DNA of 49,271 bases from positions 1 to 49,271 of the forward strand of contig JAAZEL010000048.1 in assembly GCA_012512325.1 (NCBI GenBank), written 5' to 3'. The position numbers and the translations under genes are program-made. A model generated the notes under the pieces. It saw nothing but the letters and a program-made list of their open reading frames with translations, was not told the DNA's origin and did no database searches. Positions 1-49,271 of the stretch are shown here, one piece after another. Each line of letters opens with the position of its first letter. Positions within the stretch are counted from its first letter, which is position 1. This DNA is from Candidatus Fermentithermobacillaceae bacterium (GTDB taxonomy: Bacteria; Bacillota; Sulfobacillia; Fermentithermobacillales; Fermentithermobacillaceae).

Positions 1-62
1 ACACCCATGTGACCAAAGACAGGCTCAAAGACGTGTATGCCAGGAGCCACCCAAGGGCATAG
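1..62 (+). CDS. xerD: Tyrosine recombinase XerD, C-terminal end (partial)
   Basis: Only the last 19 codons are in the window, read from base 3 to the TAG at 60-62. They encode THVTKDRLKDVYARSHPRA, which matches the usual C-terminal end of XerC/XerD recombinases (THVT..RL..VY...HPRA). XerD acts with XerC in chromosome dimer resolution at dif. In Bacillus subtilis xerD (ripX) also lies a little upstream of dacF and spoIIA, so the context agrees. The catalytic residues are outside the window, so XerC or another phage-type integrase cannot be fully excluded. Confidence 0.75.
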   Translation, partial: THVTKDRLKDVYARSHPRA

Positions 63-133
63 GCGGCGCTCATAACCTTCGGCTCAAGCAGGTATCCTAA
101 GGTACAGGACATCACGATTCAGGAGGGATATCT

Positions 134-1432
134 GTGACGCCGTACAAGACCACACCTTGGACTAAGGTATTATCCCTGTTCCTGTTTTTTTCTCTTTTGT
201 ACCCCGTGTCTCCCCTGGCGCATGCAGCAAGCCAGGCCGGTTTCGCGTCGGCGCATACAGCGGGGCAAGCCGGTTTCACCTTGGCATATGCAGGTGCGCA
301 AGGCAGTCTCCTCTTTGCCGGGGGGCAGGCTTCAGGCTTGACCCAGGCAGGCCCTGACCTCAGCGGGGTGGCCCCTCCCAGGGTGGATTCGCCTTCCTGT
401 GTGGTGCTGGATGCCACGTCAGGGACGGTCCTGTTTGAAAAAGACGCCCACACCAAGCGGGCTCCCGCCAGCATGACCAAGATAATGACCCTGGTGCTGG
501 CCTTGGAAGACGTGAATGCCGGAGTGGTGAGCTTGCTTGACGAAGCCGCGGCGTCGGAAAACGCCTGGGAGATGGGAGGCACTGAAGTCTGGGCTGAGCC
601 GGGTGAATCTATGCCCCTGGATGAGTGGCTCAAGGCGGTGGCCGTGGGGTCGGCCAATGACGGGGCCGTGATAGTGGCGGAATTCATATCGGGCACTGAA
701 GCCAACTTCGTGGAGCGGATGAACGCCAGGGCCCGGGAATTGGGTATGACCGATACCAACTTCAAAAACTCCCACGGACTTGACGAGGAAGGCCACTACA
801 CCACGGCTATGGATATGGCCATTCTGTCGAGGCACGCAGTTACCGTACCCCATCTCTTGGATTACACCAGGATATACCAGACCCCGTTCAGGGGCGGCAA
901 GAATGAACTTACCAATTTCAACAAACTGGTGTACCTGTATGAGGGCGCAGACGGGCTCAAGACGGGGATGACGAGCCAGTCCGGCTACTGCCTGTCCGCC
1001 ACGGCCCAGCGGGGCGATTCCAGGTTCATCGTGGTGGTGATGGGTGCCGAAACCCCGGATCAGCGGCTGAACGACGCTTGGAGGCTCCTGGATTGGTGCT
1101 TTGCCAACTTCAAGACAGTACGGGTCGTGGGCGCACAGCCGGTCTGCCAGGCACGGGTGTATAAGGGCAAGCATGATGTGGTGGATGTGATTACCCCGGA
1201 ACCCTATGCCGTTACCGTGCTCAAGCAACGGCCCGGGGAAGTCAAAAGGATCATAAAGCTGGAGAAGGTTACGGCTCCTGTGAAGGAAGGGGAACCCGTC
1301 GGTGAAATGGTGGTGGAAATCGACGGAGAGACGGTAGCAAGCTTGCCTTTGGTTGCCAGGAGCGAGGTGGAGAGGGCCGGCTTCATGGACTATGTCAAGA
1401 AGTACCTCAGATCCTTCATGGTCGGCAGGTGA
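134..1432 (+). CDS. dacF: D-alanyl-D-alanine carboxypeptidase (DacF-type PBP)
   Basis: 432-aa exported serine peptidase that trims the terminal D-Ala from peptidoglycan stem peptides. The GTG start is set by AGGAGG at 121-126. A signal peptide (about residues 8-31, ending AHA) is followed by a low-complexity Ala/Gly/Gln stretch with repeated QAGF (residues 33-75). The penicillin-binding motifs are all present: SMTK at 113-116 (S113 nucleophile), SAN at 173-175 and KTG at 276-278. A C-terminal PBP5-type beta domain follows, and the extreme C-terminus (FMDYVKKYLRSF) looks amphipathic, as in membrane-bound low-molecular-mass PBPs. Its place directly before spoIIAA identifies it as DacF, which in Bacillus acts on forespore or cortex peptidoglycan. 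Confidence 0.95.
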   Translation: MTPYKTTPWTKVLSLFLFFSLLYPVSPLAHAASQAGFASAHTAGQAGFTLAYAGAQGSLLFAGGQASGLTQAGPDLSGVAPPRVDSPSCVVLDATSGTVLFEKDAHTKRAPASMTKIMTLVLALEDVNAGVVSLLDEAAASENAWEMGGTEVWAEPGESMPLDEWLKAVAVGSANDGAVIVAEFISGTEANFVERMNARARELGMTDTNFKNSHGLDEEGHYTTAMDMAILSRHAVTVPHLLDYTRIYQTPFRGGKNELTNFNKLVYLYEGADGLKTGMTSQSGYCLSATAQRGDSRFIVVVMGAETPDQRLNDAWRLLDWCFANFKTVRVVGAQPVCQARVYKGKHDVVDVITPEPYAVTVLKQRPGEVKRIIKLEKVTAPVKEGEPVGEMVVEIDGETVASLPLVARSEVERAGFMDYVKKYLRSFMVGR

Positions 1433-1435
1433 AAA

Positions 1436-1460
1436 AGGAATTGCCCTCGGCTTGTCGAAT
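1436..1460 (+). promoter_or_regulatory. SigH-type promoter with overlapping Spo0A box, upstream of spoIIAA
   Basis: AGGAATT at 1436-1442 and GAAT at 1457-1460 are separated by 14 bases, the geometry of SigH promoters (consensus about RnAGGAwWW and RnnGAAT). TGTCGAA, an exact Spo0A box, lies at 1453-1459 and overlaps the -10. It sits between the dacF stop and the spoIIAA start, where the SigH- and Spo0A-dependent spoIIA promoter lies in Bacillus. The motifs are seen; the regulation is inferred. Confidence 0.75.
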
Positions 1461-1497
1461 ATGCTAAGGAAAATTTTAGCAGGGGCGGTGCGAGGGC

Positions 1498-1878
1498 ATG
1501 CAAATCGAATTCCATGTGGCACCCCTGTTTGCAATAGCCAGGGTATCAGGGGAACTTGACCTATCCTCCGCAGAGAAGTTCCGGAGCCTCATCGACCAAG
1601 AGTTGAGGAGGTCCGGAGTTCCCAATGTGGTGGTGAACCTCAGGAATCTTTCGTTCATTGATTCCACAGGGCTCGGCGTTCTCCTTGGCCGCCACAAGAC
1701 GGTGAAGTCATGGGGCGGCAAATTCATTCTCACGGACATCCCCCCCAAAATAGTATCCATGCTGGAAATGGCGGGCCTCATGCGTGTGCTGGAAACGGCA
1801 AGGACTGAAGGAGATGCGATCAGGCTGATTGAGTCTTGCCGGTACGCTAACCGGGAGGAGGCAAGCACCAATGAGTAA
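1498..1878 (+). CDS. spoIIAA: Anti-sigma F factor antagonist SpoIIAA
   Basis: 126-aa STAS-domain protein. In its unphosphorylated form it binds SpoIIAB and releases SigF in the forespore; SpoIIAB phosphorylates it and SpoIIE dephosphorylates it. The phospho-acceptor motif FIDSTGLGVLLGR is intact, with S56 matching Ser58 of B. subtilis SpoIIAA. The length is normal. The ATG follows a weak GAGGG-type site. The gene overlaps spoIIAB by 8 bases, so the two are translationally coupled. Confidence 0.97.
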   Translation: MQIEFHVAPLFAIARVSGELDLSSAEKFRSLIDQELRRSGVPNVVVNLRNLSFIDSTGLGVLLGRHKTVKSWGGKFILTDIPPKIVSMLEMAGLMRVLETARTEGDAIRLIESCRYANREEASTNE

Positions 1879-2278
1879 CCATGTATTGATCCGGTTTCCC
1901 AATGTATCATCCAATGTTTCCGTGGCACGCGTAGCTGCAGCAACCTTTGCGTCCTTCAGGGAATTCTCAATATCCGATATCGAGGAGGTTAAGGTGGCTG
2001 TTTCAGAGGCGGTGTCCAACGCAGTACTCCACGCCTACCCCGATTCCCAAGGGATGATTGAGGTTTTGCTGGAAAACCGCAACGACGGCATCCAAATCAC
2101 AGTCAAGGATTTCGGCAAAGGGATTGAGGACATAGACAAGGCAAGACAACCCGGGTTTACCACAATGCCCGAGCATATGGGGCTGGGGTTTACCTTCATG
2201 GAGTCTTTCATGGATGAGCTGCACATTGAGTCTCAACCCGGTAGCGGTACCACGGTAAGGATGGTCAAGAAGGCATGA
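1871..2278 (+). CDS. spoIIAB: Anti-sigma F factor / serine kinase SpoIIAB
   Basis: 135-aa GHKL-fold protein kinase that sequesters SigF and phosphorylates SpoIIAA. The ATG at 1871 is preferred over an upstream start because GGGAGGAGG (1854-1862) lies at the right distance and the resulting length matches the family. The ATP-binding boxes are visible: N box with E46 and N50 (VSEAVSNAV), G1 box DFGKG (80-84) and G2 box GLGF (104-107). It is the middle gene of spoIIAA-spoIIAB-sigF, and its stop overlaps the sigF start as ATGA. Confidence 0.97.
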   Translation: MSNHVLIRFPNVSSNVSVARVAAATFASFREFSISDIEEVKVAVSEAVSNAVLHAYPDSQGMIEVLLENRNDGIQITVKDFGKGIEDIDKARQPGFTTMPEHMGLGFTFMESFMDELHIESQPGSGTTVRMVKKA

Positions 2279-3015
2279 CTGTGGACATGGATCTCTTTGA
2301 AAGAGCCAGGAAAGGAGATCCGGAAGCCAGAGAACGGGTTTTCAAAGCCAACACAGGCCTTATCGGTGCTTGCATACGGAGATACGCAGGCTTGATCGAT
2401 AAAGAGGACTTGTTTCAAATAGGAGCCATAGGGCTGCTCAAGGCTATAGACAGGTTTGACCCCAAGTACGGCACGGCCTTTTCCACTTATGCCGTTCCCC
2501 TCATCCTGGGGGAAATCAGGAGGTACCTCAGGGATGACGGAGCAGTCAAGGTAAGCAGGCGTTTGAGGGAACTGGCCCTTGCGGCAAGGCGAATGTCATC
2601 GGCAAGGGAAGCCGACACAGGCAAAGCACCGTCGATGGAAGAACTGGCCCGTGAACTGGGAGTGGAAGTGGACTTGTTGTGCCAGGCATTGGAAGCAACC
2701 AGGCAGGTGCTGTATCTCGAAGATCAGCGGGCAGGGGGAGGAGCGGAAGCGTCACTCACAGGCGTCGTCGGATCCGCAAGGGATGCCTGGCCTGCCTGGT
2801 ACACAGGGGGCGGGCAATTTCTCGAATCACTCGACTTAAGGGATGCGGTTTCCGGGCTTGACAGTCCCTTGAGGGATATCATTGAAGGCCGTTTTTTCCA
2901 GGGAAAGACCCAGCAGGAAATCGCCAAAGAGCTAAGGCTTTCCCAGGCCCAGGTCTCCAGGCTCGAAAAACGGGCTTTACTCCTCTTGAGGCAAGCCCTT
3001 CTGGGTGAGGGGTAG
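2275..3015 (+). CDS. sigF: RNA polymerase sigma factor SigF
   Basis: 246-aa sigma-70 family factor and first forespore-specific sigma. Region 2 (about residues 22-95) has the DLFQIGAIGLLKAIDRFDP core-binding and FSTYA/GEIRRYLRDD DNA-melting signatures. Region 3 begins at VSRRLREL. Region 4 (about 195-240) has the TQQEIAKELRLSQAQVSRLEKRA helix-turn-helix. The ATG at 2275 overlaps the spoIIAB stop, so expression is coupled. A Gly/Ala/Trp-rich stretch (about residues 158-180) between regions 3 and 4 appears longer than in B. subtilis SigF. SigG is the closest alternative, but operon position decides for SigF. Confidence 0.96.
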   Translation: MTVDMDLFERARKGDPEARERVFKANTGLIGACIRRYAGLIDKEDLFQIGAIGLLKAIDRFDPKYGTAFSTYAVPLILGEIRRYLRDDGAVKVSRRLRELALAARRMSSAREADTGKAPSMEELARELGVEVDLLCQALEATRQVLYLEDQRAGGGAEASLTGVVGSARDAWPAWYTGGGQFLESLDLRDAVSGLDSPLRDIIEGRFFQGKTQQEIAKELRLSQAQVSRLEKRALLLLRQALLGEG

Positions 3016-3114
3016 CCGGCAGTATCCGGCCGCAAGGCTTGTTCTTGACGACCCCATGGGCTTTTGCATGCAGCCTTACAAGGGACACGACGGTTCTTTT
3101 TGGGGAGCGCAGGC

Positions 3115-3121
3115 CATACTA
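3115..3121 (+). promoter_or_regulatory. Candidate forespore-sigma (SigG/SigF) -10 element upstream of the spoVA operon
   Basis: CATACTA at 3115-3121 equals the SigG/SigF -10 consensus and lies 52 bases before the dodecin start, at the head of the spoVA genes, which are SigG-dependent in Bacillus. The expected -35 position (about 3092-3096, GGTTC) matches poorly, so this is tentative. Confidence 0.35.
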
Positions 3122-3173
3122 AACCCAGAGGGACACAACCCGCTATCAGCTGTGTCGAAAGGAGTTTCTCCCT

Positions 3174-3380
3174 ATGCCTGTAGTCAAGGTATTGGAAATC
3201 GTAGGCGAATCCGGTGAAAGCTTTGGGGACGCCGTGGTCAAGGGCGTCCGAGAGCTTGCCGCCAGGATACCCTCAATTGCAGGGGTGGAAGTGCTAAACT
3301 GGACGGCAAATGTCAAGGACGGGCAGATCGTCAAGTACAAGGCCAACATGAAGGTCGCATACCTGGATGAGGAGCCATGA
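3174..3380 (+). CDS. Dodecin family flavin-binding protein
   Basis: 68-aa protein with the dodecin pattern: VVKVLEIVGESGESFGDAVVKGV near the start and IAGVEVLNWTA..V.DGQIVKYKANMKVAY later. Dodecins form hollow dodecamers that store or buffer flavins. The tryptophan in LNW matches the position that stacks on flavin in some dodecins. AAGGAG at 3159-3164 sets the ATG. The stop overlaps the spoVAC ATG, so it is the first gene of the spoVA operon. Linking a flavin store to a spore-germination channel operon is unusual. The family call is firm; the spore role is inference. Confidence 0.88.
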   Translation: MPVVKVLEIVGESGESFGDAVVKGVRELAARIPSIAGVEVLNWTANVKDGQIVKYKANMKVAYLDEEP

Positions 3381-3826
3381 CGAAAGCCAACATCCGCGAG
3401 CAAGAAGCTTATTCGGTGTTTCTGGAAGACTTCCGGCCTAAGCGCCCCACATTTCGCAACATTGTAGTGGCGTTTTTCACAGGAGGCATGATATGTGCGG
3501 TGGGGCAGGGTGTGCTTTCATACTTGTTGTCCGGGAGTATGCCTGAAAAACAAGCCTATGCGCTGACATCTTCCGTAATGGTGTTCTTAGGCGCTTTCCT
3601 CACAGGGCTTGGTGTTTACGACAAGTTGGGAATCTTTGCCGGGATGGGGGCGGCGTTGCCCATCACAGGCTTAGCCAACTCAGTGGTATCGCCGGCCATG
3701 GAGTACAAGCGGGAAGGGTTTGTGCTGGGTGTGGGAGCCAGGATGTTTCAAGTGGCAGGGCCTGTAATCGTGTACGCCACCTTGGCCGCTACGATCGTAT
3801 CCCTCATCAAACTGTACGTTTTCTGA
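3377..3826 (+). CDS. spoVAC: Stage V sporulation protein AC
   Basis: 149-aa inner-membrane protein. With SpoVAD and SpoVAE it takes part in dipicolinic acid (Ca-DPA) movement into the spore during sporulation and out during germination. A soluble N-terminus (about 30 residues) is followed by several hydrophobic segments from IVVAFFTGGMICAVGQG to the C-terminal VIVYATLAATIVSLIKLYVF. Length and motif pattern match SpoVAC (about 150 aa). The start overlaps the dodecin stop (ATGA). Confidence 0.95.
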   Translation: MTKANIREQEAYSVFLEDFRPKRPTFRNIVVAFFTGGMICAVGQGVLSYLLSGSMPEKQAYALTSSVMVFLGAFLTGLGVYDKLGIFAGMGAALPITGLANSVVSPAMEYKREGFVLGVGARMFQVAGPVIVYATLAATIVSLIKLYVF

Positions 3827-3867
3827 ACGGGCCAACTTGTGGAACACTCAACCGGGAGGCGTGGCTC

Positions 3868-4878
3868 TTGGAATTCCATCGGAGGGGAACGTCTACCTGT
3901 GTATTCCAGGAAATGCCCGTCTTGGTTTCAGCCGCCGCCGTAGTGGGGCCCAGGGAGGGTGAGGGCCCTTTGGGCGACTTGTTCGATATGGTGTACAGCA
4001 CCACATTGTTGGGTGAGACTTCATGGGAGAAGGCTGAATCCAAAATGCTCAGGCAAGCGGTTGATCTTGCCCTGGCCAAGGCCGGCCTGGAAGAATCGCA
4101 GATTGACTTCATTATTGCCGGGGATCTTCTGAACCAGATCATATCCTCGGCGTACATGGCCAGGGAGTACGACATTCCCTTCTTGGGGATTTACGGCGCA
4201 TGCGCAACCATGTCAGAAGGTATCGGCCTTGGTGCTTTTCTGATAGCGGGGCGGTTTGCCCGCTATGTGGTTGCGGCATCTTCGAGCCATCATGATGCTG
4301 CCGAAAGACAGTTCAGGTATCCTACGGAATTCGGTCACCAGCGACCGCCTACAGGGCAATGGACCGCAACTGCGGCAGGGGCCGTGGTCCTGGGGGCACA
4401 GGGCAAAGGCCCCCGTGTGGAAGCGGTTACCATCGGGAGGGTGCAGGACTTTGGGATTTCAGAACCTAACGACATGGGTTCTGCCATGGCACCCGGTTTT
4501 GCAGATACAGTGTGGCGGCACTTCCAAGACATGGCCAGGCAGCCGGAAGACTACGATCTGGTGATCTCAGGTGATCTCGGGAACATCGGCTCTATGATCG
4601 CCCGGGAGCTCTTGCGCAGGAAGGGAATAGCCATTGATGACAGGCACCAAGATGCAGGGGTCATGCTGTACCATCCGAGCCCCGAGGTGGGTGCCGGAGG
4701 TTCCGGCTGCGGCTGTGTGGCCTGCGTGTTTTCGGGAAAGCTGTGGAAAGAGTTGTACAACAAGCAATACGGAAGGATACTCCTTGTGGCTACAGGGGCT
4801 TTGCACAGCCCTACATCTTGCCAACAAGGGGAGACCATCCCCTGTGTGGCCCATGCCGTGTCCATTGTGAGCGGATAA
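3868..4878 (+). CDS. spoVAD: Stage V sporulation protein AD
   Basis: 336-aa SpoVAD, the soluble DPA-binding component of the SpoVA channel, with a thiolase-like fold. Family hallmarks are GPREGEGPLGDLFD near the N-terminus, FIIAGDLLNQIISS, PFLGIYGACATMSEG and the Cys/Gly-rich GAGGSGCGCVACVFSG near the C-terminus. The start is a TTG placed correctly behind GGGAGG (3854-3859); this gives the usual family length (about 338 aa), and no upstream ATG fits. It is the third gene of the dodecin-spoVAC-AD-AE set. Confidence 0.94.
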   Translation: MEFHRRGTSTCVFQEMPVLVSAAAVVGPREGEGPLGDLFDMVYSTTLLGETSWEKAESKMLRQAVDLALAKAGLEESQIDFIIAGDLLNQIISSAYMAREYDIPFLGIYGACATMSEGIGLGAFLIAGRFARYVVAASSSHHDAAERQFRYPTEFGHQRPPTGQWTATAAGAVVLGAQGKGPRVEAVTIGRVQDFGISEPNDMGSAMAPGFADTVWRHFQDMARQPEDYDLVISGDLGNIGSMIARELLRRKGIAIDDRHQDAGVMLYHPSPEVGAGGSGCGCVACVFSGKLWKELYNKQYGRILLVATGALHSPTSCQQGETIPCVAHAVSIVSG

Positions 4879-4952
4879 ACACCGAGGGAGATCAAACAGG
4901 GTGAGCGAGGCGTGTAGCCAAGTGGGTCAAGTGAAAGGCAGGTGGTGACGGA

Positions 4953-5303
4953 GTGGCCTACGTCAAGGCTTTTCTCGTTGGGGGATTTCTGTGCGCCATT
5001 GCCCAGGCGGCCATGGACCTGACCAAGGCCAACCCGGCCATCATCATGGTTTCAGCGGTGAGCGCCGGGGCGGTCTTGTCCGGCCTTGGCCTTTACGCCC
5101 CCTTGGTGGAAGTCGCCGGTGCAGGTGCCACCATCCCCTTGCCTGGGTTTGGCCATACCCTGGTCACAGGTATGATGGAAGACGCTGCCCAGTGGGGCCT
5201 TTTCGGGATCCTTACCGGCGGTTTCAAAGCCGTGTCCGCCGGCCTGCTCTCTGCAGTGTTGTTTGGGTATCTAATGGCTGTCTTGTTCAACCCCAAAGGC
5301 TGA
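4953..5303 (+). CDS. spoVAE: Stage V sporulation protein AE (SpoVAEb type)
   Basis: 116-aa membrane protein completing the minimal spoVAC-AD-AE unit seen in many clostridia. It begins AYVKAFLVGGFLCAIAQ and contains AGAVLSGLGLYAPLVEVAGAGATIPLPGFG, the typical SpoVAEb core, ending in GYLMAVLFNPKG. GTG start preceded by an AGGTGGTGA site. No SpoVAA, SpoVAB, SpoVAEa or SpoVAF gene follows; the next gene is an unrelated protease. Confidence 0.94.
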   Translation: MAYVKAFLVGGFLCAIAQAAMDLTKANPAIIMVSAVSAGAVLSGLGLYAPLVEVAGAGATIPLPGFGHTLVTGMMEDAAQWGLFGILTGGFKAVSAGLLSAVLFGYLMAVLFNPKG

Positions 5304-5423
5304 ACGGGCCGGAACCGAAGGCGTACGAGATCTGCACGGTGCCGCGAAAAAGCTACCGGGTTTTTGAAGCACTGTCCGGTCGGCTTACATGTTGATGCTT
5401 GCCTGAGACGGCAGGCTGTGAGA

Positions 5424-5432
5424 TGCTATAAT
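5424..5432 (+). promoter_or_regulatory. Extended -10 promoter for the M50 peptidase / scp operon
   Basis: TGC-TATAAT at 5424-5432 is a perfect extended -10 element with no good -35. Transcription would begin near 5439, which lies after the ATG at 5431 and so argues that the protease starts at 5464/5467 instead. Confidence 0.6.
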
Positions 5433-5466
5433 GGACGTTGGTGATAAATTACTAGGGGGTACGGTG

Positions 5467-6114
5467 ATGCCGGATTCGCTCGTGGTGCTGATCTTGCGGC
5501 TTCCCGGTCTGCTGCTCGCCATAAGTGTCCACGAATACGCACATGCCAGGATGGCCTACCGGCTTGGAGACGATACGGCTGAACTGTCGGGAAGGATGAG
5601 CTTGGAGCCATGGGCCCATTTCGATATTGTAGGTGCATTGATGCTCTTGTTGGTGGGGTTCGGATGGGCCAAGCCCGTCCCGGTGGATCCGTATAGGCTC
5701 AGGGATCCCAGGCGGGACATGGCCAAGATAGCTTTTGCAGGGCCTATGGCAAACCTGATCACCGCCTTCGTACTGGAAGTTGTATCTATACTGCTTCGGG
5801 CCACATACAGGTTTTCGGGAGTGTGGGTTTACCTCCCCTTGGTGCTGCAGCTGGCGGCCACCATCAACGCGGGCCTGGCCATATTCAACCTGATACCCAT
5901 ACCTCCTCTCGACGGTTCGCGCATTGTGGAGCAGTTTATACCGTACAGATACCGGCATGTATGGGATGAAATCCAACGCTACGGCTTTATAATCCTCGTT
6001 GCCCTCTTGGTGCTGGGAGTTGTATCCCGGATCATGATGCCGTTGGTAACGGCGCTCATAGGTCTTGCTGACGGAGTGGCGTGGACTCTGTTGATGCTTT
6101 TCAGCAGGCTGTAA
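5467..6114 (+). CDS. Site-2-type zinc metalloprotease (peptidase M50 family)
   Basis: 215-aa multi-spanning membrane protein of the small M50 group (YwhC-like). The zinc motif HEYAH lies at 22-26 in a hydrophobic segment, and the third ligand motif NLIPIPPLDG (N141, D149) is in a later one, as expected for intramembrane proteases. The ATG at 5467 (or GTG 5464) is chosen because a G-rich site lies just upstream and the predicted promoter overlaps the alternative ATG at 5431. It begins an apparent operon with scpA and scpB. Its substrate is unknown; SpoIVFB is a more distant member with a different context. Confidence 0.9.
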   Translation: MPDSLVVLILRLPGLLLAISVHEYAHARMAYRLGDDTAELSGRMSLEPWAHFDIVGALMLLLVGFGWAKPVPVDPYRLRDPRRDMAKIAFAGPMANLITAFVLEVVSILLRATYRFSGVWVYLPLVLQLAATINAGLAIFNLIPIPPLDGSRIVEQFIPYRYRHVWDEIQRYGFIILVALLVLGVVSRIMMPLVTALIGLADGVAWTLLMLFSRL

Positions 6115-6129
6115 GCAGGTGTTGACGGG

Positions 6130-6813
6130 ATGAGCGTGTTGCAGCTGGCTCCCCTTTGCAGAAGGCTTAGGGAGCGTATAGAAGAAGGCCTGGTTGGCCT
6201 GGACGAATCGGTAGACCTTCTTGTAGATGCGTCCTTTCTGGTATTTGCCAAGGCTCAGTGGCTGATACCCCAATCAACCCCCTTTGAGGATGAGGAAACG
6301 GAACAGGATTGGGCTGAAGTGGGCGAAGATTTTGAGGACAGCCCACCCATCCTCAATGAAGAGGAGTTGACGGAAGTCACCGGGAAGGTCCAAGCGTTGC
6401 TGCAGCACTCTCAGTTCATGTTTACCAGGGGACATACCGCTTCCATAGACGAAGTGGGGCTGATAGAGACGGCGGCCATAGAGGCGTCGGAACTGGCCCA
6501 AGCCATGGAAACCCTCATGGCTCGGCTTGGGCCGCGGGAACGGACCGTTAAGATCATCAGGAGGAACTTCGCAGACCATATGAGGTGGTTCTGGAGACAG
6601 GTTACCCGGTTGGGGTCGCGCTACAAGGTGCTCCGGTTCTCCCTGTTTAGAAGCAGCAATATCCAGGATTCCGTGCTCAACTTCCTTGTCCTGCTGGAAC
6701 TGGTAAAACGTAGAAGAATTTCTGCCAGGCAGCCCAAGATGTTCGGGGATATCATGTTTTCAACGAAACGCGATACTATTACGGAGGCACATGATGGCGG
6801 GGGTACACCGTGA
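6130..6813 (+). CDS. scpA: Divergent segregation and condensation protein ScpA
   Basis: 227-aa kleisin-like protein. ScpA bridges Smc heads and works with ScpB in chromosome condensation. Identification rests on LDESVDLLVDASFLVFAKAQWLIP near the N-terminus, the C-terminal winged-helix segment NFLVLLELVKRRRISARQ followed by FGDIMF, an acidic middle part (residues 50-80), and overlap with scpB (GTGA). The usual N-terminal FEGPLDLLL motif is not recognisable and the middle is very divergent, so a search might return only an unknown. Without scpB next door the call would be weaker. Confidence 0.75.
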   Translation: MSVLQLAPLCRRLRERIEEGLVGLDESVDLLVDASFLVFAKAQWLIPQSTPFEDEETEQDWAEVGEDFEDSPPILNEEELTEVTGKVQALLQHSQFMFTRGHTASIDEVGLIETAAIEASELAQAMETLMARLGPRERTVKIIRRNFADHMRWFWRQVTRLGSRYKVLRFSLFRSSNIQDSVLNFLVLLELVKRRRISARQPKMFGDIMFSTKRDTITEAHDGGGTP

Positions 6814-7385
6814 CCGGAGGTAAAGCAGGTCATCTTTCTAAGGAGGCGGCTGGATTGAGACTTGATGCCCTGATAGAAGCTATCTTGTTTTGTTCCAGTG
6901 AACCGGTGTCGGTGTCGAAGCTGTCCCAGGCCTTGGAAGTGCCGCCTGAACAAATTGAGGAAGCGGTCAGTGCCCTCGATGAGCTATATGCCGGCCGAGG
7001 CATCTTCATCCAGAAGGTTGCAGGAGGGCTTAGGATTGCAACCAGGCCTGAGTACGGGGAGATAATCTCACAGGCATTTACCCGGAAAATCCCTGTTGCC
7101 TTGTCCAAGGGCGCCCTGGAGACCTTGGCGGTAGTGGCTTATTGCCAGCCTGTTACCAGAAGGGATATCCAGTCTATAAGGGGCGTGAACCCTGACGCCA
7201 GTCTCGAGACCCTCTTGGAAAAGGGGCTGATAAAGGAGCTTGGGCGCAAGAACACACTGGGACGGCCCAAGCTTTACGGGACCACAGATGAATTTCTCAA
7301 GAAGGCCTCACTCATTTCCCTTTCCGACTTACCCCCGATAGAGTCACTCAAGGACGAAGCGGGTTCCGGCGATACCGCTGACTAG
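6810..7385 (+). CDS. scpB: Segregation and condensation protein ScpB
   Basis: 191-aa tandem winged-helix protein of the Smc-ScpAB complex. Clear signatures are LIEAILFCSSEPVSVSKL at the N-terminus, LSKGALETLAVVAYCQPVTR with IRGVNPDASLETLLEKGLI in the second domain, and GRPKLYGTTDEFL near the end. The GTG start overlaps the scpA stop. Length is typical. Confidence 0.96.
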   Translation: MTGGKAGHLSKEAAGLRLDALIEAILFCSSEPVSVSKLSQALEVPPEQIEEAVSALDELYAGRGIFIQKVAGGLRIATRPEYGEIISQAFTRKIPVALSKGALETLAVVAYCQPVTRRDIQSIRGVNPDASLETLLEKGLIKELGRKNTLGRPKLYGTTDEFLKKASLISLSDLPPIESLKDEAGSGDTAD

Positions 7386-7472
7386 CCTAGTTGAAATTTC
7401 AATAAATGGGCTGAGCCCGGGACATGCTATTGAAAAGGCCTTGCATGAACGCTTTGTACGAAAGGGACAGGC

Positions 7473-8087
7473 ATGTCTGGGTTGGGAGCTGTCAAGTATA
7501 TCCCCCATGTGATGTTGGGTACGGCGCTTGTTGGCGCCCTGGTTGCGTCCACTCCGGCTAGGTTCAAAGTGGATTTTCTCCACAACTCCGGCACCACGGT
7601 GATTACCGTTTCTATCAAGCCCTTGTTTGTTCCGGGATACATCATCGTGTTCAAACAGACGCGAAAAACACAGGTGTCCGGTCCCGGGGAAGCTCTGGTT
7701 CAATGGGTGTGTTCCCTAATAGAAAGCAGGGTAGGAGCAAAACATAGGAAAAAGAGGGCGGATGACGGGAAAGGTCCGCGGAGGGGCAAGCACTCATACC
7801 GGGATCTGGTGAGAGAAGCCCGCAGGATCATGGCCATAGAGGAGGTTTCGGTCAGGGGCCAAATAGGGTTTGACGATGCATGCACCACCTCTCTGGTATG
7901 TGGTGCTCTCATGGCCTTGGGAGGGACGCTGCTCACGCCACAGAGCGGAAGGAAGCACTGGAAGGCGTCGGTGCTTCCGGTGTATCATAGGCGCTGCTTT
8001 GAATTGAAAGCCAAGTTGGTGGTTAGAGTAAGTCTGTTGAATGCCATCAGACTTCTGATTTTTTCAAAGCAATTGCTCAAGAGGTGA
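7473..8087 (+). CDS. DUF2953-like membrane-associated protein (YtfI-type)
   Basis: 204-aa protein of unknown function. A short hydrophobic N-terminus (LGTALVGALVAS) is followed by a beta-rich segment, a very basic linker (KHRKKRADDGKGPRRGKH) and a second part with GQIGFDDACTTSLVCGALMALGG, which resembles the DUF2953 signature. In B. subtilis ytfI, a DUF2953 member, directly precedes ytfJ, and here too ytfJ is the next gene, which supports the family call. A role in sporulation is suggested by context only. Confidence 0.7.
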   Translation: MSGLGAVKYIPHVMLGTALVGALVASTPARFKVDFLHNSGTTVITVSIKPLFVPGYIIVFKQTRKTQVSGPGEALVQWVCSLIESRVGAKHRKKRADDGKGPRRGKHSYRDLVREARRIMAIEEVSVRGQIGFDDACTTSLVCGALMALGGTLLTPQSGRKHWKASVLPVYHRRCFELKAKLVVRVSLLNAIRLLIFSKQLLKR

Positions 8088-8145
8088 CGGAGCGGCAAAG
8101 GTCCCCTTAGTCAAAGGGCAAGGCCGCAAGAAGGGGGTAGTATGT

Positions 8146-8625
8146 ATGGGCCATCCCATTGAGAGCTTGATGAAGACCACCATGGAAAGCCTCAAAGCCA
8201 TGGTGGATGTGAACACCGTGGTGGGGGAAGCCGTGGAGACCAAAGACGGAACAGTAATCGTTCCCGTTTCAAGGGTCACCTTCGGTTTCGTGGCGGGAGG
8301 CGGGGATGAACTCCCGGCGGAACAGGGGCAAGGGTACCAATCCGGACAGGGGTCTTCCACGGGCCAAGATGAACATATGCCTTTCACCGGTGGCAGCGGG
8401 GCGGGGGTATCGGTGAAACCCGTGGGTTTCTTGGTTGTGGGGGACGGGAAGGTGCGTTTTTTGCCTGTTGACTCCAGGGCGATTTACGACAGGCTGGTGG
8501 AGGCTGCCCCTGATCTCTTGGATAGGTTGGCTGATATCATGGAACGCAAGTATTGTGGCGGAGAGCAGTTCCCCGAAACGGGGACTCCCGAAGACGAAAC
8601 CCATATATTTGAGCCCCGCCACTGA
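8146..8625 (+). CDS. ytfJ: GerW / YtfJ family sporulation protein
   Basis: 159-aa protein of the YtfJ/GerW family, forespore-expressed in Bacillus and needed for normal germination through SleB. Family features are the N-terminal HPIESLMKTTMESLKAMVDVNTVVGEAV, the TVIVPVSRVTFGFVAGGG core and a later VGFLVVGDGKVRFLPVD. The Gly/Gln/Ser-rich insert (residues 52-85) is typical in position. AAGGGGG at 8131-8137 sets the ATG. It ends 18 bases before ku and probably shares its transcript. Confidence 0.92.
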   Translation: MGHPIESLMKTTMESLKAMVDVNTVVGEAVETKDGTVIVPVSRVTFGFVAGGGDELPAEQGQGYQSGQGSSTGQDEHMPFTGGSGAGVSVKPVGFLVVGDGKVRFLPVDSRAIYDRLVEAAPDLLDRLADIMERKYCGGEQFPETGTPEDETHIFEPRH

Positions 8626-8643
8626 GGGACGGAGATTTGGAGC

Positions 8644-9525
8644 ATGAGGCCGATTTGGAACGGAACCCTGGCCTTCGGCCTGGTAGTAATACCAGTGAGG
8701 CTTTATGCGGCTACCCAGAGGCAAAACGTGGCTTTCCGCTTGCTCCATTCGGAATGCCATTCTCCCGTGAGGTACCGGAAGTGGTGCCCCGCCTGCAACC
8801 TTCCCCTCGAACCCGGGGAGATCGCAAGAGGTTACGAATATGAGAAAGGCCGGTTCGTTATACTGACCGACGAAGAGGTGGAAGCCGTGCCCGGGCCTGA
8901 TGCCCATAAAGTGGAAATCCTGGACTTCGTCAAGCTTGAAGACGTGGATCCTGTGTTCTTCGAGAAAAGCTACTTCTTGGAACCCAGGGACGGCGCTGAG
9001 AAAGCCTACAAGCTTCTGCTGGAATCCATGAAGCAGCAGGGCAAGGTAGCCGTCGCCAGGGTAGCCCTCAGGGCCAGGGAGACTCTGGCCGTGGTAAGGA
9101 CGTACAAGGACAGCTTCATCATGCTTGAAACCATGTATTGGGCAGATGAAGTAAGGGCCGGCCAGGAACTCAGAGTTCCTGAAGACGCCGAGCTGGATGA
9201 AAGGGAAATGAAGCTGGCAATCACTCTGATTGAAACGTTGTCATCTGAGTTTGAGCCTGAGAAGTACAAGAGCCGTCAAAGACAGGCTCTGGAGGAGATC
9301 ATACAGCGAAAAATCCAAGGCAAGCAGATCGTTGCCGAACCGGAGAAGGCTCCCGAGGTCATTGACCTCATGGAAGCCTTGCGCAGGAGCGTGGAAAGGG
9401 CTAAGACGGGGAACGTGGCTGCAGGTGCCGGGGTTACGGAAGCCGGCGGGGACGCCGGAAGCAGCCCAGGCAGCGGTCTAGGTGGGACCGTTGAGGAAAT
9501 GGGCTCAGGCCCGGCAGGCAGGTGA
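8644..9525 (+). CDS. ku: Non-homologous end joining protein Ku
   Basis: 293-aa bacterial Ku, a homodimeric ring that binds double-strand DNA ends and recruits LigD. It begins MRPIWNGTLAFGLVVIPVRLY, the usual Ku N-terminus, followed by a CHSP....CPAC putative zinc-knuckle region and KLLLESMKQQGKVAVARVALR. The C-terminal 45 residues are a Gly/Ala/Ser-rich tail. It is followed 9 bases later by the ligase gene. In Bacillus, Ku and LigD are made in the forespore and repair spore DNA at germination; the sporulation neighbours here fit that role. Confidence 0.96.
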   Translation: MRPIWNGTLAFGLVVIPVRLYAATQRQNVAFRLLHSECHSPVRYRKWCPACNLPLEPGEIARGYEYEKGRFVILTDEEVEAVPGPDAHKVEILDFVKLEDVDPVFFEKSYFLEPRDGAEKAYKLLLESMKQQGKVAVARVALRARETLAVVRTYKDSFIMLETMYWADEVRAGQELRVPEDAELDEREMKLAITLIETLSSEFEPEKYKSRQRQALEEIIQRKIQGKQIVAEPEKAPEVIDLMEALRRSVERAKTGNVAAGAGVTEAGGDAGSSPGSGLGGTVEEMGSGPAGR

Positions 9526-9534
9526 AGGCGGCCT

Positions 9535-10464
9535 GTGCTTGCGGGAATGCCTGATATCCGGCCCATGTTGGCACAAACCTGGCCTACTGCATTCGACGAC
9601 AAAGACTGGCTGTTTGAACTGAAGTGGGACGGCTACAGATGCCTGCTTTATATAGGGGGCTCTCAAGCCTTCCTGAGGTCCCGGAACGGCAGACCTCTCA
9701 ATCAACGATTCCCTGGACTTGAATCAATTGTGAAATGCGTAAGAGGCCACAATTTCCGCAACTTAATCGCAGACGGGGAGATTGTGGCCTTCAAAGACGG
9801 CCGGCCCGATTTCTCCTTTCTGAGAGCCAATCCTGATTGCGCAGTGTATGTAGCCTTTGATCTCCTGTATTTCAACGACCAACCATTGTTTACAGTGCCC
9901 CTGGTTGACCGCAGGCACAAGCTTTCTCAGGTTTTCACCTTGAACGGCCTGGTATATTTGTCAGAAGCCCAGGAAGAGATGGGGCGAGACCTCTTCGAAT
10001 TTGCCAAAGGGTGGGATCTTGAGGGGATCATGGCAAAACGCAAACATAGCCTGTACTTCCCGGGAAAAAGGAGCCGCGACTGGCTGAAAATCAAGAATCT
10101 TAAAGAAGAGGATCTGTGGGTGGTAGGCTATTATCCTTCCCCAGGACGGAAAATAGGCTCTTTGCTGGTTGCAAAAGAAGGCGCTGCGCCAGGGCTTGAC
10201 TCCGGGGACGGTCCCCGGAGACGGAATTTCGTGCTCATGGGCAGGGTATCTTCGGGGCTTGACCAAAGCACCGAAAAAACCCTTACGGCAGCATTTGGAG
10301 ATCCTGCACCTGACAAGGCGGTTCATTTTGAGGGCAAACTAGGTGAAGGGGAATTGCGGGAAGTCAGGTGGATCGAGCCGTTTTTCGGCGTAAGAGTGCA
10401 GTACACCGAAATTACACCTGAGGGCAGGCTGAGACATCCTGTGCTGAAAGAAGTCATTTGGTGA
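9535..10464 (+). CDS. ligD: ATP-dependent DNA ligase, LigD ligase domain
   Basis: 309-aa stand-alone ligase of the LigD type, sealing breaks brought together by Ku. The adenylation motif ELKWDGYR places the nucleotide-accepting lysine at K30; further motifs are LIADGEIVAF, YVAFDLLYF, EGIMAKRK and DWLKIKN. The C-terminal OB-fold region includes the family's ending R.RHPVLKEVIW. A Gly/Ser-rich insert lies at about residues 222-232. The GTG at 9535 (alternative ATG 9547) follows ku closely. In many bacteria ligase and polymerase are one protein; here the polymerase domain is a separate downstream gene. Confidence 0.93.
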   Translation: MLAGMPDIRPMLAQTWPTAFDDKDWLFELKWDGYRCLLYIGGSQAFLRSRNGRPLNQRFPGLESIVKCVRGHNFRNLIADGEIVAFKDGRPDFSFLRANPDCAVYVAFDLLYFNDQPLFTVPLVDRRHKLSQVFTLNGLVYLSEAQEEMGRDLFEFAKGWDLEGIMAKRKHSLYFPGKRSRDWLKIKNLKEEDLWVVGYYPSPGRKIGSLLVAKEGAAPGLDSGDGPRRRNFVLMGRVSSGLDQSTEKTLTAAFGDPAPDKAVHFEGKLGEGELREVRWIEPFFGVRVQYTEITPEGRLRHPVLKEVIW

Positions 10465-10560
10465 ACTCTGGCTCCAGGGTTGGGGCATGGTGCCCCCCAG
10501 AATTAGCAGGTCTGCGGTATTCCTCGGTTAGCAGGTAATGTCGAGGATGGGGATGCGGAG

Positions 10561-11495
10561 GTGCAGGCAGGGATTGGGAGCAAGCGAGTAGACGTTGCGG
10601 TAGGCGGCAGAAGGGTCACCTTGTCCAACCTGGACAAGGTGCTGTGGCCGCGGCAAGACTTTACCAAAGGGGATCTCATTGAGTACTACGCGAGAGTAGC
10701 CAAATGGCTGCTTCCTCACCTGAAAGACAGGCCCCTTTCCTTGGTGCGGTTTCCCCAGGGGATAGCCGGGAAAGGCTTCTATCAAAAAGACGCCCCCAGG
10801 GTACCCCGGATTGGGTCAGGATAGCTCCGGTGTGGTCCAAGGACAAGCAATCATACATCAATTTCATACTATGCGATAATGTGGAGACTTTGATATGGAT
10901 GGCCAACCTTGGAACCATCGAGATAAACCCGTGGCTTTCAAGGTTCCCTTCCCTTGACAAGCCTGACTTTGCAGTTTTTGACATCGATCCGGCGGACGGG
11001 ACTACCTGGCCCGATGTGGTGCTTGTAGCCAAGCTGGTCAAGGAGCTTTTGGATGAGTGGAAGCTGGAGGGATTTCCCAAGGTGTCGGGAGGCACGGGCA
11101 TTCACATCTACGTACCCCTTGAGCCTGTGTACACCTACAGGGAGTCTGCGGCCTTTGTCCGATTTGCGGCCGAACTGATCCGGCAAGCATATCCTGAGAA
11201 AGTGACTTTGGAACGCATAGTGAGACAAAGGTACGGCCATGTCTACATCGATTACCCTCAAAATGCCAGGGGCCAGACCATTCTGGCGGCGTACGGCGTG
11301 AAGGCACTGGACGGGGCGCCCGTCTCGGTTCCGGTTTTGTGGGATGAACTGGACCAAGTTGGCCCGCAATCGAGGAACATCAAAACGGTTCCGGATAGGC
11401 TGGAACGGATGGGGGATCCCTTCGCCGAAGCCCTCACCCGGAAGCAAGATATAAATCCCATTTTACAGAATGCCCTTTCGGGAAATACTATGTGA
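10561..11495 (+). pseudogene. LigD-type primase-polymerase domain, broken by a -1 frameshift
   Basis: Two frames together encode one LigD polymerase (AEP primase-like) domain. The first (from GTG 10561) has the N-terminal part with LSNLDKVLWP, LIEYYARVAKWLLPHLKDRPLSLVRFP and GKGFYQKDAP, then stops at 10822-10824. The second, one frame back, carries TPDWVRIAPVWS, LIWMANLGTIEINPW, the catalytic FDIDP motif, the SGGTGIHIYVPL motif and YVDYPQN-like YIDYPQNARG, stopping at 11493-11495. The match to the family is continuous if one C is added to the five-C run at 10793-10797. A sequencing error, a real inactivating deletion or slippage could explain it. It would supply the gap-filling polymerase for end joining by the adjacent Ku and ligase. 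Confidence 0.88.
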
Positions 11496-11514
11496 ACTAC
11501 CGCCTGAAAGGGGG

Positions 11515-11844
11515 ATGGTTCTGGGAAGACGGAATTCACGACGTCCGGTGAACCCTGATGCATCCAGGGCGCTGGACATGTTGAAGTACGAAGTCGCCCA
11601 GGAACTAGGTCTTATCAAGGGTGGAGGTGAGCAGGAACTCAAGGCCGTCCTGGACTCCATGAAGTATGAAGTGGCCGAGGAGTTGGGCTTGTCCGAAAAA
11701 CTCCGTGCTGTGGGCTGGCCCAACATGACCTCCAGAGAATGCGGCCAGATTGGCGGCCGCTTGGGAGGGCGGCTGGGAGGCCAGATGGTCAAGAGGATGG
11801 TAGAATTTACCGAAACCCATTTGGCTCGAAATCACCTGCGGTAG
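11515..11844 (+). CDS. Alpha/beta-type small acid-soluble spore protein (SASP) with duplicated helix motif
   Basis: 109-aa protein related to alpha/beta SASPs, which coat spore DNA and protect it from UV and heat. It has the NPDASRALDMLKYEVAQELGL helix, then a second copy LDSMKYEVAEELGL about 35 residues later, then the conserved GGRLGGQMVKRMVEFTE helix. Typical SASPs are 60-75 aa with one copy of the first helix, and GPR protease cuts there. The ATG at 11515 lies directly behind AAAGGGGG; GTG 11548 is an alternative. AATACTA at 11484-11490 resembles a SigG -10. The gene follows the NHEJ genes by 20 bases and ends at a strong terminator. Confidence 0.85.
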   Translation: MVLGRRNSRRPVNPDASRALDMLKYEVAQELGLIKGGGEQELKAVLDSMKYEVAEELGLSEKLRAVGWPNMTSRECGQIGGRLGGRLGGQMVKRMVEFTETHLARNHLR

Positions 11845-11877
11845 TAGACAGGGCAGGGGCACACTCCCGATGTCCGG

Positions 11878-11903
11878 GACGGGCTCCTGCCCGTCTTGTT
11901 TTG
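11878..11903 (+). terminator. Rho-independent terminator after the SASP gene
   Basis: GACGGGC at 11878-11884 and GCCCGTC at 11889-11895 form a perfect 7-bp stem with a 4-base loop, followed by TTGTTTTG. It lies 34 bases after the SASP stop and closes the repair/SASP unit. Confidence 0.85.
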
Positions 11904-11978
11904 CTGCCGCCCCCCCCCTTTTCTCATTGTGAGGCTTCAGGGCACATATCTTGAGTACAAGAGGGAAGGGGTGGAGTT

Positions 11979-12551
11979 ATGAACGCCGTATGGCTTGTGC
12001 TGATCGCGTCCGGTTGCGCGGTGGCTTTGGTTACAGGCAATGTAGAACCCCTTATGTCTTCGGTGTTGGACGGAGCCTACCATGCAGTCCAGCTGGTAAT
12101 CGGGCTTGTAGGGATATTCTGCCTCTGGGGCGGAATTGAGCGGCTTGCCAACGAATCAGGGCTGATAGACGCTCTGGCCCGGATTACCCGGCCTGTGCTC
12201 GGCCCCCTGTTTCCCTATGTGAGGGAACAAGAGAAAATAATGGGTGCAGTATCTGCCACGATAATCTCGAATATCCTGGGGTTGAGTTCCCAAACCCCTC
12301 TTGGGCTCAAGGCGATGGCTGAGATCAAGCGGATCCACGGTGAGAGCCACCGGGCAATCCACTCCATGATAACCCTGGTGGTCATCAGCGCGGCAGGTTT
12401 TTGCATTTTTCCATCGGGGGTCATAGCCCTGAGGGCCGCTTTAGGCTCCAAGAATCCGGCGATTGTGGCCGGTCCCACCGCAGTAGCCGGCCTTGTGGCC
12501 ACTTGCGCGGGATTGGTGGCCCACAGCTTGTTTTCGAAACGCTCGGGCTAG
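11979..12551 (+). CDS. spmA: Spore maturation protein A
   Basis: 190-aa integral membrane protein of the nucleoside-transporter/Gate fold group. SpmA with SpmB is needed for normal dehydration of the spore core in Bacillus. Visible features are an N-terminal membrane segment, LWGGIERLANESGLIDALAR, the polar NILGLSSQTPLGLKAMAEI motif within the membrane region, and ITLVVISAAGFCIFPSGVIALR. GTGGAG upstream of the ATG fits a ribosome site. spmB follows 28 bases later. Confidence 0.95.
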   Translation: MNAVWLVLIASGCAVALVTGNVEPLMSSVLDGAYHAVQLVIGLVGIFCLWGGIERLANESGLIDALARITRPVLGPLFPYVREQEKIMGAVSATIISNILGLSSQTPLGLKAMAEIKRIHGESHRAIHSMITLVVISAAGFCIFPSGVIALRAALGSKNPAIVAGPTAVAGLVATCAGLVAHSLFSKRSG

Positions 12552-12579
12552 GTGGGTAGAAGGAGGGAAGTGAACGGCT

Positions 12580-13116
12580 ATGCTTTTCCTGGCCAACCTG
12601 GGGATGTACGTTTTCCCTGTCATCCTCATAGGGGTGCCCCTCTTTGCATGGGTAAAGGGAGTGCCCGTTTACGAGACCTTTGTAAGAGGGGCAGAGGAAG
12701 GATTGAAGGTGGTTACCGGCACCCTCCCGTACTTGGTGGCCATATTCGTGGGCATCTCGTGTTTCAGAGGCTCAGGTGCTTTGCAGCTTGTGTCGGGATG
12801 CCTGGGGCGTTTGCTTAGGCCTTTGGGGATACCCACGGAAGTCCTTCCAATTATCGTTACCCGGCCCATAAGCGGCAGTGGCTCTCTTGGGGTGACCGGT
12901 GAAATTCTGCAAGTTCACGGGCCTGACACGTCCCTGGGGCTGCTTGCCTCAATCCTGCAAGGGGCAACCGACACAAGCTTCTACGTGGTGACCATCTATT
13001 TCGGGGCTGTCGGCATCAGGCAGACCAGGCATGCCTTGCCCGCCTGTTTGATCGGGGACTTGTTCGGTTTTCTCACAGGCTTCATTATTTGGAGACTCAT
13101 GGTGTTCGGCCCTTAA
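12580..13116 (+). CDS. spmB: Spore maturation protein B
   Basis: 178-aa membrane partner of SpmA. Family motifs include VKGVPVYETFVRGAEEGLKV near the N-terminus, TLPYLVAIFVGISCFRGSGAL, the conserved TRPISGSGSLGVTGEIL and GATDTSFYVVTIYFGAVGIRQTRHALPACLIGD. Length is typical. It ends 29 bases before the stop of the convergent minus-strand metallophosphoesterase. Confidence 0.95.
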   Translation: MLFLANLGMYVFPVILIGVPLFAWVKGVPVYETFVRGAEEGLKVVTGTLPYLVAIFVGISCFRGSGALQLVSGCLGRLLRPLGIPTEVLPIIVTRPISGSGSLGVTGEILQVHGPDTSLGLLASILQGATDTSFYVVTIYFGAVGIRQTRHALPACLIGDLFGFLTGFIIWRLMVFGP

Positions 13117-13144
13117 CTGCGTTGGTTTATATCTCCCTTGACCT

Positions 13145-14005
13145 TCATTCAGTTGAACGTAATGTGATCAAGACCAGTTCCGGGCGGTTGAACACCCTTA
13201 CCTGGAAGGCAGCGCTGTTGCCCAGGCCTCTGCCTACGACCATGGTTGTGTTGCCCACATCGTATAGACCTGCTGTGTAGCGGGGCAACAAGCCCTGTCC
13301 CGGCGCTACCAGCCCGCCAACGCCCGGCGGCCTTATGAGGCCTCCGTGGGCGTGGCCGCATAATGCGAGATCGACGTTGTAGGCTGCATATATGTCTATC
13401 AGCTCGGGCCTGTGGGCCGCAAGAACGGTAAACGCTCCCGGCTTGTCATATGTGACCCGGGCCAGCTCTTCCTGCAACTGGCGCTTCCGCCGACCCAAAG
13501 CCGGATCAAATGCCAACGGATCGTCGAGCCCTATAGCCTTGATGGTGTCGTCACCTCTTGTGATGGACACCGTCCGATTCCTCAATACATTGACCCCGAA
13601 ATCCTCAACTTGGGCCTGGATCGTGTCAAACTTGCCCGAAGCCGCCTCGTGGTTGCCCAACACATAACAGATGGGAGCCACACCCTGAATCCCCTGGAGC
13701 AGTGAGAGGGCGGGGGCAAGGGTGAACTGTCTCTCATCTATGAAATCGCCGGCAATGGCAATCATGTCCGGCTCAAAGTCCCTGATTGCATCGACCAGTC
13801 GGCATTGACCGCGCCCGAAGGTGTTGCCGTGGAGGTCTGAAATCAAGACTATCCTGAACCCGTCAAAAGCACGGGGCAGGCGGTGGCACCTGATTTCGTA
13901 GCGGGTGACTTGAAGGCAAGTGTTTTCCAGGTACAAGAGATACGCGATGATTCCGGCAGCAAAAAGCGCCGCAATCCATGGTGATTTGGTGACGAGTGTT
14001 TTCAA
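13145..14005 (-). CDS. Membrane-anchored calcineurin-like metallophosphoesterase
   Basis: 286-aa phosphoesterase with an N-terminal membrane anchor (residues 9-28). The dinuclear metal site is complete: ISDLHG, GDFID, GNHE, AAHRPE and CGHAHGG, spaced as in the YkuE/YaeI group; some YkuE-type enzymes act on UDP-diacylglucosamine or undecaprenyl-type lipids, so a lipid or cell-envelope substrate is possible but not shown. The start is a TTG with a near-perfect AAAGGAGG site 9 bases upstream on the minus strand (complement of 14015-14020 and neighbours). It is convergent with spmB and diverges from the ridA region. Confidence 0.9.
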   Translation of the reverse strand: MKTLVTKSPWIAALFAAGIIAYLLYLENTCLQVTRYEIRCHRLPRAFDGFRIVLISDLHGNTFGRGQCRLVDAIRDFEPDMIAIAGDFIDERQFTLAPALSLLQGIQGVAPICYVLGNHEAASGKFDTIQAQVEDFGVNVLRNRTVSITRGDDTIKAIGLDDPLAFDPALGRRKRQLQEELARVTYDKPGAFTVLAAHRPELIDIYAAYNVDLALCGHAHGGLIRPPGVGGLVAPGQGLLPRYTAGLYDVGNTTMVVGRGLGNSAAFQVRVFNRPELVLITLRSTE

Positions 14006-14321
14006 ACCTTTGGACCTCCTTTAGGCCAATCGACCTTTGTTCGGTGCATTGGGAGCGCGGTTTTTGGCCCTGCTTTGATAAGTACCTATAATATATACGG
14101 GACAAGCACGGTTGAGGTTCAGCCGGATTGCGTGAAACGGGAAGACGAACTGACGTGGAAAAGGCCTGGATGTACGCGGAAATGCCCCTGGCTTTCAATC
14201 ACTCTCTACGGAATAACTGCAAGAACTTTGAAAATCGATGTACCACCGCACCGGAAAGGTGGGGTAATCGCGGGATGAGGTTACTGTGCAGCCTCATGCC
14301 GGGACGAGCCACGGCGTGAGG

Positions 14322-14350
14322 TTGTATGCAAAATACCTGAGTGTTATTAT
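14322..14350 (+). promoter_or_regulatory. Candidate sigma-A promoter for ridA
   Basis: TTGTAT (14322-14327) and TATTAT (14345-14350) are spaced by 17 bases. Transcription would start near 14357, just before the palindrome at 14361-14377. The -10 is good and the -35 moderate. Confidence 0.5.
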
Positions 14351-14360
14351 CGTATCATAC

Positions 14361-14377
14361 CAATGAGTAACTCATTG
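14361..14377. promoter_or_regulatory. Perfect 17-bp palindrome, probable operator
   Basis: CAATGAGT-A-ACTCATTG is a perfect 8+1+8 palindrome at the predicted ridA start site, a position typical of a repressor operator. The FCD-domain regulator gene two genes' distance downstream (14961) is the obvious candidate binder; this is inference. Confidence 0.65.
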
Positions 14378-14429
14378 TTGACTAGGTTTAAACTATACCG
14401 CATCTCAATTTCACTAGGAGGTACATACC

Positions 14430-14891
14430 ATGACAATTGAAGAAAAGCTGGCTGAACTGGGGTTGTCCCTTCCTGAAGTTCCCACACCGGTGGCTTCATA
14501 TGTGCCAGCAGTAAAGCAAGGCAACTGGGTGCACGTTTCAGGCCAGATTCCCTTGAGGGACGGAAAACTCCGGGTAACCGGCAAGGTAGGCAGCGAGATT
14601 ACCTTGGAGGAAGCCCAGGCAGAGGCCAAGCAGTGTGCCCTCAACGCCCTGGCGGTCATCAAGAGCGTTGTCGGCTCCCTGGACAAGGTAGAACGCATAG
14701 TCAAGGTAACAGGTTTCGTAGCATGTTCCCCGGATTTTACGGATGCCCCTAAAGTGGTCAACGGTGCTTCCGATCTGTTCCTTGAGGTGTTCGGGGACAA
14801 AGGCAGACATGCAAGGGCGGCCGTAGGTGTTGCGGCTCTTCCCCTTGACTGTGCGGTGGAAGTGGAAGTCATAGCTTTTGTTAAGGAATAG
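14430..14891 (+). CDS. ridA: RidA/YjgF family protein (reactive imine/enamine deaminase-like)
   Basis: 153-aa RidA-family trimer-forming protein. RidA hydrolyses reactive 2-aminoacrylate-type enamines released by PLP enzymes. The long bacterial subgroup pattern is seen: KLAELGLSLPEVPTPVASYVPAVKQGNWVHVSGQIP, then LEEAQAEAKQCALNALAVIKSVVGSLDKVERIVKVTGFVACSPDF and GRHARAAVGVAALPLDCAVEVE. The family arginine in GRHARAA is retained. AGGAGGT lies 9 bases before the ATG. A promoter and palindrome precede it, and a regulator plus a B12 enzyme cluster follow, suggesting amino-acid or amine catabolism. Confidence 0.93.
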   Translation: MTIEEKLAELGLSLPEVPTPVASYVPAVKQGNWVHVSGQIPLRDGKLRVTGKVGSEITLEEAQAEAKQCALNALAVIKSVVGSLDKVERIVKVTGFVACSPDFTDAPKVVNGASDLFLEVFGDKGRHARAAVGVAALPLDCAVEVEVIAFVKE

Positions 14892-14960
14892 AGCATAAGA
14901 CAAAATTCGCAGCCGGCTTGCCGGTATGGGCTTGTGTTTATCGTTTGTTTGGGGGAGGTG

Positions 14961-15719
14961 ATGTTCCTGAGAGTCGATTCCAAGGAGGTTTATTTCCGAG
15001 CCCTTCAAGCCATAGGAGAGTCTTCCCGGCCCATTGGCGCCTGGCGCCTCAGCAGGCTGCTCGAAGCAAAGGGTGTGACGCTGTCTAAGGCCACTGCAGG
15101 CAGAATCCTGAAAGCCCTGGAGGATAACGGCCATGTACGCATTCAAGGCCGCATAGGCAGGGTGATCACCGCCCGGGGGCAGGAGGCTCTCCAGGAGTGG
15201 CTCAGTGAACAAGTGAACAGGGAATCCCACATCGCTTTGGCGGAAAGCCTTACAATCCGAGGCCGCAAGCATCTCATAGATGCTTTGATCGCCCGCCGTG
15301 CCATTGAAAGCGAGACCGCTTATCTGGCAGCCCAAAATGTGAGTGATGAAGATCTCAGGAAATTAGAGAAAATAATCCATGAGCACGCAGAACTTCTCAA
15401 GGCAGGTCATTCAGGAGCTGAAAAGGATGCGGAGTTTCACCGGGGCTTGGCGGAAGCCTGCAAGAACAGGGTGCTTGCAAGCGCCCTGGATGTAATCTAC
15501 AACAGCCCGCAAATAGGCCGTGCACTTGAGTACATCCGTGGGAAAGTGGGTTCTCAGATGGTCAAAGACCACAGGCAGATCCTGGTCCAGGTAGCCCGAC
15601 GGGACAAGGAAGGCGCAAGACTGGCCATGACCGAGCATATAGACGGAGTTATAAGGGACGTGGATAAATACTGGACCGAGATGGCAAGACCTCAAGGGGG
15701 GCGGAAAGATGTCGGTTAG
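14961..15719 (+). CDS. Transcriptional regulator: NrpR-type winged helix fused to an FCD-like domain
   Basis: 252-aa predicted repressor. Residues 10-80 (YFRALQAIGESSRPIGAWRL...TLSKATAGRILKALEDNGHV...GRVIT) look like the winged helix of NrpR-type proteins rather than a standard GntR domain. Residues 100-245 look like an FCD ligand-binding domain, with helices containing RRAIESETAYLAA, DAEFHRGLAEA and KDHRQILVQVARRDKEGARLAMTEHI, whose Asp/His positions suggest a metal or carboxylate site. The ATG at 14961 lies within a GGGGGAGGTG region. It overlaps the next gene by 11 bases. It may bind the palindrome upstream of ridA and sense a substrate of the downstream B12 enzyme. Confidence 0.75.
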   Translation: MFLRVDSKEVYFRALQAIGESSRPIGAWRLSRLLEAKGVTLSKATAGRILKALEDNGHVRIQGRIGRVITARGQEALQEWLSEQVNRESHIALAESLTIRGRKHLIDALIARRAIESETAYLAAQNVSDEDLRKLEKIIHEHAELLKAGHSGAEKDAEFHRGLAEACKNRVLASALDVIYNSPQIGRALEYIRGKVGSQMVKDHRQILVQVARRDKEGARLAMTEHIDGVIRDVDKYWTEMARPQGGRKDVG

Positions 15720-15936
15720 GCACCGTATTCTCGATGGATGCGACCTTGAAACATTCATTGTCTGCAAAGACGTAGAGGAGGGTAAGACCCTCGGTTTGAG
15801 GCTCATGGCAGAACTGGGATTTGAAGATGCCGACGTGGTGTTCTGCGAAATGGGAGGCCCCGGTGTGAGGATAAGGTTGAGAGGCTATGTGTACCGGCCC
15901 TCGGCAGATTACCAGTGGTATGACCTGGAGGTGTAA
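15709..15936 (+). CDS. Small protein of unknown function, first gene of the B12-enzyme cluster
   Basis: 75-aa protein, not recognised. It has an ILDGCDLETFIVCKDVEEGKTLGLRLMAELGFEDADVVFCEMGG core with a mix of helix and strand, and ends acidic. AAGGGGGGCGG lies upstream of the ATG. It overlaps the regulator gene by 11 bases, and the next gene's TTG start comes 4 bases after its stop, with that gene's GGAGGTG site inside its last codons. Such tight coupling suggests a small subunit or partner of the B12-dependent protein, comparable in position to small subunits of aminomutases, but no homology to those was seen. Confidence 0.75.
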   Translation: MSVRHRILDGCDLETFIVCKDVEEGKTLGLRLMAELGFEDADVVFCEMGGPGVRIRLRGYVYRPSADYQWYDLEV

Positions 15937-15940
15937 ACAC

Positions 15941-17782
15941 TTGGCACAAGGACGCAGCAATGGAATAACGCCCCGAAAAGTGGTGCTTGCCCCGTTGGAT
16001 CCGGTTCACGATGTAGGCCTCAAACTGATCCGGAGGAAGCTACTTGAACGAGGGCACCACGTGGCTCTGCTTCCGCCTGACCTTTCAATGGAAGAAATCG
16101 TGGCACGGGCAAAAGCCGAAGACCCCGACTTTATCATGATAAGCCGGGCCTTGAGTTACGGCATCTCCGAGCTCCTGGCCAAATTCGTTGACCTTTGCGA
16201 TGCCGCGGGATTGAGGGAAAGGGCTAAGCTGGTTGCAGGCGGCCTGAGCATGAAGCCTGTCATCGCCCAGGAATTGGGGTTCGATGCGGGTTTCGGGCCT
16301 GACACCCCGGCAGAAGCGGCAGTGGCGTATGTGGAAGGACATGAGCCGGGCCTGTCAACCGGCGGCAGACGCCGGGAGAAGGCCGATCTTACAGCCGGGT
16401 TTACGTACAAGTTCCGGGATGCTGAGATCGGTTCCCTCTGCACAACCATAGCCCGGCAGCTCATCGACTGGGCAAGCAAGCGCACCAGTTCAGGTGTGGA
16501 AAGAGCTCATCTGAGAATCGAGATGGAGTCCCAAAGGGATTCTAATACGGCGCTGTATCCGAGACTCAGGGATGAATACGCCGCTTTGACATCGGGTGAG
16601 ATAAGAGAATGGTATCTCACAGGCAAGCCTGTATCCCATACGAGGCCTGTCACTGAAAAAGAGGCAGGCTACATCAGGTCGCTGTGGGAGAACGCCGACA
16701 AGATCGAGATCCCCAGGTCCCAGGAAATACTCAACGAGCGCAACGTATTTGTCCAGTACGGAACCGGTTGTCCCGTGATGGACGCCTACCACATAAGCCT
16801 GAGCGTGGCTTGGGGGGCAAGGGGTGTAGTCCATTTCGACCCGTCTTGGGGTGCCAGGAACGAAGGCCTGTTGGAACAGGCATGGAGCCACGAGCACGAC
16901 GGGACGGTGCTTACCCTTGACAACCTCCGCTTGATAAGGGGCGGTATCATCCCCGGTATCCTGTGGCAGGTAAGAGCCCACAGGGGGCTCAATACCCCCG
17001 AAACGGTGGTGCTGGCTCACCTGTCCGGTGCTGATCTGACCAAGATAAACATCGTATACGGCAGTTTGGCTGCAGGCGCGGACCCCGAGCGATTGGCCGT
17101 GGACGGAGTGGAAGCCATGAAGCTTGCCGCCAAGTACAACTTGCCCTACGACGTAGTCACCAATGAGGAGCTTGCGGGAGTCCCTGCCTTCAAGGCTTTC
17201 GCAGGCATGTTGATAGTTGCCGCGGCGGGAGTGCTGTTGGGCGGGCGGCCCTTGTTACAGCCGCTGTTTGCCAATTCCCCCGAAGGCATGATCGTAGGGT
17301 ACACAGAGGACAATTTCATCGACTTCAACGTAGCCAAGATGAAAGTCCTGTCTTCAATCATAGACGCACCCATCTGGCCGGGTGCGCCTGTAGGCTTCCT
17401 TACCCAGACCCAGGATAGGTGCCAGTCATCGGTGATGACGGCGCTTCACGCGGCCCTGGCCCTGGATTCAGGGGCAACCGCCGTGACCATCGCTTCGTCA
17501 GACGAGGCTTACGCAGGTGGCCCAATCACGGCTCCTGCTCGGGTGGATAGCCTGAAAGCTGCCGCCGCTGCGTTGAGGTTTTTCGGCCAGGGCGGCATCA
17601 GGCCGACCCCTGAAGCTGACAGGATTGCAGAGAAGATAAGGGAGGGCATCCTGGAGGTGCTCAAGAAGGTGGCTGCCCGGGGCGATTTTGTGGCATCCCT
17701 TTACGAAGGAGACCTTGGAGACAGAGAGGACGGGGCGTATCCGGGTAGGTCAGGTAAGGGCACCGTTACTTTGAAGCGATAA
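15941..17782 (+). CDS. Putative B12-dependent mutase: N-terminal cobalamin-binding domain plus GlmE/OraE-like barrel
   Basis: 613-aa protein. Residues 13-125 form a B12-binding domain: VHDVG with H23 (lower axial ligand) and G26, S68 exactly 41 residues after that glycine, and GG at 100-101, close to the DxHxxG-41-SxL-26/28-GG rule. The aspartate normally two before the histidine is proline, with D20 one step earlier. After a linker, residues 240-600 resemble the barrel of glutamate mutase E or ornithine/lysine aminomutase: VFVQYGTGCPVMDAYHISLSVAWGARGVVHFDPSW and a Gly-rich end. The TTG start follows GGAGGTG by 7 bases. The substrate is unknown; fusion with the B12 domain first is unusual. 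Confidence 0.78.
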   Translation: MAQGRSNGITPRKVVLAPLDPVHDVGLKLIRRKLLERGHHVALLPPDLSMEEIVARAKAEDPDFIMISRALSYGISELLAKFVDLCDAAGLRERAKLVAGGLSMKPVIAQELGFDAGFGPDTPAEAAVAYVEGHEPGLSTGGRRREKADLTAGFTYKFRDAEIGSLCTTIARQLIDWASKRTSSGVERAHLRIEMESQRDSNTALYPRLRDEYAALTSGEIREWYLTGKPVSHTRPVTEKEAGYIRSLWENADKIEIPRSQEILNERNVFVQYGTGCPVMDAYHISLSVAWGARGVVHFDPSWGARNEGLLEQAWSHEHDGTVLTLDNLRLIRGGIIPGILWQVRAHRGLNTPETVVLAHLSGADLTKINIVYGSLAAGADPERLAVDGVEAMKLAAKYNLPYDVVTNEELAGVPAFKAFAGMLIVAAAGVLLGGRPLLQPLFANSPEGMIVGYTEDNFIDFNVAKMKVLSSIIDAPIWPGAPVGFLTQTQDRCQSSVMTALHAALALDSGATAVTIASSDEAYAGGPITAPARVDSLKAAAAALRFFGQGGIRPTPEADRIAEKIREGILEVLKKVAARGDFVASLYEGDLGDREDGAYPGRSGKGTVTLKR

Positions 17783-17821
17783 TAGCTGCTGTTATATAAG
17801 GTAGAACGATGGCAAGGCGAA

Positions 17822-17866
17822 GTACCGGACGGGGTACGGCCGGCAGCGACATTTTCAGTTGCCGGC
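17822..17866 (+). other. Tandem hairpins between the B12-enzyme gene and the NTPase gene
   Basis: GTACC/GGTAC (17822-17837) and GCCGGCA/TGCCGGC (17839-17845 and 17860-17866) form two adjacent stems in the 136-bp gap. There is no U-tract after them, so they may be a processing or stability element rather than a terminator. Confidence 0.5.
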
Positions 17867-17918
17867 TTGCCCGGTGTCCGGTAAACCTATTATGTCCCTG
17901 AAATGGTGGATGAATTGC

Positions 17919-18971
17919 ATGAGAGTCTTAGGATTTGCCGGCACGGCTAAGAACACGGGCAAGACCACCACCCTGGAGGCAACGATCAAGTTCTTCGCGG
18001 ATAAACACAAGAACCTTTTCATCACGGGCATAGGCTATGACGGTGAGGATTTCGACAATCTCACCGGGCTTCCCAAGCCCAGGGTGTTTGTGCCTGAGGG
18101 GGCGGTAGTTGCAAGCGCCTTGCCCCTCTTGGAATCATCGGATGCCAAGTTCACTGACCTGAGGGACACCGGGGTGAGGTGTGCCGTGGGCCGTATATTC
18201 TTAGGCACCGCTACGGCACCCGGCCGGGTGGTCCTCGCCGGGCCCGCAAGCGCCAAGGACCTGTCTGCGGTTCTGGCCTTTGCCCCCGATGATTCAGTTG
18301 TGTTGCTTGACGGGGCGTTCTCAAGGATATCCCCTATGGTGGTCGCCGATTCCCTGATCCTGGCAACAGGCGCGGCGAGGAGCCGGGATTCCCACAGGAT
18401 TGCCAGGGAGATCAATGCCATCCACAAGGTTATGGACTTGCCTGTGATCTACGGCCCGTCCCCGGGGCCTGGCACGGGGCAAACGTCCGGCGACGGGACC
18501 TTGAACGTGTCAGGTGGGCTTTTCCTTCCTGGTCAGGGACAAGAACTTGCATGGCGTCTGGACGGAGCAGGAAAACCCAGCACAGTGTGTGTAACCGGGA
18601 TCGTCAATCCCCAGGTGTTCCTGGAAGCCCTTGGCGAAATGGACTTAGACGGCCGCAGAGACCTGACGGTTGTGTTTGACCATCCCATTATGCTTCTCTT
18701 GTCGGGGGATCTTCTGCGCTGGGAAGAGGTTTTCGGCGCCATTCCCGAGGCAGGGCTCGCAGTCGGGGTTCGTGCCTCAACTGAGCTCCTGGGTGTCACC
18801 ATCAATCCGTATACGCCTACTGAGTCGGGCGCCGGCAAGTATATTGCAAGCTATGTGCCTCCCGAGAGCTTCCTCGGAGACATAGACGGGCTCACCCAAA
18901 TCCCTTGCACGGATATAATGTTGGAAGGCCCGGGCAAGCTCCATTCCTGGCTGGAGAAGTTCTTGGACTGA
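17919..18971 (+). CDS. P-loop NTPase, possible chaperone or reactivase for the B12 enzyme
   Basis: 350-aa protein starting MRVLGFAGTAKNTGKTTTLE, a P-loop of the MobB/CobQ-like SIMIBI type (TAKNTGKT at residues 9-16, with T instead of the first glycine). GIGYDGEDFDN and VVLLDGAFSRISPMV suggest switch and Walker B regions. The rest is not recognised. A ribosome site (GGTGG) precedes ATG 17919. Its place after a B12-dependent enzyme recalls MeaB-type and Kam-operon ATP/GTP-binding reactivators, which load or repair cobalamin. The function is inference from context. Confidence 0.72.
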   Translation: MRVLGFAGTAKNTGKTTTLEATIKFFADKHKNLFITGIGYDGEDFDNLTGLPKPRVFVPEGAVVASALPLLESSDAKFTDLRDTGVRCAVGRIFLGTATAPGRVVLAGPASAKDLSAVLAFAPDDSVVLLDGAFSRISPMVVADSLILATGAARSRDSHRIAREINAIHKVMDLPVIYGPSPGPGTGQTSGDGTLNVSGGLFLPGQGQELAWRLDGAGKPSTVCVTGIVNPQVFLEALGEMDLDGRRDLTVVFDHPIMLLLSGDLLRWEEVFGAIPEAGLAVGVRASTELLGVTINPYTPTESGAGKYIASYVPPESFLGDIDGLTQIPCTDIMLEGPGKLHSWLEKFLD

Positions 18972-18998
18972 GTGTGGATTGCGGAGGGAGTGGCCGGT

Positions 18999-19742
18999 TT
19001 GAACCGCCCTGGTGAAAGCGGGAACCCCCAGAGGATTTCCAAGTTCCTTGCACAAGCGGGAGTGGCTTCAAGGCGCACCGTTGACAGGCTGATTGAGCAA
19101 GGACGGGTCACGGTCAACGGCAAGGTGGCCGTCCTGGGACAAAAGGTGGTTCCCGGGACAGATGAGATCCGTGTGGACGGAAAGCCTGTCACGGCAAGAG
19201 AAGAGCGGGTGCATATCATGCTCCACAAGCCGGCGGGGTACTTGTCGACCTGCCGCGATCCTTTCGGTCGGCCTGTCGTGTTATCCCTTATGCCTGAGGT
19301 CACCCAGAGGGTTTTTCCCGTGGGGCGCCTTGATTTCGATTCCGAAGGCCTGTTGATACTCACGAATGACGGTCACCTTGCCTATCTCCTTACACACCCG
19401 AAATACGAAGTGATCAAAGAGTACCTTGTTGAGGTGTCGGGGAAGCGGGACAACCGGAAGATCCAAGAGCTCCTTTCAGGTATAATCATAGACGGCAAGA
19501 AGGTGTATGTGGATTATGCGAGCTTCCTTGACGGTCGCGACGGTTCCGTGCGGATCCTCATAGGGGTCCATGAAGGCCGGAAGCATTTGGTGAAACGGCT
19601 ATGCAAAGCAGTGGGATATGAGGTAAAACGGTTGATAAGGACGAGAATGGGTCCCCTTTCCCTTTTCGGCCTGCAGCCGGGAAAGTGGCGTCACCTTACG
19701 CGGAAAGAAGTCCAAGCCTTGTACAAAGCGGCCCAGGGTTAG
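18999..19742 (+). CDS. rluB: RNA pseudouridine synthase, RluB/RsuA family
   Basis: 247-aa enzyme that isomerises uridine in rRNA. An N-terminal S4 RNA-binding domain (RISKFLAQAGVASRRTVDRLIEQGRVTVNG) is followed by the catalytic domain with GRLDFDSEGLLILTNDG, whose aspartate is the nucleophile, and by GRKHLVKRLCKAVGYEVKRLIRTRMGPL. The TTG at 18999 is chosen because GGAGGGAG (18983-18990) is spaced 8 bases from it; GTG 18972 and 18990 are alternatives. RluB of 23S rRNA (helix 89) is the likely specificity for Firmicute members next to spore or segregation genes. Confidence 0.92.
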   Translation: MNRPGESGNPQRISKFLAQAGVASRRTVDRLIEQGRVTVNGKVAVLGQKVVPGTDEIRVDGKPVTAREERVHIMLHKPAGYLSTCRDPFGRPVVLSLMPEVTQRVFPVGRLDFDSEGLLILTNDGHLAYLLTHPKYEVIKEYLVEVSGKRDNRKIQELLSGIIIDGKKVYVDYASFLDGRDGSVRILIGVHEGRKHLVKRLCKAVGYEVKRLIRTRMGPLSLFGLQPGKWRHLTRKEVQALYKAAQG

Positions 19743-19756
19743 GGAAGGAGATTGCG

Positions 19757-20803
19757 ATGTCAGACAACAGGAAGTTTACACTTGGCACAGACAAGGATGT
19801 AAGAGATTACGTTCCGGGAAAAGACAGGCTGTGTTCTGCCACCCATGAGGAAATCCTCTCAGGCGCCACGGCAGACGTTTATCTCGTGAGGACCCGTGAA
19901 ATTCTGGCCCGGGAAGGCAAAGCAGATACAGTTGTGACTGCAGAGATTTTCCCAAGCCGCCCAGGCATCTTGGCAGGTATGCCTGAATGCCTACATATCC
20001 TCAAAGGATTGCCTGTGGAAGTGTGGGGGCTTGACGAGGGCGCTCCTTTTGAGCCAAAGGATACGATCTTGAGGATTACAGGCCCGTATTCGGCGTTTGG
20101 CATTTACGAAACGGCGCTTTTGGGGATCTTGGCCAGCTCGTCAGCCTGGGCAACCAGAGCTGCCGAGTGCAAACAGGCGGCTAACGGGCTTCCGGTTATA
20201 TGTTTCGGGGCAAGGCACATCCATCCGGCAGTCGCCCCTGTGATGGAAAGGGCGGCGGTGGTAGGGGGAGCCGACGGGGCCGCTTGCATACTTGGCGCCA
20301 AGCTGCTGGGGCTCGAACCTGCAGGCACCATGCCCCACGCCCTGGTGTTGATTTTGGGCGACACGGTAAAGGCCGCAATAGCTTACAATACACACATGCC
20401 GCCCGATGTGCCCAGGACAATCCTGGTGGATACGTTTAAGGACGAGTGCGAAGAAGCCCTCAGGGTTGCCGAAGCCCTGGGCACAGAGATGGGAGGAATC
20501 CGCTTGGATACTCCGGGCGAACGCGGCGGTGTGACAGAGGATCTGGTAAGGGAAGTAAGGGCGCGTTTGGATCTGGCCGGGTTCAGCCATGTCAAGATCT
20601 TTGTCTCAGGCGGCCTGAGTCCGGAAAAGATCGCCCAGTTGGCTGCCGCGGGCGCTGATGCTTTCGGAGTGGGAAGCTACATATCCGCTGCGCCGCCCAT
20701 CAACATGACCATGGACATCAAAGAGGTCGAGGGCAGGCCTGTTGCCAAGCGAGGGCGGATCCCGGGGATCATCCAAAACCCGAACCTGAAGAAGCTGATA
20801 TAA
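19757..20803 (+). CDS. Nicotinate phosphoribosyltransferase
   Basis: 348-aa enzyme of the NAPRTase/QPRTase fold that makes nicotinate mononucleotide from nicotinate and PRPP in NAD salvage. Features: ATADVYLVRTREIL, TAEIFPSRPGILAGMPECLHILKGLPVEVW, CFGARHIHPAVAPVMERAAVVGGADG, the GTMPHALVLILGD loop, DTFKDECEEAL, RLDTPGERGG and the phosphate-binding IFVSGGLSPEKIAQLAAAGADAFGVGSYI. The length fits the compact archaeal/clostridial type. GGAAGGAG 6 bases before the ATG at 19757 sets the start, 14 bases after the pseudouridine synthase gene. Confidence 0.93.
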   Translation: MSDNRKFTLGTDKDVRDYVPGKDRLCSATHEEILSGATADVYLVRTREILAREGKADTVVTAEIFPSRPGILAGMPECLHILKGLPVEVWGLDEGAPFEPKDTILRITGPYSAFGIYETALLGILASSSAWATRAAECKQAANGLPVICFGARHIHPAVAPVMERAAVVGGADGAACILGAKLLGLEPAGTMPHALVLILGDTVKAAIAYNTHMPPDVPRTILVDTFKDECEEALRVAEALGTEMGGIRLDTPGERGGVTEDLVREVRARLDLAGFSHVKIFVSGGLSPEKIAQLAAAGADAFGVGSYISAAPPINMTMDIKEVEGRPVAKRGRIPGIIQNPNLKKLI

Positions 20804-20853
20804 TGGTGGGTTGGCGGCGACAAGCGGTCGATGCCCGGAGGAAGGCCCCGGGG

Positions 20854-21120
20854 CTACCATCGAGGCGTTCCAGGCCCGGAGGGCCAGGTAATTATTCCAT
20901 AAGCCCCTACTGCCATGCCTGCCAAGGAGATATATCTCACCAGTCGGAGCGTATGGAGAACAAATTGCCGTTCGAAGGTGGAGTTGGCAAGGGCTATAGG
21001 TTGAGGCACATCCCGTCTGGGGCCTTGCAGAGCAGCACATGCAAGGGAAGCAACCACAAGGAAGAGGAACGCCGAGAACACTATTGCCCAACCAAGGTCC
21101 TTATCCCGTTGAAACTGCAA
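20854..21120 (-). CDS. Small hypothetical membrane protein
   Basis: 88-aa product with two hydrophobic segments (IVFSAFLFLVVASLACAAL and ISLAGMAVGAYGIIT), not recognised. The start is TTG at 21118-21120 on the minus strand, preceded 7 bases earlier by GAGGAGG, which is a strong ribosome site of the type used by other TTG genes in this window. It runs opposite to both neighbours in an otherwise gene-free region, so it may also be chance. Confidence 0.5.
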   Translation of the reverse strand: MQFQRDKDLGWAIVFSAFLFLVVASLACAALQGPRRDVPQPIALANSTFERQFVLHTLRLVRYISLAGMAVGAYGIITWPSGPGTPRW

Positions 21121-21334
21121 TTTGTGGCCTCCTCAGTGGTTCTAACCAGAGTATTTCCAAGAGGGCCGCATGGCTAACCGGTTGGGGCCCGGGAATCAGC
21201 GGAAAACATGACCTTCAATTTGAAAGGTATTTGGGTTACAATATGGGTGTGTCCGCAAGGACCTACGCTGAAGGGCGTTCGGCCTTGGGCGAACCGCCCA
21301 CAAGTAAATAGCCATCGGTTGACTAACCACATTC
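21121..21334. other. Stretch upstream of the cobalamin riboswitch
   Basis: Together with 20804-20853 this is the remainder of a 530-bp stretch with no other recognisable gene. A TACAAT -10 at 21237-21242 with a weak TTCAAT -35 (21214-21219, 17-base gap) could start the riboswitch transcript about 85 bases before its first conserved base. A TTGACT at 21319-21324 has no matching -10. Confidence 0.3.
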
Positions 21335-21505
21335 AGGTGCCCGGCACGGGAGAATAGGGAAGTCCGGTGAAGCGCCAAGAGCGCAAGTCCGGCGCGGTGC
21401 CGCCACTGTAACCGGGGAGCAACCTGCCGAATCCACTGAAAGATGCGTCTTTCGGGAAGGGGCAGGGGCGATGAGCCGGAAGCCAGGAGACCTGCCTGAG
21501 TGTGC
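21335..21505 (+). promoter_or_regulatory. Cobalamin (B12) riboswitch
   Basis: Conserved segments appear in the right order: GGTGCCCGGC and GGGAA at the 5' part, the GCGCC...GGCGCGGTGCCGCCACTGTAACCGGGGAGC core (near 21371-21420), and the B12 box AGCCAGGAGACCTGCC at 21481-21496. It precedes the btuFCD-type transporter genes. In this class adenosylcobalamin binding lowers downstream expression, here probably through the terminator that follows. Confidence 0.96.
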
Positions 21506-21543
21506 ACGTCGCCTGACTTCGAGCGAGAGGAGGGGACGTTTTT
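21506..21543 (+). terminator. Riboswitch-linked intrinsic terminator
   Basis: ACGTC-g-CCT (from 21506) pairs with AGG-g-GACGT (ending 21539), an 8-bp stem with one mismatch, followed by a run of five T. Being directly after the B12 box it fits a transcription-attenuation expression platform. Confidence 0.7.
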
Positions 21544-21759
21544 ATGTGCGCAAAAACCTGCACCCGGCCTGAGCCGGACTTCTGTGTACCACAGCGCTTC
21601 TGAACACTGTCACTTCGAAGACCCATGAGCTTGTTTTCGGGAGCCCCTGTGGCTGCATTTCCAAGCCTATGACCATTGGTGCAGCGTTCAACGGAAACCG
21701 GAACAAGGCCAGGGTCCCGGTACGAGGTAACAAACGAGAAGAACGGGGGTACACGAGGG

Positions 21760-22722
21760 ATGATTTCACAAGATAACGCTGGGAAGACAAAAACCATGGC
21801 GAGGAGAGGCGTTGGCTTAGCGGCGGCCTTGGCACTGGTCCTGGGCATAGTTGCCGGGCTCTTGGGGCCGGTGCTTACCGGGTGTTCGCCACGTTCACAA
21901 ACATTCACAGACGGCGTCGGCAGAACCATCGAGCTCGAGCAGATTCCTGAAAGGTTAGGCTCCATCTCGCCTGCCCACACAGAAATCCTGTTTGCCCTGG
22001 GATTGGGCGATAAAGTGGTCTGTGTCAGCAATTGGTGTAACAGGCCGGAACAGGCGCTCCAAAAGGAGAAGGTGGGGGACGCCTTCAGCCTCGATAAAGA
22101 AAAACTCGTTGCCCTAAAGCCTGACCTGGTTTTTGTCCCGGGAACGGCCGATTCACAGCAAGGGAAGGAAATTGAGGACTTGGGGATCCCTGTATACTTG
22201 TCGAGCCCGGGCAGCATTGGCGAGGCGCTTGAAGATATCAGGCGGGTGGCCAAGATCACCGGTGTTGAGGAACAGGGCAGACAACTGGCGGAGCAAATGG
22301 AGCAAGAGCTAGACGATTTGTCAGCCGAAATCGAGGCTCTTGGAAGTCCCAAGCCGTCAGTCCTGGTGGTGCTCGACCAAGATCTTTGGACGGTTGGGCC
22401 GGGCTCCTTCATGGATGACGTGCTTAGCCATGCAGGCGGGGTTAACGTAGTCCAAGATGTTGACATGCAGTACCTTCAGATAAGCATGGAAGATGTCTTG
22501 GACAAAGATCCTGACGTGATCTTGGTGACCATCCCGGAGGAGTTTATTGCAGGGCTCAAGTCCCGCCCGGGCTGGTCGGATCTGCGGGCGGTCAAAGAAG
22601 GCAAGGTGTATTTTGTGGACGGCGATCTGACCAGCAGGCAAGGGCCGTCCATCGTTGACGGCGTCAAGGAGATTGCCAGGCATCTCTGCCCGGAGTTGGC
22701 AGGTCAGGAGTCAGGCAGCTGA
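21760..22722 (+). CDS. btuF: Cobalamin ABC transporter substrate-binding lipoprotein (BtuF-like)
   Basis: 320-aa periplasmic-binding-type lipoprotein of the FecB/BtuF family. A basic N-terminus and hydrophobic segment end in the lipobox LTGC (C42). The mature part has TDGVGRTIELEQIPERLGSISPAHTEILFALGLGDKVVCVSNWC and KVGDAFSLDKEKLVALKPDLVFVPG, typical of this family. ATG 21760 is chosen for its upstream G-rich site; ATG 21796 is possible and still keeps the signal peptide. The riboswitch 250 bases upstream defines the ligand as a corrinoid. Confidence 0.93.
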   Translation: MISQDNAGKTKTMARRGVGLAAALALVLGIVAGLLGPVLTGCSPRSQTFTDGVGRTIELEQIPERLGSISPAHTEILFALGLGDKVVCVSNWCNRPEQALQKEKVGDAFSLDKEKLVALKPDLVFVPGTADSQQGKEIEDLGIPVYLSSPGSIGEALEDIRRVAKITGVEEQGRQLAEQMEQELDDLSAEIEALGSPKPSVLVVLDQDLWTVGPGSFMDDVLSHAGGVNVVQDVDMQYLQISMEDVLDKDPDVILVTIPEEFIAGLKSRPGWSDLRAVKEGKVYFVDGDLTSRQGPSIVDGVKEIARHLCPELAGQESGS

Positions 22723-22771
22723 CCTGAGGCCGGAAACGCCGGGAACCGGGGAGACCAAGGGGGTGCACGGG

Positions 22772-23806
22772 GTGCACAACAAAGAGAGAGCGGCCGCGCG
22801 GAAGCTCGGTCCGCTTCCGGCAACGGTTTCAGTGGCTTGCTTCATCATCTGTGTATCCTTGGGCCTATCCCTGGGTAGCGTTTCAATACCGCTCAAGGAC
22901 ATCATCGCATCCCTGCTGGCAGGCCCAGGTGCAGAGGATGCCCCTACCGAGCACACAATCCTTTGGACCCTCAGGTTCCCCAGAGTGCTCCTGGCTTTTG
23001 TGGAAGGAGCCTCCTTGGGGGTTGCAGGGGCGGCTATGCAGGGACTGTTCAGAAACCCCATGGCCGATCCATATGTCTTGGGAGTTTCGTCGGGCGCCTC
23101 CTTAGGCGCTGTGCTTGGGATAACCTTCGGAGCCGGGAGGGCCCTGGGGCTTTGGGCTCTCCCGGTGCTCGCCTTTGCCGGGGCCTTTGTGTCTACCGGG
23201 ATCGTGTATGTATTGGCCACAAGAAACGGGCGCACTGATACGTGGACCCTGCTCTTGTCGGGGATCGCAGTGTCCAGCCTCGTCTCCTCGCTTATAGCCT
23301 TCCTCATGGTGTTTTTCAGGCAAAGGGTTGAAGAGATCGTGTTCTGGACAATGGGGGGATTGTCCAGGGCATCCTGGAAAGCGCTAGCTTCTGCTTTTCC
23401 ATATGCCCTTGCCGGCGTGGGGATCCTGTGGTCCCAATCCAAGGCGCTAAACGCCTTTTCTTTCGGAGAAGAAGCCGCATTCCACATGGGGGTATCGGTG
23501 GAAAGGGTCAAACGGCGCATCCTCTGGGCGAGTTCACTGACCACGGCAAGTTGCGTTGCGTTTACCGGACCCATCGGCTTCATTGGCCTCATAGTTCCCC
23601 ATGTGGTAAGGCTCTTTATAGGACCCGATCATCGATGGCTCATGCCTGTATCGGCCCTTGCAGGAGGCAATGCCCTTGTGTTGGCTGACCTGCTGGCCCG
23701 CACCATAACCCCTCCCTTGGAAACCCCTGTGGGCGTCATAACATCGCTGTTTGGAGCCCCGTTTTTCTTGTACCTGCTGGTAAAGGTCCGAAGGCGGGGG
23801 ATGTGA
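22772..23806 (+). CDS. btuC: Cobalamin ABC transporter permease (BtuC/FecCD family)
   Basis: 344-aa multi-spanning permease. Family signatures include LSLGSVSIPLKDI, LRFPRVLLAFVEGASLGVAGAAMQGLFRNPMADPYVLGVSSGASLGA, LLSGIAVSSLVSSLIAFLMVF, WTMGGLSRASW and GFIGLIVPHVVRLFIGPDHR, the cytoplasmic loop that contacts the ATPase. The GTG at 22772 has AAGGGGG 8 bases upstream; GTG 22763 is too close. It lies between btuF and the ATPase gene in one operon. Confidence 0.95.
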   Translation: MHNKERAAARKLGPLPATVSVACFIICVSLGLSLGSVSIPLKDIIASLLAGPGAEDAPTEHTILWTLRFPRVLLAFVEGASLGVAGAAMQGLFRNPMADPYVLGVSSGASLGAVLGITFGAGRALGLWALPVLAFAGAFVSTGIVYVLATRNGRTDTWTLLLSGIAVSSLVSSLIAFLMVFFRQRVEEIVFWTMGGLSRASWKALASAFPYALAGVGILWSQSKALNAFSFGEEAAFHMGVSVERVKRRILWASSLTTASCVAFTGPIGFIGLIVPHVVRLFIGPDHRWLMPVSALAGGNALVLADLLARTITPPLETPVGVITSLFGAPFFLYLLVKVRRRGM

Positions 23807-23822
23807 GATGGAGGGAGCCATG

Positions 23823-24716
23823 ATGGGAGATAGCATGATCCGAGCAGGCCTGGGTATATCGGTGAGTAACGTGCGCTTCGCTTACGATGGACACAAAATC
23901 CTGGATGACATCAAGCTGCATATACCCAAGGGTACGTTTTCGGCACTCCTGGGGCCTAACGGAGCCGGCAAGAGCACCCTCCTCAAGGTGATCTCTGGTT
24001 ACCTTGAGCCACAGCAAGGCGAGGTCCTGGTATGCGACAAGCGAGTCCATTCCATGAAGGACAGAGACAGAAGCCGTCTGATAACTTACGTGGCGCCTGA
24101 CTACCGTTCATCCTTTGAGTTCACCGTGGAAGAGGCGGTAATGATGGGGAGGATTCCCCATTCCGATTCCCTCATTGGCAGCTCCGCCCGGGACATTGAG
24201 GCCGCTGAACGTGCCATGCTGGCCACCAAGATAATCCACCTGCGTGACAGGCCTGTAACTGCCCTTTCTTCGGGAGAGCAGCAGAGGGTGCAGATAGCCC
24301 GGGCCATCTGCCAGGAGCCGGAAGTGCTTCTGCTGGATGAGCCCACAGCCCACCTTGACATGAGCTTCGAACTGGAAATGATGGATATACTGGGGCAACT
24401 TGTGGGACAAGGCCGAACTGTGCTCGCCGTTTTCCACGATGTGAACCTTGCGTTGAGAAACGCATCAACCCTGTTTTTCCTCAAGCAAGGTGAGTTAGTA
24501 GAGTCAATCCATCCTGACCGGATATCCCCTGAGATTATCGAAAAGGTATATGGAGTAAAGGCCCGCATTCTCGAAGACTCCGGGGGGAAGTTCCGCTGTG
24601 TGGTGCCCTATTCCCTCGCCGGCTCCACCGACACTCCCCGGGAAACACCGGAGGGCCGCTCAGGCCCCGAAACGCCTCAAGTCAACGAGGGCGGTTTCCC
24701 TGTCTGGTTGTCCTAG
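23823..24716 (+). CDS. btuD: Cobalamin ABC transporter ATP-binding protein (BtuD-like)
   Basis: 297-aa ATPase energising BtuC/F. Walker A GPNGAGKS (44-51), signature LSSGEQQ, Walker B VLLLDEP with the D-loop AHLD and switch histidine in VFHDVNLA are all intact. A C-terminal extension of about 40 residues rich in Gly/Pro/Thr follows the usual domain. ATG 23823 has GGAGGGAG spaced 5 bases; ATG 23808, directly after the btuC stop, is an alternative. It is the last gene of the riboswitch-controlled operon. Confidence 0.94.
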   Translation: MGDSMIRAGLGISVSNVRFAYDGHKILDDIKLHIPKGTFSALLGPNGAGKSTLLKVISGYLEPQQGEVLVCDKRVHSMKDRDRSRLITYVAPDYRSSFEFTVEEAVMMGRIPHSDSLIGSSARDIEAAERAMLATKIIHLRDRPVTALSSGEQQRVQIARAICQEPEVLLLDEPTAHLDMSFELEMMDILGQLVGQGRTVLAVFHDVNLALRNASTLFFLKQGELVESIHPDRISPEIIEKVYGVKARILEDSGGKFRCVVPYSLAGSTDTPRETPEGRSGPETPQVNEGGFPVWLS

Positions 24717-24771
24717 TCGTTTGATACTGCAAGCCTGTTATGGGAATCATGCAATTACAGGGGCTCTGGGG

Positions 24772-25326
24772 TTGTATGTTTCGGCCGTTCAGGGGGTGGC
24801 CCTCATCCGCAGCAGGCAGGCACGTTTAAGGCTGGAGCGCAGGAAGTCATTTGAATCCGGATACTTCAGGTTTCTCATATGCTTCCTATGCCTTGTTGTC
24901 GTCTTGCAGGGGCTCTTGCGGTTTGACTCAATCCGCCCGTTGCTCAACAAGACCATCTGGCTTGAAGGACAACCCTTGGCCAAGACCCTTAGGGGTATTG
25001 AGGAACCCATCTATACGTGGATACAGTGGCCGCCTGCCGGATACGGGTCCGGCAGCGAAGTAGGGGTTATATGCCTCAAGTTTATCGGGGATCAAAACGA
25101 TTATGTGTGGGTACTGGTGAACGGGAAAACGGCCAAGAAGCTGGTTCCCGAAGACGGAGTCATACTCTGCCGGGACGGCGACCTAGTCGAGATAGTGGCA
25201 GAGAAAGGTTTGGCGAATATTGTAGTTTCAGCTGTGAGCGTGAACGTGTTATCGCCTTCCGTGGGCACCTGGGTCAAAGGGAGGGGAGTTTTGTCATTAG
25301 GACGGGCACAACTGGCCCATCCCTGA
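24772..25326 (+). CDS. Uncharacterised membrane-anchored protein upstream of cmk
   Basis: 184-aa product, not recognised. A basic segment (RSRQARLRLERRK) is followed by one membrane span (FLICFLCLVVVLQGLL), then an extracellular part of about 130 residues rich in Val and Gly with strand-like character (GVICLKFIGDQNDYVWVLVNGK, VEIVAEKGLANIVVSAVSV). The TTG at 24772 is tentative, with AGGGG 8 bases upstream; GTG 24796 is the other option. It ends just before the cmk promoter and sits where B. subtilis carries the small ypfB gene, though no sequence likeness was seen. Confidence 0.7.
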   Translation: MYVSAVQGVALIRSRQARLRLERRKSFESGYFRFLICFLCLVVVLQGLLRFDSIRPLLNKTIWLEGQPLAKTLRGIEEPIYTWIQWPPAGYGSGSEVGVICLKFIGDQNDYVWVLVNGKTAKKLVPEDGVILCRDGDLVEIVAEKGLANIVVSAVSVNVLSPSVGTWVKGRGVLSLGRAQLAHP

Positions 25327-25332
25327 TATAAT
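25324..25332 (+). promoter_or_regulatory. Extended -10 promoter for cmk
   Basis: TGA-TATAAT at 25324-25332 is a perfect extended -10 without a clear -35. Transcription would start near 25339, giving a 5' leader of about 19 bases. The same layout is used at 5424. Confidence 0.6.
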
Positions 25333-25357
25333 CTTGTCCCGGAAGGTGTTACTGACA

Positions 25358-26101
25358 ATGGGACATTTCCAGCCGTGCAAGGGACGAAACTCAGAGAGTC
25401 CAAGGGAACATGGGGGACGCAAGAGACTAAGGATAGCCATAGACGGCCCGGCAGGTGCCGGCAAGAGCACCGTTGCCCGGAAAGTCGCAGATATCCTCGG
25501 GTATACTTACCTCGATACGGGAGCCATGTATCGCGCTCTTGCGGTGCTTGCATTGGACCGCAACATATCTTTCGATGACCCGGAAGCACTGGGAGAGTTG
25601 GCCTCATCAGTCCGGCTTGATGCGTGTGAAGACAACGGGGTTTTCAGGGTCTGGCTTGACGGGGAAGAGTTTACCCACCTGATCAGGACTCCGGAGGCTG
25701 ACCGCGCCGTTAAGCTCATATCCATGGCCCAACCTGTGAGGCGGGTGCTTGTGGAGATCCAGCGAGAACTGGCCGGTCGGGGAGGAGTGGTCATGGAGGG
25801 CCGGGACATAACCAGCGTGGTTATTCCCGATGCTGAGGTGAAAGTGTTCTTAACGGCTGATGAGACGGAAAGGGCAAGACGCCGGTGGGCTGATCTCAGG
25901 AATAAAGGAATCGACATGCCTTTTGACGAAGTATTGGCAGAGCTAAGGGCCCGGGATGCCAAGGACCTGGAAAGGGAATGGGGCAAGCTCGTCAAGGTCG
26001 ATGGCGCAGTGTTAATCGACAGCACTCGCCTGACTGTTGACGAGGTTTCCCGGATCATCATCGGGCTGTGTGAGGCGAAGCAAGGGTGCTCTACAGGATA
26101 G
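25358..26101 (+). CDS. cmk: Cytidylate kinase
   Basis: 247-aa (d)CMP kinase of pyrimidine metabolism. The P-loop GPAGAGKST, the YLDTGAMYRALA substrate motif, GRDITSVV and the RAR...LID motifs are intact. There is an N-terminal extension of about 22 basic and polar residues before the core compared with the usual 220-225 aa; no ATG, GTG or TTG lies between 25358 and the P-loop, so it is probably translated. A GGAAGGTG site precedes the ATG. plsC overlaps its 3' end, and ispH-rpsA follows, the conserved cmk-plsC-lytB-rpsA order of clostridia. Confidence 0.95.
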   Translation: MGHFQPCKGRNSESPREHGGRKRLRIAIDGPAGAGKSTVARKVADILGYTYLDTGAMYRALAVLALDRNISFDDPEALGELASSVRLDACEDNGVFRVWLDGEEFTHLIRTPEADRAVKLISMAQPVRRVLVEIQRELAGRGGVVMEGRDITSVVIPDAEVKVFLTADETERARRRWADLRNKGIDMPFDEVLAELRARDAKDLEREWGKLVKVDGAVLIDSTRLTVDEVSRIIIGLCEAKQGCSTG

Positions 26102-26685
26102 GCAGGCACATAGCGCGAATAGCTATGAAGCTGCTGTTTGACGTACGCGTGGAAGGGAGTGAAAACATCCCCCGGCAAGGTCCCTTGGTGGTGTGCGCAA
26201 ACCATATTTCATGGTGGGACCCGGTGGTTCTGGCGTGGATCATGCCTTGGCCGGTGCATTTCATGGCCAAGCGGGAACTTTTCAATAACAGGCTGTTCGC
26301 ATACGTCTTGAGTAAACTGCACGCTTTTCCTGTGAGCAGGGAAAAGGCGGACGTAGGAGCCATCAGGACGGGGCTTTCGGTGCTCAGCGCAGGGCAAGTG
26401 GTAGGGATATTCCCCGAGGGCACCAGGCAAAAGACCCCTGACCAACTGGGCCCCGGACACGGCGGGGCGGCGCTGTTGGCCCTGAAGACGGGAGCTCCTG
26501 TGTTGCCTGTAGCCATAAGGGGAAGCTACGGTTTGAGGAGCGTAATCAGGGTGGCTTGCGGCGCCCCCTTTGAGATTACCCCTGGAATAGGCAAACTGGC
26601 TGCGGATGTCCAGGAAGGTTCGTTGCAGGTAATGGAGGCTATAAGAGACTTGTGGGAGACCTTGGCTCCGGATAAACGGGCATGA
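26086..26685 (+). CDS. plsC: 1-acyl-sn-glycerol-3-phosphate acyltransferase (PlsC)
   Basis: 199-aa membrane-associated acyltransferase that makes phosphatidic acid. The catalytic HX4D motif is NHISWWD (H40, D45), followed by the acceptor motif FPEGTR and VLPVAIRG. The GTG start overlaps cmk by 16 bases, and the ATG of the next gene overlaps its stop. Length is normal. Confidence 0.94.
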   Translation: MLYRIGRHIARIAMKLLFDVRVEGSENIPRQGPLVVCANHISWWDPVVLAWIMPWPVHFMAKRELFNNRLFAYVLSKLHAFPVSREKADVGAIRTGLSVLSAGQVVGIFPEGTRQKTPDQLGPGHGGAALLALKTGAPVLPVAIRGSYGLRSVIRVACGAPFEITPGIGKLAADVQEGSLQVMEAIRDLWETLAPDKRA

Positions 26686-29231
26686 TACAGGTTAAGTTAG
26701 CTAAACGCAAAGGTTATTGTTTTGGCGTAAGACGGGCCATTGAGATGGTGGAGAAAGCTCTTGAAGAAGGCCCTTATCCCATATGGACCCTGGGTCCGGT
26801 CATCCACAACCCGGTGGTAGTGGAGGAACTTGCCCGGAAGGGGGTAAGGATAGCCAAGGACGTCTCCCAAGTGGACTCGGGAACCCTCATACTGAGAACT
26901 CACGGCACCACTCTGGAAGAAAGGCGCAGGATCCCTCGGACTGTTCGCCTCATCGACGCCACATGCCCCTTTGTATCAAGGGCCCAGCAGGAGGCAAGCG
27001 CCCATGCAGCCGCGGGCAGGAGGGTCCTCATAGTAGGGGACAAGGATCATCCGGAAGTGAAAGGTATCTTGTCCCACGCAGGCCCCGATGCACTGTGTGT
27101 GAAAGATGCATCTGAAATCGGCGGGGCTCTTCTTGAGCACCTGGGAGTCAGGGTTGGCTTGGTTGCTCAGACAACGTCAAGAAAGGCAGACGTTGAACGG
27201 GTAATGAAAGAATTGAAGAAAAAAGGTATTTGCGTTGATGTATCGAATACTATCTGCACTGCCACTGAAGAAAGACAGCAGGCTACAAGCGAACTTGCCA
27301 GGGAATGCGATCTTGTTCTGGTAGTCGGAGGAAGGACAAGCGCAAACACAAGGCAGCTCCTGAGAATAGCCAAAGAGAACAGTGCAGAAGCTTACTTAGT
27401 GGAGTCGGCGGAGGATGTGTTGCCTGAGTGGTTCAAGGGCAAACACAGTGTGGGCGTAACAGCAGGTGCGTCTACTCCCGACCGGGTAATAAAGGAGGTT
27501 GTAGGCAAGGTGGAGGAATTGGAAAAGACCAGTTTGGAGCAAGAGATAGAGGAGGCACATGAGGAACCAGGACAGGAGCAGGCAGACGTCCGGCAGCCTG
27601 AAACTCAGGAGCAAGTTTCTTCTCAGGAACCCCAGGAAAGTCCTTCTGAAAGCCAACCTGAAGAAGAAAAGACCCCCGAACAGCTCTACGACGAAACCTT
27701 CAAGACCCTACGGGAAGGTGACATCGTAAAAGGCAAGGTAATGTCCGTAGACGAGAACGGGGCCTTGGTCGACGTGGGGTATAAGTCTGAAGGGCTTGTT
27801 CCTGCCCATGAGTTTCAGCGCCGTGGAGGTCTGGGCCCTGAACAGGTTGCTCCAGGAGACGAGATAATGGTCTATGTCCTCAGTGTAGACTCCAACGAGG
27901 GAGGCCTACGACTCTCCAAGAGGAAAGCTGATGAGGAAATAGCGTGGAAGAAGCTGGAACAAGCTTACCTAGAGCAGGACATTGTAGAAGCACCGGTCGC
28001 GCAGGAAGTAAAGGGAGGACTGGTGGTTGATGTAGGGGTGAGGGGTTTCGTCCCCGCTTCGCAGGTTGAACGCGGGTACGTAAACGACCTTTCCAAGTAC
28101 GTCGGCCAGACTCTGAGGATGAAAGTGCTCGAACTGGACAGGTCCAAGAACCGGGTGATTCTATCTCAGAGGGTTGTTCTGGAGGAAGAACATGAAAGGC
28201 TCTGCAAGGAAACTTGGGAAACAATCGCAGAAGGCCAGGTAAGGACAGGAATTGTAAAAGGAATCACAGATTTCGGAGTATTCGTCGACTTGGGCGGGGT
28301 TGACGGCCTATTGCACATTTCTGAGCTTTCCTGGGGAAGGGTAAATCACCCGTCAGAGGTGGTCCGGGAAGGCCAGGAATTGGAAGCGAAAGTGCTCAAG
28401 ATCGACAGAGAAAGAGGCAGGATTTCCTTAGGACGCAAGCAAGTTCTTCCTGATCCCTGGGACGATGTGGATGAGAAATATCCTGTGGGCGCTGTGGTCA
28501 AGGGTGAAGTAACCCGCACCGCGCCTTTCGGTGCTTTCGTGCAGATTGAACCTGGGGTGGAAGGGCTTGTTCATATATCCGAGATTTCCCAGCAGCATAT
28601 CGCCAAGCCGGAAGACGTTGTGAACTCGGGCGATACGGTCATGGTCAAGGTGCTTAGGACCAGGCCTGAGGAGCGGAAGATCAGCCTTAGCATCAGGCAG
28701 GCGGATCAGGTACTCTTGGAGAGTAGGTCGTCAGAAGAAGACTCTGAGATCCCTGCTGAAGCGGCAGTCGAGTTATCGGCGGAAGAGGCAGAACAGCCTG
28801 CAATTGAAGAGGCCGCACAGCCGGAGGAAGTGCCAGTGGCAGACGAATCTGCTGCAAAGGCGGAATCCGAGGAGCCTTCTGAGAAAGCAGAGGCCGAGGA
28901 GGCTGTCTGTGGGGCTGTTGAGGCCGAAGAGGCCGTGGAAGAGACGGCCGAAGAGCCCGCAGAGGAGCCCGCGGAAGAGCCTGCCCAAGAGTTTGCTGAA
29001 GAAGCTGCGGAAGAGGCTGTCGAAGCGGCAGTGCCTTCCGAGGAAGGGCAAGCAGAAGCACCGGTGTGTGACGCGGTTGAGCCTGAAGAAGCTGTAGCGG
29101 AATCGGCGGAGGCACCGGCAGGGGCAGGGGAGCCTTCAGAGGAGCCTGCTGAGGAAGAAAAACTTGAGGAACCTGCTGAAAAGCGGGAGGAAGCGGCTGA
29201 AGGACAGGCGGAGCCTGAAGATCTGGGCTAA
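26682..29231 (+). CDS. ispH: Fused 4-hydroxy-3-methylbut-2-enyl diphosphate reductase (IspH) and ribosomal protein S1-like protein
   Basis: 849-aa bifunctional protein. Residues 1-280 are IspH, the [4Fe-4S] reductase ending the MEP isoprenoid pathway; cluster cysteines C13, C95 and C192 and the TQTTSR-like VAQTTSRKAD motif are present. After an acidic linker (280-340), four S1 RNA-binding domains follow (about 345-412, 430-497, 515-590, 600-675), the third and fourth with FGVFVDLGGVDGLLHISELSW and FGAFVQIEPGVEGLVHISEIS. A 170-residue Glu/Ala/Pro tail with repeats of AEEP closes it. The IspH-S1 fusion is known in clostridia; the long acidic tail is notable. Confidence 0.95.
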   Translation: MIQVKLAKRKGYCFGVRRAIEMVEKALEEGPYPIWTLGPVIHNPVVVEELARKGVRIAKDVSQVDSGTLILRTHGTTLEERRRIPRTVRLIDATCPFVSRAQQEASAHAAAGRRVLIVGDKDHPEVKGILSHAGPDALCVKDASEIGGALLEHLGVRVGLVAQTTSRKADVERVMKELKKKGICVDVSNTICTATEERQQATSELARECDLVLVVGGRTSANTRQLLRIAKENSAEAYLVESAEDVLPEWFKGKHSVGVTAGASTPDRVIKEVVGKVEELEKTSLEQEIEEAHEEPGQEQADVRQPETQEQVSSQEPQESPSESQPEEEKTPEQLYDETFKTLREGDIVKGKVMSVDENGALVDVGYKSEGLVPAHEFQRRGGLGPEQVAPGDEIMVYVLSVDSNEGGLRLSKRKADEEIAWKKLEQAYLEQDIVEAPVAQEVKGGLVVDVGVRGFVPASQVERGYVNDLSKYVGQTLRMKVLELDRSKNRVILSQRVVLEEEHERLCKETWETIAEGQVRTGIVKGITDFGVFVDLGGVDGLLHISELSWGRVNHPSEVVREGQELEAKVLKIDRERGRISLGRKQVLPDPWDDVDEKYPVGAVVKGEVTRTAPFGAFVQIEPGVEGLVHISEISQQHIAKPEDVVNSGDTVMVKVLRTRPEERKISLSIRQADQVLLESRSSEEDSEIPAEAAVELSAEEAEQPAIEEAAQPEEVPVADESAAKAESEEPSEKAEAEEAVCGAVEAEEAVEETAEEPAEEPAEEPAQEFAEEAAEEAVEAAVPSEEGQAEAPVCDAVEPEEAVAESAEAPAGAGEPSEEPAEEEKLEEPAEKREEAAEGQAEPEDLG

Positions 29232-29263
29232 GCCAAGGTATTAGCGCCGTACCTACAAACAGG

Positions 29264-29305
29264 ACTCGCAGGGTGAATTGACTCGCTCTGCGAGTTTCTT
29301 GTTTC
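29264..29305 (+). terminator. Rho-independent terminator after ispH-rpsA
   Basis: ACTCGCAG (29264-29271) pairs with CTGCGAGT (29288-29295), an 8-bp perfect stem, followed by TTCTTGTTT. It ends the cmk-plsC-ispH/rpsA unit. Confidence 0.85.
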
Positions 29306-29446
29306 CCCCATCTCGAATAATCCCCGAAAACTTCTGGAAACCATACTGCTTAAGGGGATTGCGTGTCCCGATGGAGAGGACTGCGTTCCCGGCCTGGCCC
29401 TGCATTTCAGACCGTGGCTATTGACGACCTTTAAGGGGGGAGTTGT

Positions 29447-30088
29447 GTGGGCTTACCTATCGGAGTGATTCTCCTGATCCTTGTGGCCATCCTCATCTAT
29501 TTCGGTGTGCTGCACAGGGTCTTAGACAGGATGAGGCTGTCGGACAGGGCCGCCTTGGCTATCATCGTGGCCATGGCCGCCGGCTCATTTGTCGACGTTA
29601 CGCTCCTAAGAGCGCCGGTTCAGGTACGGATGAACATCGGCGGCGGGGCGATCCCCATCATCGCGGCCATCTGGCTGATTGCCACCGCCGATGAAGCAGA
29701 AGAAAAGACCGGAAGCATCCTTACAGCCCTGGTTACAGGCGGCGTGATCTATGGGCTGTCGAAGATCCTGAGCCCTGATGAACAGTTTATGAGAATATCT
29801 CCCATGTTGGTCTACGGGATTGCCGCCGGCATCATAGCCGCGGTTTCGGGCAGATCCCGGCGTGCCGCCTTCATCGGCGGGCTGGGAGGAATGGTACTGG
29901 CTGACATCTTCCATTGGATCGAACTTGCGGTTACAGGAACGCCGGGAAGCGTGTTTTTCGGAGGAGCAGGGGCGTTTGACAGTTCGGTGATCAGCGCAAT
30001 CCTGGCCGTGGGCCTTGTTGAACTGGTAGGAGAAGCCAGGGAAAAAATGGTGAAGACTCCGGGAGGTGGCCGTGAACGTGGGAATTAG
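29447..30088 (+). CDS. DUF1614-like integral membrane protein
   Basis: 213-aa protein with about seven hydrophobic segments, resembling DUF1614 proteins: MRLSDRAALAIIVAMAAGSFVDV, VRMNIGGGAIPIIAAIWLI and FIGGLGGMVLADI. Function unknown. GGGGGG-AG before the GTG sets the start. It overlaps spoIIP by 17 bases, so it is probably made with a sporulation protein. Confidence 0.78.
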   Translation: MGLPIGVILLILVAILIYFGVLHRVLDRMRLSDRAALAIIVAMAAGSFVDVTLLRAPVQVRMNIGGGAIPIIAAIWLIATADEAEEKTGSILTALVTGGVIYGLSKILSPDEQFMRISPMLVYGIAAGIIAAVSGRSRRAAFIGGLGGMVLADIFHWIELAVTGTPGSVFFGGAGAFDSSVISAILAVGLVELVGEAREKMVKTPGGGRERGN

Positions 30089-31316
30089 CAAGAGGATGCT
30101 GGCATGGGCATTGGTGTTCGTAATAGCGGCCGCTACAGGAGTGGTATACCTGTACCGGTCTGTGATGCCCGTGGCTTCGGAAGCGCCCCCGGGCCACGCT
30201 GAACGGGAGCGCGGCTACTTCACCGTTGTGGACGAAGACGGAACGGTCATCTTTACAACAGGCCACATGGTGAGCCTGGGAGACGAGTATATCGACGAGA
30301 ATGACGTGAAATACGTGGTAATCGACGTTTCAGACGACGTAGCCACGGTGAGAGCCGTGGGCAGCCTGGAGGCGCTGCCGCCCTTTCCGGTGGAACCCGT
30401 GCGCGGAGCCGCCGCCTCAAGCGGCGCCATAGGAATATACCACACCCATTCGGCGGAGTCATACGTGCCCTCGGACCATTCCGAGTCCATCCCGGGCAAG
30501 GGAGGGATAATGGATGTAGGGGCTGCCTTGGCGGAAAGGCTGACCTCCCTTGGCATAAAGGCGGTACACGACACCACGCCCCACGACCCCAACGACGCCA
30601 GGGCTTACGACCGGTCACGTAGGACAGCTGCAAGCCTCTTGAAAAAGCAAAGGCCCCTAGCCCTGTTTGACGTTCACCGGGATGCAGGCCCGGCTGAAGC
30701 TTACCTCAAAGAGTTCGACGGCAGGGAAGTCGCACGGTGCATGATAGTTATCGGCCGACAGAACCCCAAGATGCAGTCAAACCTGGAGTTTGCCAGGCGG
30801 CTTAAGGATGAAGCCAACAGGGAGTACCCGGGGCTTGTAAAAGGGATTTTCATGGGTAACGCAGATTTTAACCAGGACCTGTTCGATCGGGCTCTGCTAC
30901 TGGAAATGGGTACCGAGCAGACCAGCAAGGAGGCAGCCATGAGAGGTGCGGCCTTGCTTGGTTCGGTGATCCCAAATATCCTGCCCGCTGCAGGTCCGGG
31001 CGCCGGGCCCCAAGCCCGTGGTGCAGGTAGGACCATCGGCTGGCTTCTGGGCATTGCGGTAGCCGGCATATTCGCGTACTTGTGGATTGCCACGGGCAGT
31101 TGGGAAGAGATGAAGGCGAAGATCCTTGAATGGTTCGGCAGCGGCGGGGTAAGGGTAGGAGGTGTCGGCGGAGGCAGTATTGAGGGCGTGGAAGGCGGTT
31201 CCGGCTCCGCTGCGCCAGGGCCTGACGGACCAGGGAGCGAGGTCTCGGGAACTGATATGTCGGGATCCGACGCTTCAGGCACCGATGCCCCGGGCACTGA
31301 CGGGGAGGGCGTATAA
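30072..31316 (+). CDS. spoIIP: Stage II sporulation protein P (peptidoglycan amidase/endopeptidase)
   Basis: 414-aa SpoIIP, which cuts septal peptidoglycan for engulfment together with SpoIID. An N-terminal membrane anchor (residues 10-28) precedes the amidase domain: GIYHTHSAESYVPS with H124, H126 and E129, a glycine-rich K..I loop, ALFDVHRDA and LLLEMGTEQTS. Residues after about 310 form a second membrane span (TIGWLLGIAVAGIFAYLWIA) and a Gly/Ser/Thr/Asp-rich tail of about 65 residues. GTG 30072 is preferred to 30066 because GGGAGG (30061-30066) would otherwise lie inside the start. The C-terminal span is unusual for the family. Confidence 0.93.
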   Translation: MNVGISKRMLAWALVFVIAAATGVVYLYRSVMPVASEAPPGHAERERGYFTVVDEDGTVIFTTGHMVSLGDEYIDENDVKYVVIDVSDDVATVRAVGSLEALPPFPVEPVRGAAASSGAIGIYHTHSAESYVPSDHSESIPGKGGIMDVGAALAERLTSLGIKAVHDTTPHDPNDARAYDRSRRTAASLLKKQRPLALFDVHRDAGPAEAYLKEFDGREVARCMIVIGRQNPKMQSNLEFARRLKDEANREYPGLVKGIFMGNADFNQDLFDRALLLEMGTEQTSKEAAMRGAALLGSVIPNILPAAGPGAGPQARGAGRTIGWLLGIAVAGIFAYLWIATGSWEEMKAKILEWFGSGGVRVGGVGGGSIEGVEGGSGSAAPGPDGPGSEVSGTDMSGSDASGTDAPGTDGEGV

Positions 31317-31325
31317 CAGGGACAA

Positions 31326-32198
31326 ATGCCTCACGGTTGCTCCATAGGCCTGGGGTTGGCTATGGGGATAATGGCAAGGGTACTGCTGCTCAGGTCAGAT
31401 TACCGCCAGTATCCCACATATCCCCATGGCTATGCTTCCCACCTGTTTCTGGGGATCATTGCCGCCCTGGTGGGTGCCGTGTCCGTTCCGGCCCTGATGG
31501 CGCAGGAGTGGACGGCTGTCACGTTTTTCGTTATCGTTGCCCAGCAATTCAGGGAAATCCGGAGCATGGAAAGGGACTCCCTGGAGGCTCTGGAGGAGAC
31601 GCAACTGGTGGCCAGAGGATCGGATTATATAGAGAGCATCGCCAGAGTGTTTGAAGCCAGGTACTACATCGTGATATTTGTCGCCGCCTCTGCCTCATAC
31701 GGGGCCGAACGGGGAGGCGCGCTCATGGGTATAGCCCTAGGCGTTTTGGCACTTATCGGCAGCACTCTTGTGGTCAAGACAGAACCCCTCGCCAGGTCAG
31801 TGGAGGTTATACCCGCTCCCTTGAGTTTCCACGGCCCTGACCTTTACGTGGGGGACATATTCATAATGAACGTGGGGTTGGAAAGCTCCCGGGAAAGCAT
31901 AGCGGAACACGGAATAGGTGCAATCCTTATCCCCAAGACCGAGACTGCCAGAGACACCCTTGCGAATCTGGGGCAAAGGCAAGCCATCCTTCACGACGCG
32001 GCAGGAATCCTGGGAGCTAAGAAGGACATGGATACACCTGAATTCACCCCCATGGCAACCAGGCACATACAAACAGGGCGGGTGGGAGTGTTCATGGTCC
32101 CCGAAGAAGGGGACGTCCAACTCCTCGTCAATGTTATCAAGAGAACCCCGGTGCTCGAGTCTGCAAGGGGCCGGTCTTTGTACGGTCAGTCACCCTGA
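31326..32198 (+). CDS. YIEGIA family membrane protein (YphB-like)
   Basis: 290-aa membrane protein of the YIEGIA family, found in spore formers; in B. subtilis yphB lies just upstream of the der gene, as here. The name motif reads DYIESIARVFEARYYI, with serine replacing the glycine. N-terminal spans (SIGLGLAMGIMARVLLLRSDYRQYPTYPHGYASHLFLGIIAALVG) and VRVGDIYIMNVGL-like DLYVGDIFIMNVG segments are typical. The C-terminal half is soluble. It follows spoIIP by 9 bases. Function unknown. Confidence 0.9.
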   Translation: MPHGCSIGLGLAMGIMARVLLLRSDYRQYPTYPHGYASHLFLGIIAALVGAVSVPALMAQEWTAVTFFVIVAQQFREIRSMERDSLEALEETQLVARGSDYIESIARVFEARYYIVIFVAASASYGAERGGALMGIALGVLALIGSTLVVKTEPLARSVEVIPAPLSFHGPDLYVGDIFIMNVGLESSRESIAEHGIGAILIPKTETARDTLANLGQRQAILHDAAGILGAKKDMDTPEFTPMATRHIQTGRVGVFMVPEEGDVQLLVNVIKRTPVLESARGRSLYGQSP

Positions 32199-32371
32199 CG
32201 CCCATGAAGCCGGACATTAGGTAGGTGGGACGACCATGCGGACGCCCAGGCCGGATGGTCGAGCCAGCAATGGGGAGGGGATTGTCAGCCAGGCGGCAGC
32301 GGTTCGAAAGGCGGCGGGCGGTATAAGAAGGCGGTGGTACCGGGTGCAGCCAAGTTTGGGGTGATGGATGA

Positions 32372-32560
32372 TTGGAAATCACGTTCGGCGGCATAATCCT
32401 GTGCGCCCTCACTGATGACGGGGAGAAGATCAGGGATATTCCCGCCTTTATCGTGAAAGATGAAGCCGCCCGGCAAGAAAAGGCCAGGCTTTTGTCTCGG
32501 ATCCTGAAGGCGGCGGTTCACGACGTGGGTGACGACGTGCTAATAGTGGTGAGGCACTGA
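32372..32560 (+). CDS. Small partner (capping-complex type) protein for YIEGIA
   Basis: 62-aa protein of the family annotated as capping complex subunit for YIEGIA: EITFGGIILCALTDDGEKIRDIPAFIVKDEAARQEKARLLSRILKAAVHDVGDDVLIVVRH. TTG start with GGGGTGAT (32358-32365) 6 bases upstream, matching the 16S tail well. Located between the YIEGIA gene and the DUF3189 gene. Function unknown. Confidence 0.82.
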   Translation: MEITFGGIILCALTDDGEKIRDIPAFIVKDEAARQEKARLLSRILKAAVHDVGDDVLIVVRH

Positions 32561-32578
32561 CGGGGCATAAGGCAACCG

Positions 32579-33343
32579 ATGGAACGCAAGGCAACGGTAC
32601 TAATGGGACGGAACAAGGATGCAGTTTTGAGAGCCTTGGAGCAGCGAGGCATAGGCGCCGGGGAAATCACATGGGGCAAGCGCGGGCTTGTGGGTAGGAG
32701 CGACAAGCTGATTGTAGCGTGGGGGATAACCCCTTCACCTATAGCTTACCGGGCCTTGGGGTCCATGCTAAACCTCTACTTGGGGGAGGCTCTGCCGGGT
32801 CCGCGGATATTTTACGTGTGCTACGCAGGCACACACTCTTCAGTGATCGCGTCATTGATGCATCTGGGGATGATCCGGCCTGAGGACATCAGTGCCCGCG
32901 GGCCTCAAGTGTTGTCTTGGATGCCGTATTTCGACAGGCGGACAACAGCTGACATTGGTGTACCGGTACTGCTTGGCCGTGATGAGAGTGGCTCCGAAGT
33001 ATATGCCCTTGGTACCGGCTGGCTGGGCCGTAGGCTGGAGCTGTGCCTGTGTGATGCCGTAGAGGTTGCCTGCCCGGATGCCCGGGCATGTTTTTGCAGC
33101 GTCAGAGGGTTTCTAGACTTGCCTGCGAGGATAGGAGGGTTCTTGTCCCGCAGGCTCAACCTTGTGATGCCCGGGCGCAGTCTCATCTCACGCTCTCTGT
33201 CCAAGCAGGCCAGGGCGCTGTATCGGGCAACCCGGTATTGTCTTGACCTCTCCTCAAAGTGGAAGGATAATGAGAATCACAGCGAAGGGGAGGTTATTTG
33301 GATTGACGGTTCAAGGCAAGGGAGGGCAGGTGTACCGGGTTGA
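32579..33343 (+). CDS. DUF3189 family protein
   Basis: 254-aa protein of unknown function. The DUF3189 core is RIFYVCYAGTHSSVIASLMHLGMIRPEDI with LLGRDESGSEVYALGTGW and Cys-rich CDAVEVACPDARACFC. The first 75 residues (ATVLMGRNKDAVLRALEQRGIGAGEITWGK) look like an extra domain. The last 25 codons overlap the next gene by 74 bases in another frame and look atypical, so the true C-terminus may be shorter or a frameshift may lie here. Conserved near der and YIEGIA in clostridia. Confidence 0.82.
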   Translation: MERKATVLMGRNKDAVLRALEQRGIGAGEITWGKRGLVGRSDKLIVAWGITPSPIAYRALGSMLNLYLGEALPGPRIFYVCYAGTHSSVIASLMHLGMIRPEDISARGPQVLSWMPYFDRRTTADIGVPVLLGRDESGSEVYALGTGWLGRRLELCLCDAVEVACPDARACFCSVRGFLDLPARIGGFLSRRLNLVMPGRSLISRSLSKQARALYRATRYCLDLSSKWKDNENHSEGEVIWIDGSRQGRAGVPG

Positions 33344-34727
33344 ACCCGGGAGCCTGGCCGAGTATCTCGGGATAGCGCCCGGAGACCTTATGTCCGCAGT
33401 CAACGGACACATACTCAGGGACGAAATCGATTTCCGCTTTCACAGTGCAGGTGAGTACATTACCCTTGACGTGGTCAAGGCAGACGGGACCGAGCAACGC
33501 TTTGAGGTTGAAAAGGACCCTGATGACTTGATGGGCCTATCCTTCGTCAATCCGGTTTTTGACTCCATCAAGACGTGCAACAACAACTGCTGTTTCTGTT
33601 TTATCTCTCAACTTCCCCCGAGGATGCGCCGGGCTTTGTACGTCAGGGATGACGATTACAGACTGTCGTTTCTCTTTGGAAACTTTATCTCCCTGACCAA
33701 CCTGTCTGAGGACGATTGGAAGCGCATAGGTGAGCAGCGGCTTTCGCCTCTGAGGATATCCCTTCACACAACAGATCCTTGTCTCAGGGCGCACCTCATG
33801 GGCAATCCCGAAGCAGCCCGGGCCATGGAATACCTGAGAAGGCTCAAACACATGGGTATCCAAGCCCACATCCAGATCGTGCTCATGAGAGGGATAAACG
33901 ACGGGGACAAACTGGTTGTCACCCTCAGTGACCTGGAAGCTTTGGGAGATACTATCCTGTCGGTGGGTGTGGTCCCGGCGGTCTACACCAAGTACCGAAA
34001 GGAGCCGCCATCGCAGGTGGGAGACGCTGACTGGGCAAGGGAAACCTTGGAAATCATCGAGGCCTATGGGAAAAAGATGTACGAGCGAAGGGGGCTACAC
34101 TGGGTATACGGCGCCGACGAGTTCTACCTGGTTTCAGGCAAGCCTTTCCCGGACTACGACTATTACGATGATTTCCCTCAATTCGAAAACGGCATCGGGA
34201 TTGTGGCGGATTTCCGGGAAATTCTCAGAGTGCTCGTGTCTCGGAAACGGCCTGGGTCCGACGGAGAGCTTGGGGACGAAAGGCCCATCGGCCGGACAAC
34301 CCACGGTATCCTGCGGTGCGATGAATCACAAGGCACAGGTAGTCCCCATGGTGCAGGCGGTCAACGGGGTATGATCCTGGCAATTACAGGGCACATGGCC
34401 TACCCTGAAGTTGTAGCCGCCGTGGAAGCCCTGGGTCTGGAAAACAGGATTTCGGTGTGCAGGGTGAGAAACACCTTCTTCGGCGATGCGGTTACGTGCG
34501 CAGGACTTCTCACAGGCCGGGACATTTTGTTGGCTATAATGGAACTTAAGCAGGCCGGCCAGGAGTATGAATCGGTGCTGATCCCGTCGTATTCGGTGTT
34601 TGAAGATAAACTCCTGGACGACATGACGGTAAGCAAGTTGAGCGAAGACACAGGATTTCCTGTGCAGGTGGTTGCGCCATCTCCCGTTAGCTTGCTGGAT
34701 GCAGCATCCGGGTGTTTAGGAGGGTAG
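33270..34727 (+). CDS. DUF512 protein: PDZ domain plus radical-SAM-like Fe-S domain
   Basis: 485-aa protein of the conserved clostridial DUF512 family. An N-terminal PDZ-like domain (VYRVEPGSLAEYLGIAPGDLMSAVNGHILRD, residues 20-80) is followed by a cysteine cluster TCNNNCCFCF (C103, C107, C110) resembling a radical SAM site, and a DDYRLSFLFGNFISLTNL motif. The C-terminal part contains GMILAITGHMAYPEVVAAV and LLTGRDILLAIM. ATG 33270 has GGAAGG upstream, and gives the usual start before the PDZ domain. It precedes der, the usual neighbour. The reaction is unknown. Confidence 0.88.
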   Translation: MRITAKGRLFGLTVQGKGGQVYRVEPGSLAEYLGIAPGDLMSAVNGHILRDEIDFRFHSAGEYITLDVVKADGTEQRFEVEKDPDDLMGLSFVNPVFDSIKTCNNNCCFCFISQLPPRMRRALYVRDDDYRLSFLFGNFISLTNLSEDDWKRIGEQRLSPLRISLHTTDPCLRAHLMGNPEAARAMEYLRRLKHMGIQAHIQIVLMRGINDGDKLVVTLSDLEALGDTILSVGVVPAVYTKYRKEPPSQVGDADWARETLEIIEAYGKKMYERRGLHWVYGADEFYLVSGKPFPDYDYYDDFPQFENGIGIVADFREILRVLVSRKRPGSDGELGDERPIGRTTHGILRCDESQGTGSPHGAGGQRGMILAITGHMAYPEVVAAVEALGLENRISVCRVRNTFFGDAVTCAGLLTGRDILLAIMELKQAGQEYESVLIPSYSVFEDKLLDDMTVSKLSEDTGFPVQVVAPSPVSLLDAASGCLGG

Positions 34728-34732
34728 ATGAC

Positions 34733-36187
34733 GTGGATTATGTTGTGGCTATTGTGGGCAGACCCAACGTGGGCAAATCGGAGCTTTTCAACCGGATGGC
34801 AGGCGCCAAGGCATCCATTGTCCACAGTCAAAGGGGTGTCACGAGAGCCCGGCTTTACGCATCTTGCAGCTGGCAGGGGGAAGCTTTTACCCTCTTGGAT
34901 ACAGGCGGGGTCGACCTATCTTCATCCAGCGAATTGGCGGCAGCCATAAGGGTTCAGATTGAACAGGCCATCGAAGAGGCCGACCTGCTGCTATTCGTGG
35001 TAGACGCCAGAGCAGGGCTTATGCCCGAGGATGGAGAAATAGCGGACATCCTCAGGAGAGCGGGGAAGCCGGTCTTGGTTGTAGCCAACAAATGTGATGC
35101 CCCTGGGTACGCACACATAGGGGCTGAGTTTTACACCCTTGGCTTCGATGAGGTGCTGCCTGTTTCAGCAGCTCACGGCCTGGGGGTGGGGGACCTGCTT
35201 GACCGGGTAGTAAAAGCCAAACAGGAAGTCGCCTTCCGCCAAACCAAGTTGAGCCACTCCATACCGGAGGAATCGACGCCGGAGAAGGCTGCGCCGGAGG
35301 AAGCTACGCCCTTAGCTTATGTGGCTGAACCGGAAACACGAGAAGAAGCGGGGAAAGGCGAAGAAGGCCTGCAGGATGAGGCCGTCACGGAACCTATCAG
35401 GGTGGCGATTGTAGGCAAGCCCAATGTGGGCAAATCGTCACTGGTCAACCGGCTTAGCGGCCGGCCGAGGATGACCGTGTCTTCAATGCCCGGCACCACA
35501 GTGGATGCGGTGGACATAACGTTTACGTATGACGACACACAATTTGTGCTGGTGGATACGGCGGGCATGAGGCGGCCTGCAAGAATCGGTACAAAGCTGG
35601 AATCATTGGCGGTAGGCAGGGCCTTGCGGGCAGTCAAGAGGTGCGACATTGCCATATTGATGCTGGACGGGACGGAGCTGCCCGCAGCACAGGACCGGAG
35701 AATAGCGGGGTACATCCGTCGCAACCTCAAAGGCTCCATCTTGGTGGTAAACAAAGTGGACCTTGGGCTTTTCGACGGCATGTCTGAGGAAGGGTACGCC
35801 CGGATGGCCAAGATCCGCTGCAACCCTGTTTGGTACTCCAATGTGGTCTTCACCTCGTGCGTCACAGGGCAAGGGATGGATCTGATTTTGCCTGAGGTCT
35901 TGAGGACCTACAAAGAGTACAACAGGAGGATTGGCACTTCGATCCTCAAGCAAGAAGTAGACAGGATCGCCGATTTCAGCCCGCCTCCCAGGGATGCCAG
36001 GATATTTTACTGTACCCAGATAGGCACAAAGCCGCCTCAAATAGTGTTTTTCGCGAAAGATCCTGACAAAATGCCCGATTCATACGTGAGATATCTTGAG
36101 TCTGAAATCAGAAGACGGTTCGGGTTTGACGGCGTGCCCATTGTGATGGAGTTCCGCCCCCACAGGAGGAGGGTAAGGAGAAGGTGA
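34733..36187 (+). CDS. der: GTPase Der (EngA), ribosome assembly
   Basis: 484-aa double GTPase for 50S ribosome assembly. G1 motifs GRPNVGKS (9-16) and GKPNVGKS (near 230), G3 DTGG and DTAG, and G4 NKCD and NKVD are present in both domains, followed by the C-terminal KH-like domain with FSPPPRDARIFYCTQIGTKPPQ and a basic end. The linker between G domains (about 165-225) is an acidic, Glu/Pro/Ala-rich stretch of about 60 residues, longer than in most Der proteins (about 440 aa). The GTG at 34733 has AGGAGGG 8 bases upstream. plsY overlaps its end. Confidence 0.96.
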   Translation: MDYVVAIVGRPNVGKSELFNRMAGAKASIVHSQRGVTRARLYASCSWQGEAFTLLDTGGVDLSSSSELAAAIRVQIEQAIEEADLLLFVVDARAGLMPEDGEIADILRRAGKPVLVVANKCDAPGYAHIGAEFYTLGFDEVLPVSAAHGLGVGDLLDRVVKAKQEVAFRQTKLSHSIPEESTPEKAAPEEATPLAYVAEPETREEAGKGEEGLQDEAVTEPIRVAIVGKPNVGKSSLVNRLSGRPRMTVSSMPGTTVDAVDITFTYDDTQFVLVDTAGMRRPARIGTKLESLAVGRALRAVKRCDIAILMLDGTELPAAQDRRIAGYIRRNLKGSILVVNKVDLGLFDGMSEEGYARMAKIRCNPVWYSNVVFTSCVTGQGMDLILPEVLRTYKEYNRRIGTSILKQEVDRIADFSPPPRDARIFYCTQIGTKPPQIVFFAKDPDKMPDSYVRYLESEIRRRFGFDGVPIVMEFRPHRRRVRRR

Positions 36188-36807
36188 CAGGCAACTGGCC
36201 TTTGTTGTTGTGCATGTGCCTGGTTGGATACTTGGCAGGCTCAATCCCGTCGGGGGTGTTGATATCCAAACTGGCGGGCGTAGATGATATTATGTCTCTG
36301 GGGAGCGGCAACACGGGAGCAACCAATGTGTTCAGGGTGTTGGGGCCAAAATACGCCCTGCCTGTGCTGGCCATTGACATCCTGAAAGGAGCTTTGCCCA
36401 CATATTTCGCCCTAGACATGCTGGACATGGGTAAGGCAGAAGCCCTCGCGGTGGGGGTTTGCGCAATCCTAGGCCACAATTGGTCGGTGTTCTTGAGGTT
36501 CAAAGGCGGAAAGGGGGTTGCGACCACGGCAGGGGCAGCCATAGTGGTATTCCCTAAGCTCCTTAGCGTGGGCTTGGTTGTGTTCATAATTGCGGTAGCG
36601 GTGTCCCGGTACGTCTCCTTAGGCAGCCTGCTGGGGGTTTGGACAGCCTTTGGGTATTCGCTCTTGCCCGGGTTTACCCCATTTGACAGGTGGGCGGTAT
36701 TCGGGCTGGCCGCCGTGGTCACTTACAGGCACAGGGCTAACGTACAAAGGCTGCTTGCGGGAAAGGAATTGAGACTAAGGTTTGGCCGGAGAGGGGACAC
36801 AGGTTGA
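36184..36807 (+). CDS. plsY: Glycerol-3-phosphate acyltransferase PlsY
   Basis: 207-aa membrane enzyme transferring acyl groups from acyl-phosphate to glycerol-3-phosphate. Motifs GYLAGSIPSGVLI, GSGNTGATNVFRVLG, GHNWSVFLRFKGGKGVATT and a late YRHRANVQRLLAG are present. The GTG overlaps the der stop (GTGA), and it overlaps gpsA, giving a der-plsY-gpsA phospholipid unit. Confidence 0.95.
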   Translation: MTGNWPLLLCMCLVGYLAGSIPSGVLISKLAGVDDIMSLGSGNTGATNVFRVLGPKYALPVLAIDILKGALPTYFALDMLDMGKAEALAVGVCAILGHNWSVFLRFKGGKGVATTAGAAIVVFPKLLSVGLVVFIIAVAVSRYVSLGSLLGVWTAFGYSLLPGFTPFDRWAVFGLAAVVTYRHRANVQRLLAGKELRLRFGRRGDTG

Positions 36808-37841
36808 AAGGCAAGCGAGGGAACAAGGCATGCATTATAGGGGCAGGGGCTTGGGGAAGCGCCATGGCGGTGGTGCTCAGTGATAACGGATATGATGTTA
36901 CCTTGTGGGCCAGAAGCGAAGCCACCGTGAGATGTTTTGAGGCAAACAGAGGGGTACCCAGGCTGCCCGGAACTGCCTTGCCTGAGAATATCGCCGTCAC
37001 CACCGACGTAGACCAAGCGTTGTCAGGCGCATCCTTGGTTGTATCGGCCATCCCTTCATCCGCCTTGGGTCAGGTAGCCCGGGAGATAGCGGGACGTCTG
37101 CCGGATGATGCTCTTGTGGTTACCGCTACCAAGGGATTCGACCTTGAGACCTTGAGAAGGCCGTCCCAAGTGTGGATCGACGCCAACCCTTCCCTCAAAC
37201 ACAGGATGTGCGTGATCTCAGGCCCGAATTTTGCGGCGGAGATCGCCCAAAGGCTTCCTGCGGCCACGGTTGTGGCGGCTTCAGAAGAATCAACCAGGCT
37301 CGCAGTGCAGCATGCTTTCATGACCAAGTACTTCAGGGTGTATACGCATGTAGACGTCACGGGAGTGGAGATAGGCGGGGCCCTCAAGAACGTGATTGCC
37401 CTGGCGTGCGGGATGGCCCAGGGCATGGGCGCAGGTTACAACATCCAGGCGGCGATTATCTCAAGGGGTATAGCAGAAATAAGCAGGCTCGGAGTTGCCT
37501 TGGGAGCGCAACCCCTGACCTTTTCCGGGCTTTCAGGCCTGGGTGATCTGGTGTTGACTTGCACCGGGCATCTCTCCAGGAACCGCCAGGCAGGGATTGC
37601 CGTGGGCCAGGGCGAGTCAATTCACGGTTTTCTTGCCAGGACAGGCTATACCGTTGAAGGGCTCGAGACCGTGAAGGCGGCCACGCAACTCTCAAGTACT
37701 TGCGACGTGCAGATGCCAATCACAGATGTGGTATACAGGATTCTCTACGAAGGACTTCCACCCCACAAAGGGCTTTATGAGGCCATGAGCCGGGAACGCA
37801 AACCCGAAGTTGAAGAGCACTTGCTGAAGTTCCTGGCTTGA
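36804..37841 (+). CDS. gpsA: NAD(P)-dependent glycerol-3-phosphate dehydrogenase
   Basis: 345-aa enzyme that makes sn-glycerol-3-phosphate for phospholipids. NAD-binding GAGAWGSA (13-20), ISGPNFAAEIA, the catalytic GGALKNVIALACGMAQG lysine region and FSGLSGLGDLVLTCTGHLSRNR are intact. TTG start overlapping plsY by 4 bases. Confidence 0.95.
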   Translation: MKGKRGNKACIIGAGAWGSAMAVVLSDNGYDVTLWARSEATVRCFEANRGVPRLPGTALPENIAVTTDVDQALSGASLVVSAIPSSALGQVAREIAGRLPDDALVVTATKGFDLETLRRPSQVWIDANPSLKHRMCVISGPNFAAEIAQRLPAATVVAASEESTRLAVQHAFMTKYFRVYTHVDVTGVEIGGALKNVIALACGMAQGMGAGYNIQAAIISRGIAEISRLGVALGAQPLTFSGLSGLGDLVLTCTGHLSRNRQAGIAVGQGESIHGFLARTGYTVEGLETVKAATQLSSTCDVQMPITDVVYRILYEGLPPHKGLYEAMSRERKPEVEEHLLKFLA

Positions 37842-38036
37842 TCCTCGCCGGCTATCATTGGGCCTGATTATGACTCTTACCTCTACGCCAACTCGAGTTC
37901 TAATTCGGCTTTGTCCCTCATATCCATTTATGAATTGCCTATTACGGTTGCCCGGACTTCCACCGGTTCGGAATCAAGTCCCAGGGTAGCTTGGCATATA
38001 GATATTGTGAGCGTCCTCTCAAGGAGGGAGAGTCAG

Positions 38037-39515
38037 GTGGAGAATTTCGACATTTTCCGGGATATTGCTGAGCGCACAGGTGGCGACATCTACATCGGAG
38101 TAGTCGGCCCCATGCGGGTAGGGAAGTCCACCTTTATCCGTAGGTTCATGGAACTGTTCGTCATTCCCAACATTACCGATGCCTACGACAGGCAGCGTAC
38201 CACAGATGCCATGCCTCAAGCAGGTGCGGGTAAGATGGTGATGACGGTCGAGCCCAAGTTTGTGCCTGAAGAAGCGGTGCCCATAGATCTCAAGGAGAAC
38301 CTCTCCCTGAATGTCCGGGTGATCGACTGCACCGGATATCCGGTAGAAGGTGCGCAAGGATACATCGAAGGCGACGAAACGCGGATGGTCAGGACCATGT
38401 GGTTTGAAGAGCCTATCCCGTTTGTCGAGGCCGCGGAAATCGGCACGGAGAAGGTGATTAAGGATCATTCCACCATCGGGATAGTGGTTACCACTGACGG
38501 CACAATCGTCGACATTCCCCGGGAAAACTACGTGGAGCCGGAAAGGAAAGTGGTTGAAAAGCTTCAGGAGATCGGCAAGCCCTTTGTCATAGTGCTGAAC
38601 TCCACGGACCCTTATTCAAAGCAAGTATCGGACCTTGCCACAGGCATGGAAGAAGAATACGGCGTCCCTGTGATTCCGGCAAACTGCTTGGAACTTACCC
38701 ACGACGACATCATCCTAATAGTAGAGCAAGTGTTGTACGAGTTCCCGGTGACGGAGGTGACCGTCAGGATTCCCAGGTGGATTCAGATGCTGAGCTCAGC
38801 CCATTGGTTGAAAAGCACAATCCAGGCAAACATAAACGAGGCGGTGGCCTCAGTGAAGAGGATCAGGGACATCGATTCGTGCGTCATGGCACTGGGGGTG
38901 TCCGAGTATGTGGACAGGGTTGACGTTGAACAGGTCAAGATGAGCACAGGCACGGCTACATTGAGGCTGGAAGCCACAGACGAAGCCTTTTTCAGAGTGG
39001 TCAGCGAACGGGTGGGCCAAAACGTCTTCGACAAAGGAGATCTCCTGGGAATCCTCGGTGAACTGGTTGCGGCCAAGAAAACCCATGACCGGTTTGCGTT
39101 GGCCTTGCGTGAACTGGAGGAAACCGGATACGGGATAGTAGAGCCTACCTTGGAAGATATGCAGTTCGAAGAACCCGAGATGGTGCGACAAGGCAGAAAT
39201 TACGGTGTCAGGCTGTCTGCCAGGGGGCCGGTGATCCATCTTATCAAGAGTGAAGTAGAGGCTGAGGTAAGCCCCCTGATAGGTTCAGAGGAGCAGGGAC
39301 TGGAGCTTGTAACGTACCTGATGGAGAAATTCGAAGACGATCCAAAGAAGATTTGGGCCACCGACTTGTTTGGCAAGTCACTACAGGAAATCGTGATAGA
39401 GAATGTGTCAGGAAAGGTCGACAGGATGCCCGAGAACGTGAAGGCGAAGATGCAGGAGACCATAACCAGGATTCTCAATGAGGGCTCGGGAGGGCTTATC
39501 TGCATCATTCTGTGA
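38037..39515 (+). CDS. spoIVA: Stage IV sporulation protein A (spore coat basement ATPase)
   Basis: 492-aa SpoIVA, which polymerises on the outer forespore membrane as the base of the coat. The P-loop GPMRVGKST lies at 24-32, followed by RRFMELFVIPNI and DCTGYPVEGAQGY; the C-terminal region ends VKAKMQETITRILNEGSGGLICIIL, the membrane-targeting end. GTG 38037 is chosen because AAGGAGGG lies 8 bases before it and the length then equals that of B. subtilis SpoIVA (492 aa). A SigE promoter is expected in the 195-bp gap after gpsA but none is convincing. Confidence 0.97.
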   Translation: MENFDIFRDIAERTGGDIYIGVVGPMRVGKSTFIRRFMELFVIPNITDAYDRQRTTDAMPQAGAGKMVMTVEPKFVPEEAVPIDLKENLSLNVRVIDCTGYPVEGAQGYIEGDETRMVRTMWFEEPIPFVEAAEIGTEKVIKDHSTIGIVVTTDGTIVDIPRENYVEPERKVVEKLQEIGKPFVIVLNSTDPYSKQVSDLATGMEEEYGVPVIPANCLELTHDDIILIVEQVLYEFPVTEVTVRIPRWIQMLSSAHWLKSTIQANINEAVASVKRIRDIDSCVMALGVSEYVDRVDVEQVKMSTGTATLRLEATDEAFFRVVSERVGQNVFDKGDLLGILGELVAAKKTHDRFALALRELEETGYGIVEPTLEDMQFEEPEMVRQGRNYGVRLSARGPVIHLIKSEVEAEVSPLIGSEEQGLELVTYLMEKFEDDPKKIWATDLFGKSLQEIVIENVSGKVDRMPENVKAKMQETITRILNEGSGGLICIIL

Positions 39516-39650
39516 TACTGCCGTACCCGTGAATGCCGGAGGTATGGCAAGACCACACCGGATACTTGGAATACAGGGATGCTGCCCATACCGCGGTGAC
39601 CGATGGCGGAATGAACGCCGGCGTGCCTGTCGGGGAGAGTGGCTAGGAAC

Positions 39651-39674
39651 GGCGGAAGCCTTGGAGCTTCCGCC
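39651..39674 (+). terminator. Strong hairpin after spoIVA, probable terminator
   Basis: GGCGGAAGC and GCTTCCGCC form a perfect 9-bp stem with a 6-base loop, followed by GATTTGCTTGG rather than a clean U-tract. It lies 135 bases after spoIVA and before the patB promoter; the 284-bp gap between the two genes holds no other visible gene. Confidence 0.5.
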
Positions 39675-39708
39675 GATTTGCTTGGCCGGAAGGATTCTTG
39701 GACGCCGT

Positions 39709-39737
39709 TTGTAGAAACTGTACAAGAGCTCTATAAC
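39709..39737 (+). promoter_or_regulatory. Candidate sigma-A promoter for the patB gene
   Basis: TTGTAG (39709-39714) and TATAAC (39732-39737) with a 17-base gap, about 60 bases before the start codon. The -10 is good, the -35 weak. Confidence 0.5.
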
Positions 39738-39799
39738 TCGCAGCGGCAGCTTTTGCAGCCTACATTGGACTCAAATACAGAAGAAAGGAGCATCATGCA

Positions 39800-40978
39800 A
39801 TGCGCTATGATTTTGACAAGGTCTATGATCGAAAAGCTTATCTTGCCAGCAAATGGTGTGTAGAACAGGTTTTCGGGCGCGAAGGCGTGCTGCCCTTGTG
39901 GGTGGCTGACATGGATTTCAGGGTGGCTGAGCCTATCCTAACTGTCTTGAGGGAACGGTTGGAGCACCCTATATTCGGATACACCATGGTTAGCGAGGGC
40001 TTTTACGATTCGGTTATCCGGCGTCTGGAATCCAAATATGGGTGGAAAGTCGAAAAAGAATGGATGGTTATCACCCCCGGGGTTATGCCCGCGGTAAATG
40101 CGGCTGTCTGCGCATTTACCGAGCCCGGAGACAGGGTGGTGTTGCAGAGCCCTGTATATCCGCCGTTTTGGTCAGCCATAAGCGATAATAAGCGTGAGTT
40201 GGCCGTTAACCCGTTGAAGCTTGCTGACAACCGCTTTGAACTTGACTTGGATGATTTCAAGAACAGGTTCGAGCGAGACGGCGCAAAAGCCTTCATCCTG
40301 TGCAACCCCCACAATCCGGGCGGCCGCGTGTGGACCAAGGAAGAACTCACAGCCATGGGGGAGACGGTCATCGGCGCCGGCGGGGTCGTGATCTCCGACG
40401 AGATTCACTGCGAGCTGATCCTGAAAGGGCATTCTCACGTTCCCTTTGCGAGCATATCTGAAGAGTCTGCGATGAACTCAATCACTTGTTTTTCCCCAAG
40501 CAAGACCTTCAATATCCCCGGCTTCCACACGGCCGTGGCTATCATTCCCAACGAGGCCCTCAGGCAGAAGTTCAATGAGACCCGAGGCAGGCTTATGGGC
40601 GCTCCCTCCATTCTCGCCCTGATTGCAGCGGAGGCTGCGTTTAGGCACGGAGATGAATGGCTTGAGCAGGTGCTGGCATATATTGAGAGCAACATCGATT
40701 ATGCCGTAGGCTATTTCAACAAGAACATACCCGAGGTTATCCCGATGAGGCCTGAAGCTACTTATCTCATCTGGTTGGATTGCCGGAACTTGGGCATGGA
40801 GCATGATGAATTGAGAAGCTTCTTCCTCGATGATGCCCGCGTCGGCCTAAACGACGGTGCTGCCTTCGGGCCTGAAGGCAAGGGTTTCATGAGGCTCAAC
40901 GCGGCGTGCCCCAGGGTTATTCTCGAGGAAGCCCTCGTCAGGATCGAAAAGGCGGTTAAGGTTCTGCGCAAGAGGTGA
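39800..40978 (+). CDS. patB: PatB/MalY family PLP enzyme (cystathionine beta-lyase / aminotransferase)
   Basis: 392-aa fold-type I PLP enzyme. Typical MalY/PatB features: LPLWVADMDFRV near the N-terminus, FGYTMVSEGFYDSVIRRL, CNPHNPGGRVWT (169-180), SDEIHCELIL (199-208) and the PLP lysine K235 in FSPSKTFNIPG. Family members cleave cystathionine or cysteine by beta elimination, releasing an enamine and pyruvate, and some act as aminotransferases. AAAGGAG precedes the ATG. It has its own promoter. The exact substrate cannot be read from sequence. Confidence 0.92.
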   Translation: MRYDFDKVYDRKAYLASKWCVEQVFGREGVLPLWVADMDFRVAEPILTVLRERLEHPIFGYTMVSEGFYDSVIRRLESKYGWKVEKEWMVITPGVMPAVNAAVCAFTEPGDRVVLQSPVYPPFWSAISDNKRELAVNPLKLADNRFELDLDDFKNRFERDGAKAFILCNPHNPGGRVWTKEELTAMGETVIGAGGVVISDEIHCELILKGHSHVPFASISEESAMNSITCFSPSKTFNIPGFHTAVAIIPNEALRQKFNETRGRLMGAPSILALIAAEAAFRHGDEWLEQVLAYIESNIDYAVGYFNKNIPEVIPMRPEATYLIWLDCRNLGMEHDELRSFFLDDARVGLNDGAAFGPEGKGFMRLNAACPRVILEEALVRIEKAVKVLRKR

Positions 40979-41089
40979 GGCAGGCGTATAGGAGGACGTC
41001 CCAAGCTGGCGGTGGCTGGCTTGGTGTGCATTAGGCCTGTTACAGAAAGCGGAATGCAGGTTCTCCAAAGGTCTGCGTCTCAACGGCAA

Positions 41090-41130
41090 GAGGCCGGGAA
41101 GGGCGGCAATCCGGCCGCGGTCCCGGCCTC
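41090..41130 (+). other. Long GC-rich hairpin downstream of patB
   Basis: GAGGCCGGG (41090-41098) and CCCGGCCTC (41122-41130) form a perfect 9-bp stem enclosing a smaller CGG/CCG stem. No U-tract follows. It lies in the 277-bp space between the convergent patB and HTH-TPR genes, where nothing else is visible, and may limit readthrough in either direction. Confidence 0.45.
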
Positions 41131-41255
41131 GATATTGAGCCCAGGCTGGGGGCAGCGGTAGCTTCTGCCTACATGCCGATGCATGCTCAGCGTTCATAGG
41201 CTAAAGGGCAGGCCGATGATGGCTCAAGTATAGGCCAAGCATGTCTGGATACACC

Positions 41256-43181
41256 CTAGCTGTGCTTGGGTTCCAGCAGGCTGCATTCCCTGTGCAGCTC
41301 TCTTAGGTCCCAGTGGTTCCTGCTGTATATTGTGTACGCTGTGTTTCTCAGCTGTTGAGCCCGGGTTATGTCCCCTGTTGCTTCCAGCAAGTTGCAGAGC
41401 CACAAGGCTGCACACGCAATGTCCCGCTGCGATTCCTGTTGGTTGAAGATATCCAGAGCCCTCGATGCCATGGTTCTGGCGCGTCCATATATACCCTTTG
41501 GTTTCTCTATGCAAGCCTTAAGCAGGAACACCCAGCCAAGTTCGGTTCTGTTGGTTCTGCCTAGCTTGTCGGTGATGTTTTCCAGAAGTGAAGCCGCTTC
41601 TTGGATGCGGCCTTCCCGTATGTGCACCTTGGCGATCTCAACTCCTGTGCAGGCCCACCTGTTTTCAAGGCCGCAGCCTTTGAACACTTGAGCGGCCTTC
41701 TCCAGATACTGGAGGGCTGCGTTGGGACGATCTTCCCGGTAGTAGATCATCCCCAGATTATGGTAGGCGATAGCGAGGTCTTCCCGGCCGTCTTCAGGAG
41801 CCCTTTCTATCGACGATTCATAGTATCGTTTAGCCGCTTTCCAGTTCCTGCGCTTGAACTCAATAAGCCCAGACAAGAGGTCCGCGTTAAACGTCAATCT
41901 GTCGGCTTCATGAGGCTTCTGTTCTTCGACCCACTTACGGGTTTGATTGAGGTAGACTTCGGCCTGGCTTGTCTTGCCTTGGGCGAAACATGAGGTAGCC
42001 AAGTTCATCAGGAGACGGCCGTAGTTCGGAGAGATGACGCCGGATGCATCCAATCCCTTCTTGTACCATGAATCTGCCTTGGCATAATCGCTGTCCAAGT
42101 GGATGTTGCCCATGACGAGACAAGTATAGACGAGCATGTCCTCGGCTTGAGCTTCCAGGAACACCTGAAACGCATGGTTGCCCATGGCGTCGGCTCCGTC
42201 GAAGTCTTTGTTCTCTGCAAGGGCCTGGGCGCACTTGCAAAGACACTTGCCTCTCTCTCTCGGATTGTCAAGCATCCCATAGGCCAGGGACAGTTCGTGC
42301 CATGTCTTGGCTGCCATGTCCCAGGCTTTGCGGTCTTGGTAGCCTTGAGCCGCTTGTCTGTAATGGGGAAGGGCCCTTGAGGTCAACCCTGCCTTGACCA
42401 GTGTTCGGCCGAGTTCCGCAAAGAACCCCGGATCGTCATCAGGGTGAAGCTCCATGGCTGCAGCCAGATCAGAGTATAAGAGACGCAGCTTGTCTTGAGT
42501 GTATTGGGAGGGGAGTACCCCCTTGAGGCTTCGCTTCAGCCGCACGCGGTTGCCCCGGACATCTTCGGCCACTGAAATCAGGTCCAGCGCTATGAGTTCC
42601 TCTATGTGCTTCTGAAGTTCCCCGTCCTCCATGTGGCAAAGCTGCCTGACCCACTCAATCCGGGCGTTGTTGCCTGCCAGGGAACATGCGAGAAGCACGG
42701 TACGCTGCTCCGGCGTCAGGTTCAACAAGCGGTCTTCACGCAGATTGCTTTGGTCCGATTCGGATTTTTCAAGATGCTCCAGCACCATGGTGAAGTACTT
42801 TTTGATCGAGCGTGCCTCCTGGTCAGACAAGGCGGCAAGAGCCAAGTAGAAGGGGATCTCCACGGAGTACAAACTTGTTTGCTCAACGAAGGCGTGGATT
42901 ACGCTCTTAACCTCAGCCCTCAGCGGGTCCTCAATGTAGGGTTGCGCATCGCCGGTGTCTGCGAACGCAGGGAACTCAGAGTATAGCTGAGAGATGGGTA
43001 CGCCGAAAAATGCTGCAATCCGATCCTTGTACTTGTCTCCAAGGTTCTTTCGCGTCCCGTTTAGAACCAGGGATAGGTAGGATTCGGACAAGTCGATTTC
43101 CTTGGCCAAGTCCTTGAGCCTCAGGTTTCTTCGGTCTAAGAGGGTCTTGACATTCTGTGCGAATATTTCCAGAGAAGACAA
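41256..43181 (-). CDS. HTH (XRE) - TPR transcriptional regulator, RRNPP-like
   Basis: 641-aa protein. Residues 5-60 form an XRE helix-turn-helix (FAQNVKTLLDRRNLRLKDLAKEIDLSESYLSLVLNG). A helical middle part (90-260) includes winged-helix-like LTPEQRTVLLACSLAG. Residues 270-635 are tandem TPR-type repeats (for example AKTWHELSLAYGMLDN, AIAYHNLGMIYYREDRPNAALQYLEKA). The TTG at 43179-43181 on the minus strand is chosen because AGGAGG lies 6 bases before it. This architecture is that of peptide-sensing regulators, and a small exported peptide gene lies directly upstream on the same strand. It is longer than classic members (about 280-450 aa). Confidence 0.88.
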   Translation of the reverse strand: MSSLEIFAQNVKTLLDRRNLRLKDLAKEIDLSESYLSLVLNGTRKNLGDKYKDRIAAFFGVPISQLYSEFPAFADTGDAQPYIEDPLRAEVKSVIHAFVEQTSLYSVEIPFYLALAALSDQEARSIKKYFTMVLEHLEKSESDQSNLREDRLLNLTPEQRTVLLACSLAGNNARIEWVRQLCHMEDGELQKHIEELIALDLISVAEDVRGNRVRLKRSLKGVLPSQYTQDKLRLLYSDLAAAMELHPDDDPGFFAELGRTLVKAGLTSRALPHYRQAAQGYQDRKAWDMAAKTWHELSLAYGMLDNPRERGKCLCKCAQALAENKDFDGADAMGNHAFQVFLEAQAEDMLVYTCLVMGNIHLDSDYAKADSWYKKGLDASGVISPNYGRLLMNLATSCFAQGKTSQAEVYLNQTRKWVEEQKPHEADRLTFNADLLSGLIEFKRRNWKAAKRYYESSIERAPEDGREDLAIAYHNLGMIYYREDRPNAALQYLEKAAQVFKGCGLENRWACTGVEIAKVHIREGRIQEAASLLENITDKLGRTNRTELGWVFLLKACIEKPKGIYGRARTMASRALDIFNQQESQRDIACAALWLCNLLEATGDITRAQQLRNTAYTIYSRNHWDLRELHRECSLLEPKHS

Positions 43182-43260
43182 ACTTATCCTCCTCATTCGA
43201 TAAAATGCGTTCATTCATGATCGCCCGGGCATCTGAACCCGGCACATAGGAGGCAGGCGT

Positions 43261-43377
43261 ATGGAAAGCAGGCAGAGACTCTTTGGGACGAAGGCCGGGA
43301 GATGGGACCAGGATTTCCGGCTTTGGATTCCTGGCTGGTTTCTCCCAGCCTTCTTCGGGTCTATGCTTGATGTTTGA
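43261..43377 (+). CDS. Possible 38-aa peptide ORF with strong ribosome site
   Basis: An ATG at 43261 follows AGGAGG (43247-43252) by 8 bases and opens a 38-codon frame ending at 43375-43377; it contains a Trp/Phe-rich hydrophobic end (WIPGWFLPAFFG). It diverges from the HTH-TPR gene and faces the peptide gene at 43405. The good ribosome site is the only support, so this may be chance. Confidence 0.35.
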   Translation: MESRQRLFGTKAGRWDQDFRLWIPGWFLPAFFGSMLDV

Positions 43378-43404
43378 CGTTTGCCCGGCTGTGTTTAGTA
43401 TATG

Positions 43405-43602
43405 TTAGACGTAGATTGCAATGGGATCGAGCCGGTTCGGCTTCGGCGGCGGAAGATCCTCCACCGGCGGAAGCGGCCGGGGCAGCTGAGGCCCGCTGGT
43501 TTGGTATTGGTTGTGATTGTGCCTGTCCAGGGCAAGGGCTCCACCAAATCCCAAGCTGACAACAAGAGCCAGGCAAACTATGAGGTGAAGGCCCCTCTTC
43601 AT
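43405..43602 (-). CDS. Small exported peptide, candidate signalling pro-peptide
   Basis: 65-aa product with a Sec-type signal sequence (MKRGLHLIVC start, hydrophobic core to GGALA, likely cut after A24) and a 41-residue polar, Pro-rich remainder ending LDPIAIYV. GGAGGTGA 6 bases before the ATG is close to the ideal ribosome site. It lies 223 bases upstream of the HTH-TPR regulator on the same strand and 25 bases from a perfect inverted repeat. Size, signal sequence and partner fit an RRNPP-type pheromone precursor; a plain small exported protein is the alternative. Confidence 0.68.
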   Translation of the reverse strand: MKRGLHLIVCLALVVSLGFGGALALDRHNHNQYQTSGPQLPRPLPPVEDLPPPKPNRLDPIAIYV

Positions 43603-43627
43603 CCGGTTCACCTCCACGGTATGACAT

Positions 43628-43650
43628 GGAAAACCTACATGAGGTTTTCC
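43628..43650. promoter_or_regulatory. Perfect inverted repeat upstream of the peptide gene, candidate operator
   Basis: GGAAAACCT-ACATG-AGGTTTTCC, 9-bp perfect arms with a 5-base centre, lies 25 bases before the peptide gene start. A further half-site GGAAAACC occurs at 43705-43712. It could bind the adjacent HTH-TPR regulator or form an RNA hairpin. Confidence 0.55.
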
Positions 43651-43721
43651 TGAAGCAAAGCTCGCTTCGCTGAGGATTGGTTCGTGTCTGGTAGGATGCC
43701 TACTGGAAAACCCACCGTCAG

Positions 43722-43760
43722 AAAAAGAAGGCACCAACAAACTTCGTTGATGGTGCCTTT
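43722..43760 (-). terminator. Rho-independent terminator, minus strand
   Basis: On the minus strand AAGGCACCATCAAC pairs with GTTGGTGCCTT (arms 43746-43759 and 43728-43738, one bulge), followed by CTTTTTC. It would end the Sir2 gene transcript and separate it from the peptide gene. Confidence 0.8.
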
Positions 43761-44009
43761 AGAGGTGGATGCCGGCTGAGTACACGGCCGATTCTTTGGA
43801 CGATATGGTAATTCTACCAGTAGTCGTATATTCCTTTGTAAGCTCGTTACATGCTTGCCAAACCCTGCCAAATAATTGGTCCATTGATCTATTGGCATAA
43901 GGTTCCATAAGTATTTCGTAAGATATGGAGAGAATGTTTACTATAGGTCAACTGGATTAACCCCACTGCGGAGATTATGTAAACCTAGTATCGGAAAATA
44001 TTCTCTGGG
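43761..44009. other. Rest of the gene-free stretch between the peptide gene and cobB
   Basis: The whole stretch 43603-44009 (407 bp) has no convincing gene. Besides the inverted repeat and terminator listed separately, 43761-44009 is AT-richer than the genes around it. Nothing else was recognised. Confidence 0.5.
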
Positions 44010-44762
44010 TTAAAGCAGATTAGCCTTTATGTGCTCTACCAATTTACTCAGGACGATCCCTGCTTTGTCATGAATCACTATTCTTGCTGCTCGGTCGTAT
44101 GGAGTAGGCTCCAGATTAACGATGGCAAGCTGTCTTGCCAAGGAGGGAAGGTAAGAAACCGGCGCAACCTGGAGGCTGGAACCTACAACCAGCATCAAAT
44201 CGGCTTGCTGAGCCTCCTGGATCGCTTCTTGGAAAGACGGCGGCATGGGGTCGCCGAAGAACACCACATCGGGCCTTAGCGTACCTCCGCATCGGCACTT
44301 AGGAGGTATCTCGCCCCTTGACGCTGCGTCTACCAAGAGGTCAAAGGAGGTCTTTGCCCCGCATCGGAGACAACTGCAGGTCCGCAGGTTGCCGTGCATC
44401 TCCAATACCCTTTTTGAACCCGATTCGTAGTGCAGCCCATCGATGTTCTGGGTGATGACAGCCTGCACCAGCGACCTTTGTTCCAGCCATGCCAGAGCCT
44501 TATGGGCCGCGTTGGGCTGTTTACCCCGCATGGTGTTTAGCAGTTCAAGCCCTTCAGTGTAGAAGAGCTCCGGTTCATAGTAGAGGGTGTCAAGACTGAG
44601 GAGTTTCATGGAGTCGAGCTTCTTCCACAGCCCTCCGGAACCCCTGAAATCGGGAATGTCGCTCTCGGTTGAGACCCCTGCGCCTGTTAACACCACTGTG
44701 TATCTTGACTGTCTGAGGGTGTGTGCCAGATCCCCTATGGCAGAAGTCACCGCAATTTCCAC
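44010..44762 (-). CDS. cobB: NAD-dependent protein deacylase, Sir2 family
   Basis: 250-aa sirtuin. NAD-binding GAGVS (27-31) and PDFR (37-40), QNID (105-108), the catalytic histidine H123 in EMHGN, and the zinc cysteines (C131, C134 and C156, C158) are all present, so it should be active. It removes acetyl or other acyl groups from lysines using NAD. GTG start. It is alone on its strand, ending at the terminator near 43740. Confidence 0.95.
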   Translation of the reverse strand: MEIAVTSAIGDLAHTLRQSRYTVVLTGAGVSTESDIPDFRGSGGLWKKLDSMKLLSLDTLYYEPELFYTEGLELLNTMRGKQPNAAHKALAWLEQRSLVQAVITQNIDGLHYESGSKRVLEMHGNLRTCSCLRCGAKTSFDLLVDAASRGEIPPKCRCGGTLRPDVVFFGDPMPPSFQEAIQEAQQADLMLVVGSSLQVAPVSYLPSLARQLAIVNLEPTPYDRAARIVIHDKAGIVLSKLVEHIKANLL

Positions 44763-45243
44763 CTCTCTCTACCTTGGGCTGGCTTTTTAACTTCCGTCAT
44801 CTGGTCCAGCCTGCTAAGCCCGTTCTCATCGCTGTGGGAGGTTGCCGTTGAATGCCCGGCTCGAACTGCTTCCGAGGAAATTGTTGATCCTTGCGCGTCG
44901 GGCTTGTCGGACCGGGCAGGTTCACAACCATATGGCTGAATCTGCGCCATTTTTGTCGGCAGGATTTGCTTCTATTTCTATTCTTACGCAAAGACCGGTT
45001 TGGCGCAAGGTTACCGGGGATGCCGTACAATTTCGTTCTGAGTGGGTAGGAAAGTAGGGCGCGATGAAATATGATTAGAGTGCAAGAGAATGCGAGGTGC
45101 GTGCTGCGAGGGAGGATCCCGGGTTTTCTCATGAAGAGATTCCAGGTTGGAATAAGCCTTCAGGCTCATGGGATGAGCTGCGCGATGCAACTGACTTGTG
45201 CAATACAGCGGGCCGGCTCAACATGGTGGAGCTATGAAAAACA
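44763..45243. other. 481-bp stretch without a convincing gene
   Basis: Short open frames exist on both strands but none has both a good ribosome site and protein-like sequence. A GCTCAT-GGG-ATGAGC hairpin lies near 45162-45177. Part of a direct repeat pair (45197-45216) lies at its right end. Confidence 0.5.
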
Positions 45244-45270
45244 ATGAACCTGTCCAATACAGCAGGCCTG
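45197..45270 (+). repeat. Imperfect direct repeat pair
   Basis: TGTGCAATACAGCGGGCCGG (45197-45216) and TGTCCAATACAGCAGGCCTG (45251-45270) agree at 17 of 20 positions, with a further partial CAGTACAGG copy just after. The repeats flank the start region of the YkvA-like gene. Confidence 0.6.
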
Positions 45271-45762
45271 CGCAGTACAGGCATGGGCAGTGCTGAAGTC
45301 GGGCGGGATACTGAAGACAGCCCCAGGGAGGAAAGGATATATGACCGCTGCCGCGCAAGGCTTGCGGGGGTGCTCTCATCGAAGCTTCCTTCCAAGTGCC
45401 AAAAGGCAAGAGAGGTATTGTTCCTCCTGCCGGATCTGGCTGTCCTGATTTTCCGCCTGCTCAAGCACCCGAGGGTGCCTGCCAGGGCCAAGGTCAAGTT
45501 AGGCCTCGCCTTTGCTTACCTTGGCTTGCCGGTGGACGTTCTTCCTGACTTCGTGCCCGTCTTGGGGCAACTGGATGACTTGATAATAGCCACAACCGCA
45601 GTTCACAATATTCTCAAGACTACTCCTGAAGAGGTGGTACGGGAGAATTGGTCAGGTTGTTTAGATGTGCTTGAAGGAGTACAAAGGGTATTGGATATGG
45701 TTTCCGATATCATGGGCAACAGGCTCACGAGAATGATTATAAGGGGATGTGTGCGCAGATAG
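45244..45762 (+). CDS. YkvA / DUF1232 family membrane protein
   Basis: 172-aa protein with the DUF1232 signature LAFAYLGLPVDVLPDFVPVLGQLDDLIIATTAVHNI, preceded by LLPDLAVLIFRLLKHPRVPARAKVKL, typical of YkvA proteins whose function is unknown. The start is unsure: ATG 45244 lacks a good ribosome site and ATG 45283 is also possible; the first 40 residues look unconserved and overlap a short repeat. The C-terminal 50 residues are amphipathic and end basic. Confidence 0.85.
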   Translation: MNLSNTAGLRSTGMGSAEVGRDTEDSPREERIYDRCRARLAGVLSSKLPSKCQKAREVLFLLPDLAVLIFRLLKHPRVPARAKVKLGLAFAYLGLPVDVLPDFVPVLGQLDDLIIATTAVHNILKTTPEEVVRENWSGCLDVLEGVQRVLDMVSDIMGNRLTRMIIRGCVRR

Positions 45763-45818
45763 CGCAGGCAACAACTAACGTGCAGTGCAGGCAGCAAGAG
45801 GCAGTCGGTGCCGCCGGC

Positions 45819-45877
45819 GGCAGGCCGGTGCTGATAGCAACCGGTGCTGGTAGCAGCAAGCCGGTGCCGCCTGCAGG
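45819..45877 (+). repeat. Short imperfect tandem repeats before the SDR gene
   Basis: Units of about 20-24 bases containing CCGGTGCTG or CCGGTGCCG with AGCA occur three times in the 130-bp gap before the SDR gene. No gene is seen in the gap. Confidence 0.5.
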
Positions 45878-45892
45878 AAGGGGGCGCCCAGG

Positions 45893-46882
45893 ATGATAGT
45901 CGTAACCGGAGCCACAGGACATATAGGAAATAACCTGGTGAGAGCTCTTGTAAAGAGAGGTCACCGGGTAAGGTGTATGGTGCTCCCGGGAGAGAGTCTG
46001 GTTCCCCTGGGGGGACTGGACGTGGAAATCGTTGAAGGGGATGTCCGGGACATTGAATCCCTGTACAAGGCATTCGATGGCGCACAACTCGTGTTCCACC
46101 TTGCGTCCATCATAAGTTTGTTGCCGGGCAACGAAAAACTTCTTGAAGAGGTAAACGTTAAGGGTGCGAGGAACGTTGCCGAGGCTTGTCTGAAGACTGG
46201 AGTCAGGCGGTTGGTGTATACCAGCACCATCCACGCCCTGGTAGAGCCACCCATCGGTCAGGTTATTGACGAATCCATGCCGGTGGATCCTGAACGGATG
46301 TCCATGGCCTACAGCAAGTCCAAGGCCAGGGCAACCCTTGGAGTGCTCGAAGTGATAGGGAAGGGCCTGGACGCAGCAATAGTGATGCCGACCGGAGTGA
46401 TTGGGCCGTATGACTTCAGGCCTTCTGCCACCGGACAGATGCTGCTTGATTACGCTGCAGGCAAGATTCCCGTGAGGATTGACGGCGGTTACGACTTCGT
46501 GGACGTAAGGGACGTAGCGCAGGGCCATATACTTGTTGCTGAGAAGGGAAGGACAGGAGAGAGATATATACTGTCCGGAGAATGGATTTCCGTGGACGAG
46601 ATCCTGCAAGAGGTCTCAAAGGCGACCAGGGCTCCGTTCCCGCGCTGGAAGATACCTGCAGCGGTGGCGTCGGCCGCAGCTTACCTGGTCACCTCCTACT
46701 GTATGCTGACGGGAGCCAAGCTGCTGATAAATCGAGACACAGTCAGCACCCTGAGGGGCAATTCCCTGATTTCGTCCGAAAAAGCCCGCAGAGAACTTGG
46801 ATACACGTCCAGGCCGATACGGGAGACGATCAGAGACACGTTGGAATGGTTTAGAGGGCGCGGGTTGCTAAAGACCTGGTGA
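45893..46882 (+). CDS. NAD-dependent epimerase/dehydratase (extended SDR)
   Basis: 329-aa Rossmann-fold enzyme. TGATGHIG (5-12) binds the dinucleotide, VEGDVRD and VFHLASIIS are typical of the extended SDR/DfrA-like group, and the catalytic pair is in YSKSK (YxxxK). It then has PTGVIGPYDFRPS and a C-terminal substrate part with a hydrophobic AAVASAAAYLVTSYCMLTG. G-rich ribosome site 8 bases before the ATG. Specific substrate unknown. Confidence 0.92.
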   Translation: MIVVTGATGHIGNNLVRALVKRGHRVRCMVLPGESLVPLGGLDVEIVEGDVRDIESLYKAFDGAQLVFHLASIISLLPGNEKLLEEVNVKGARNVAEACLKTGVRRLVYTSTIHALVEPPIGQVIDESMPVDPERMSMAYSKSKARATLGVLEVIGKGLDAAIVMPTGVIGPYDFRPSATGQMLLDYAAGKIPVRIDGGYDFVDVRDVAQGHILVAEKGRTGERYILSGEWISVDEILQEVSKATRAPFPRWKIPAAVASAAAYLVTSYCMLTGAKLLINRDTVSTLRGNSLISSEKARRELGYTSRPIRETIRDTLEWFRGRGLLKTW

Positions 46883-47034
46883 GCAAGGCCTGGTCATACA
46901 TTGAGGACGTGGAGGAGGCCAGGGCGCTGGTTGCTCAGGGCCTTATCAGTAAGGCCTGGCCGGAAGGTCCGCTGAAGCAGACCAGGGAGGTTATGAACTC
47001 GGAGGTTATACATGCTTACAGGACAACTGCTTGA
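46879..47034 (+). CDS. Possible 51-aa protein coupled to the SDR gene
   Basis: A GTG overlapping the SDR stop (GTGA at 46879-46882) opens 51 codons of protein-like sequence (SKAWSYIEDVEEARALVAQ ... LISKAWPEGPLKQ), with SKAW twice, ending 22 bases inside the HD gene. GTGA coupling is used elsewhere here (scpA/scpB, der/plsY), but no ribosome site is evident and no homologue is known. Confidence 0.35.
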   Translation: MSKAWSYIEDVEEARALVAQGLISKAWPEGPLKQTREVMNSEVIHAYRTTA

Positions 47035-48220
47035 ACTCGTATTTGAGTCTGCAAGCATCCAGCGGTGGAATGACCACATGAGGCCGCCCCAGGGGTTTAC
47101 CGAGCTGGACAAGCAGGCCCACAAGATGATGTACGCATATGTGTTGGGCAAACTCGAAGAGGATTCAGGCTCAGGGCTTGACTTCGACTGGGTAAGGCTC
47201 ATCGAAGGCGGGCTGTTCGAATTCTTGCACCGGATCAAGCTTACTGACATTAAGCCTCCGTTGTTTCACAAACTCATGGAAGAGAAAGGGCCTGAGATCA
47301 ACCAGTGGGTACTTCTGCAATACGAAGAGGTCCTGAGCCAGGTCAACCGGGGTCTGTACACACGGTTCCGGGAGTACCTCATGGATGAGGAGTACGGTTT
47401 CGCCGAAAAGGAGATACTTAAGGCATCCCACTACCTGGCAACCCAATGGGAGTTCGCCCACATATACAGGCTCAATCAAGGCTTGTACGGGCTTGAAAAC
47501 GAGAAGGCGAGCATAGAAGGCAGGCTCAAGGAACACGGCTGCCTGGCGGGAGTGCGCTCCTTGGGTGTGGACACCAATATCCGGAATTTCATGGACCTTG
47601 TAGGCCAGCTCCGGTTCCAACAGCGCTGGGGGCATTCGCCCAGGATACCCCAGACTTCTGTGCTTGGACACGTGCTTGTGGTGGCGGTGATTGCCTACTT
47701 CGCATCCCTCGACCTCAAGGCGTGTCCCAAGCGGCTTTACAACAACTATATGTGCGGGCTGTTTCACGACCTTCCGGAAGTCTTGACCAGGGATATCGTG
47801 GCTCCTGTCAAGCGGTCCATCCCGGATCTGGATAAAATCATCAAGAGCATTGAGTCTGCGTGGTTCGAGGAGAGAATCTACCCCCTGTTGCCTGAGTCGT
47901 GGCACGATGAGATAAGGTATTTCGTTGAGGATGAATTCCGAGACCGCATACGGGTTGACCGAAAGCGGCTCAACACGAAAATCACTCCCGAACACAATGA
48001 AGACTGCTACGATCCCCTGGACGGGACCGTGATAAAGGCGTGCGACCAGCTTGCAGCCTACGTAGAAGCGTTTCTTTCAATACGGCACGGGATCCGTTCC
48101 AAGCACCTCAAAGACGGGCTTTTCATACGCCACAGGTATGAAGGCGAGAAGGGGATAGTGTCGGGAGTGGATTTTGGCCCCGTGTTTGCGTATTTCAACC
48201 CGGAGGAACTCGGTTTGTGA
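47012..48220 (+). CDS. HD-domain phosphohydrolase-like protein
   Basis: 402-aa protein of the HD superfamily. The metal motif is seen as GHVLVVAVIAYFASL then YNNYMCGLFHDLPEVLTRDI (H...HD), with a late D in IKACDQLAAYVEAFLS, as in YfbR-type 5'-nucleotidases. The N-terminal 180 residues are helical and contain TELDKQAHKMMYAYVLG; they are unassigned. GGAGG 6 bases before the ATG sets the start. Substrate unknown. Confidence 0.88.
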   Translation: MLTGQLLELVFESASIQRWNDHMRPPQGFTELDKQAHKMMYAYVLGKLEEDSGSGLDFDWVRLIEGGLFEFLHRIKLTDIKPPLFHKLMEEKGPEINQWVLLQYEEVLSQVNRGLYTRFREYLMDEEYGFAEKEILKASHYLATQWEFAHIYRLNQGLYGLENEKASIEGRLKEHGCLAGVRSLGVDTNIRNFMDLVGQLRFQQRWGHSPRIPQTSVLGHVLVVAVIAYFASLDLKACPKRLYNNYMCGLFHDLPEVLTRDIVAPVKRSIPDLDKIIKSIESAWFEERIYPLLPESWHDEIRYFVEDEFRDRIRVDRKRLNTKITPEHNEDCYDPLDGTVIKACDQLAAYVEAFLSIRHGIRSKHLKDGLFIRHRYEGEKGIVSGVDFGPVFAYFNPEELGL

Positions 48221-48244
48221 AAACCCATTCGTTAAGTGAGCTCA

Positions 48245-48274
48245 AGTGAGTATGAGAAACGAGATAAACTCACT
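48245..48274 (+). other. Hairpin in the gap after the HD-domain gene
   Basis: AGTGAGT (48245-48251) and ACTCACT (48268-48274) form a perfect 7-bp stem with a 16-base loop. No U-tract follows. It lies between the HD gene and the small membrane protein gene. Confidence 0.5.
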
Positions 48275-48408
48275 AACAGAAAGAAGGTATTGTGCATAAC
48301 CGCATTTTGATGTACTCTACCAGCAAGGGAAGCACATACCTTCTCATGCTCAGGCTGCTGAAGAAGCACAAACCGAGTTGGCAAAGCACAAACGGAAAGG
48401 AGGAGATC

Positions 48409-48726
48409 ATGGTCCGGAGTCTTAGATCAAGCAATTATCGGTGGAGTTACGTAGTTTCCGATGCCTTCTTCGTTGTCGGAATCACACTAGCATCTGTCGG
48501 GGCTTTAGCTGCAGTAGACAACACGGGCTTTTTTGATCTAGTGCGCTACAGCAGTAGGCGTTTTATGGACCTACTGTTGAACAAGTCTACGCGCCCAAAT
48601 GTCCTCACAGGTGGCTTTGCGACCTATGTGCACCGCTCACGGCGCAAGCACGAGGTACGTTATCCTCTGCTGATTGGAGCGTTTTTCTTGTTTTTGTCAC
48701 TGATGGTCGCTTTACTGGCTTCTTAA
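48409..48726 (+). CDS. Small hypothetical membrane protein
   Basis: 105-aa protein with two hydrophobic segments (SDAFFVVGITLASVGALAAV and YPLLIGAFFLFLSLMVALLAS) separated by a basic polar part. Not recognised. AAAGGAGG 6 bases before ATG 48409 supports the start; an ATG-less in-frame extension upstream is less likely. Codon use is AT-richer than in the genes to the left. It lies 34 bases before the binding-protein gene and may be cotranscribed with it. Confidence 0.75.
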   Translation: MVRSLRSSNYRWSYVVSDAFFVVGITLASVGALAAVDNTGFFDLVRYSSRRFMDLLLNKSTRPNVLTGGFATYVHRSRRKHEVRYPLLIGAFFLFLSLMVALLAS

Positions 48727-48760
48727 TCGCAGAGCTTTACAAAGCTTATTGGGAGGTTCT

Positions 48761-49271
48761 ATGATGCGGACAAGAGTAGCTCTGATAGCCATAGCTGTCA
48801 TAATGAGTCTTCTAGCCGGATGTACACAAGAACAGGAACCCGAAGTGCAACTTCCAAAGGCGTTGTATCTCCCTTCACTAAGAGCCGCTGCCACTGCCAA
48901 TATCCACTTGGGAGGCCTTGACGCGGACGGAGAAATCACCAATCTGATTACAGGAACTCTGTATACTTGGATGCCTTTGCCTGACAGATCAGGAACAGCT
49001 CTTGTGCCTGAACTGGCTGGCGGAGAGCCCATAGATGTATCGGGAGACGGCACAGAATGGCACGTTAAAATACGTGAAGATGCCAAATGGGAAAACGGGG
49101 AACCGATCACTGCAGATTCATTCATCTACAGTTGGAAGATGATGCTCGATCCCAAACAGGTATACTCCCAGGCCAGCAACTTCGCTAGGTACTTCATCGA
49201 AATAGAGAATGCCTTGGCCTACGCTGTTCAGGAATCCACTGAACCAAAGGTTGAAGTTGCCTGGGAAGATG
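48761..49271 (+). CDS. Oligopeptide-type ABC transporter substrate-binding lipoprotein (OppA family, partial)
   Basis: 170 codons up to the window edge. A lipoprotein signal (MMRTRVALIAIAVIMSLLAGC) with lipobox LAGC is followed by the start of a solute-binding family 5 protein: a LYTWMPLPDRSGTALVPELA segment, and DGTEWHVKIREDAKWENGEPITADSFIYSWKMMLDPK, the standard OppA/DppA signature. GGGAGG lies upstream; ATG 48764 is an equal start option. Probably peptide uptake; the ligand is unknown. Confidence 0.92.
   Translation, partial: MMRTRVALIAIAVIMSLLAGCTQEQEPEVQLPKALYLPSLRAAATANIHLGGLDADGEITNLITGTLYTWMPLPDRSGTALVPELAGGEPIDVSGDGTEWHVKIREDAKWENGEPITADSFIYSWKMMLDPKQVYSQASNFARYFIEIENALAYAVQESTEPKVEVAWED

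Follow-up and report, generated by a model that had tools for sequence, protein, structure and literature searches.

The window, a stretch of 49,271 nucleotides from a Candidatus Fermentithermobacillaceae bacterium, carries a compact group of genes built around a B12 protein (MUT), a 75-residue partner (p75) and a P-loop NTPase (KBL). The closest reference enzymes are lysine 5,6-aminomutase (LAM, KamD/KamE) and ornithine 4,5-aminomutase (OAM, OraS/OraE), which use adenosylcobalamin (AdoCbl) and PLP (vitamin B6). The features are the following:

14430..14891, + strand: RidA/YjgF-family enamine/imine deaminase-like protein, 153 aa (PF14588 E 5e-25, PF01042 E 6e-22)
14934..15719, + strand: FCD-domain (GntR/FadR-like) transcriptional regulator (PF07729 E 2e-24, with a winged-helix HTH_12)
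15709..15936, + strand: p75, free-standing homologue of the LAM-beta/OraE dimerisation domain (model, Foldseek, hhalign, linkage)
15941..17782, + strand: MUT, 613-aa AdoCbl mutase-like protein, B12 domain then barrel (model, PDB match, tblastn relatives)
15983..16324, + strand: N-terminal B12-binding Rossmann domain of MUT, LAM-beta type (PF02310; hhalign to KamE)
15998..16018, + strand: variant cobalamin motif D-P-V-H-D-V-G, MUT residues 20-26
16733..17590, + strand: MUT barrel, approximate limits, residues 265-550 (DSSP of the model; hhalign to KamD)
16838..16840, + strand: MUT Asp300, invariant, aligned with LAM Arg184 (PLP phosphate; KamD and OraE profile alignments agree)
16982..16984, + strand: MUT Arg348 within RAHRG, an invariant motif, aligned with LAM Ser238 (PLP pyridine N; profile alignments to KamD and OraE)
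17057..17059, + strand: MUT Tyr373, invariant, aligned with LAM Tyr263 (KamD and OraE profile alignments)
17504..17506, + strand: MUT Glu522, invariant, equivalent of glutamate mutase (GM) Glu330 and OAM Glu338 (alignments to GlmE, KamD)
17919..18971, + strand: KBL, KamB-like P-loop NTPase, proposed reactivase (NF052386, hhalign to KamB, tree)
17940..17969, + strand: Walker A motif GTAKNTGKTT of KBL (sequence)

The three reading frames that a first-pass annotation had named within 15709-18971, those of p75, MUT and the NTPase, are present, and the RidA gene and the regulator, the latter of the FCD type, lie upstream of them as it had described. The 3' end of the regulator gene overlaps the start of p75 by 11 nt. 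The most likely start of MUT is the TTG at 15941, with GGAGGTG 7 nt upstream (a program-made list of open reading frames opens this frame at 15887), and the most likely start of KBL is the ATG at 17919. No Pfam family is matched by p75 or KBL at E <= 1, and within MUT the B12-binding domain alone is matched.

The B12 domain of MUT is recognised by PF02310 (E 4e-13, 49.6 bits against a gathering cut-off of 32.1), resembles LAM beta in NCBIfam (NF052385, 44.8 bits, below the cut-off of 280) and aligns with KamE by hhalign at E 1e-22. At the D position of its DxHxxG motif stands the Pro already noted from the sequence of the window; the substitution is family-wide, D-P-V-H-D being found in 97/97 sequences of the alignment (83 of them distinct when the last 400 residues are compared), and, since the canonical Asp is replaced, cobalamin binding must differ in detail. 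The 41-residue spacing, running from Gly (G26) to Ser68, is likewise as described. His23, in the axial-ligand position, is invariant, and inspection of the B12 pocket finds the axial His, the GG and the fold retained. No Pfam or NCBIfam enzyme family covers MUT at its family cut-off: the LAM model PF09043 and the GlmE model PF06368 leave it unmatched, the OAM model NF040743 scores 25 bits against a cut-off of 800, and the GlmE model TIGR01503 aligns with the C-terminal part at E 0.015 (13.8 against 390).

In the AlphaFold model of MUT, built in the absence of ligand and of p75 (pLDDT 90.3, pTM 0.86), the overall fold is closest to LAM alpha, with 1xrs_A as the top Foldseek match in the PDB (E 6e-15 (6.4e-15), 511 columns), followed by OAM (2e-9), by GlmE of glutamate mutase (1.5e-8), and by MCM and the fused isobutyryl-CoA mutase IcmF. 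The N-terminal domain also matches LAM beta. By hhalign the barrel is collinear with KamD over 402 columns, beginning at the N-terminal helices and reaching the G-rich tail at the C-terminus (p 1.3e-4), a profile match that is weak taken alone, so that assignment to the LAM class leans on the AlphaFold model. The barrel had earlier been called GlmE/OraE-like, a description that proves too vague, as the nearest fold is LAM alpha, closer than GlmE, and the class is LAM/OAM. MUT is a homologue of characterised enzymes at the level of fold only, and the profile cut-offs place it outside their families.

When the B12 domain is searched alone by sequence against the PDB, the best match is a Moorella corrinoid protein, which would suit a role of MUT as a corrinoid protein in methyl transfer, and not as a radical mutase. 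This assignment is very improbable: the barrel matches LAM, OAM and GlmE and not methyltransferase barrels, the Glu that contacts the adenosyl group is invariant, the partner NTPase is of the reactivase type, and the recurrent neighbours include no recognisable methyltransferase or RamA-like gene.

The cofactor site of the barrel was followed residue by residue. LAM binds PLP through Lys144 of its B12 subunit and, in the barrel, through Arg184, Gly187, Gln188, Ser189, Tyr236, Ser238, Tyr263, Arg268 and Asn299 (PMC3958899). As a positive control, all nine barrel residues are identical in 21 OraE (OAM) sequences. In MUT, eight of these nine positions common to LAM and OAM are replaced across the 97 sequences and Tyr263 is the only survivor, according to two independent mappings, via KamD and via OraE, that agree. 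Arg184 becomes the invariant Asp300, Ser238 the invariant Arg348, and Arg268 an Ala or Gly, while the phosphate-binding segment RSTGQS is turned into DPSWGAR. The PLP lysine is also gone: none lies 11 residues after the MUT His, MUT lacks the Lys144 loop when aligned with KamE, and no equivalent of OAM Lys629 is found by alignment. Because the lysine is absent and eight of nine pocket residues are replaced, we infer that MUT is a PLP-independent AdoCbl radical mutase; as far as alignments can tell, the family looks like an AdoCbl radical enzyme with a rebuilt PLP site.

PLP could still be held in MUT some other way. MUT would then be a PLP- and AdoCbl-dependent aminomutase catalysing the 1,2-amino shift of a D- or beta-amino acid, with PLP bound through another lysine or without an internal aldimine. 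Its closest fold is that of LAM/OAM, the PLP-stacking Tyr263 is kept as Tyr373, invariant lysines are present (Lys28, Lys368), and LAM and OAM act on D-amino acids, for which the Thermotogota operon has many genes. We regard this as unlikely, given the loss of Lys144/629 together with the loop, the conversion of RSTGQS to DPSWGAR with Arg184 giving way to Asp, and the Arg in place of Ser238.

The residue associated with radical generation, by comparison, is kept. Glu338 of OAM and Glu330 of glutamate mutase drive Co-C homolysis (PMC4413051). MUT Glu522 is invariant and aligns directly with GlmE Glu330, which lies at the adenosyl ribose, and with KamD E410, and OAM Glu338 is tied to it through OraE's own alignments to KamD and GlmE. 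The invariant polar residues of MUT further include Asp300, Arg345, His347, Arg348, Asn408 and Glu409. Glutamate mutase grips substrate carboxylates with an arginine claw, and Arg345 and Arg348 would be candidates for such a role in MUT.

The free-standing p75 is modelled by AlphaFold with a pLDDT of 90.1. In a Foldseek search against 350,542 PDB chains, the best seven matches are all LAM/OAM chains, with E-values (0.009-0.045) that are modest because the domain is small; superposition on OAM gives an rmsd of 1.4-1.7 A over 53-54 columns, and hhalign pairs p75 with the KamE N-terminus at p 1.3e-5. Across the family this separate dimerisation-domain subunit measures 75-90 aa. The p75 protein is an obligate partner of MUT and a homologue of the LAM/OAM dimerisation domain.

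The NTPase KBL is related over its full length to KamB, the LAM reactivase subunit, with an hhalign E of 5e-61 over 325 columns; NF052386 (KamB) scores it at E 1e-45 and 155.8 bits, below the cut-off of 210. The Walker A motif G.AKN.GKT[ST] is found in 75/75 KBL sequences, KamB also having a Walker A, and in the tree the two proteins occupy separate clades, that of KamB with a support of 1.0. In LAM operons, KamB is accompanied by KamC, whereas KBL has no such partner: a KamC-like gene is found at none of the 80 MUT loci. KBL is a probable reactivase of MUT.

Full-length MUT relatives occur in well over 100 genomes of Bacillota, Thermotogota and Cand. Adiutrix, many of them anaerobes. In the named genome collection, 110 relatives were confirmed by tblastn, and the locus counts across phyla refer to the best 80 of these 110. 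The carriers comprise Fermentithermobacillaceae, Tepidanaerobacter, Thermovorax, Desulfovirgula, Desulfosporosinus, Heliobacterium chlorum, Sporomusa malonica and acidovorans, Pseudothermotoga, Halobacteroidaceae, Paenibacillus sp. P25 and Cand. Adiutrix. The gene is present throughout the order of the window's organism and scattered across its class (32/154 class genomes). Directly upstream of MUT, p75 is found at 79/80 loci across phyla, the 80th ending at a contig edge, and at 21/21 loci of related genomes, those of the window's order and class. KBL is present at 20 of these 21 related loci and at 63/80 across phyla; it is absent from the retrieved stretch at the remaining 17/80, some of which end at contig edges. 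The linkage of p75, MUT and KBL is far above chance. The FCD regulator accompanies them at 20/21 loci in the window's order and class.

The genome of the window also contains, on a separate contig, a complete-looking lysine operon with kamA, kamB, a MutS-like kamC, kamD, kamE and a dehydrogenase. The same genome has an OAM cluster. MUT is not an accessory of LAM, since its KBL forms a clade of its own, no KamC-like gene accompanies it, and MUT is present in genomes that have no LAM/OAM barrel match (G024, G029, G041, G042, G049).

Among the known systems, the LAM/OAM toolkit holds the nearest relatives of all four functional parts of the MUT system, which appear here in a new arrangement. With LAM (KamD/KamE, PDB 1xrs, 8t0v, 9q1a), which catalyses the 1,2-amino shift of D-lysine or beta-lysine, it shares the barrel fold, the type of B12 domain, a dimerisation-domain homologue, a KamB-type NTPase, the adenosyl-contacting Glu and the axial His. 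It differs in that the B12 domain precedes the barrel in one chain, the dimerisation domain is separate, the PLP lysine and pocket are lost, the Asp of DxHxxG is Pro, and neither KamC nor lysine-fermentation genes surround it. OAM (OraS/OraE, PDB 3kow) is likewise two-component, with a large chain of the same fold that carries barrel and B12 domain, but OraE runs from barrel through dimerisation domain to a B12 domain bearing the PLP Lys629, whereas MUT places B12 first, and the PLP pocket is conserved in OAM and not in MUT. Glutamate mutase (GlmE/GlmS) resembles MUT in combining a B12 domain with a barrel, in the Glu330 equivalent and probably in being PLP-free; its GlmE and GlmS are, however, separate subunits, and it has no p75. 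The known partner of glutamate mutase is GlmL/MutL, not a KamB-like NTPase. Membership of MUT in the GlmE family was considered for the TIGR01503 match and the Glu330 motif and was rejected on the failure of PF06368 and the better fit to the LAM fold.

IcmF carries an N-terminal B12 domain in the chain of its barrel and an associated NTPase function; unlike MUT it has a CoA-type barrel and a G-protein domain inside its own chain, and its match to MUT is far weaker. The earlier statement that in known mutases the B12 part is either C-terminal or a separate subunit is wrong, as IcmF has B12 first. The B12-first order was accordingly dropped as a unique trait, a second and uncharacterised B12-first family (B12b) also being encoded in the window's genome. 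MUT probably works most like glutamate mutase and descends from or beside LAM/OAM, while being a member of neither, because it falls below the LAM, OAM and GlmE cut-offs and departs from the PLP-binding pattern.

Across phyla, the usual cluster reads DUF6917 - RidA - SelA/DgaE-like PLP enzyme - GidA-like FAD oxidoreductase - (permease) - FCD - p75 - MUT - KBL. RidA, which the first-pass annotation had included in the arrangement, is not an obligate member and occurs at about 47/80 loci; the steadiest extra partner of MUT is the SelA/DgaE-like PLP enzyme (488 aa) and not RidA. At one locus (L161), RidA and DUF6917 are fused. In the window's genus, the genes for the PLP enzyme and the FAD enzyme lie on contigs other than that of MUT. 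Among 154 class genomes, 31 have both MUT and the SelA-like enzyme, 1 has MUT only, 3 the PLP enzyme only and 119 neither (Fisher p 6e-28, an optimistic value as the genomes are related); the sole MUT-only genome is 80% complete. These conserved partners suggest amino-acid catabolism with imine intermediates, the substrate being perhaps D-configured or dicarboxylic. No riboswitch hinting at a substrate was found at 9 MUT loci. The window contains a single riboswitch, that of the B12 importer. A nicotinate phosphoribosyltransferase and a pseudouridine synthase, which hinted at nicotinate fermentation, were set aside as pathway members, being adjacent in only part of the loci.

In Thermotogota relatives, the same strand further carries genes for a PAS_6 regulator, a DAO-type FAD enzyme, a SoxA-like three-part dehydrogenase, a DAP dehydrogenase (Ddh) and a DAP epimerase (DapF), together with a TAXI/TRAP transporter and a gene of the Asp/Glu racemase family. 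In Pseudothermotoga-type genomes, Ddh and DapF (TIGR01921 and TIGR00652, both above cut-off) directly precede p75-MUT-KBL, and the racemase-family gene and the transporter lie upstream. The operon might degrade a diamino-dicarboxylic acid, for instance diaminopimelate (DAP) from the debris of cell walls, with MUT rearranging DAP or its keto or epimer derivative, whose carboxylates Arg345 and Arg348 could bind. This would narrow the substrate of the preferred explanation given below rather than replace it, and it is rather improbable: Ddh and DapF are seen at MUT loci of the Pseudothermotoga-type lineage only, and DapF there is the sole copy per genome, so it may be a housekeeping gene and is not proof of a DAP substrate.

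Taken together, p75 and MUT probably form a two-component AdoCbl radical mutase, a third, rearranged lineage of the LAM/OAM type that works without PLP, is served by KBL as reactivase and feeds an amino-acid catabolic route. Homology, fold, conservation, linkage and co-occurrence are established directly; from them we infer PLP independence, the type of migration, the role of the NTPase and the amino-acid nature of the substrate. The first-pass proposal of a distinct mutase with its own reactivator is largely upheld, its "amino- or carboxy-substrate" remaining a suggestion. No publication on the MUT family was found in the open-access literature.

In the proposed mechanism, p75 would help MUT assemble, as the dimerisation domain does in LAM/OAM. 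Lacking the PLP lysine and the rest of the pocket, MUT probably uses invariant polar residues to bind its substrate directly; the substrate would sit where PLP otherwise lies, in contact with Asp300, Arg345, His347, Arg348, Asn408 and Glu409. Substrate binding may induce the B12 domain to close over the barrel, as in glutamate mutase, and Glu522 would aid Co-C homolysis. The adenosyl radical would then take a hydrogen from the substrate, a group would migrate by one carbon (1,2-migration), and hydrogen would be re-abstracted. KBL may swap damaged cobalamin in a nucleotide-dependent manner, as annotated for KamB. The product would enter a catabolic route in which the SelA/DgaE-like PLP enzyme, the FAD oxidoreductase and RidA handle ammonia release and the imine or enamine, under the control of the FCD regulator. 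A bolder and less likely version holds that MUT is a PLP-independent AdoCbl carbon-skeleton (or amino) mutase born inside the PLP-aminomutase lineage, which opens an unknown anaerobic pathway for a D- or dicarboxylic amino acid (e.g. diaminopimelate of cell-wall origin) and has a reactivase of its own, the DUF6917/SelA-like enzyme pair belonging to that pathway as well.

Few types of AdoCbl mutase are known. Judged from sequence comparison, what appears new in the MUT system is the B12 domain ahead of a LAM-type barrel, the separate dimerisation subunit and the replaced PLP pocket: an aminomutase fold with rearranged domain order, in which the pocket has been overwritten by other invariant residues. 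Among the named organisms that carry what would be the third LAM/OAM-type branch are Tepidanaerobacter, Sporomusa malonica and Heliobacterium chlorum. If PLP-free, MUT would bridge the PLP-dependent aminomutases and glutamate mutase, and the contribution of PLP within the LAM/OAM fold would become testable. The system also ties DUF6917 (a Pfam family of unknown function), the uncharacterised SelA-like PLP enzyme and the GidA-like FAD enzyme to a single pathway of anaerobes, probably one of amino-acid catabolism.

In four genomes a second MUT gene occurs (the locus pairs L180/L209, L178/L203, L182/L221 and L192/L207), and the two copies of this mutase-like protein share 76-81% identity. This pairing suggests duplication, and the copies may perhaps serve two substrates.

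The SelA-like PLP enzyme, the recurrent partner of MUT, is accompanied by DUF6917 (PF21891), a Pfam family without assigned function, as at these loci:

L234, 9795-10259, minus strand: DUF6917 (PF21891)
L163, 470-892, plus strand: DUF6917 (PF21891)
L161, 3034-3939, plus strand: 301-aa frame matching DUF6917 and the deaminase-like RidA together

In the window, the mutase operon is followed 2.3 kb further on by a riboswitch and genes read as a BtuF/BtuC/BtuD-type corrinoid importer, and three other genes are read by eye as a split bacterial NHEJ set:

21318-21513, plus strand: cobalamin riboswitch RF00174 (107 bits)
21676-24716, behind the riboswitch: genes reading as BtuF/BtuC/BtuD-type
8644-11495, plus strand: genes reading as Ku, ATP-dependent DNA ligase and LigD-type polymerase

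The window's own genome (G000) encodes a second, uncharacterised family with an N-terminal B12 domain and a GlmE-like barrel, sampled as 20 search-gathered sequences including its own (relatives L124-L143). Its motif, D-C-V-H-V-A-G, places Asp three positions ahead of His, as in MUT; opine-dehydrogenase-like and D-Ala-D-Ala-ligase-like genes adjoin it.

L040 (G000:C34), 4283-6010, minus strand: second-family B12-first protein, 575 aa
L037 (G000:C4): complete-looking lysine-fermentation kam operon
L038 (G000:C33): D-ornithine aminomutase cluster

Given the latter two clusters, the organism is probably an amino-acid fermenter.
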